This document shows, in pieces, positions 1-33,645 of a DNA stretch of 33,645 nt; position 1 is the stretch's first letter, and every line of letters begins with the position of its first letter. This stretch comes from Desulfobulbaceae bacterium (GTDB taxonomy: Bacteria > Desulfobacterota > Desulfobulbia > Desulfobulbales > Desulfobulbaceae), in NCBI GenBank assembly GCA_011389815.1, contig JAABTP010000030.1:1-33645 (forward strand), written 5' to 3'. The position numbers and the translations under genes are program-made. The notes below the pieces were generated by a model. That model did not search any database and was not told where the DNA came from. It saw only the letters and a program-made list of their open reading frames with translations.

Positions 1-73
1 TGAGCTCTTTTTGTACGAGACGTTTAATATTTTTATTGTGCATAACACCTGAAATGAGTAAAAGGTTTAACAT
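1..73 (-). CDS. 5' end of an unidentified gene, cut by the window edge
   Basis: A minus-strand frame opens with ATG at 73 and runs without a stop to the window edge, reading MLNLLLISGVMHNKNIKRLV and then QKEL. AGGAAAAG lies 6 nt ahead of this ATG. A second in-frame ATG (codon 11, at 43) has AGG about 5 nt upstream and suits the nearby promoter better. It lies downstream of the GspE-like gene on the same strand. Twenty-four residues are too few to assign a family. The frame could be chance, but start signals and promoter support it. Confidence 0.4.
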   Translation of the reverse strand, partial: MLNLLLISGVMHNKNIKRLVQKEL

Positions 74-88
74 TATTGACTTTTCCTC

Positions 89-117
89 ATTATACAGGCT
101 TTTTATTATCTAAGCAA
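89..117 (-). promoter_or_regulatory. Putative sigma-70 promoter for the partial gene at the window start
   Basis: On the minus strand TTGCTT (112-117) is followed after exactly 17 bp by a perfect TATAAT (89-94). The -10 box sits so close to the ATG at 73 that a transcript from it would lose the ribosome site of that ATG. This favours the internal ATG at 43. The -35 match is modest. Confidence 0.4.
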
Positions 118-159
118 CTGTTTTTGTGTGGCGTTGAGATATTCTTTTCAACACCCTTA

Positions 160-2046
160 TCAAGGGACAAACTGCATCTTGGCTCCGTTTTTTTTTCGCC
201 GTACAAGCCGTGACTGATCATTCTTCGGGATTATTTCCGGCGAATCAACTTGCGGACTATTTAAATATTGCTCAATATGAGATCTACCCAATAATGTTCT
301 GTCTTCCTCAATGTTCGGGACTGCCTCGATAGCTCGTTTCAGCGTAATTTTTCCCTGCCGCATCAGATCAATTCCAACAAGATAGAGCGGTTTCAAGCCG
401 TTCGCTATAGCTGCCTGTCGAATTTCATAATCAGTGCTGGCATCACGCAAGTCGGAAACAACTTTTCTGGTGGGCAGCCATAACTCATGCATGCCGATTC
501 TTCCATCTGCACCATCATAATCGCATTTTTCGCACCCAGTCCCTCGATAAAAGTCGAACCCCGGATCAATGTCTCCGAAATAAAAGAGCATATCTTCTTT
601 AGCAGGCGTATATTTTTCGGCACAGTGAGCACATACTTTCTTAACTAAACGTTGCGCTATAACCGCCTTGGTTTGACCGAGAAACTGCTCCACTCTCATC
701 TCAAGCAACTCCCTCATCCTCGGTACAACTCCAGTGCTGTCTTCGGTATGCATAGTGGTGAACACCAGATGACCGGTCTGCGCCGCTTCCACAGCTGTTC
801 TGCTTGATCGTTTATTGCGTGCTTCACCGAGCATGATAACGTCTGGATCTTGCCGCATGAATTCGTCCATCAATTCATCAAATCCTAAGCCCCGTGCTCT
901 GTTGACTTGGGTCTGGGTAATCGAACATTCTTCAGGATATGAATACTCAATAGGATTTTCCGCAGTCAGTATTTTTTTGCTGCCTGCGATATGCTTGATA
1001 GTGGCATACAGTGTTGTTGATTTGCCGCTGCCTGTCGGGCCTGTTAAAATAATCAATCCTTGCGGTCGTGTTATCTGTCGCAAATAACTGGTATGCAGCT
1101 CTCCGTTGATGCCGAGATCTTTCAATGTGATATTCTCCATTTTGCTCTGATTCAGAACCCTGAGAACGATGCTTTCACCGAATTTTGTCGGTAGCAGAGA
1201 AATTCGGAAATCAATATCCAGCAGTTCTTTACCGTTGTCATACTGTATGCTGAAAGAACCGCCCTGGGGCTGATCTTTTTGATCCAGGGCAAGTTGGCCG
1301 AGAATTTTAAATCTGGCGACCACACATTGATAGAGAATCTGAAGCTCGTAATTATTGACATCAACTTCATGTAATTCTCCTTCAATTCGGTATCTTACGC
1401 GAAATCTCTCTTTAAGGGGTTCCAAATGAATGTCACTGGCCTCAAGGCGATAGGCAATTTGGAGAATTTTATCCACCAACGTCATGGTCAATTTTCCGTC
1501 TTCTCCCCGTGACTTGCGGAACATTCTGGTGCTAACGGATCCGCCTGGGAAATAAGTAATTTTTCTTTTTTTGTCCTTATGAGCATATATACTTCTGTGT
1601 GCGTAGCAGATCTCTTCGAAAGAAGCCATGCACAGCTGGTAATGTATTTTGTGATCAAGTTGTTTACGGATATCATAGATAAGATTTCGCGACGGTTCGC
1701 AGGAGGCGACTTTTATTTTTTTCTGCCTGTCCCGTAGGATAATGAGACCTTTTTCTTTTGCATAATGCTCATTCAGAAGGCTTTGTAGTTTATAGTCAAT
1801 AGCATGATTTTTTAATGATATTTGGCAGAGACCATAATGTTCGGCCAGTACGGAAAAAAAGTCGTCTTTCTTTATTTTGTTCAAATTCAACAGAATTTTC
1901 CCCAGGGGAATAGACTGTATTTTTTGCAATTTTAAGGCCTGAAGCAGATCTCGTTTCGAGATCAGACCCTTCTTGACAAAAAGTTCACCTATTCGTTGCT
2001 GTTTTCTGAAGTTACCGGCCATTGTAATGCTCTGGTAGTGATTCAT
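160..2046 (-). CDS. GspE/PilB-family type II secretion or type IV pilus assembly ATPase
   Basis: This 628-residue protein has the build of the cytoplasmic hexameric ATPases that drive type II secretion or type IV pilus extension. An N-terminal GspE/MshE-N-like region spans about 15-150. The ATPase core has Walker A GPTGSGKST (336-344), an Asp box TAENPIEY (361-368), a Walker B-like segment DVIMLGEARN (402-411) and a His box starting HTEDS (433). Two CxxC pairs (472/475 and 505/508) form the zinc-binding C domain typical of the family. The usual GEIRD motif reads GEARN here, so the acidic residue is replaced. No clear Shine-Dalgarno precedes the first ATG, and the ATG at codon 9 (2022) is an alternative. 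No pilin, platform or secretin gene is visible, so GspE versus PilB/MshE cannot be settled. Confidence 0.88.
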   Translation of the reverse strand: MNHYQSITMAGNFRKQQRIGELFVKKGLISKRDLLQALKLQKIQSIPLGKILLNLNKIKKDDFFSVLAEHYGLCQISLKNHAIDYKLQSLLNEHYAKEKGLIILRDRQKKIKVASCEPSRNLIYDIRKQLDHKIHYQLCMASFEEICYAHRSIYAHKDKKRKITYFPGGSVSTRMFRKSRGEDGKLTMTLVDKILQIAYRLEASDIHLEPLKERFRVRYRIEGELHEVDVNNYELQILYQCVVARFKILGQLALDQKDQPQGGSFSIQYDNGKELLDIDFRISLLPTKFGESIVLRVLNQSKMENITLKDLGINGELHTSYLRQITRPQGLIILTGPTGSGKSTTLYATIKHIAGSKKILTAENPIEYSYPEECSITQTQVNRARGLGFDELMDEFMRQDPDVIMLGEARNKRSSRTAVEAAQTGHLVFTTMHTEDSTGVVPRMRELLEMRVEQFLGQTKAVIAQRLVKKVCAHCAEKYTPAKEDMLFYFGDIDPGFDFYRGTGCEKCDYDGADGRIGMHELWLPTRKVVSDLRDASTDYEIRQAAIANGLKPLYLVGIDLMRQGKITLKRAIEAVPNIEEDRTLLGRSHIEQYLNSPQVDSPEIIPKNDQSRLVRRKKNGAKMQFVP

Positions 2047-2106
2047 TGCTTATTATGGCTGAATCGCCCGGAACGCGCAATGCATACGTCTTTGCGGATT
2101 GTTTCC

Positions 2107-2895
2107 CTATGGATTCCAGTACAGAGTTAATTTGTCTTCCTTTACCTCATAACGCTTCAATCGTTTGAAAAAGGTCATCCCCAACAGCGAGTTGCTCATT
2201 TTTGCCTCATTGACCGAGGCCCTGACATCCTGGAGATGAATACCCTGCACCTTGAAATCAGCGAGCTGGACAGAGCCTCCCCGGACAGTCCCATTTGCTG
2301 TCTCGTAGATACGATTGAACTCCAGCTGCTGAAGATCAATCCCCAGCTTTTTTGCATCACCAGGAGAGAGCACGATGTCGCTGGCCCCGGTATCAGCAAG
2401 AAAGATGAGGGGCACCCCATTCACTTCCGCCTGAATATAGAAATGCCCGTCTGCAGAAACCGGAAAGGTGACAGAATCAGGCGTGTTCTGCATGCCCTTG
2501 GAGGGCATTATCTCGGAGAGGAGCCGATCTCTCACTCCGGCCAGCTCGTAACGATAGCTGAACACGATCATAAAGACCAAGCCAATGGCTGCCCAGGCCG
2601 CAAGCTGCTTGATTTTTCGCCAGGTGTTTCCTGATGCCAAGGCCGCGCTGACAAAGAGGATGAAAATGCCTTGGTAAATAATCTGGCCAAAATCTTCACC
2701 AAAGCTGAGTGCATGAAAGGTGCGATTCAGGTAAACGAGGAACCCAATAAGGCCGCCAGCAATGAGAAGAAAGCGTAGTCCAAAGGGAAGAGATGATTCG
2801 TCTGCCTGGTTGTCTTCCATCTCATTCTCAACATCGGAAAAACTCCATTCTTTCTTTACTTCCTCATGCGGAGATATCGGGTTTTCCTTTTTCAT
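2107..2895 (-). CDS. Membrane-anchored retropepsin-like aspartic protease (TIGR02281-type)
   Basis: The 262-residue protein has a charged N terminus (1-36), hydrophobic segments at about 38-56, 71-88 and 97-114, and then a single retropepsin-like domain. That domain carries the catalytic motif FLADTGAS (D168-T169-G170) and a later hydrophobic LLGMTFF (238-244), the usual pair in this fold. Each chain supplies one Asp, so the active form should be a dimer. The catalytic part probably faces the periplasm. Substrates of the family are largely unknown. It lies 60 bp upstream of the GspE-like gene on the same strand. Its ribosome site is weak, so the start is less certain than the family. Confidence 0.8.
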   Translation of the reverse strand: MKKENPISPHEEVKKEWSFSDVENEMEDNQADESSLPFGLRFLLIAGGLIGFLVYLNRTFHALSFGEDFGQIIYQGIFILFVSAALASGNTWRKIKQLAAWAAIGLVFMIVFSYRYELAGVRDRLLSEIMPSKGMQNTPDSVTFPVSADGHFYIQAEVNGVPLIFLADTGASDIVLSPGDAKKLGIDLQQLEFNRIYETANGTVRGGSVQLADFKVQGIHLQDVRASVNEAKMSNSLLGMTFFKRLKRYEVKEDKLTLYWNP

Positions 2896-2964
2896 GGCAT
2901 CGTCGGGGCTTATGTTCCAGTTAGAGAGTGAGCAAAATAAGGGGGATTGATCAGGGCGTGCTTG

Positions 2965-4686
2965 TCATCCGGTTTGAAACACCCGGAATCCCTGATTGCC
3001 AAAGCAGTAGATCACGAATTTAGATATTGTTGCGTTCGGATATTCCTGACGCAACCCCTCGGCATAACCGTTAATCTGTTCTGTATCTTCAGATCGTACT
3101 TGAAATTCCTCAATATCCGTTTTGAGCTTCCTGAATTCGGCATTGGAAAAATACTTGAACTCAACCACCCAGCGCAGGCCAGCATATTTTTCATTATACT
3201 TGCCCACAAACTCCAGATCACTCCGTCCTTGCGGATAGGAACGCTCCACATGCCAGACAAACCAACGGGAAAGAAAACGACTGCATAGCTCGTAAAAGGT
3301 GGTGCGGTAGAAGTTCTCATTCACCTGCTGAAAAATTGCTTCAGGCAGCTGGGAGACATATTCCCGCCAGTAGCCGGCAAAGAGTTGTTCCAGGTCAGGC
3401 TTGTTGACAAAGCCCTGCATGATTTCAGCATAGCGGGTGGAGACGTCGATGTTATGAATCTCGTTAAAATACTGCACAAAGATAGTGCGCATGTTCATGT
3501 TGGGCAGGCAGAGATAAAAATCATCCTTGCGGGTCAGCATGCCGAGATAGAAAAAGGAGATCGGGAAAAAGGACGGTTCAAAGAACTGGTACATATTAAA
3601 TTTCTCAACCAGAAAGGTATCGTCAAAGGCAATGCTGTTGTGCAGGGTCAGTTGATTAACAAAGTCCTCGGTCATAGCTGGGTTGGAGGCGGTGAGGCGA
3701 CGCACCCAGGAAATATCGGTTTTCAGATTGAGATCAGTGAGATGTTTGGGAATGGTCTTGTGATTCTGGAGCCAGTTGAGGAAATAGAGCACCAGGGTGG
3801 AATTGTACAGGCTTTCCCCGTCATTGGTTACCAGATGATAGCCATTGTATTGATTCTTCATCACTGTACCCACCTCGGAACGGGTGGTCGGGTCAAGCTC
3901 CTGATCCTGAAACACAGCATCCACCAGTTCATCAGTTTCAGCCTGGGTGAATCCCAGCATGTTCTCGAAGAACGGGTCTAATGTCAGAAAAGTAGCCACG
4001 TTAAAGCCGGAGGCCATGTCATCCATAGTGATGGGCAGAACGCCGGTGATAAACACATTGGCAATGCTCTGGGTTTCCCGCCCCTGTTTCAGGGTTTTAA
4101 AAAAAGTTTTGAAAAAGCCGTTATCTGCTGTGAGTTCCCGGTAGAGCTGATCCTTATTGGCCGTGACCAGCTGATTAGCGAAGTTATCGTATTCGTCAAT
4201 GATGATATACAGGGGCGGGAGTTGTTGCTCCTGCAAATATGTCAGCAGAGCATCCAGGTTGTCAGAGACCGGGGCATCAATGTTCATTTCCGGTATTTTG
4301 TTGAGCAGAGCATATGTATTGCGCATGGATTTTATACGATGATTGCAATGCACCTTAAAACTGCGCTCAATTGCCCCAATGGTTTTGCCGGGTTCTATAA
4401 CGGAAAAATTGAGATGAAGGATAAAACAGGAATTCTGCTGACCTGTGGGGTACTGGCCTATCCAGGTATGCCCGAAGAGTTCCTTGAAGCGGTCTGCGGT
4501 GTTGATATCGTAATAATGATTGAGGATTGAGCAGAGCAGGGACTTGCCAAAGCGTCGCGGTCGGAGAAAGACCGGGTTGTTCACCAGCTCCAGCTCGGCC
4601 AACCAATGGGTCTTATCAACAAAATAGCCGTTTTTCTCCAACAGTTCAGAGTAGTTGGCAATGCCATAGAGGATACGTTTTTTCAT
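2965..4686 (-). CDS. AAA-ATPase-like / PD-(D/E)XK nuclease-superfamily protein (PF09820 + PF08011 type)
   Basis: The N-terminal part matches the AAA-ATPase-like family: a GIANYSELLEKNGYFVDKT opening, a nucleotide loop LRPRRFGKSL and an acidic IIIDEYDNF segment like Walker B. The C-terminal part (GRSDLEFVGKY, then WVVEFKYF) has the D...ExK spacing of a PD-(D/E)XK nuclease core. Proteins with this pairing are common in multicopy sets in environmental and host-associated bacteria, and their role is not established. The frame extends to a GTG at 4710, but the ATG at 4686 has AGGA about 8 nt upstream and gives the family's usual MKKRILYGI start, so 573 residues are annotated. It follows the DUF445 gene closely, which suggests co-transcription. 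Confidence 0.82.
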   Translation of the reverse strand: MKKRILYGIANYSELLEKNGYFVDKTHWLAELELVNNPVFLRPRRFGKSLLCSILNHYYDINTADRFKELFGHTWIGQYPTGQQNSCFILHLNFSVIEPGKTIGAIERSFKVHCNHRIKSMRNTYALLNKIPEMNIDAPVSDNLDALLTYLQEQQLPPLYIIIDEYDNFANQLVTANKDQLYRELTADNGFFKTFFKTLKQGRETQSIANVFITGVLPITMDDMASGFNVATFLTLDPFFENMLGFTQAETDELVDAVFQDQELDPTTRSEVGTVMKNQYNGYHLVTNDGESLYNSTLVLYFLNWLQNHKTIPKHLTDLNLKTDISWVRRLTASNPAMTEDFVNQLTLHNSIAFDDTFLVEKFNMYQFFEPSFFPISFFYLGMLTRKDDFYLCLPNMNMRTIFVQYFNEIHNIDVSTRYAEIMQGFVNKPDLEQLFAGYWREYVSQLPEAIFQQVNENFYRTTFYELCSRFLSRWFVWHVERSYPQGRSDLEFVGKYNEKYAGLRWVVEFKYFSNAEFRKLKTDIEEFQVRSEDTEQINGYAEGLRQEYPNATISKFVIYCFGNQGFRVFQTG

Positions 4687-4713
4687 AGATTCAATCCTGA
4701 AACGCTCCACCAG

Positions 4714-6315
4714 CTATAAGAGCATGATAAGCAAATTAAGTAACCCGATCATAAATCCAAGCAGGGCACCGAACAGATTAATGTATTTGAACTGCTCTTC
4801 CATGATAGAGAGAAGAAGCCCCTCAAGGCGGAGGAGGTCAAGGGAGTCCACCTTTTCCGTGACCAACTCCTTAATATTCAAAGTACGCACTAAACCTGGA
4901 ACCTCGCGGACCAGCATTGTGTTTGCTGTAAGGACGATGTATTCGGTAATGCCTTTGCGAACGCCAGCTGGCATCAGGTTCTGGAGAATACCCAGCGGCT
5001 TGGATGTTATCCGATCCACCATTGTATTGATGATCTTATCCAGAACCTCCCCTGTCGATTCGGAGCGCAGGCTCCTGGACAGTTCGTTTACAAGGGTCTG
5101 GCGCATTGTTGCTGTTTGTTCTTTCTTCAGAAGCAGGGACACGCAATCAGCCAGGGGAAGCCGCCCATGATCAATAACACCCTCAAATTGCTCCCGGATG
5201 GCATCGGAAATCAGCTGCTGCATTTTTTCTGACCCGAGCATCTCCATAATTTTTTCCGCAAGCTGGTGGCAGATCGCCTCTTGTTTTTCCGGCTCAACGT
5301 GGATGAGCAGGTTAGCCAACGGAGTGGCCAGGAAAGCCTTAGTCTGATCAGCAAGGGCTTGACCAGCGCGTTCCTTGATCTCTGGTTTGAGAAGCCAGTC
5401 TGCCAAGGCGTCTTCTTTTTTCTCCAGCCAGGCCCGGATGGTGTCATCCATGGTTTCTATATCAATAAACCCTTTTGCCATAGCAGCCATCGGGCCAAGA
5501 GTATCGATAAAGTTTTCTATCCCTGCTTTGATGGCGATGATGATGCGGTCACGCATGGAAGGCTCGGCCAACATTTTTGCTGTCCGGAGGAGGAGCTGTG
5601 GGGCCTGTTGTTCCACAGTTGTGCAGATGAGCTGTACCAGCTCTTTGGGGAGAAAATCCTCTAAAGCCTTGCCTGATACTGCGGCTTCTGTCAGACCTGC
5701 CTCTATCTGGCGGGAAAGCAGCCTGGTATTCTCAGGAGAGGTGATTATTTTTTCCAGACAGGATTCCATAAAACTGTACAATCCTTTTCGATCCTCTTCG
5801 CGCAAAAGTTCATCAAGCCTGCGGCTGCCGAGCTGTTCCAGCTGTTCTGGAATGAGTTTGTCAAGGGCTTCACGGAATTGCTCTGATGCAAGGTAGGTGT
5901 GTACGCCAGTGCGGAGCTGATATTTCAGGGTTCTGAGACCAATACGGACATAGGCTCGGAAACGTCGGGGAATGGCTGTCTGGACAGGGCCTAGATCGCG
6001 GCTCAGGATGTCTTTGACACGATCATCCACAATCTGGTTGAGATGATCCTGAAAAGGCTCTGCTGACAGGGCTGTGCCTATTTCGGTTGCTGTGAGCAGT
6101 TTTTCACCAACCATGTTTCCGATATTCTCGGCAAGCTCATGGCGTTTAGAGGGAATGATCCCTGGTGTCATAGGAACTCTTTTGCCCAGGATATACCAAG
6201 GGTTAAGAGGTCGGAACAGCATGCGGATCGCCACTTTGTTGGTGAGATAACCGATCAGGGCCCCAAGCAGAGGTGGGCCAGCGTAGGTGAGAATTTGGGT
6301 TGTTGAAAACATCAT
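4714..6315 (-). CDS. DUF445 family membrane protein
   Basis: The 533-residue protein begins with a hydrophobic stretch and the segment GYLTNKVAIRMLFRPL followed by GIIPSKRHELAENIG, the hallmark of DUF445 (PF04286). Similar sequence (LNIKELVTEKVDSLDLLRLE) recurs near the end, followed by a C-terminal membrane helix (about 508-532). The long middle is alpha-helical and charged. The family is membrane anchored and poorly characterised; no catalytic motif is visible. Two adjacent ATG codons (6313-6315 and 6310-6312) can serve as start, neither with a strong ribosome site. It is divergent from the CooC-like gene across a 262-bp gap. Confidence 0.82.
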   Translation of the reverse strand: MMFSTTQILTYAGPPLLGALIGYLTNKVAIRMLFRPLNPWYILGKRVPMTPGIIPSKRHELAENIGNMVGEKLLTATEIGTALSAEPFQDHLNQIVDDRVKDILSRDLGPVQTAIPRRFRAYVRIGLRTLKYQLRTGVHTYLASEQFREALDKLIPEQLEQLGSRRLDELLREEDRKGLYSFMESCLEKIITSPENTRLLSRQIEAGLTEAAVSGKALEDFLPKELVQLICTTVEQQAPQLLLRTAKMLAEPSMRDRIIIAIKAGIENFIDTLGPMAAMAKGFIDIETMDDTIRAWLEKKEDALADWLLKPEIKERAGQALADQTKAFLATPLANLLIHVEPEKQEAICHQLAEKIMEMLGSEKMQQLISDAIREQFEGVIDHGRLPLADCVSLLLKKEQTATMRQTLVNELSRSLRSESTGEVLDKIINTMVDRITSKPLGILQNLMPAGVRKGITEYIVLTANTMLVREVPGLVRTLNIKELVTEKVDSLDLLRLEGLLLSIMEEQFKYINLFGALLGFMIGLLNLLIMLL

Positions 6316-6481
6316 AGTCTATCTACAGGTTATGTTTTTTATGGAGAAGTCGGAAAATTCGTTATCCGGGAATCTGAAAGGAAAAGATAAAACATAGTTG
6401 TGCTTCCGTCTACCGGGAATCAGAGGGGGAGCCTTTTTTCCTTTCCGTTTCACTTGGAAACAACGATTCTTTAGGGTATAG

Positions 6482-6512
6482 TTCACTACTGTATATCTAC
6501 TTACTGTATATT
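6482..6512 (+). promoter_or_regulatory. Candidate promoter/operator with a direct repeat ahead of the CooC-ftsEX cluster
   Basis: The 9-mer ACTGTATAT occurs at 6488-6496 and again at 6503-6511, 15 bp apart. TTCACT (6482-6487) and TATATT (6507-6512) could form a weak promoter with 19-bp spacing. Two copies of a 9-mer inside a promoter-like segment suit a binding site for a dimeric regulator, but AT-rich chance repetition is possible. Confidence 0.25.
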
Positions 6513-6577
6513 TTTTGTATCTATGCTGCTGATACTGTTTTGTGACAAAAAAACTTTTTTATAGTTAAGGCAATCCG

Positions 6578-7342
6578 ATGACCAAAGTTATAGCTCTGGC
6601 TGGCAAGGGGGGGACCGGTAAAACAACGATCTCAGCCCTGCTCCTGAAATATCTCACTGCCCGTACAATGACCCCGGTCCTTGCGGTGGACGCTGATGCA
6701 AATGCCAATCTTAATGAATTACTCAATCTTGATGTCGAAATGACCCTTGGGAAAATTCGTAAGGAATTAAAAGGGGAGCTTCCCATAGGCATGACCCGTG
6801 ATCAATACATGGAAATGAAGATCCATCAGGCCCTGATTGAAGAGACTGGTTTTGACCTGATGGTGATGGGCCAACCAGACGGGCCTGGCTGTTATTGCGC
6901 TGCCAACCAGTATCTGGCCATGACAATGGATAAGCTGGCTGAAAATTATAAGTATATTATAGTGGACAACGAAGCAGGTATGGAACATCTGAGCAGGATG
7001 AACCTGCGCAGTATTGATTATCTGTTCATTGTTTCCGATCCCTCTGCTCGTGGTATTATGACAGCCCGACGGATTGCTGATATTACTGAGCCGTTGAAAT
7101 TGGAAATCAAACAGCAGTATTTGCTGGTCAACAGGGCACCTGATCCGGTACCCCCAGCACTGCAAACCAAGATTGATGAGGCTGTTGCTGAGGCAGATAT
7201 GGATTTGGCTGGAATTATTTCATCCAGTGATGACCTGATTAACCAGGAACTAAGCCGGGCATCATACTTGGATTTGGCAGAAGATACTCAGGTGATTACG
7301 CAAGCCTTTGCGATTTTTGATGCAATCTTTGATCATTCTTAA
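6578..7342 (+). CDS. CooC-like MinD/SIMIBI-class ATPase (nickel-insertion type)
   Basis: The 254-residue protein opens with a deviant Walker A, KGGTGKTT (10-17), followed by DADAN (38-42), as in the MinD/ArsA/CooC class. The segment GPGCYCAAN carries a C-x-C pair (C105, C107), the nickel-binding signature of CooC proteins at the dimer interface, and IIVDNEAG (about 127-134) is the acidic motif following it. CooC matures the Ni-Fe-S cluster of carbon monoxide dehydrogenase. No CODH gene is visible here. Only 12 bp separate it from ftsE, so it is probably co-transcribed with the division genes, an unusual pairing. No strong Shine-Dalgarno is seen, but the start gives a normal N terminus. Confidence 0.85.
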   Translation: MTKVIALAGKGGTGKTTISALLLKYLTARTMTPVLAVDADANANLNELLNLDVEMTLGKIRKELKGELPIGMTRDQYMEMKIHQALIEETGFDLMVMGQPDGPGCYCAANQYLAMTMDKLAENYKYIIVDNEAGMEHLSRMNLRSIDYLFIVSDPSARGIMTARRIADITEPLKLEIKQQYLLVNRAPDPVPPALQTKIDEAVAEADMDLAGIISSSDDLINQELSRASYLDLAEDTQVITQAFAIFDAIFDHS

Positions 7343-7354
7343 AAGTACCCGATT

Positions 7355-8206
7355 ATGACAAGTGAAGAAAATAGTCAGGCCATGATTGACCTGATTCGGG
7401 TCAGTAAGGTGTACCCTCCTGATATCCAGGCTCTTGCAGATATTTCGCTCCGGGTTGATAAGGGAGAGATTTGTTATCTTACCGGAATGAGTGGGGCTGG
7501 TAAGACCACTTTGCTGCGCATGCTCTGCGGTATTGATACACCGGACCGGGGTTATATTGAGGTTGCAGGCAAGGAGTTGAGTAAATTATCAAGTGCGGAA
7601 ATGCAGGATTTACGTCGAAGCATCGGAGTGGCGTACCAGGACTTTAAGCTGCTGCCGGAAAAAACTGTGGCCCAGAATATTGCCTTTTCTATGGAAGTGG
7701 CGTATCGAAGCCGATCATTTATCCAACACCGTACCAGGAAACTCCTTTCCCGGCTTGCCCTGTCCGATAAGATGAACACCCAGGCAGCTAAATTATCCAG
7801 AGGAGAACAGCAGCGGGTTGCCATTGCCCGAGCTGTGGCCAATGATCCAGTCCTGGTTCTTGCTGATGAGCCCACAGGTAATCTGGATTCAGACACCACA
7901 GAGTTAGTGATGGAGCTTTTTTATGAGTATAACGAAAAAGGAACAACCCTGCTTATCGCCACTCATGACCATTCAATTTATAATTATCCTGGCAGCAAGG
8001 TGGTGACCATTGAACAGGGGCAGGTGATTCCTGCTCAACATACCCAGGAAAATCAGGATGGCAATGCGCGCGATGAAAACCAGTCAGTACCGCTGTCTTC
8101 TTCTCAAAAGGGTTCTCAGGAGAGATCTCAAAAGGAGGAGTTGTACCAGCAGCTGGTCATCAAGGATGGTCTAGAGGCAGTGATGGGAAAAGAGGTGGAA
8201 GTATGA
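7355..8206 (+). CDS. ftsE: Cell division ATP-binding protein FtsE, with C-terminal extension
   Basis: This is the ABC ATPase that pairs with FtsX at the division site and powers activation of peptidoglycan hydrolases. Visible motifs are Walker A GMSGAGKTT (44-52), the Q-loop region VAYQDFKLL (92-100), the signature LSRGEQQ (147-153; usually LSGGEQQ), Walker B VLADEPTGNLD (168-178) and the switch His H204. FtsE proteins usually end near residue 225; here about 55 further hydrophilic Gln/Ser/Glu-rich residues follow. An internal ATG at 7382 would give the more typical MIDLIRVSKVYP start; neither start has a convincing ribosome site. Its stop overlaps the ftsX start by ATGA, indicating translational coupling. 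Confidence 0.93.
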   Translation: MTSEENSQAMIDLIRVSKVYPPDIQALADISLRVDKGEICYLTGMSGAGKTTLLRMLCGIDTPDRGYIEVAGKELSKLSSAEMQDLRRSIGVAYQDFKLLPEKTVAQNIAFSMEVAYRSRSFIQHRTRKLLSRLALSDKMNTQAAKLSRGEQQRVAIARAVANDPVLVLADEPTGNLDSDTTELVMELFYEYNEKGTTLLIATHDHSIYNYPGSKVVTIEQGQVIPAQHTQENQDGNARDENQSVPLSSSQKGSQERSQKEELYQQLVIKDGLEAVMGKEVEV

Positions 8207-9090
8207 AGTTTCTCTTTGCTGTACTCAGTCAGACCTGGCGTAATATTATTGAAACCTGGCGGAGCCAGCTTCTTTCATTGGTAACCATCACCCTGTCTGT
8301 ATTGATTTTTGCTTTTTTTTACCTGGTCTATATGAACGCCCTGCATGCTGGTGATCTCCTGAATAATGATCTTCGTTTGATAGTGTACCTGGAAGAACAG
8401 CCTGACCCGGCCTTGCAGGAAGAGTATCGCCATAAGATTGAAAAATTTGATCAGGTTGAAAAGATAGACTTTGTTTCTCGTTTAGCAGCCTATGATCGCT
8501 TTAAGGAGCAGCTTAACGAGAATCAGGATGTTTTGCAGGAAATTCCCCATGATTTTTTACCAGCCTCTATTGAGATTTATCCTAAGCGAAGCCTTGATAC
8601 CTTGTCGCGGATTAAACTTTTTTCAGAGTATCTTCAGTCTCTTCCTGGGGTGCTTAAGGTCCAGTATGGCAGGGAGTGGGTTGATCGCTTTTACTCTTTT
8701 ATTCAGCTCCTTCGTATTATTGTTTTTCTGTCAGGGGCCCTGCTTATTCTGACTACCTCTTTTATGATGGCCCATTCCATCAGGCTAACTATGCTGAACC
8801 GAAAAAAAGAGTTGGAATTATTGCGTCTGGTCGGAGCTTCAGCCCATTATATTCGGGTGCCCTTTTTTCTGGAAGGAGCTATCCTCGGAGCAATAGGAGC
8901 TGGAATCGGGCTTGGTGCGCTGTATTTTTTATTCAGCTGGATTGAGCTTCGTTTCAGCGGACAAGGAGTTCCAGGGATGTTTTCCTTTAGTTTTTTCAGT
9001 GGTCCTTCTGTTGCTGTAATTATTGTATTGGCTATGCTCCTCTGTGCCGGAGGAAGCTTCACTTCAACCCGCAAGATTCTTTATTTATGA
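8203..9090 (+). CDS. ftsX: Cell division protein FtsX
   Basis: The 295-residue protein has FtsX topology: a cytoplasmic N terminus, a first membrane helix (about 22-44), a periplasmic domain (about 45-160) with YLEEQPDPALQEEYRHKIE, and three further helices near 165-190, 222-248 and 268-285. The loop LNRKKELELLRLVGAS is the conserved coupling element that contacts the ATPase. FtsX passes ATP-driven movement from FtsE to an EnvC-type hydrolase activator in the periplasm. It overlaps ftsE upstream and the envC-like gene downstream by 4 bp each (ATGA), so the three genes are tightly coupled. Confidence 0.93.
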   Translation: MKFLFAVLSQTWRNIIETWRSQLLSLVTITLSVLIFAFFYLVYMNALHAGDLLNNDLRLIVYLEEQPDPALQEEYRHKIEKFDQVEKIDFVSRLAAYDRFKEQLNENQDVLQEIPHDFLPASIEIYPKRSLDTLSRIKLFSEYLQSLPGVLKVQYGREWVDRFYSFIQLLRIIVFLSGALLILTTSFMMAHSIRLTMLNRKKELELLRLVGASAHYIRVPFFLEGAILGAIGAGIGLGALYFLFSWIELRFSGQGVPGMFSFSFFSGPSVAVIIVLAMLLCAGGSFTSTRKILYL

Positions 9091-10274
9091 GTAGGCAGGG
9101 TTGGCGGGTGCAGCGTTCTTTTGGGCCTTTATTGGTGCTGGTGTTTTTTTGTTGTTCCTTTTTTCAGCAAGACTGTGCTGGTGAGGAAAGCGGAACAGAT
9201 GAGCAAAATAAGGTGCGAATTCATATTGGCAAATTACAGCACGATATTCAGATCCACCTGGATAAAATACAGCAGAAAAATAAAGCTGAGCAGGCAGTCC
9301 TTGATCAGCTTGATGAGATAAACCGGAAGGTTCGTCGGCAAAAGGAAAAAACAATCGTTTTGCAACGACGGTTAGCTGACCAGAAAAATCTCTTGCAAGA
9401 TCTGAAAGAAAAGGTTGAGTTGGCAAAAGAGAAGCGGAAAGCTCTGCAGGGACATATGCTCAAGAGGTTACGCTCTTTTTATATGATGGGGAGTGTTGGG
9501 ATGCTCAATGTGACCTTTTCTAAAAAAGATCTCCCGGATCTCATCTTGTTTTCTGATGCCTTTGAGCAGCTGGTTGCCTATGACAAAAGTATTGTTCAGC
9601 AATATCGAAAGGCCATGGATACGCTGGAACAGGCTGTGCTTTCCCATGAGCTGGAAAAATCCTTACTTGAAGAACTGGTGCAGCAGGCTGAGGAAGAGGA
9701 GCAGGTTCTTTTTGTTTTACGGGCTGAGCAGGAACAGCTGTTGACGACGATTAAGCAGGAGAAAAATATTTATCAACTGGCTGTTGATGAGATGCGTAAG
9801 GCTGAGCAGGAATTACATGATGACCTGATGCGGCTCAGAATAGAGGATAAACTTGATAGGGAACAGGGGCTTCTTTTAGGAAAAGGACGGTTGTCTTCTC
9901 CGGTAACAGGCACAGTACTGTATCATTTTGGCGATATTATTTCTTCAGGCCTGCGTCAAGGAAAAAGAATGAAGGGAATAACTGTTGACATTGAGTCTGA
10001 TACCTCGGTGTATGCTGTTTATAAGGGAAAGGTTGTTTTTGCTGATTATAAACCGGGCTATGGTAATACAGTGATTATTGACCACGGAGGAAAGTATTTC
10101 ACCATTACAGCCCGACTTGATGGGATTTTTGTCAACAAGGGCGATAAGGTTACCCAGGACCAGGAGATTGGGATAAGTGGGGATATTGCAACACTGTATG
10201 AGCCAGGCGTGTATTTTGAGATCCGGCATGGCAGTACGCCGTTAGATCCGTTGGAGTGGCTTCGGATAGACTGA
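9087..10274 (+). CDS. EnvC-like murein hydrolase activator (degenerate LytM/M23 domain)
   Basis: The 395-residue protein has a signal-like hydrophobic stretch (about 12-30), a long coiled-coil region (about 38-255) and a C-terminal LytM/M23 fold (about 268-395). The zinc ligands of active M23 enzymes are mostly gone: the first His-containing motif reads KGITVDI and the usual HxH reads TARLD, while the last motif YFEIRHG keeps its His. That pattern fits EnvC-type proteins, which activate amidases instead of cutting peptidoglycan. The 4-bp overlap with ftsX supports the role, since FtsX recruits EnvC. I infer an activator; residual hydrolase activity is unlikely from the residues seen. Confidence 0.88.
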   Translation: MSRQGWRVQRSFGPLLVLVFFCCSFFQQDCAGEESGTDEQNKVRIHIGKLQHDIQIHLDKIQQKNKAEQAVLDQLDEINRKVRRQKEKTIVLQRRLADQKNLLQDLKEKVELAKEKRKALQGHMLKRLRSFYMMGSVGMLNVTFSKKDLPDLILFSDAFEQLVAYDKSIVQQYRKAMDTLEQAVLSHELEKSLLEELVQQAEEEEQVLFVLRAEQEQLLTTIKQEKNIYQLAVDEMRKAEQELHDDLMRLRIEDKLDREQGLLLGKGRLSSPVTGTVLYHFGDIISSGLRQGKRMKGITVDIESDTSVYAVYKGKVVFADYKPGYGNTVIIDHGGKYFTITARLDGIFVNKGDKVTQDQEIGISGDIATLYEPGVYFEIRHGSTPLDPLEWLRID

Positions 10275-10304
10275 GAAACCAGAGGAGCAGGATAGGCCTT
10301 TATT

Positions 10305-11600
10305 ATGAATAGAAAAAAAATACAGCTCATTCTTGTTATATTTAGCATCATTTCTGCTTGTCCAGGGTATCCTGAAACAGGAAAGGGAGAAAAAAAAGCA
10401 GAGACCTATAAGCATCTTGAAACCTTTGCCAATGTACTTGATCTCTTACAGAAGCATTATGTGGATAAAGTGGAAAGTGGTGCTGTGCTCATAGGGGCGA
10501 TCAACGGGATGTTGGGGTCGCTTGATCCTCATTCCTCATATATGTCACCAGAGGATTTTAAGGAGCTTCAGGAAGATACCAGAGGAAGTTTCAGTGGAAT
10601 AGGTATTGAGGTAACAGTTCGTGATGGTATTTTAACCGTGGTTTCGCCCATTGTAGGAACTCCTGCCTATAAAGGGGGGGTCAAGGCAGGCGATCAGATC
10701 GTCAGGATTAATGATAAATCCACTCAGGGGATGACCTTGCCTGATGCTGTGAATCTGCTCCGGGGAAATCAAGGAGAAAAGGTCAGTATTTCCATACGCC
10801 GGCAAGGGTTGAATGAGTTGATGGATATGGTATTTGTTCGTGATATTATTCCCCATCATTCAGTGAATATTGAGGAGCTTGGAGATGGGTTCCAATATAT
10901 ACAGGTGACAAATTTTCAGGCTACCACCACCCGTGATTTTGAAGAAGCGTTGCGTACAGCAGGGCGGAAAAAGAAGATTCAGGGAATACTGCTTGATTTA
11001 CGAAATAACCCTGGTGGGTTACTTGACCAGGCAGTGCAGCTTGCTGATGTCTTGCTTGAAAATGGGGTTATTGTAACCACAAAAGGGCGGGAACAAGAAA
11101 ATGATATGCATTTCGAGGCGCATCAGGGAGAAAAAAAATACACCTTTCCTGTTGTTGTTCTTGTAAACGGTGGTTCTGCCAGTGCTTCTGAAATTGTTGC
11201 TGGTTCTTTGCAGGATCATAAACGAGCGGTGATTATCGGGACAAGGACCTTTGGTAAAGGATCTGTACAGACGGTGGTTCCTTTGCCAAATGGAGCAGGG
11301 GTTCGCCTGACCACAGCCCGTTATTACACGCCAAGCGGCAGGTCTATTCAGGCAACAGGAATTGTGCCTGATATGATTGTTCCTTTTAAGGAGAAAAGTA
11401 GAACAGGGAAGGGCGATGCTACGGATACCCGTTTGAGAGAAGAAGACCTCCCGCATCATTTTGAACAGGTGGGGAAAAAGGAAGTGCAGGAGAAAAAAGA
11501 TGCAGCTCTTGATTATACAAAACGGCTGGCAGAGGATAATCAGTTGCATGCTGCTTTATTTATTTTGAAAAATATGGCTGGTGTTTTTCTTACCCATTAA
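10305..11600 (+). CDS. ctpA: C-terminal processing peptidase CtpA (S41 family)
   Basis: The 431-residue periplasmic serine protease has a signal-like N terminus (about 5-24), an N-terminal helical part with LDPHSSYMSPEDF (73-85), a PDZ domain (about 98-166) and the S41 core. The catalytic dyad is S293 in NGGSASASE with K318 in FGKGSVQ; Q322 lies four residues after the Lys, as in Prc/Tsp. The family trims C termini of envelope proteins and often controls peptidoglycan hydrolases, which fits the envC-like neighbour 30 bp upstream. It ends the cluster. Confidence 0.92.
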   Translation: MNRKKIQLILVIFSIISACPGYPETGKGEKKAETYKHLETFANVLDLLQKHYVDKVESGAVLIGAINGMLGSLDPHSSYMSPEDFKELQEDTRGSFSGIGIEVTVRDGILTVVSPIVGTPAYKGGVKAGDQIVRINDKSTQGMTLPDAVNLLRGNQGEKVSISIRRQGLNELMDMVFVRDIIPHHSVNIEELGDGFQYIQVTNFQATTTRDFEEALRTAGRKKKIQGILLDLRNNPGGLLDQAVQLADVLLENGVIVTTKGREQENDMHFEAHQGEKKYTFPVVVLVNGGSASASEIVAGSLQDHKRAVIIGTRTFGKGSVQTVVPLPNGAGVRLTTARYYTPSGRSIQATGIVPDMIVPFKEKSRTGKGDATDTRLREEDLPHHFEQVGKKEVQEKKDAALDYTKRLAEDNQLHAALFILKNMAGVFLTH

Positions 11601-11645
11601 AGAAAATGCATGGCCCTTGGTGGTTTCTTTTCTGCATTTTTGCTT
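11601..11645 (+). terminator. Possible weak terminator after ctpA
   Basis: AAAATGCA (11603-11610) can pair with TGCATTTT (11633-11640), leaving a 22-nt loop and only a short T tract. An alternative pairing of AGAAAA with TTTTCT exists in the same segment. The large loop makes this doubtful. Confidence 0.3.
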
Positions 11646-11650
11646 GTGAC

Positions 11651-11681
11651 TTGACAAAAAACTTTTTTTTGAATATATAAC
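11651..11681 (+). promoter_or_regulatory. Strong sigma-70-type promoter ahead of tRNA-Gly and the rimP-nusA-infB operon
   Basis: A perfect TTGACA (11651-11656) is followed after 17 bp by TATATA (11674-11679); the overlapping TATAAC (11676-11681) is the alternative -10 at 19 bp. Transcription would begin near 11686, about 95 nt ahead of the tRNA. Confidence 0.65.
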
Positions 11682-11782
11682 CAGTTTTTAATGCGCTGAT
11701 GTTTACGCTTGTCAGAAGAGACTGGTTGCAGACCATTTGGGATTGACTATGTAGTGTACAGTGCTGGTAACAGATGAACGGT

Positions 11783-11858
11783 GCGGGTGTAGCTCAGTTG
11801 GCAGAGCGCAAGCTTCCCAAGCTTGAGGTCACGGGTTCGAGCCCCGTTACCCGCTCCA
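11783..11858 (+). tRNA. tRNA-Gly, anticodon CCC
   Basis: A full cloverleaf folds by eye. The acceptor GCGGGTG pairs with TACCCGC, the D stem GCTC with GAGC, and the anticodon stem CAAGC with GCTTG around the loop TTCCCAA (anticodon CCC). The T arm is ACGGG-TTCGAGC-CCCGT. The discriminator is T and CCA is encoded (11856-11858). The 76-nt length is standard. It decodes GGG glycine codons. Confidence 0.96.
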
Positions 11859-11925
11859 TTAGTTGCCCAAGCATGTATCGATTTTTGCAGTCGATAGAGC
11901 TTGTAACAATTTTTGGGAAGTTGTA

Positions 11926-11950
11926 AAAGTGGGCTCTGCCCGCTTTTTTT
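11926..11950 (+). terminator. Rho-independent terminator after tRNA-Gly
   Basis: AGTGGGC (11928-11934) pairs with GCCCGCT (11938-11944), with one G-T wobble, around the triloop TCT, followed by a run of T to 11950. It would end the tRNA transcript or attenuate read-through into rimP. Confidence 0.8.
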
Positions 11951-12048
11951 ATTGTTATTGGAGGGAGTTATGGTTTGTCGGTCTTTTTAGGGCTTCTTCC
12001 TGATGTTTGATTGACAGAGATTTTTTATTCCCTTTGGGAAGGTGCTGT

Positions 12049-12516
12049 GTGGGAACGGATCAAGTAATCAGAGTGGTCGAAGAATTTGCTCTCCCTCTTC
12101 TTGACGAGATGGGCTTGGAACTGGTGGAAGTACAGTTCAGGCAGGAGTCTGGATGGGTATTGCGATTATTTATTGACGGCAAAGAAGGGGTAAATGTTGA
12201 TGACTGCGCCTCTGTCAGCAGACAGGTGGCCACCTATCTGGAAGTCGAAGATATTATACGCCATGCCTACACCCTAGAGGTCTCATCGCCAGGAGCAGAA
12301 CGCCCCTTGAAACGTGTAGAGGATTTTATACGTTTTTCCGGAAAAAAGGTCAGAGTGAAACTGAATGAGCCTGTTGATAATCAACGTGTTTTTTGTGGAA
12401 TCTTGGCAGGTGTGGATGAGAAGAACAACAGGATAACGTTGGCTGTGGACGGCTCTGATACACAACAGAGAGAATTTGATCTGCAAGCTGTTGCGCGGGC
12501 ACGTCTGAGCCTTTAA
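12049..12516 (+). CDS. rimP: Ribosome maturation factor RimP
   Basis: RimP assists 30S subunit maturation. The protein shows the alpha/beta N domain (ALPLLDEMGLELVEVQF; DDCASVSRQV; YTLEVSSPGAERPL) and the SH3-like C domain. The open frame extends back to a TTG at 12007, but GGGAAGG (12036-12042) sits exactly 6 nt before the GTG at 12049, giving MGTDQVIRVVEEF and 155 residues, normal for RimP. It is first of the protein genes in the nusA operon, as in most bacteria, with nusA about 60 bp downstream. Confidence 0.93.
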   Translation: MGTDQVIRVVEEFALPLLDEMGLELVEVQFRQESGWVLRLFIDGKEGVNVDDCASVSRQVATYLEVEDIIRHAYTLEVSSPGAERPLKRVEDFIRFSGKKVRVKLNEPVDNQRVFCGILAGVDEKNNRITLAVDGSDTQQREFDLQAVARARLSL

Positions 12517-12577
12517 CGGCTCTGAATATCGGACCTTATTGTATGCTGCGGCAAAGGTCGAAGGTGGAGAAGAAATA

Positions 12578-14107
12578 ATGTCGGGTGGAGATAATTTAAA
12601 GCGTATACTTGATCAGATTTGTCGAGATAAAGGTATTGATCGCACATTGATGGTGGATGCCATTGAAGAAGCTGTGCGGTCTGCTGTGCGGAAAAAATTC
12701 GGCGGTCGACGTGATATAGAAGTTCAGTTTAACGAAGAACTCGGTGAGGTTGAGGCATTTCAGTATCGTACTGTAGTTGACGATGTTTGGGATGAGGATA
12801 CAGAAATTCATATTAATGAAGCCAGAGAACTGGATCCTGACATTGAGCTGGAAGATGATCTTGGTGAAAAAATGGAGAATGTAGCCGAACTCGGTCGGAT
12901 AGCAGCCCAGTCTGCCAAGCAGGTGATTATTCATCGTCTGAGAGATGCGGAACGAGAAGTTGTTTTTGATATGTTCCGGGACCGGGAAGGTACCATCGTG
13001 AACGGTATTGTCCAGCGTTTTGAACGAGGAAAGATGATTATCAACCTTGGTCGAACAGATGCTGTGTTACCCCGTGATGGTCAGATTCCCAAGCGATCAT
13101 TTAAGCAGGGAGATCGTATTCGCGCCTATCTCCAGGAGGTTCGTCAGGATTCCCGTGATTCCCAGCTGATTTTGAACAGGACATGTAATGAGTTTTTGAT
13201 GAAACTTTTCGAGATGGAAGTTCCTGAAATATCAGAGCAAATTGTTAAAATAATGGGCGCTGCCCGTGAACCGGGTTTTCGGGCAAAAATAGCTGTTACT
13301 TCAGCAGAATCTGATGTGGATCCCGTAGGTGCCTGTGTGGGCATGAAAGGTGCCCGGGTGCAGAATGTAGTGCAGGAGCTGCAAGGAGAACGTATTGATA
13401 TTGTGCCCTGGAGTCCAGATCCGGCAAAATACGTGTATAATGCCTTGGCCCCGGCTGAAGTAAGTATGGTGATTGTGGATGAAGAACAACATGCTTTGCT
13501 CGTTGTTGTCCCGGATGACCAATTATCATTAGCCATTGGTCGCCAAGGACAGAACGTACGGCTTGCCTCTCGGTTGCTGAAGTGGCGTATTGACGTGAAA
13601 AGCGAGCAACGTTATGAGAATCTGAGTAAGCCCGGATATATGAGTCTTCTCGCCATTGATGGAATTGATGAGACAAAGGCAGATAAGTTACTTGCCGCTG
13701 ATATTCATTCAACTGTGGATTTTGTTCAGGCTGATGTTGAAAAGATTATGCGGATTATTGGGGTTAATGAAGATCAGGCAGCTGTTCTCAAGCTTCAGGC
13801 GACCGATATCCCTGTCCCTGAGGACGGAGTTGCTGACGAAGCTGAACGTCTTTTTTCACCGCCGACAAAGGCAAAAGAAGAGGTGCAGGAAGCCCCGGAA
13901 GATCAGTTGGGGAATGTGATTGCTGAAGATCAACCTGTTCCGCAGCAGGGTGTGGATAGTCAGGGAGATGACGAAGAAATTGAGGAAATGCCTGGAAATA
14001 TCATTGAGCCAGAAGAAGAGGTGAGCGGTAACGTGGCACCTCAATCTCCTCATGAGCAGGACTTGTTTCCCTCGCAGGATATTGTCGATGGTGACAGGTT
14101 GCCCTGA
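12578..14107 (+). CDS. nusA: Transcription termination/antitermination factor NusA
   Basis: NusA binds RNA polymerase and modulates pausing, termination and antitermination. Order of parts: N-terminal polymerase-binding domain (about 1-125), S1 domain around 135-200 (GTIVNGIVQRFERGKMIIN), two KH domains around 230-345 (VGACVGMKGARVQ; LAIGRQGQNVRLA), then a helix-hairpin-helix region (MSLLAIDGIDETKADKLL). After about residue 425 comes a strongly acidic tail with repeated GN(V/I)-type motifs. The frame reaches back to a TTG at 12539, but the ATG at 12578 is preceded by GGAG 8 nt upstream and gives 509 residues. Confidence 0.96.
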   Translation: MSGGDNLKRILDQICRDKGIDRTLMVDAIEEAVRSAVRKKFGGRRDIEVQFNEELGEVEAFQYRTVVDDVWDEDTEIHINEARELDPDIELEDDLGEKMENVAELGRIAAQSAKQVIIHRLRDAEREVVFDMFRDREGTIVNGIVQRFERGKMIINLGRTDAVLPRDGQIPKRSFKQGDRIRAYLQEVRQDSRDSQLILNRTCNEFLMKLFEMEVPEISEQIVKIMGAAREPGFRAKIAVTSAESDVDPVGACVGMKGARVQNVVQELQGERIDIVPWSPDPAKYVYNALAPAEVSMVIVDEEQHALLVVVPDDQLSLAIGRQGQNVRLASRLLKWRIDVKSEQRYENLSKPGYMSLLAIDGIDETKADKLLAADIHSTVDFVQADVEKIMRIIGVNEDQAAVLKLQATDIPVPEDGVADEAERLFSPPTKAKEEVQEAPEDQLGNVIAEDQPVPQQGVDSQGDDEEIEEMPGNIIEPEEEVSGNVAPQSPHEQDLFPSQDIVDGDRLP

Positions 14108-14121
14108 TTTTTAAGAGCGAG

Positions 14122-14349
14122 GTGAAAAGAGGGTATATCTCAATTCGTACCTGTAAGGGATGCGGACGGAAGGCTGAAAAAAGTGAATTTATTCGCTTGG
14201 TATGGTGCGAGGGAGCCTTGCAGGAGGATTTGGACGGCAGAATGTCTGGTCGTGGTGTGTACAGTTGCAGAAATGAAAAGTGCAAAAAACGGCTGGCAAA
14301 AAAGAAAAAAAATGCTGAGGCGAGCATTTCGCCTTCATGGATAACTTAA
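14122..14349 (+). CDS. ylxR: YlxR-family RNA-binding protein
   Basis: The 75-residue basic protein has the family pattern: [18 protein letters not shown] near the N terminus, GRGVYSC in the middle and a Lys-rich C terminus ([11 protein letters not shown]). YlxR (PF04296) is encoded between nusA and infB in most bacteria, exactly as here. The start is GTG, 15 bp after the nusA stop, with only a poorly spaced purine-rich site, so expression may depend on coupling to nusA. The stop lies about 60 bp before the preferred infB start. Confidence 0.9.
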
Positions 14350-14408
14350 CGTGTAACTTAGAACTTGAGTTAACGCAATACCAAGAGAAAAGGTTACGGG
14401 AGTACTTG

Positions 14409-17108
14409 ATGAGCAGAGTCCGCATTTACGAACTGGCAAAAGAAGCCGGTCTCAAAAGCAAAGAGCTGGCAGATAAATTGATAGCAATGGGATATCCTAT
14501 CAAGAGCCTCAGTTCTACGGTTGACGACGATATGGCTGCCGATATTCGTCGTAAAGTGTTGGGCAAGGCAACTGCTGAAGTTACCGAGAAGCCGATAGGG
14601 ATGAAAAAACAAACAGCTGTGGTACGAAAAAAGAAAAGTGGAACTGTGGTGCGACGTCGCTCAAAAGCAGCGAAGGATGAGAAAGCCAAACAGGCTGTGG
14701 TAAAAGAGCACGACGAGCAAGAGAGCGTGAAAGCAGTATCGAAGGATGAGGCGTCTGCAACAGCCGAGACCTCATCACAAGAGTCTGGACCAGAAGCTTC
14801 TGCGCAGCAGCCTGTAGAAAAAGCAGACAGTGCGAACGATGCTGTGAAAAGCTCAGAGGAGAGTACAACTGCTGCAGCCTCAGAAGGGGCATCACAGGAA
14901 AAGAAACCTGTTATTGCTGAACAGAAACAAACAACAGGCAAAAAAGAGGTCAAACGCGGCAAGGGGCTGGCGAAAATTGTGGGTCAGGTCAAGCTTAATA
15001 TAGAAGATACAGAAAAGCCCGCACCACGCCGTCAGTCCCGTCCGCCAAGAGGTGGGGGTGGAAAAAAATCTGGAGCAGCAGGAAAAGAAGCTGGAACTGC
15101 TCCGGCTCCCCAAACACCTCAACCATCTGCGGCCAAAGGCAAGGACCGTAAGAAGGGGAAACGGGTTGTCGAGATAGAAAAAAAACAGGAGAATCGGAAT
15201 AAAAAAACCGGAAAGCCAGCTCGCAAGGGGCGTCAACGGGTGGATTTTTCCCACGGTGGTGCTGACTATAATCAGTCCTACAGGGGAAGAAGGAAAAAGG
15301 ATAAACGTCGTAAAAATAAGACTTCTTCCACCCCGGTTACTGAGAGTAAGGCGATCAAAAGACGGATTAAGATTTTTGAAAGCATCAGTGTTGGTGACCT
15401 TGCCAAACGGATGGGGATTAAGGCCAATGAGCTCATTGCTAAGCTGATGGGACTCGGTATTATGGCTACCCTGAATCAGGCCCTTGATCTGGATACAGCT
15501 ACTCTGGTAGCAGCAGATTTTGGCTACGAGGTTGAGCAGGCAATGACCGAAGAGCTTGGTATTGAGGCTCTGCAGGAAGAGGAGAAAGGTGGAGAGGTGC
15601 AGCCACGTTTCCCAGTGGTCACGGTTATGGGCCATGTTGACCATGGAAAGACCTCTATTCTGGATGCGATACGGAGAACAGATGTTGCTGAAGGGGAGGC
15701 CGGTGGTATTACGCAGCATATTGGAGCCTATCATGTGCAGGCTCCATCTGGCGATATTACCTTTGTTGATACTCCAGGCCATGCTGCTTTTACGGAGATG
15801 CGTTCCCGTGGTGCCAAAGTTACTGATATTGTGGTGCTTGTTGTTGCTGCTGACGATGGAGTTATGAATCAGACCAAGGAAGCCATTGCCCATGCCCAAG
15901 CTGCCGAGGTACCCATTGTAGTGGCGATCAATAAGATTGATAAGGATAATGCGGATCCAGCTCGGGTTATTCGTGAACTGGGTGATTTTGGCCTGATCCC
16001 TGAAGATTGGGGTGGCGATACGATTTTTTGTGAAACGTCAGCGAAAAAAGGCCTTGGTATTGAGGAACTCCTTGAGAATGTTCAGTTGCAGGCAGAGGTT
16101 CTTGAATTGACAGCAGATTCCCAGAGAAAGGCCAAGGGTACAGTCATTGAGGCCCAGCTCCATAAGGGCAGAGGCTCTGTTGCAACGGTCTTAGTGCAGG
16201 AAGGAACCCTGCATACAGGAGAGTATTTTATTGCCGGACAATTCAGCGGTAAGGTTCGCTCCTTGATTAATGACCGGGGCGAGCAGGTGGATAGTGCAGG
16301 CCCTTCCTTGCCTGTTGAGGTGCAAGGATTATCCGGGGTGCCCCAGGCTGGAGACGAGTTTTTGGTGGTTAGAGACGAGAAGATGGCGAAAGCTGTATCT
16401 GATGCCCGTCAGCTCAAGACCCGTGAGTCGGAATTGGCTTCTGCTTCCAAGGTGTCTTTGGATAATCTCTTTGAAAAAATGGCTGAACAGGAGATGAAGG
16501 AACTGCGTGTTGTTCTCCGTTCTGATGTTCAGGGAACCCTGCAGGCTTTTGGACAGGCAGCAGAGAAATTATCCACCGATGTGATCCGGGTTCGGGTACT
16601 TCAGGAGGGTACCGGTGCGATGACAGAAAATGATGTCTATCTTGCCTCAGCATCTGATGCGATTATTATTGGCTTTAATGTTCGCCCTTCAGTGAAGGTA
16701 AAAGAACTTGCTGAGCAGGAACAGGTTGATATTCGCACCTATGATGTTATTTATCATGCCTTGGAAGATATTGAAAAGGCCATGGTAGGTATGCTGGAGC
16801 CAGAATACGAAGAGCGCGTTATCGGAACAGCTGAGGTTCGTGATACCTTTTCAGTGCCCAAAGTTGGGATCATTGCTGGTTGTTCAGTTATTGATGGTAA
16901 GATTGAACGCAATGCAGGCATTCGCGTTCTCCGCGATTCTGTGGTTATCTTTACAGGGGTGATCAGCTCGTTGAAGCGCTTTAAAGACGATGTCAAAGAG
17001 GTGTCCACTGGCTATGAGTGTGGAATTGGAGTGGAAAAATATAACGATATCAAGGTCGGCGATACTCTTGAGGCATTTCTCATGGATGAGGTTGAGGCAA
17101 AGCTGTAA
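14409..17108 (+). CDS. infB: Translation initiation factor IF-2
   Basis: The GTPase delivers fMet-tRNA to the ribosome. It has a first IF2_N domain ([20 protein letters not shown]), a long Lys/Ala/Glu-rich linker, a second IF2_N domain ([20 protein letters not shown]) and the G domain: GHVDHGKTS (about 408-416), DTPGHAAF (about 454-461), NKIDK (about 508-512). Domains II-IV follow. The frame opens at ATG 14337, inside ylxR, but the ATG at 14409 is preceded by GGGAG 7 nt upstream and gives the canonical [10 protein letters not shown] start (899 residues). As E. coli infB uses tandem starts, a minor longer form is possible. Confidence 0.96.
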
Positions 17109-17153
17109 TTGAGCAGCTGAGTAGCGAACTGACAAGGATTGTAAGGCAGAACC

Positions 17154-17555
17154 ATGGAATTTGATTTTAATCTCCCAGGGCTTGGACGACCCAAGAGTTC
17201 ACGTCCTGAGAGAGTTGCCGAGGCTATTCATCAGGAACTCTCTATTCTTTTACAACAAAAAGTGCGTGATTCCCGGTTGGATGGCGTATGTATCTCCAAG
17301 GTACACATGTCACCGGACTTGAAGCAGGCCAAAGTGTATTATTCATTGTTCACAGAAAGTTCGGCTTCATCGGCGCGAAAAGGATTGGAAAGGGCACGGG
17401 GATTTTTTCGTTCGCACATTGCTAAGACAATGAATCTGCGCTACACGCCTGACCTGGTATTTTTTCTTGATAATCAGCATAAAGAAATTGAACGGCTGGA
17501 TCAACTTTTTAAGCAAATTCATCAGGAAAGGGAAGAGAAGGACGACAGTGAATAA
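17154..17555 (+). CDS. rbfA: Ribosome-binding factor A
   Basis: RbfA is a KH-like late 30S assembly factor. The 133 residues include RPERVAEAIHQELSILLQQKVRDSRL, VCISKVHMSPDLKQAKVYYSLF and the C-terminal LRYTPDLVFFLDNQHKEIER, the family's conserved end. It follows infB after 45 bp with AAGG upstream of the ATG, and its 3' end overlaps nrnA by 8 bp. Confidence 0.94.
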   Translation: MEFDFNLPGLGRPKSSRPERVAEAIHQELSILLQQKVRDSRLDGVCISKVHMSPDLKQAKVYYSLFTESSASSARKGLERARGFFRSHIAKTMNLRYTPDLVFFLDNQHKEIERLDQLFKQIHQEREEKDDSE

Positions 17556-18570
17556 AACTGCTCTGAGCCAAGCCATTAAAAGTGGCAAAAAATTTATTCT
17601 TGCAACCCATATCAGACCTGATGGTGATGCCTTGGGATCCACCTTTGGGTTAGCCCATATTCTGATGATGATGGGCAAAGAGGTGCTTTGTTATCTTGAG
17701 GAGCCTGTAACTGGTGTGTATAGTACCTTGGCTCAGGGAATGCCTATTGAAACCGATTTTACCTGCATTACGGCCTTTGCACAGCAACGCACCGATGTTG
17801 TGGGCATTGCCCTGGATTGCGGAGATTTGGGTCGCTTAGGAGATAACGGGGCTGAGCTGTGTAAGATTCAACCCTTTCTGGTGATTGATCATCATCAAGG
17901 TAATAAAGGTTTTGGCGATCTGCATTGGATAGAACCCCATCGTTCATCTACCGGTGAAATGGTCTATGATTTGGCAGAAGAGCTTGGCGTTGCTGAAAAG
18001 TTATCCAAAGAAGCGGCTGAATGCCTTTATACGGCCATTGTGACGGATACTGGTTCTTTTCGTTATGATTCCACCACCAGTCATACCTTTGCTGTTGCTG
18101 GTCGTTTGATTGATCGGGGAGTGAGACCAGGCACTGTCTGTCAGCGACTCTTTGATAATGCTTCCTTTGGTAGTCTGCAATTGACTCAGGCGGTGCTTGC
18201 CAGTCTGCAAACTTATCTTGATCAGCAGGTAGCAGTTATCCGAATGACGCAACAAATGTTGCAGGAAACAGGAACAAGCTCTGAGGATGCAGAGGGCTTG
18301 GTGAATTTTCCTCGCTCGGTCAAAAATGTCAGGGTTGCTGTTTTTCTCAAAGAGGGAGAAGCAGAAACAGATCAGATTTCAATCAGCATGCGTGCAAAAG
18401 GAGACTGTGATGTTGCCGAGGTAGCAGCTCAGTTTTCTGGAGGCGGGCACCGGAACGCAGCTGGTTGTCGGATTCACGGAAAAACCATGGACGAGGTTTG
18501 CGCCATGCTTATCCCGGCCCTTGAGCAGGCGTTGCAAGAGACGCAGCAGACGGCAAAAGAAAAAAAATGA
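17548..18570 (+). CDS. nrnA: DHH/DHHA1 phosphoesterase, NrnA-like oligoribonuclease / pAp phosphatase
   Basis: The protein has the DHH motifs ATHIRPDGDALGS (H21, D25, D27), ALDCGDLGR, VIDHHQGN and TDTGSFRYDST, then a DHHA1 domain with SGGGHRNAAGC near the end. NrnA-type enzymes degrade very short RNAs and remove the 3' phosphate from pAp. The raw frame extends far back into rbfA, but GAGAAGG lies 6 nt before GTG 17548, giving 340 residues, normal for the family. It overlaps truB by ATGA. The rbfA-nrnA-truB order is widespread. Confidence 0.92.
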   Translation: MNKTALSQAIKSGKKFILATHIRPDGDALGSTFGLAHILMMMGKEVLCYLEEPVTGVYSTLAQGMPIETDFTCITAFAQQRTDVVGIALDCGDLGRLGDNGAELCKIQPFLVIDHHQGNKGFGDLHWIEPHRSSTGEMVYDLAEELGVAEKLSKEAAECLYTAIVTDTGSFRYDSTTSHTFAVAGRLIDRGVRPGTVCQRLFDNASFGSLQLTQAVLASLQTYLDQQVAVIRMTQQMLQETGTSSEDAEGLVNFPRSVKNVRVAVFLKEGEAETDQISISMRAKGDCDVAEVAAQFSGGGHRNAAGCRIHGKTMDEVCAMLIPALEQALQETQQTAKEKK

Positions 18571-19415
18571 CAAAACAAATGCCTGTTGATGGGCAGGATG
18601 GACTCAATAGGCAGGAAGCAGCCGCTGGGATTGTGCTTGTTGACAAACCAGTGGGTCAGAGTTCTTTTGCTGTGGTTAAAAAAGTACGCTGGCTGCTGGG
18701 GATAAAAAAAGTTGGGCATGCTGGTACACTGGATCCCTTTGCCAGTGGATTGCTTGTTATCTGTGTGGGGCGTCCTGCCACCCGTCAGATTGATTCCTTT
18801 ATGGCTGGGCACAAGACCTATCAGGCAGTATTACAGCTCGGTCAGGAAACTGAAACCCAAGACCCTGAAGGCGCAGTGACAGCAAGCAGACCGGTACCTT
18901 CCTTAACTCTTGAAGAAATAATGGAAGTAACCAATGCATTTGTCGGTCCGCAGATGCAGGCTCCTCCGCCGTACTCCGCAGCAAAGCATAAGGGAAAGCC
19001 TTTATATCATTATGCCCGGCAGGGGATTATGATCCAAAAGGAAGCCAAGCCCATTGAAATTTTTTCCTTAGAGGTTGATGGGTACGATGCTGACAAGGAG
19101 CAAGTAACCATAACGGTGAGGTGCAGTAAAGGAACCTATATCAGGGTGCTGGCTGCTGATATAGGGAGACAGCTGGGATGTGGAGCTTACCTCACAGCCT
19201 TGCGTCGTACCCAAAGTGGATGCTTTTCAGTTGATGATGCAGTTGATGGTGGGGCCTTGTTCAGTGAAGATTTTGATAAGGATGCCGGAACAGAGCTGCT
19301 GTTGAGCAAAATGCTCACGGTTGAGCAGGCTATGGAACAACACTCTATGCAGGTACAAATAGGGCGACCACCGGTCGCTCCTACGGCACTCAAGGTAGTG
19401 GGTAGGATTTATTGA
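18567..19415 (+). CDS. truB: tRNA pseudouridine(55) synthase TruB
   Basis: TruB makes pseudouridine 55 in the T loop of tRNAs. The signature KVGHAGTLDPFASGLL contains the catalytic Asp (D56). KTYQAVLQLGQETETQDPEG, PPPYSAAKHKGKPLYHYAR and GTYIRVLAADIGRQLGCGAY are further family blocks. About 282 residues, with a short family-typical C-terminal region. Its start overlaps the nrnA stop by 4 bp. A small hairpin (GAGGGT...ATCCTC) begins at its stop codon. Confidence 0.94.
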   Translation: MTKQMPVDGQDGLNRQEAAAGIVLVDKPVGQSSFAVVKKVRWLLGIKKVGHAGTLDPFASGLLVICVGRPATRQIDSFMAGHKTYQAVLQLGQETETQDPEGAVTASRPVPSLTLEEIMEVTNAFVGPQMQAPPPYSAAKHKGKPLYHYARQGIMIQKEAKPIEIFSLEVDGYDADKEQVTITVRCSKGTYIRVLAADIGRQLGCGAYLTALRRTQSGCFSVDDAVDGGALFSEDFDKDAGTELLLSKMLTVEQAMEQHSMQVQIGRPPVAPTALKVVGRIY

Positions 19416-19592
19416 GGGTTTGAATCCTCGAAAAAAGACATTCATTTTCGCAAAAGGCGGAAATGGTGCATTGCTTCCCATATTTCATTCCTCGGATATG
19501 GATTACAGGAGCAATTTGATTCCAGACTTTGGTGAGGCTGAGGAAAAGATGGCTTTACCCATAGCAGAAGGACAACATTTTGGAGGTGCATA

Positions 19593-19862
19593 ATGGCACA
19601 GAGTACAGCAAGAAAAGAAGAGATTATTAAGAAATTCGCAACCCACGAAGGTGATACCGGTTCTCCAGAGGTACAGATTGCTCTGATTTCCGACCGGATT
19701 ACCTATTTGACCGATCATTTCAAGACCCATGCTAAGGATCATCACTCTCGTCGTGGTCTGCTCAAGCTGGTTGGTCAGCGTCGCAGCCTGCTGAAGTACC
19801 TGAAGAAGAAAGATATTAATCGGTATCGTACACTGATTCAGGAACTGGGTATCAGGAAGTAA
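19593..19862 (+). CDS. rpsO: 30S ribosomal protein S15
   Basis: The 89-residue protein matches S15 throughout: [40 protein letters not shown] and [24 protein letters not shown] stands 6 nt ahead of the ATG. A 177-nt leader separates it from truB; S15 mRNA leaders often bind S15 for autoregulation, and this one could, but I could not recognise a known leader fold. A strong terminator follows. Confidence 0.97.
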
Positions 19863-19897
19863 TGTATACCTTGTTACGATGCGTTTGATGTGGTAAT

Positions 19898-19936
19898 TTT
19901 TCCTGTTATGCCTTGCTGTGTAACAGGAATTTTTTT
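19898..19936 (+). terminator. Rho-independent terminator after rpsO
   Basis: TTCCTGTTA (19900-19908) pairs perfectly with TAACAGGAA (19921-19929) and is followed by seven T residues (19930-19936). It closes the nusA-infB-rpsO operon and isolates the following cassette. Confidence 0.88.
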
Positions 19937-20007
19937 GTAATGTACGTTGAACGGGTTATTTTTGTTTTCCTAAAGATTCTCTCGTTACACGCCGATTTTA
20001 CAAGGAG

Positions 20008-20826
20008 ATGTCGCCGTTGTCCCGCATTGTTTTCTGGAATGTGAAGCGTAAGGATTTGACAGGTGCTGTGTGTGCGCTGGCAAAATCAACGGCTGCTGAT
20101 GTCATTGTTCTGAACGAGAATATGGTATCCGGCTCGGAAACCCTTTGTGCCCTGCGGAGCAAGGTTTCTCCTGAATTCTATATTCCGGCGTTCATTTCCG
20201 ACAAGCGATTTCATTGTTTCTGTAAAAATAGGAAGCTTGATTTGTCCGAGATAGATTCGGGACTTTTTCGAACGAGTACGAGAAAATATAAACTCGGTAA
20301 CCAGATATTTCTTTTGGTATTGATTCATGGGCCTGATATCCGAAATTATGATGCTGAATCGCGCCAGTCATTTGTTCAAGAGCTTGTCCGAGAACTTAAT
20401 TTTGTCCGAGAAGATAAGAAAATTGATCGGTTGATTCTGCTTGGCGATTTCAATATGAATCCCTATGATCGGCCTATGAATTTGGCTGCGGGCCTGAATG
20501 CCATGATGACAAGATCATGTACAGCAAAGGGGAGTCGGCGGCATCTCGGAAAAGACTACGAATTTTATTATAATCCGATGTGGGGCCTGTTGGGAGATAA
20601 TACCAAAGGTCCGGCAGGAACAGTGTATGATACAAGCAATCAGGGGCCGTATGGCTGGAGTATGTTTGATCAAGTTATCCTGCATCACACCGTTGTGCCA
20701 TTTTTTCAGGATGTAGAGATAATTACCGAAGCGGGAGAGCATTCCTTTATGGATAAGAACGGTCATCCAGACGCAAAGAATGCCTCGGATCATTTTCCGA
20801 TCATTGTTGATTTTATGGAGAAATAG
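20008..20826 (+). CDS. Endonuclease/exonuclease/phosphatase (EEP) family protein
   Basis: The protein carries a complete set of EEP active-site motifs: WNVKR (metal-ligand Asn), LNEN (Glu), LIHGPD (His), GDFNMNP (Asp and Asn), FDQVIL (Asp) and SDHFPI (Asp-His). The family includes DNase I-like nucleases, ExoIII and phosphatases; the substrate cannot be told from sequence. There is no signal peptide, so it should be cytoplasmic. AAGGAG abuts the ATG at 20008, which is too close, while the TTG at 20017 lies 9 nt after it and gives MSRIVFWNVK; TTG 20017 may be the real start. It ends TAG, 1 bp before the partner gene. It sits between rpsO and pnp, an unusual place. Confidence 0.82.
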   Translation: MSPLSRIVFWNVKRKDLTGAVCALAKSTAADVIVLNENMVSGSETLCALRSKVSPEFYIPAFISDKRFHCFCKNRKLDLSEIDSGLFRTSTRKYKLGNQIFLLVLIHGPDIRNYDAESRQSFVQELVRELNFVREDKKIDRLILLGDFNMNPYDRPMNLAAGLNAMMTRSCTAKGSRRHLGKDYEFYYNPMWGLLGDNTKGPAGTVYDTSNQGPYGWSMFDQVILHHTVVPFFQDVEIITEAGEHSFMDKNGHPDAKNASDHFPIIVDFMEK

Positions 20827-20827
20827 C

Positions 20828-21364
20828 ATGAGTATTTTTTGGCCGGAAGGTTTGTCAGTCAGTGATGTGCGATCACCGTATGAAATTTTGGAAAATGCCC
20901 AAGAAGAGTGGGAAACTGCCAGCGATGGTGTGCTGACTCTTGTGTTGCAAGAATCTGAAGACGATAAGAGTATAGTCATAACAGTTCATGCAAAACATCT
21001 TCCCAGCAACAGGACAGCCACATTATTGTCTGTAATACATCGCCTGAATGAACCATATCCGGTCACAATTCGGCCTAGGGATGAGAATATCCCAAATTTT
21101 CTAAAAAAATCATACCAGGTGTCTTGGACAAGTGCAGGGTCGGCGGCAGCAAAAGTAGTGGCGGAACTTGAAGCTATAAATAATCCAATGTCTATCAAGG
21201 AATCGCAGAAACTGATTACAAATAAATGGGTTTCTGATACTCCATCAGAATTTCGTGAAAAATTGACCAAAGCTTTTAATCTTTCCGAGGTCAAAGCTGC
21301 TGTATTAAATTTGACATCCTCCAAGGGTACGTTAGTGGATGATGATAACGAGGCGCAAGAATAA
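20828..21364 (+). CDS. Hypothetical protein paired with the EEP-family gene
   Basis: I do not recognise this family. The preferred ATG at 20828 has GGAG 9 nt upstream, inside the end of the EEP gene, giving 178 residues and probable translational coupling. The protein is soluble, with no signal peptide, membrane helix or obvious catalytic motif. The first 110 residues look mixed alpha/beta (VLTLVLQESEDDKSIVITVHA; YPVTIRPRDENIPNFLKKS), and the rest looks helical (FREKLTKAFNLSEVKAAVLN) with an acidic tail. Spacing suggests it works with the EEP protein, perhaps as a specificity or regulatory subunit; that is inference. Confidence 0.72.
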   Translation: MSIFWPEGLSVSDVRSPYEILENAQEEWETASDGVLTLVLQESEDDKSIVITVHAKHLPSNRTATLLSVIHRLNEPYPVTIRPRDENIPNFLKKSYQVSWTSAGSAAAKVVAELEAINNPMSIKESQKLITNKWVSDTPSEFREKLTKAFNLSEVKAAVLNLTSSKGTLVDDDNEAQE

Positions 21365-21405
21365 AAAAACCGCTCAAAAAGATATGTTGAGTGTCCCGTA
21401 TTAAT

Positions 21406-21434
21406 TTTAAAAATATCAAACCAAAAGATATAAT
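21406..21434 (+). promoter_or_regulatory. Promoter for pnp
   Basis: TTTAAA (21406-21411) and a perfect TATAAT (21429-21434) are separated by 17 bp. Transcription would begin near 21441 and give a leader of about 108 nt carrying two hairpins before pnp. Confidence 0.55.
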
Positions 21435-21440
21435 TGTACG

Positions 21441-21525
21441 GCCCGACAGGCGGGTCTGAGATGAAACACTGTCCCTTTCAGAAGCGAAAATCTGAAGAAA
21501 AAAATTGCGAAGACAGCAGGGACAG
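21441..21525 (+). promoter_or_regulatory. Structured pnp mRNA leader, candidate RNase III/PNPase autoregulation site
   Basis: The long outer stem CTGTCCC (21469-21475) with GGGACAG (21519-21525) encloses an inner stem TTCAGA (21477-21482) with TCTGAA (21491-21496). A smaller hairpin CCCG-ACAGG-CGGG lies at about 21442-21454. In E. coli, pnp expression is controlled by RNase III cleavage of a leader stem and degradation by PNPase. The placement here is equivalent; the mechanism is inference. Confidence 0.5.
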
Positions 21526-21548
21526 CTGAACGCAAAGGAGTTTGTTGC

Positions 21549-23636
21549 ATGTATACACAGAAAGAAGTCGAGATCGGTGGACGTACCCTGTCCTTTGAGA
21601 CCGGCAAAATGGCTAAACAGACCAGCGGTTCCGTTGTGGTGACCTGCGGCGATACAATGATTCTTGTCACCGTGGTTGCCGAGAAAAAGAACAAGGATGC
21701 TGGCTTTCTGCCATTGACCATTGAATATCAAGAGCGAATGTATGCTGCCGGACGTATTCCAGGCAATTATTTTCGCCGTGAAATAGGTCGTCCTTCAGAA
21801 AAGGAAATATTGACCTGCCGACTTATTGATCGTCCTTTGCGCCCGCTTTTTCCAGAAGGGTATATGGCTGAAACTCAGCTGATCACCACCGTATTTTCAG
21901 CAGATCAGGAGATTGACCCGGATATCCTGGCGATGAATGGTGCTTCTGCGGCATTGGTGCTTTCTGATGTGCCTTGGGCAGGGCCTGTGGCAGCAGCCAG
22001 AGTTGGTTATATCAATAATGAATATGTCCTCAACCCCACAGTCAGCCAGTTGGAAAAATCTGTCATGAATTTGGTGGTGGCTGGAACCGAGACTGCTGTG
22101 GTTATGGTGGAAGGCCGCACTGGCGAGCTGAGTGAGGATGTTGTCCTTGAGGCAATCTTTTTTGCTCATCAGGAGATCCAGCCGATCATTGCTATGCAAA
22201 AGGATTTGCAGAAAGAAGCTGGCAAGGAAAAACGTGAAATTGCTCCCCCTGAGATCAACCAGGCCCTTAAGGAAAAAGTGGAAGAAGCTGCCGCTGCTGG
22301 TATGGAAGAAGTGGTCACCATTGCTGGCAAGATTGAACGTGGTGCCCGTTATGACAGCCTCAAGGAAGAGGTGCTTGCGGCAATTGACGAGGAACTGTAC
22401 GAGAGCGAGGCAGAGGTTTTTGATCTGCTGGGCGCATATAAAAAAGAGGTTATGCGTGACCGGATCGTCAACAAGGGTCTGCGCCTTGATGGACGAAGCT
22501 TTGACCAGGTTCGTCCCATTGAATGCGAGGTCGGTGTTCTGCCCAAGGCCCACGGTTCAGCCTTGTTTAGCCGAGGCGAGACCCAGGCTATGGTCATTAG
22601 CACCTTAGGCTCTGAGCGCGATGAACTGCATGTGGAGGGCCTGAGCGGTGATACCTATCGTCGTTTTATGCTCCATTATAACTTTCCCCCTTTCTGTGTG
22701 GGAGAGGCCCGTTTTATGCGTGGCCCCAGTCGTCGTGACATTGGGCATGGTACCCTTGGCCGTCGTGGGATTGAAGCAGTTCTACCAGAGGCAGCAGATT
22801 TTCCCTATACCATGCGCGTAGCGTCTGAAATTCTGGAATCCAATGGATCCTCCTCTATGGCCACGGTTTGTGGTGCAAGCCTTGCTTTGATGGATGCTGG
22901 TGTGCCTATTAAGGCCCCTGTATCTGGTGTGGCTATGGGCCTGATCAAAGAAGGCGATAAGGTTGTTGTGCTCACTGATATTCTCGGTGATGAGGATCAT
23001 CTCGGTGACATGGATTTCAAGGTTGTGGGCACGGCAAAGGGTATTTCTTCCCTGCAAATGGATATCAAGATTGACGGTGTTGATCGGGAGATTATGTCCA
23101 GTGCTTTGGCTCAAGCCAAAGAAGGGCGTCTCCATATTCTGGGTAAAATGGAAGAAGCCATTGGCATTCCGCGCGAGGAAGTTGCAGATCATGCACCTAA
23201 ATATGTTACCCTTAAGATCAATCAGGATAAGATCCGTGATATCATCGGTCCGGGCGGTAAAGTGATCCGGGAGATGACCACGGAGTTTGATTCCAAGATT
23301 GATGTGGATGACGACGGAACCATCAAGATCTTTTCCAAGAGCACGGAGTCTGCTGATGCCCTGGTTGCTCATATTGAAGGCATGACAGCCATGCCAGAGA
23401 TTGGCAAAGTCTATAACGGTCTAGTCAAGACCATTAAGGATTTTGGTGCCTTTGTTGAAATTCTTCCTGGAACCGACGGGATGGTTCATATTTCTGAGCT
23501 GGCTGACCGTCGTGTCAACAAGGTCACTGATGTCCTTGAAGAGGGCGAGCAGGTTAAGGTCAAGGTTATTGATATTGACGGACGCGGACGCATTCGTCTG
23601 AGCCGGAAAGCAGCTCTGGAAGAAGGGGAAGAATAA
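21549..23636 (+). CDS. pnp: Polyribonucleotide nucleotidyltransferase (PNPase)
   Basis: The 695-residue protein is a standard-length 3'-5' phosphorolytic exoribonuclease. It has a first RNase PH domain with GSVVVTCGDTMILVTV, a helical middle region, a second RNase PH domain (LFSRGETQAMVISTLG; FPPFCVGEARFMRGPSRRDIGHG; MDFKVVGTAKGISSLQMDIK), a KH domain (IIGPGGKVIREMTTEF) and an S1 domain (YNGLVKTIKDFGAFVEILPG; DGMVHISEL). AAAGGAG lies 8 nt before the ATG. It degrades mRNA and usually sits right after rpsO; here an extra two-gene cassette intervenes. Confidence 0.97.
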   Translation: MYTQKEVEIGGRTLSFETGKMAKQTSGSVVVTCGDTMILVTVVAEKKNKDAGFLPLTIEYQERMYAAGRIPGNYFRREIGRPSEKEILTCRLIDRPLRPLFPEGYMAETQLITTVFSADQEIDPDILAMNGASAALVLSDVPWAGPVAAARVGYINNEYVLNPTVSQLEKSVMNLVVAGTETAVVMVEGRTGELSEDVVLEAIFFAHQEIQPIIAMQKDLQKEAGKEKREIAPPEINQALKEKVEEAAAAGMEEVVTIAGKIERGARYDSLKEEVLAAIDEELYESEAEVFDLLGAYKKEVMRDRIVNKGLRLDGRSFDQVRPIECEVGVLPKAHGSALFSRGETQAMVISTLGSERDELHVEGLSGDTYRRFMLHYNFPPFCVGEARFMRGPSRRDIGHGTLGRRGIEAVLPEAADFPYTMRVASEILESNGSSSMATVCGASLALMDAGVPIKAPVSGVAMGLIKEGDKVVVLTDILGDEDHLGDMDFKVVGTAKGISSLQMDIKIDGVDREIMSSALAQAKEGRLHILGKMEEAIGIPREEVADHAPKYVTLKINQDKIRDIIGPGGKVIREMTTEFDSKIDVDDDGTIKIFSKSTESADALVAHIEGMTAMPEIGKVYNGLVKTIKDFGAFVEILPGTDGMVHISELADRRVNKVTDVLEEGEQVKVKVIDIDGRGRIRLSRKAALEEGEE

Positions 23637-23682
23637 ATCTTTCTGGAAAAAGAAACTGTACCCTATTATGCCGGACGCTGTA

Positions 23683-23706
23683 GGGGCGAACCCCTGTGTT
23701 CGCCCT
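23683..23706. repeat. Palindromic intergenic hairpin between pnp and the receiver gene
   Basis: GGGCGAA (23684-23690) pairs with TTCGCCC (23699-23705) around CCCCTGTG; flanking pairs extend it weakly. It lies between two convergent genes and has no T run on either side. Similar GGGGCGAACCCCTGTGTTCGCCC-type palindromes are scattered in many bacterial genomes as I recall, so it may be a dispersed repeat as well as a processing or termination signal. Confidence 0.5.
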
Positions 23707-23715
23707 TGTATATCC

Positions 23716-25053
23716 TTAGTTCAGCTCCTGACCAGCAAGGGGAATTATTTTGGCCATTTGTATCCTGGTCAATGCTTGATTTCCGTCTTTGTCAAGCAGG
23801 GCAATGAGATGAAAAGGAACAGCAGACGCATCACCGGAAGCGCATAAGATGATAATGCAATCCTGGGTTCTCAGTGTCAGCTCGTGACAGGTATGAAGCC
23901 CTGATGTTGTACTTGTCTCCTGAGCAGAACGAAAGATATCGTTAAAGATTGCGCCGGTACTGACGATATCAAGGGTGGAGTCAAGACTGTCCGAGGCAAT
24001 GGTTTCTCCGCTAAAGTCCATAATTCCTGCCCCTTTGTATCCTTTAATACTGCGAAGTCTTCCCAGGAGTGACTCCAGAGTGGTGGCGCAATTTTTTGTT
24101 GAACAGGAGGCCAGTGGGGCCTGTTGCGGAGCATTGTTTTGCTCAACTGTTGATTCAAACTTCCTTTGTTCAACATTTGGTTCAATCCGTTGTTTAATCT
24201 GTTGTTCAACCTTTGTTGTTTGCGATGGAGGGGGAAGAGGAGATCCATTGATCGATTCATCACCGAACACAGTTTCTTCTTCCTCTTCTTTGACAGACTG
24301 TCGCCAGTCAGCTTGAAATGCCTTGTGTTCCCCATCTTTTTTATCGGTTCTGGGAGGGTGTTCTAACTCATAATGCTTCACCTCATCTTTGAGTTTCATG
24401 GCGTCCATAATGATGGACATCAGTTCTCCTGTAATTCTTCGGCGAATTTCCAGCTTTGGTAATGCTTTAATTTTAAAACTAACATTGTCCATGGCGATCA
24501 AACGGCAGGCGGCATCATATTCTTGCAGATCTCCGTATTCAGCATCATAGAGCTTGCCCTGATGAATATACAGCAATCCTTTATTTTTTGGTGATGTGCC
24601 CACTTCAAGCAGGCAGGTTTTTTCGTCCATTTCAAGGAGTTGCAGGAAGGATCCCACAGAAACTCCTTTCAGGTTTCCACTGGCAATATCTTCATTAAGG
24701 ATATTGGTAACGATTTTGACCAACTGTTTTACCCGAATAGGTTTGAGAAGGATTTCCCGTACCCGGCCTTCAAGTTCAGCGACTTTGTCTCCGTCTTTGC
24801 ATCCTGTAATAACGATAATAGGGATATTAGGATGAAAATTTTCTATATACTCTATGAGATGCCATCCGTTTATTTCTCCCGGCATAATGAGATCAGTCAC
24901 AAGCAGAGAGATTTCCATCTGACTTAATATTTCAACAGCCTCTTTGCCGTTGCTGGCATAGACAGGGGTGAAAAAATCGCCGTAATTTTTCAACTGCTCT
25001 TCAAGTAGAGCAAGTGCGAACAGATCATCATCAACGACCAGTATGTCATACAT
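23716..25053 (-). CDS. Receiver-domain protein with PATAN/DUF4388-like and roadblock/LC7-like regions
   Basis: The 445-residue protein begins with a CheY-like receiver: acidic residues D8-D10, phosphoacceptor D54 in LLVTDLIMPG, T83 and K104 in LLKPIR. Residues about 125-235 resemble a PATAN/DUF4388 domain (GSFLQLLEMDEKTCLLEV; GLLYIHQGKLYDAEYGDLQ). A Gln/Glu-rich linker follows (about 236-315, repeated VEQ motifs). The C-terminal 120 residues (LESLLGRLRSIKGYKGAGIMDFSGETIAS) look like a roadblock/LC7 fold, as in MglB-type regulators of small GTPases. There is no DNA-binding domain. AAGGAG is 6 nt before the ATG. It converges on pnp. A role in polarity, motility or surface signalling is inference. 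Confidence 0.78.
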   Translation of the reverse strand: MYDILVVDDDLFALALLEEQLKNYGDFFTPVYASNGKEAVEILSQMEISLLVTDLIMPGEINGWHLIEYIENFHPNIPIIVITGCKDGDKVAELEGRVREILLKPIRVKQLVKIVTNILNEDIASGNLKGVSVGSFLQLLEMDEKTCLLEVGTSPKNKGLLYIHQGKLYDAEYGDLQEYDAACRLIAMDNVSFKIKALPKLEIRRRITGELMSIIMDAMKLKDEVKHYELEHPPRTDKKDGEHKAFQADWRQSVKEEEEETVFGDESINGSPLPPPSQTTKVEQQIKQRIEPNVEQRKFESTVEQNNAPQQAPLASCSTKNCATTLESLLGRLRSIKGYKGAGIMDFSGETIASDSLDSTLDIVSTGAIFNDIFRSAQETSTTSGLHTCHELTLRTQDCIIILCASGDASAVPFHLIALLDKDGNQALTRIQMAKIIPLAGQELN

Positions 25054-25584
25054 GCGTGGCTCCTTGTTTCAATAAAATCAGATTTTTCCTGATTTGTAGC
25101 TTATGCATTATGCGGACCGACTTGGTGACGAGGAACTTGTTCTCGTAATGCTTTTGAGTAGCGCCTAACCAGTTGCTCGTAACAGGCGATTGTTGAGAGG
25201 GCCATTCTATGGTAATCTTTTTGTTGTTCCAAGAGAAAAAAAGTTTTACCCTGTCTGTAACTGCTCAGTTTCCGGGTAAGAATATTTAGTCTTCACTCCC
25301 AAAACTTCTTAAAGAAGTGCCTGGAGATATTTTCTTTTTGTATCCGCTTTTGAAATTCATTATTAATGTAGTTGAACTCTCTAAACGAGTATCACATAAA
25401 AAAATGACAATCAAATATATTTTTTACAATAGAAATGCATATACCTTCACTTTTTTTGGGAAGGATAAATTATATCAGGATAATACTGTTTCTTACGAAA
25501 AATTGGGAAAACCTGGCAATATTTATTATCAAACCTCCGGGTATTGACCCCAGGAATGACAACACAAGAGGAAAAGGGAGATAA
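25054..25584. other. Divergent intergenic region between the receiver gene and serA
   Basis: The 531-bp stretch is AT-rich and holds no gene I can support. A 76-codon frame (25317-25547) lacks a ribosome site and reads like AT-rich noise. A candidate serA promoter lies at 25456-25484. A near-palindrome, GAGGAAC facing GTTCTC, lies at about 25130-25146. Confidence 0.5.
25456..25484 (+). promoter_or_regulatory. Candidate promoter for serA
   Basis: TTGGGA (25456-25461) and GATAAT (25479-25484) are separated by exactly 17 bp, about 100 bp ahead of the serA start. Matches are 4/6 and 5/6. Confidence 0.4.
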
Positions 25585-26790
25585 ATGATGACCACTTGCC
25601 CCATTGCCATACTGAATGCTGTATCCTCAGAAGGATTGGATATTTTTGGTGAAAAGTATCAGCTGCATGCTGATGCGAAAGATGCCATAGGGCTTGTTCT
25701 CCGTAGTTCACCGGTTGATCTGGATGAATTCCCGAATCTGGTGGCTATTGCCCGGGCCGGGGCCGGAGTGAATAATATTCCCGTGGATGAGGCTTCAGAG
25801 CGTGGAATATGTGTGTTTAACACACCTGGTGCCAATGCCAATGCTGTGGTTGAGCTGGTTTTTACGATGCTGGGGATTTCGTTACGTAATCTTCACCAGG
25901 GCATGGATTTCTGTGAGGGGCTTTCTGGTCTTGCAGGAGATGCTCTCAATAAGGAGGTGGAAGCCCGGAAAAAGATGTTTAAGGGGTCTGAGATGTCTGG
26001 AAAGACCTTGGGGGTTATCGGGCTGGGGCAAATCGGTGTCCGGGCTGCGAACATGGGGATCTACCATAATATGCGGGTGATTGGCTATGATCCTTACCCG
26101 GTTATGGATAATATTCATGGCCTGCTGCCAGAGGTGGAACTGGCCCAGGCTCGCCGCGAGTTGCTGGCCCAGGCAGATGTTGTTTTTCTGCATGTTCCTT
26201 TGAATAAAAATACCAGGGAGCTGGTGAATTAGGAATTCATTGACTTTATGAAAGAAGATGCCCTGCTGTTCAACTATGCCCGTGGACCGGTTGTGGATGA
26301 GAACGTGGTGATTAAGGCCCTTGAGGATGGTAAGATCGCTGGTCATATTTCAGATTTTCCCTCACCCAAATTAATTGATCATGACAAGGTGCTTCTCACG
26401 CCCCATCTTGGTGCTTCTACAGCTGAGTCTGAGGAAAACTGCGCTTGTATGGCGGTTAAAGAGCTGAAAGGGTATCTGGAGTACGGCAATATCACCCATA
26501 GTGTCAATTTTCCTAATGTAGAAAGTATCCCTACTGTTTGGGTCCACACCCGTTTGATTGTGATCAATAAAGATACACCTGGGATGATTGGCTTGATGAG
26601 TAATATTCTTGGCAAGCATGATATTAATATCATGAGTTATACCAATAAGAGCAACGGTACCTTGGGGTATAATATTATTGATACTGCAAGTGCTGTCTCG
26701 CCCGAGGTCTGCAAGGAGATTGAGGCGGTTGACGGGGTGATCAGGACACGGGTGATTCCGGTGAAGAGCGGCTTCAATATCACAATATAG
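25585..26790 (+). pseudogene. serA: 3-Phosphoglycerate dehydrogenase gene interrupted by an in-frame TAG
   Basis: The frame encodes a short SerA with ACT domain: active-site RAGAGVNN (R57), NAD-binding GVIGLGQIG (143-151), ARGPVVDENV, catalytic His in TPHLGAST (about 274) and a C-terminal ACT domain from about 320. SerA makes 3-phosphohydroxypyruvate, the first step of serine synthesis. After residue 215 the codon is TAG (26230-26232), yet the same frame continues without shift (EFIDFMKEDALLFNYARG) to the natural TAG end. One base change from AAG, GAG or CAG explains it. As written, translation gives a 215-residue fragment lacking His and ACT. GGAG lies 4 and 7 nt before two tandem ATGs. Real mutation, read-through or sequencing error cannot be told apart here. 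Confidence 0.85.
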
Positions 26791-26816
26791 GATGGATGTT
26801 TTTTTATCTATTTTTC

Positions 26817-26846
26817 TTGACGGGCAATTCGTTTATGTGTAATAAT
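26817..26846 (+). promoter_or_regulatory. Promoter of the c-di-GMP riboswitch transcript
   Basis: TTGACG (26817-26822) and AATAAT (26841-26846) are spaced by 18 bp. The start would lie near 26853, right at the hairpin AACCTGAA (26854-26861) with TTCAGGTT (26868-26875) that heads the leader. Confidence 0.6.
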
Positions 26847-26903
26847 TACTCATAACCTGAAGGGAATTTCAGGTTTATCTTCATCACTTTCTGGTTGAAT
26901 CCT

Positions 26904-26986
26904 GAAAGTTGATAAAGCCACAACCGTCGTGAGGCGGTGTCGGAAAGCCACGGGTCTCTTTAAGGAGAGATAGCCGGGTTACCTTC
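26904..26986 (+). ncRNA. Cyclic-di-GMP-I riboswitch (GEMM-I)
   Basis: The sequence has the GEMM-I architecture. GATAAAGCCACA leads into a stem ACCGTC (26923-26928) and GGCGGT (26933-26938) closed by the GNRA loop GTGA. Next comes GGAAAGCCACGGGTCT, the conserved joining strand, and a second stem (TCTCTT with GAGAGA) leading into ATAGCCGGGTTACC, the conserved tetraloop-receptor side. These blocks match the usual GCAAAGCC-CGGGTCT and TAGCCGGGTTRCC elements. It lies just upstream of a ribosome site (GAGGGAG) and a small ORF, then a hemerythrin gene. I see no terminator between it and the ORF, so control may act on translation or by an unseen fold. The direction of control is unknown. Confidence 0.85.
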
Positions 26987-27011
26987 TTTAAATTTGACGA
27001 GGGAGTGAATC

Positions 27012-27344
27012 ATGAAATCTCCAGGAAAAAATCCCGATAAGAAAAAATCTCTTCAGGTAACAAGAGTAGGCAATTGTCATCCCACTCTTTGTTTTATTGC
27101 ATCTTTTCTTCTCTTTGTACACAGTCAATTTCTGTTATTTTTTCAGGTATTAATGACTGTATTTCTGTTCAACACCTCCGTTGTTTACTCTAGCAAATTT
27201 GCCGGATTGAGCTGGCATAATAATTATAACTCGTTCAAAAGCGAAGTCCGTTCCGCAGAATCTCGGAGCCATGGCGCATACTGTTTTTTGGTATCTTTAA
27301 TGTTTTTGATGTGCTCGTTATTTTTGAGATATACATCTTTTTGA
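27012..27344 (+). CDS. Hypothetical small hydrophobic protein directly under the riboswitch
   Basis: This 110-codon frame begins with ATG preceded by GAGGGAG with a 6-nt gap, and it is the first frame after the c-di-GMP-I riboswitch. The product has a basic N terminus (KSPGKNPDKKKS), two hydrophobic stretches (about 28-58 and 91-105) and four Cys. I recognise no family. Composition is AT-rich and codon use looks less ordered than in neighbours, so it could be a rapidly evolving membrane peptide, a decayed gene or chance. The strong ribosome site and position argue for translation. The hemerythrin gene begins 54 bp after its stop. Confidence 0.4.
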   Translation: MKSPGKNPDKKKSLQVTRVGNCHPTLCFIASFLLFVHSQFLLFFQVLMTVFLFNTSVVYSSKFAGLSWHNNYNSFKSEVRSAESRSHGAYCFLVSLMFLMCSLFLRYTSF

Positions 27345-27398
27345 AAATATACGGTGATATATACGTGTGCTGGAACAAGCAAAATAAAGGAGGACAAA

Positions 27399-28073
27399 AT
27401 GAAAACAACCTATAATTGGACAGAAGATTGCTATAAAGGATTAGAAAAAACAGATCCTCAGTACAATCGTTTTTACAATATCATTAAGCAGTTGAATGAA
27501 ACTAGCGACGTGGCCATTGCACGGCGTCTCCGGACGGAAATGGTTCTAGACTGGCGCGATGAGTATAATGTCGGCGTGAGGGAGATAGATTCTCAGCATA
27601 AAAAGTTTTTCAAGATGATCCAAAAAATGTCTGATCTTCATCTTAAAGGAGGCGGTCGTAAAGGTGAGACGGCGCAGCTTAATCAAATGCTGGATGAATT
27701 GCTGAATTATACTAAGTTCCATTTTCAGACCGAGGAAAAGCTGATGGAGCGATATGCGTATCCCATGATACAGCATCAGAAACAGGAACATGCAATGATT
27801 CTGTCCGAGCTGGTCAGGCAGATAGCCGCGATAAGGTCTGCCAGGGGTTCAACAGCTAAATTGGTCTATTTCCTGATTCAGTGGTTTATTAAGCATACTG
27901 TCTATTCTGATAAAGATGTTGGACTGTTTATCATGCGGCAACGGAAAGCGCAGGCATTTCGGTTCAACCTGAAAGGAGTGGCTCAGAATGTTAAAGGTTT
28001 CCTGAATCAGCCGTTGACAACGGGCGATGTTATGAACTTTTTGAGCCAACCTGTAAAATTATGGGGGCAATAA
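27399..28073 (+). CDS. Bacteriohemerythrin
   Basis: The 224-residue protein carries a hemerythrin domain at about 50-178, with the full diiron ligand set: H67 in DSQHKKFF, H108 and E112 in KFHFQTEEKL, H126 and H131 in HQKQEH, and H166 and D171 in KHTVYSDKD. Such proteins bind O2 reversibly for sensing, storage or delivery. The frame opens earlier, but AAAGGAGG lies 5 nt before ATG 27399. It carries an unusual N-terminal extension of about 48 residues and a C-terminal tail with two FL(N/S)QP motifs. It shares the transcript of the c-di-GMP riboswitch as far as I can see, so its level may follow c-di-GMP. Confidence 0.9.
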   Translation: MKTTYNWTEDCYKGLEKTDPQYNRFYNIIKQLNETSDVAIARRLRTEMVLDWRDEYNVGVREIDSQHKKFFKMIQKMSDLHLKGGGRKGETAQLNQMLDELLNYTKFHFQTEEKLMERYAYPMIQHQKQEHAMILSELVRQIAAIRSARGSTAKLVYFLIQWFIKHTVYSDKDVGLFIMRQRKAQAFRFNLKGVAQNVKGFLNQPLTTGDVMNFLSQPVKLWGQ

Positions 28074-28120
28074 AGACAGAATAGCTTATTCCGTTGGATG
28101 ATATGCGGTATCTTGCGAAC

Positions 28121-28146
28121 AAGTAAAGGTGATTTTACTTTTTATT
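28121..28146 (+). terminator. Weak terminator after the bacteriohemerythrin gene
   Basis: AAGTAAA (28121-28127) pairs with TTTACTT (28134-28140) around GGTGAT and runs into TTTATTT. The stem is AT-rich, so termination may be partial. Confidence 0.45.
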
Positions 28147-28158
28147 TCATCGTAGAAA

Positions 28159-28178
28159 ACCACCCCCTCTGGGGGTGG
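28159..28178. repeat. 20-bp palindromic repeat, copy 1
   Basis: ACCACCCCCTCTGGGGGTGG forms an 8-bp CG-rich stem with the triloop TCT. An identical copy starts exactly 300 bp downstream. Confidence 0.8.
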
Positions 28179-28458
28179 TCAGAGTTCAACGGCTCTGCCG
28201 GTTGAACAGCCATTTTTGGCAAAGGTGCCGGTTATGATAGAAAATACATTTTTATTAACCGATCAATCTTGAGTGTATCCCGTGGTATATCGGCGAGATA
28301 GATGCCTCAGTTATGCATGGTGCGTAAAGCTGTTTGCAGGCTCAAGGTCCTATACGGCAACGGTTCAAGATGGTTAAGTTTCCTGATGCTAATTTTGTCA
28401 GTGTGGGTGTTCTGAAAACGGGAGCAAAGTAGACAAATGCCCTCTGGGCTTAACCAAT

Positions 28459-28478
28459 ACCACCCCCTCTGGGGGTGG
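28459..28478. repeat. 20-bp palindromic repeat, copy 2
   Basis: Identical to the copy at 28159. A related small hairpin GCCC-TCT-GGGC lies just upstream at 28439-28449. The two copies bracket a 280-bp unexplained segment. Confidence 0.8.
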
Positions 28479-28688
28479 ATTCTTTATCCGTACTTCCTCT
28501 GTAACGCTTCCAACTTCACTTTGATGAGAGGGGAAATATTTTGTCCTCTCATCCTCCCTTTCTTTATCTTTTGGAGAAAATCTCCCGAAAAAAAATCAGG
28601 GCATTTTTTTGCCCGATCATGTTTAATGGGCCGCAGATAATTCGTGCGAACGGCGCATTCATATTTTTAGTTCTAAGGAGAATGTATT

Positions 28689-30620
28689 ATGGGACAGACT
28701 GTTGCGGAGAAAATACTGGCCGCTCATCTGGTGGAAGGCGAGTTAAAAAAAGGTGAAGAGATCGGGCTGCGTATTGACCAGACCCTGACCCAGGACGCCA
28801 CTGGAACCATGGCCTATCTGGAGTTTGAGGCCATTGGTATTCCCCGTGTTCAGACCGAGCTGTCAGTGAGTTATGTTGATCATAATATGCTCCAATCAGA
28901 CTTTAAAAACGCTGATGACCATATCTTCCTGCAAGGGGCAGCACGTAAATTTGGGCTTCATTTCTCACCTCCTGGCAACGGCATCTGTCATCAGGTTCAT
29001 CTGGAGCGTTTTGGGATTCCCGGCAAAACCCTGCTTGGATCTGATTCCCACACCCCCACTGGCGGTGGAATGGGGATGTTGGCCATGGGCGCAGGCGGGT
29101 TGGATGTGGCAATGGCAATGGCAGGAAAACCCTTTTATCTGATCATGCCAAAAATTTACGGCATCAAACTCACTGGAAAGTTGCAGCCTTGGGTAGCGGC
29201 TCGTGATGTCCTGCTGGAAGTTCTGCGTCAGCTTTCGGTCAAAGGCGGGGTAGGATATATTATGGAATATTTCGGGCCAGGCGTGGCTGAATTGAGCCTC
29301 ACTGACCGTGCAACCATTACCAACTTTGGTGCGGAGCTGGGAGCCACATCTTCTCTTTTTCCATCAGATGAGAATACCCGCAAATACCTGGCTGCTCAGG
29401 GCAGGGAAGAGCAATGGCAGGAATTAGTTGCTGATCCTGATGCTGAGTACGACAAGGTGCTGGAAATTGATATGTCTACCCTGGAACCGATGATCGCCTG
29501 TCCCTCGTCTCCGGATAACGTGGTCAAGGTGAGCGAGGTTGCGGGGAAACCTGTGGCCCAGGTGCTGATTGGCTCCTGTACTAACTCCTCCCTGCGGGAT
29601 CTCACTGCTGCGGCAAAGATTATGGAAGGCCGGGAAGTCAGCCGGGATGTGAGCTTTGAGATTAATCCGGGAAGCCGTCAGGCTTTGGAGAATCTGACCG
29701 CTCAGGGTGATGTTATGCCGCTGCTCAAGGCAGGTGCCCGAATCCATCAATCCGGTTGTCTTGGTTGTATCGGTATGGGCCAGGCACCACCCACTGGCAT
29801 GAATTCCCTGCGTACTTTTTCCCGGAATTTTCCAGGCCGTTCCGGTAATAAGGGTGATCAGGTGTATCTCTGTAGCCCGGAAGTTGCAGCTGCTTCTGCT
29901 ATCAAGGGTGTTATTACCGATCCTCGTGACTTGGGCGAGTATCCCGGCTTTGAACTGCCAGCAACCTATCTTCCTGGTGATGAGCGGATTGAGAAGCCTT
30001 TGTCTGCGGTAGAAGGGGCCAAGATTGATATCGTGCGGGGCCCTAATATTGCCCCTTTTCCTGAATTTACTGAGCTGCCCGATACATGGAAAGGCAAAGT
30101 TGTCTTGAAGCTGGAAGATAACATCACCACAGATCATATTATGCCTGCCGGTGCTGCTATCCTGCCCTTGCGAAGTAATATTCCTGCGATTAGTGAGTAT
30201 GTTTTCTCTCAGGTAACAGAAGATTTTTCTGCGGATATCAAGGCAATTACTGATACTGGTTTGTTTGGGGCAGTGATTGGCGGTGATAACTATGGTCAGG
30301 GATCCAGCCGGGAGCATGCTGCCTTGGCACCTCGCTATTTGGGTGTGCAGGTCAAGCTGGTCAAGAGCTTTGCCCGTATTCATAAGGCCAATCTGATTAA
30401 TTTTGGGATCCTGCCTTTGACCTTTGTCAATGCTGAGGATTATGACAAGGTTCAGCAGGGCAGCGAAATGGTTATTCCTGGCATTCGTGAGGCTGTGACT
30501 TCCGGTGCAGAGACCATTACTGTAGAAATTGATGGGCGGCCTGTTCAGGCCCGTTGTGAGCTTTCCTCACGCCATCGAGAGATCATGGCAGCAGGAGGTT
30601 TGTTAAACTGGGCACGGTAA
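28689..30620 (+). CDS. Aconitate hydratase, Aquifex-type
   Basis: The 643-residue enzyme interconverts citrate and isocitrate with a 4Fe-4S cluster. Cluster ligands are C297 in IGSCTNSS and C357/C360 in SGCLGCIGMG. The N-terminal region has SDSHTPTGGGMGMLAMGAGG, and the C-terminal swivel domain has GDNYGQGSSREHAALAPRYLG, supplying the substrate-binding Ser-Arg. Length and sequence style match the TIGR01342-like aconitase group of anaerobes, not the 750- to 900-residue AcnA/AcnB forms. AAGGAG lies 7 nt before the ATG. The long structured leader upstream may regulate it. Confidence 0.93.
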   Translation: MGQTVAEKILAAHLVEGELKKGEEIGLRIDQTLTQDATGTMAYLEFEAIGIPRVQTELSVSYVDHNMLQSDFKNADDHIFLQGAARKFGLHFSPPGNGICHQVHLERFGIPGKTLLGSDSHTPTGGGMGMLAMGAGGLDVAMAMAGKPFYLIMPKIYGIKLTGKLQPWVAARDVLLEVLRQLSVKGGVGYIMEYFGPGVAELSLTDRATITNFGAELGATSSLFPSDENTRKYLAAQGREEQWQELVADPDAEYDKVLEIDMSTLEPMIACPSSPDNVVKVSEVAGKPVAQVLIGSCTNSSLRDLTAAAKIMEGREVSRDVSFEINPGSRQALENLTAQGDVMPLLKAGARIHQSGCLGCIGMGQAPPTGMNSLRTFSRNFPGRSGNKGDQVYLCSPEVAAASAIKGVITDPRDLGEYPGFELPATYLPGDERIEKPLSAVEGAKIDIVRGPNIAPFPEFTELPDTWKGKVVLKLEDNITTDHIMPAGAAILPLRSNIPAISEYVFSQVTEDFSADIKAITDTGLFGAVIGGDNYGQGSSREHAALAPRYLGVQVKLVKSFARIHKANLINFGILPLTFVNAEDYDKVQQGSEMVIPGIREAVTSGAETITVEIDGRPVQARCELSSRHREIMAAGGLLNWAR

Positions 30621-30829
30621 AGAGAGGTGCATTTTGTTTGGATGAGGTTTTTTTTTGCGGGACAAGCAATAAAACTCCTGGTAGTAAAAATGATATAATA
30701 TCCAGAAGCATTTGATAATTTAATTTATTATCTAATTTTATGATAACGCTTATCTTTTTTAAGTCAGCAGTTTCTCTTTGTTCGGAATTATAAAAAAAAC
30801 TGAACATATTAGAAGGGAAAGGCGTGTTA

Positions 30830-30900
30830 CTGTAAAAAGACTTTTTTGTCTTAACACTTTGAATTGTCTGGTTATTGTTTTGTTTTTTTTCTTTTTACAG
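30830..30900. repeat. Perfect 10-bp inverted repeat with 51-bp spacer
   Basis: CTGTAAAAAG (30830-30839) is the exact reverse complement of CTTTTTACAG (30891-30900). The spacer is T-rich with a small AAGAC-GTCTT hairpin near the left arm. It could be a folded small RNA, a decayed element end or chance in AT-rich DNA. Confidence 0.5.
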
Positions 30901-30952
30901 CAGGTGGTACGCTCTGTGCATTAAATAGGGTGTTCTTCATCTCTTCTTTTTT

Positions 30953-30991
30953 GGCCGGTTCTTCCTCTTTTGGTTGAGCCGGTTTTTTTTT
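30953..30991 (+). terminator. Rho-independent terminator between aconitase and the mla promoter
   Basis: CCGGTTC (30955-30961) pairs with GAGCCGG (30976-30982), with one T-G wobble, followed by nine T residues. It lies 330 bp after the aconitase gene, so it may end a long 3' UTR or a separate small transcript. Confidence 0.65.
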
Positions 30992-31075
30992 ATTCTGTTC
31001 TTTTTTCCTTTCTGGTACACTGTTTTCGAGTTGACATGTGAAGTCTTCGGTATAGAGTGTGAATGCTCATTCATA

Positions 31076-31103
31076 TTGAGACTGAATATTCACTGGCTAT
31101 AAT
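31076..31103 (+). promoter_or_regulatory. Promoter of the mlaEFD operon
   Basis: TTGAGA (31076-31081) and a perfect TATAAT (31098-31103) are spaced by 16 bp. Transcription near 31110 would produce a 240-nt leader that contains both 70-bp repeats. A perfect TTGACA at 31031 lacks a well-spaced -10. Confidence 0.6.
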
Positions 31104-31186
31104 GTAAAAATTGTCAGACGACCCAAGGGCCTCGTTGAGATGTCCAGATGTTTGCTCTGATCATTCAACACATCTCATATTTCTCA

Positions 31187-31324
31187 GTAACATGACGGGT
31201 ACATCACTGTTACTTCGAGGTTTGGCCCCGGCCACAGGCCGGGGGAACGCTTTTCTGTAACATGACATGTACGTCACTGTTACTTTGAAGTTTGGTCCCG
31301 GCAACAGGCCGGGGGAACGCTTTC
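31187..31324 (+). repeat. Two tandem 70-bp structured repeats in the mlaE leader
   Basis: Unit 1 (31187-31256) and unit 2 (31257-31324) match at most positions with period 70. Each has GTAACATGAC...CACTGTTAC, which folds as a hairpin with one bulge, and then a CG hairpin (CCCCGGCC-ACA-GGCCGGGG in unit 1; CCCGGC-AACAG-GCCGGG in unit 2) followed by GGAACGCTTT. They lie directly before the first mla gene. Confidence 0.85.
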
Positions 31325-31349
31325 GTATAAAAAAACAGGACATACTCCT

Positions 31350-32162
31350 TTGCAGAAATCCAAAATGACATTCTGGACCAGGTTTCTTTTTCGCCTTGGT
31401 GATGGTTGCCTTTACGTACTTGCTGACGTAGGCAGGATGGGAATCTTTTTACTTGCTGTCCTGGCTGGCCTGTTTAAGCGACCTTTTCGTGGTAGCGAGC
31501 TTCTGAAACAATTGCATTTCATTGGTGTTGGATCCATAGCTGTGGTGTTTTTTACTGCTCTATCTTCTGGCATGGTACTTGGTCTGCAAGGAGTGTATAC
31601 CCTGCAAAGATTTGGTGCTGATGGCATGTTAGGCTCAGGGGTTGCACTGACTTTGATTATGGAACTTGGCCCGATTCTGACAGCGTTGATGGTAGCTGGC
31701 CGGGTAGGATCTGCCATGTGCGCAGAAATTGGTATTATGCGCATTTCTGAGCAAATTGATGCCTTGGAATGTATGGCTGTTGATCCTTTTCGCTACCTGA
31801 TCACGCCTAAGTTTATCGCAGCGATGATTTCTGTTCCCTTGCTCACAGCAATGTTTGACGTTGTAGGAATCTATGGTGGTTATCTTGCTGGTGTTAAATT
31901 ATTAGGGGTGAGTTCAGGTTCTTTTTTTAGCGGCATAATGAGCAGTGTCACCAATCATGAAATTCAGCTCGGCCTGATTAAATCTATTGTCTTTGCCTTT
32001 TTGTTGGTGTGGATCAGTACAGGCCGTGGGTACTATGTGTTGCAGATCCGGGGCGCAGGGTTTGGAGCTGAAAGTGTCAGCAAAGTAACCACCCAGGCTG
32101 TTGTTCTTTCCTCAATTTCTGTTTTAATCTTTGATTACCTGCTCACAGCAGTGTTGCTTTAA
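31350..32162 (+). CDS. mlaE: MlaE-family ABC transporter permease
   Basis: The 270-residue membrane protein is the permease of the MlaFEDB phospholipid transporter. It shows the MlaE core: SGMVLGLQGVYTLQRFGA, ELGPILTALMVAGRVGSAMCAEIG, ISEQIDALECMAVDPFRYLITPK and five to six hydrophobic segments. The frame starts at TTG 31350 with AGGA 8 nt upstream; the ATG at 31365 is the alternative but has no ribosome site. MlaE works with MlaF and MlaD to move phospholipids between inner and outer membrane. mlaF begins 10 bp after its stop. Confidence 0.93.
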   Translation: MQKSKMTFWTRFLFRLGDGCLYVLADVGRMGIFLLAVLAGLFKRPFRGSELLKQLHFIGVGSIAVVFFTALSSGMVLGLQGVYTLQRFGADGMLGSGVALTLIMELGPILTALMVAGRVGSAMCAEIGIMRISEQIDALECMAVDPFRYLITPKFIAAMISVPLLTAMFDVVGIYGGYLAGVKLLGVSSGSFFSGIMSSVTNHEIQLGLIKSIVFAFLLVWISTGRGYYVLQIRGAGFGAESVSKVTTQAVVLSSISVLIFDYLLTAVLL

Positions 32163-32172
32163 GGAGGGGAGA

Positions 32173-32958
32173 ATGATTGCTGAGACGGAACAAGATCAGG
32201 CAGGCCCGGTAGTTGAGTTTATTGAAGTTGAAAAGTATTTTGGAGAATGGGGCCAGAGGCATAGGGTGCTGCATGGTGTGAGCTACTCGGTTCCCCGTGG
32301 TAAAACCACTGTTATTGCAGGTGGGAGTGGTCAGGGAAAGAGTGTCACTCTCAAACTGATACTCGGCTTATTGAAACCGGATAACGGGCGCATCCTGGTG
32401 GATGGTCAAGATGTTACCCGCCTGAGCAGGAAAAAGCTTCGCGACCTGCGCATGAAATTCGGAGTTCTTTTTCAGGGGGCGGCCCTGTTTGATTCCCTTT
32501 CTGTTTTTGAGAATATTGCTCTTCCGCTTCGCGAACGAACCCGATTGAAGGAGCAGGAAATTCAGGACCAGGTTGCTGCCACCCTGGAATCCTTAGAACT
32601 CACTGGTCATGAAAACAAATTTCCAGCCCAGCTCAGTGGTGGTATGCAAAAGCGGGTTGGTTTGGCCCGTGCCTTACAGCTTGATCCTGAGATTGTTCTC
32701 TTTGATGAGCCCACAACCGGGCTTGACCCGGTGATGACCAGGGAAATCTATGATCTGTTTCGAAGAACACAGGAACGATTAGGGTATACTGCGATTCTTG
32801 TCAGTCATGATATTCCCCAGGTTTTTGATTTGGCTGATCAGATTGTTTTGCTCAATAATGGGGAGGTAGATACCTTTACCAATGTTGGGCAGATTAAAGA
32901 TTCTGAAAAGCCCCATATTCGTGAATTTGCTAACATGACACTTGGTGATTTGTCCTGA
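32173..32958 (+). CDS. mlaF: MlaF-family ABC transporter ATPase
   Basis: The 261-residue ATPase has Walker A GGSGQGKS (50-57), the Q-loop VLFQGAALFDSLSVFEN, the signature LSGGMQK (154-160), Walker B IVLFDEPTTGLDP and a switch His in VSHDI. MlaF powers the lipid transporter formed with MlaE and MlaD. The frame extends back into mlaE, but ATG 32173 has a strong GGAGG ribosome site a few bases upstream. Confidence 0.95.
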   Translation: MIAETEQDQAGPVVEFIEVEKYFGEWGQRHRVLHGVSYSVPRGKTTVIAGGSGQGKSVTLKLILGLLKPDNGRILVDGQDVTRLSRKKLRDLRMKFGVLFQGAALFDSLSVFENIALPLRERTRLKEQEIQDQVAATLESLELTGHENKFPAQLSGGMQKRVGLARALQLDPEIVLFDEPTTGLDPVMTREIYDLFRRTQERLGYTAILVSHDIPQVFDLADQIVLLNNGEVDTFTNVGQIKDSEKPHIREFANMTLGDLS

Positions 32959-33060
32959 GAGATGTACAGTAAGAGCACGGTATGACGTGCCCTTATTATT
33001 CAGTGCCTAAAAAAACGCATATTTGGGGAAATTTTAAATTGTTTAATTGGAGCGTATTAC

Positions 33061-33510
33061 GTGGATAATTCTCGTTTGGAAATAGCTGTGGGATTCTTCC
33101 TTGTTCTTGGTTTTGTGGCCTTTGGCTGGCTTGCTCTTCAGCTTGGCGAGGTTTCCTTGTTCAGTGATGCCAGTACCTATACCATTGATGCTGAATTTGA
33201 AGATGTCTCTGGAGTTAAAGTAGGGGCAGAGGTTCAGATAGCTGGTGTTGCAATAGGGTCGGTGACACAATTAAGCCTGAGCAAAGATAGTTTGGCAATG
33301 GTCACCTTACAAATAGATAAGGATATTCATTTGGCAAGAGATTCAATGGCCTCGGTGAAATCTCAGGGCATTATTGGAGATAAGATTATTCAGATCACTC
33401 CAGGGGGTGATGAAGAGATGTACCAGGAAGGTGATGTGATTGTGGATACAGAGTCTTCAGTTGATCTGGAGTCCCTGATTTCCAAGTTCGCCTTTGGCGG
33501 AGTTAAATAA
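33061..33510 (+). CDS. mlaD: MlaD-family periplasmic lipid-binding protein
   Basis: The 149-residue protein has one N-terminal membrane helix (about 7-28) and an MCE domain: YTIDAEFEDVSGVKVGAEVQIAGVAIGSV, then SQGIIGDKIIQITPGG. MlaD forms the hexameric ring that collects phospholipids in the periplasm. The start is GTG with GGAG 8 nt upstream. It is 102 bp after mlaF; this gap has an imperfect AAGAGCACG...CGTGCCCTT hairpin (32973-32996) that may set relative expression. MlaC or MlaB is not in the window. Confidence 0.92.
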   Translation: MDNSRLEIAVGFFLVLGFVAFGWLALQLGEVSLFSDASTYTIDAEFEDVSGVKVGAEVQIAGVAIGSVTQLSLSKDSLAMVTLQIDKDIHLARDSMASVKSQGIIGDKIIQITPGGDEEMYQEGDVIVDTESSVDLESLISKFAFGGVK

Positions 33511-33645
33511 AGTCCCCATCCTCAGTGGGAAGGGCTATGACAAAAGCATCTAAAAATACTTTCTACGAGTAACCGTTCACCCCCCTCATTCCACACAAAA
33601 AAAGATTGGACAAAAAAAGAAGATCACGATAGTTTAAGGGTCACA
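33511..33645. other. Region after mlaD to the window end
   Basis: A small CCCA...TGGG hairpin follows the mlaD stop. An 11-codon frame (33537-33572, MTKASKNTFYE) has GGAAGGG just upstream, but it is too short to call. No further gene is visible; the next mla gene, if present, lies outside. Confidence 0.35.

What the first reader, a model, noticed from the sequence alone, without database searches (positions are those of the whole stretch)
20008..21364. Two-gene EEP nuclease cassette between rpsO and pnp
rpsO and pnp are neighbours in most bacteria. Here rpsO ends with a strong terminator and pnp has its own promoter, with a two-gene unit between them: a catalytically complete EEP-family enzyme and an unrecognised 178-residue protein, 1 bp apart. 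The arrangement looks like a recently placed, self-contained module and could be an RNA-processing, phosphatase or defence pair.
Basis: partly seen in the sequence, partly recalled or inferred. Interest (0 to 1): 0.58.

Follow-up and report, generated by a model that had tools for sequence, protein, structure and literature searches.

The report
Mobile two-gene nuclease module
Two neighbouring genes in a cable bacterium, a nuclease-like enzyme and a small protein of no described family, form a unit that has spread between very different bacteria and phages, and it looks like a toxin–antitoxin or anti-phage pair, although no function has been tested.

Summary
An EEP-family gene and a 178-residue gene, 1 bp apart, sit in the rpsO–pnp spacer of a Candidatus Electrothrix-type cable bacterium. 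Four of eight genus genomes carry the pair there; the other four have a 331–338 bp spacer. It is no local oddity. A scan of 84,980 species genomes gave 71 EEP loci, 68 with a partner-like gene directly downstream. Searching by partner alone, 21 of 25 new places have EEP beside them. The genes co-diverge (Mantel r 0.81), occur in many phyla and on five IMG/VR viral contigs, all paired. On the EEP tree this one genus holds four separate lineages. Catalytic residues are kept in 55 intact copies, bar one alignment gap. The partner matches no family in four libraries. EEP is damaged or lost beside an intact partner 14 times, the reverse once; this bias is weak evidence. Best reading: a mobile nuclease–inhibitor module, toxin–antitoxin-like and probably anti-phage. 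Pairing and mobility are shown; inhibition, substrate and defence are inferred.

The parts
19593..19862 (+). rpsO, left flank of the insertion site
   Evidence: ORF; the protein located the site in 26 of 27 genomes searched
19900..19929 (+). terminator-like hairpin plus T run after rpsO, shared with empty sites
   Evidence: aligned in empty and filled sites
20002..20007 (+). AAGGAG, likely ribosome-binding site of the EEP gene (9 nt before TTG 20017)
   Evidence: sequence; orthologous TTG start in L014-L016
20008..20826 (+). EEP-family (Exo_endo_phos) enzyme gene, 272 aa from ATG 20008, more likely 269 aa from TTG 20017
   Evidence: conserved residues N11 E37 H107 D147 N149 D221 D261 H262 present
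20828..21364 (+). partner protein of 178 aa, family with no name in the libraries searched
   Evidence: AlphaFold2 model pLDDT 84.6
21406..21434 (+). promoter-like site before pnp, in the ancestral part of the spacer
   Evidence: flank shared with empty site of G001
21549..23636 (+). pnp (polynucleotide phosphorylase), right flank
   Evidence: ORF; N-terminal part located in 22 of 26 loci

Best explanation
The pair is one copy of a mobile two-gene module: a metal-dependent EEP-fold nuclease (effector) and a small acidic partner made from the gene directly behind it. Shown here: the two genes occur and diverge together, sit at many unrelated places (some inside housekeeping gene clusters), are carried by phage contigs, and keep the catalytic residues of the enzyme. 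Inferred: the partner binds the nuclease and holds it inactive; infection by another phage, or another stress that removes or diverts the partner, frees the nuclease to cut nucleic acid. That would stop the phage or the cell (toxin–antitoxin or abortive-infection type, superinfection exclusion when on a prophage). A restraining role for the partner is preferred because the nuclease gene is found broken or missing beside an intact partner more often than the reverse.
For: Partner-like gene directly downstream of EEP in 68 of 71 loci found by the EEP search (assigned by position, and the profile used later was built from the same genes). From the partner side, EEP lies next to the partner in 21 of 25 places not in the profile. 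Co-divergence r 0.81, 0 of 5000 permutations as high. Patchy: 28 of 1236 genomes of five groups matched, 9 of them already known carriers; in a Desulfobacterota sample of 297 only the window genome matched. Four separate EEP lineages in one genus. Five of five viral-contig EEP loci have the partner; one lies directly upstream of terminase and portal genes, one beside a tape-measure gene, one between a C1-type repressor-like gene and an integrase. The filled and empty rpsO-pnp spacers differ by about 1.35 kb, the size of the two genes. EEP damaged or absent with partner intact at 14 places, reverse 1. Partner acidic: median pI 5.4 against 6.4, lower than its EEP in 47 of 52 pairs.
Against: No toxicity, inhibition or protection test exists. 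The 14:1 decay bias is p 0.017 against a length-proportional null, but only 8:1, p 0.13, for loci found through EEP; six of the 14 were found through the partner, which favours that outcome, and draft-bin errors are possible. The tethered model gave no coordinates to inspect, so contact between the proteins is not shown. No PADLOC family matches more than 3 of 107 nearest neighbours. The partner has no recognised DNA-binding or antitoxin domain. Searches of phage and plasmid records with the window partner found nothing.
Confidence: 0.5

Rival explanations
1. The partner is a specificity or sensor subunit and the two proteins together are the active nuclease, acting directly on foreign nucleic acid like a restriction enzyme.
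For: Near-obligate pairing and co-divergence; carriage by phage contigs and, damaged, by a plasmid; one intact partner without EEP sits beside a weak HSDR_N/PD-(D/E)XK-like gene and a weak HEPN-like gene.
Against: Intact partners exist without EEP (L124, L130, L156), which a pure co-subunit should not; no recurrent methylase among the neighbour families shown (25 of 137).
Confidence: 0.22
2. The pair is a DNA or RNA repair/processing enzyme (for example TDP2-like removal of adducts) with a cofactor, spread because it is useful.
For: The EEP half of the model is closest to TDP2 in Foldseek (E 3.3e-10, ranks 1-24) and about equally close to ExoIII homologues, APE1, DNase I and LINE endonucleases by VIA-align (Z about 18-19); neighbour families shown are mostly housekeeping.
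Against: Patchy, several lineages in one genus, often broken, phage-borne, and in the rpsO-pnp spacer of only half of one genus.
Confidence: 0.15
3. The enzyme is a phosphatase or phosphodiesterase for a small molecule (nucleotide signal, lipid or sugar phosphate) and the partner a regulator.
For: Neutral sphingomyelinase, nocturnin and a mannosyl-6-phosphatase score as high as the nucleases in VIA-align.
Against: No one pathway stands out among the neighbour families shown (25 of 137); Foldseek's first 24 rows are all TDP2, which acts on DNA (its role is recalled).
Confidence: 0.1

Closest known systems
EEP superfamily (Pfam PF03372 Exo_endo_phos; TDP2, DNase I, ExoIII, APE1, LINE endonucleases)
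   Same: Fold and conserved motifs (N, E, H, GDxN, DQV, SDH)
   Different: A subfamily of its own with FFYNPMW, PPGTYYY and FW-x-x-FDQV motifs, encoded with a second gene; 11-20% identity to the solved structures listed
Type II toxin-antitoxin modules, toxin gene first (HigBA-like order, recalled)
   Same: Two small adjacent genes, mobile, patchy, several copies in some genomes, on chromosomes and phage contigs; partner retained more often than effector
   Different: The words exonuclease and phosphatase do not occur in the main text of the 2009 type II survey PMC2701414 (word find); partner has no known antitoxin domain; toxicity untested
XisH/XisI of cyanobacteria (small partner of a nuclease-like protein, recalled)
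   Same: XisI chains are at Foldseek ranks 1, 2, 4, 6, 12 and 14 for the partner model, and XisI also goes with a nuclease-like protein (recalled)
   Different: Best E only 0.11, TM 0.2-0.3, no sequence match; a lead, not a relationship
Prophage-borne superinfection exclusion, e.g. BstA (PMC8585504, start of abstract seen in the listing)
   Same: Here too an extra unit on prophage-like contigs beside structural or repressor genes
   Different: Different proteins; no protection shown here

Membership tests
EEP superfamily PF03372 | Pfam model reached above its cut-off | tested here: met
   24.7 bits against 24.5 for the window protein
EEP superfamily PF03372 | catalytic and metal residues present | tested here: met
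   H107, D147, N149, D221, D261, H262 in 55 of 55 intact sequences, N11 and E37 in 54 of 55 with one gap; 17 of the 71 loci were left out beforehand; residue roles recalled
EEP superfamily PF03372 | EEP fold | tested here: met
   model of relative L040: 129 chains at Foldseek E up to 0.001, VIA Z up to 19.2; the window's own EEP was not folded
EEP superfamily PF03372 | hydrolysis of phosphodiesters or phosphoesters | not testable with these tools
   needs enzyme assay
Type II toxin-antitoxin system | two adjacent co-oriented genes that move together | tested here: met
   68 of 71 loci; 21 of 25 from the partner side; Mantel r 0.81
Type II toxin-antitoxin system | effector toxic alone and neutralised by partner binding | not testable with these tools
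   needs expression in a laboratory strain; decay bias only hints at it
Type II toxin-antitoxin system | sequence match to a described toxin or antitoxin family | tested here: not met
   no PADLOC match for the pair; no family shared by two of 68 partners in Pfam, NCBIfam, PADLOC or PHROGs at E up to 0.1
Anti-phage defence system | carried on phages or other mobile elements | tested here: met
   five viral contigs, one plasmid copy with a damaged EEP
Anti-phage defence system | clusters with known defence genes | tested here: inconclusive
   107 nearest-neighbour ORFs: 71 PADLOC families matched, 25 shown, none in more than 3 ORFs; Pfam families shown (25 of 137) mostly housekeeping
Anti-phage defence system | lowers phage plating | not testable with these tools
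   needs plaque assays
XisI family | fold or sequence similarity to XisI | tested here: inconclusive
   Foldseek E 0.11, VIA Z about 4; no PDB sequence match

The most novel reading that the evidence does not exclude
This is an undescribed, cross-phylum, phage-borne immunity module: an EEP nuclease kept in check by a new family of small acidic proteins and released on infection. It would be an EEP-based toxin–antitoxin or abortive-infection class of its own, acquired several times by cable bacteria.
Probability: 0.42. Interest if true: 0.75.

Novelty: new variant of a known kind. Interest (0 to 1): 0.6.

Why it matters
A conserved partner family with no entry in four libraries, tied almost one-to-one to an EEP enzyme in many phyla and on phage contigs, is a ready-made candidate for a new defence or toxin–antitoxin class. 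Both proteins are small, and relatives occur in named strains (for example Heliobacterium mobile DSM 6151 and Methylovulum psychrotolerans Sph1), so it can be tested at once. The libraries searched name at most the EEP half, as a member of the broad Exo_endo_phos family.

Tried and rejected
A local oddity of Electrothrix: rejected, since the pair is widespread. A fixed rpsO–pnp part of the order: rejected. Phage and plasmid records with the window partner: none; plasmids with a relative's partner: none. Viral contigs with the window EEP alone: none. The single viral 'hit' of the window partner (L013) covers 27 residues and I judged it chance. Partner fold against PDB: no Foldseek match at E up to 0.001; VIA rows (CapZ, YjbR, CyaY, Z up to 6.4) are within the level that tool gives for models without a clear match. 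Partner profile against PDB sequences: nothing convincing. EEP against PDB sequences: best E 0.58. Acinetobacter plasmid and phage EEP hits (23% identity, 65% covered) were not pursued. Partner profile in viral contigs: none, although EEP searches found five. A first tethered alignment (A3) misplaced partner rows on the EEP half and was dropped; the second (A4) was tried out beforehand in a script. From the pTM of 0.77 I estimate that the partner is placed against the EEP with moderate confidence, but there is no control and no coordinates, so I do not use it as evidence. Rows dropped before counts: for residue, tree and Mantel counts 17 of 71 loci (L025, L048, L054, L058, L062, L063, L072, L073, L078, L083-L087, L089-L091; for the tree L088 was kept). 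For the gap count L025, L062, L071 and L072. Same places: L157 and L054, L018 and L037, L020 and L088, L124 and L145, L127 and L153. L062, L150 and the plasmid copy L194 were left out of the decay count as unclear. Literature: searches (listings and starts of abstracts) and word finds in PMC13092281 and PMC2701414 showed no description of the pair; subscription papers and bioRxiv were not held.

Full report
What is there. The window is contig C159 of a 4.0 Mb genome. Its genus is Candidatus Electrothrix: a same-genus locus, L018 from G001, is identical to the Ca. Electrothrix gigas AU1_5 record L037. Between rpsO (19593–19862) and pnp (21549–23636) lie an EEP-family gene (20008–20826) and a 178-codon gene (20828–21364), 1 bp apart. 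The rpsO terminator and the promoter-like site before pnp exist as described but belong to the ancestral spacer. The EEP start is more likely TTG 20017 (see the observation check).

Insertion. The partner was found in 4 of 57 genomes of the order, all in the genus. EEP relatives were found in 5 of 57, at 8 places, again only in the genus. rpsO was located in 26 of 27 genomes, and the spacer to pnp could be measured in 22; in the four that carry the pair, pnp lay beyond the stretch held. The spacer is 331–338 bp in the four genus genomes without the pair (one of them only 69% complete), and 15–777 bp in 17 others; G016 has 1,126 bp. The window spacer is 1,686 bp, so the difference is about 1.35 kb, the size of the two genes. 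Exact junctions could not be placed, because the left flank does not align beyond the terminator. The spacer is a recurrent landing site. G007 carries UPF0175 and DUF3368 genes between the pair and pnp, G004 keeps the UPF0175 gene, and the empty site of G001 ends in what reads like the tail of a UPF0175 gene (my reading). Gain followed by loss within the genus is therefore as possible as one recent gain.

The same pair elsewhere. Paralogous EEP genes in the genus each have a small gene directly behind them: G000 and G001 between glyQ-like and metG-like genes, G002 on another contig, and G001 inside a nuo-like cluster (gene names there are my reading of the translations). A scan of 84,980 species genomes with an alignment of seven EEPs returned 71 loci. 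It used one peptide pattern, so this is a lower bound; two of the 71 are the known G001 loci. A partner-like gene follows directly in 68 of 71 (L048 is cut by the contig end). These were assigned by position, and the most divergent (L088, 9% identical to the window's) rests on position above all. The exceptions are L063 (EEP with a stop, partner decayed), L086 (a divergent EEP, followed by a gene with a sigma-70 region 2) and L091 (a different EEP). In 64 of the 68 the median gap is 12 nt; 10 overlap and 5 exceed 30 nt. Carriers include Cyanobacteriota, Planctomycetota, Chloroflexota, Acidobacteriota, Bacillota, Bacteroidota, Pseudomonadota and one Methanothrix bin. Sixty of the 71 record titles begin with MAG, and the one labelled Klebsiella (L031) is in my view mislabelled.

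Independent check from the partner side. A profile of 68 partners (A2) was searched in 1,236 genomes of five groups, each centred on a known carrier: 7 of 291, 8 of 246, 3 of 247, 9 of 201 and 1 of 251 genomes matched. Nine of these 28 were carriers already known (G347, G375, G386, G361, G355, G378, G380, G1270, G360). Of 35 places, 25 were not in the profile, and 21 of those 25 have an EEP gene beside them (at one, L164, both genes are truncated). The four without are L145 (same place as L124) and L156 with intact partners, L150 cut by a contig end, and L143, a fragment. L124 lies beside a weak HSDR_N/PD-(D/E)XK match and a weak HEPN match, both under the curated cut-offs.

Transfer. A tree of 61 EEPs puts the four rpsO-site genes of the genus inside a 100/100 group with two cyanobacterial, one chloroflexal and one planctomycetal sequence. 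The glyQ-site and C3 genes fall in two other supported places; the nuo-site gene is a fourth lineage on a very long branch (2.69) whose place is unsure. Several separate gains by the genus are the simplest reading, but old duplication with loss is not excluded. Bootstrap values had not fully settled, and bins can hold foreign contigs. EEP and partner distances correlate at r 0.81 over 55 pairs; no permutation of 5,000 exceeded 0.30.

Phages. Two EEP searches of IMG/VR gave five loci, all with the partner directly behind. L193 lies upstream of a terminase large subunit and portal protein. L195 lies beside a tape-measure protein, and L197 between a C1-type HTH gene and, further away, a phage integrase. 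L192, 58% identical to the window EEP over 266 residues, has an excisionase/regulator-type match upstream, but its putative head genes matched no PHROG model and the two also tried matched no Pfam model. L196 has a RadC-like gene near it; its phage nature rests on IMG/VR. A damaged copy sits on a plasmid of Rhizobium sp. C104 typed as conjugative, with a weak partner match behind it (E 0.0046).

The proteins. In 55 intact EEPs (54 of the 71 loci and the window) the conserved set is invariant apart from one gap. The residue roles are recalled from APE1 and DNase I. The partner gave no family match shared by more than one of 68 members in Pfam, PADLOC, PHROGs or NCBIfam at E up to 0.1. Its model (pLDDT 84.6) is a helix, an antiparallel sheet and two C-terminal helices, with one further helix. 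Foldseek found nothing at E up to 0.001; six XisI chains among its first 14 rows are a lead only. A model of a neighbouring pair from L040, read through the stop between the genes (pLDDT 91.9, pTM 0.77), confirms the EEP fold: TDP2 first in Foldseek, and Z 17.7–19.2 for the 50 entries shown by VIA-align. It does not settle the substrate. Whether the halves touch could not be inspected.

Which gene decays. Of 113 loci examined, duplicates included, the EEP is frame-broken, truncated or largely deleted beside an intact partner at 11 (L025, L054, L058, L072, L073, L084, L085, L087, L146, L148, L149) and absent beside an intact partner at 3 (L124, L130, L156). The reverse is seen once (L086). Both are damaged at L063, L131, L143 and L164. 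Against decay in proportion to length 14 to 1 is p 0.017; for the loci found through EEP alone it is 8 to 1, p 0.13. Draft errors and the way six of the loci were found weaken this. It is a hint that the EEP is the costly member and the partner the protective one.

Context. I took the nearest ORF on either side of the pair (107 ORFs of 90–700 aa by a simple ORF caller, which can pick false ones). The Pfam families shown (25 of 137) are mostly housekeeping, such as 6-phosphogluconate and glucose-6-phosphate dehydrogenases, topoisomerase, SRP54 and S-adenosylmethionine synthetase; two ORFs match Uma2, a putative restriction endonuclease. Of 71 PADLOC families matched, 25 are shown and none is in more than 3 ORFs. 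This gives no support for defence islands but does not exclude them.

Conclusion. Shown: a real, mobile, phage-carried two-gene module with an intact EEP enzyme and an unnamed partner family, inserted in this genus. Inferred, at about even odds: a nuclease–inhibitor pair of toxin–antitoxin or abortive-infection type. No description of the pair was found in the searches (listings only) or the word finds.

Noticed in passing
window 25585-26232 and 26248-26790: Two ORFs correspond to one 399-aa ORF (phosphoglycerate-dehydrogenase-like by my reading) in relatives L014-L016, so this gene looks interrupted in the window genome or its assembly.
   Followed up: no
rpsO-pnp spacer of L016 (6387-7135), L015, L167 and L174: The spacer is a repeated insertion site: UPF0175/DUF3368 genes in G007, UPF0175 in G004, a likely remnant in G001, and a long membrane-protein ORF in G016 (TerC-like by recall).
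   Followed up: partly
L020 9041-10355 (G001 contig 92): A very divergent EEP-partner pair lies between genes that read as NADH dehydrogenase subunits, i.e. inside a nuo-like operon of Ca. Electrothrix gigas.
   Followed up: partly
L124 1257-3652: Partner without EEP between a PD-(D/E)XK-like (HSDR_N, weak) and a HEPN-like (weak) gene in Cyanothece sp. SIO2G6; may be a different nuclease pairing.
   Followed up: partly
L086 5941-7582: Paenibacillus phytohabitans EEP of the same family is followed by a 256-aa protein with a sigma-70 region 2 in place of the partner.
   Followed up: no
L193 3698-5527: A DUF4365-like gene (weak match) lies upstream of the pair on this phage contig.
   Followed up: no
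window 2965-4710: ORF of 581 aa that reads like an AAA-ATPase/PD-(D/E)XK family protein (recalled, not searched).
   Followed up: no
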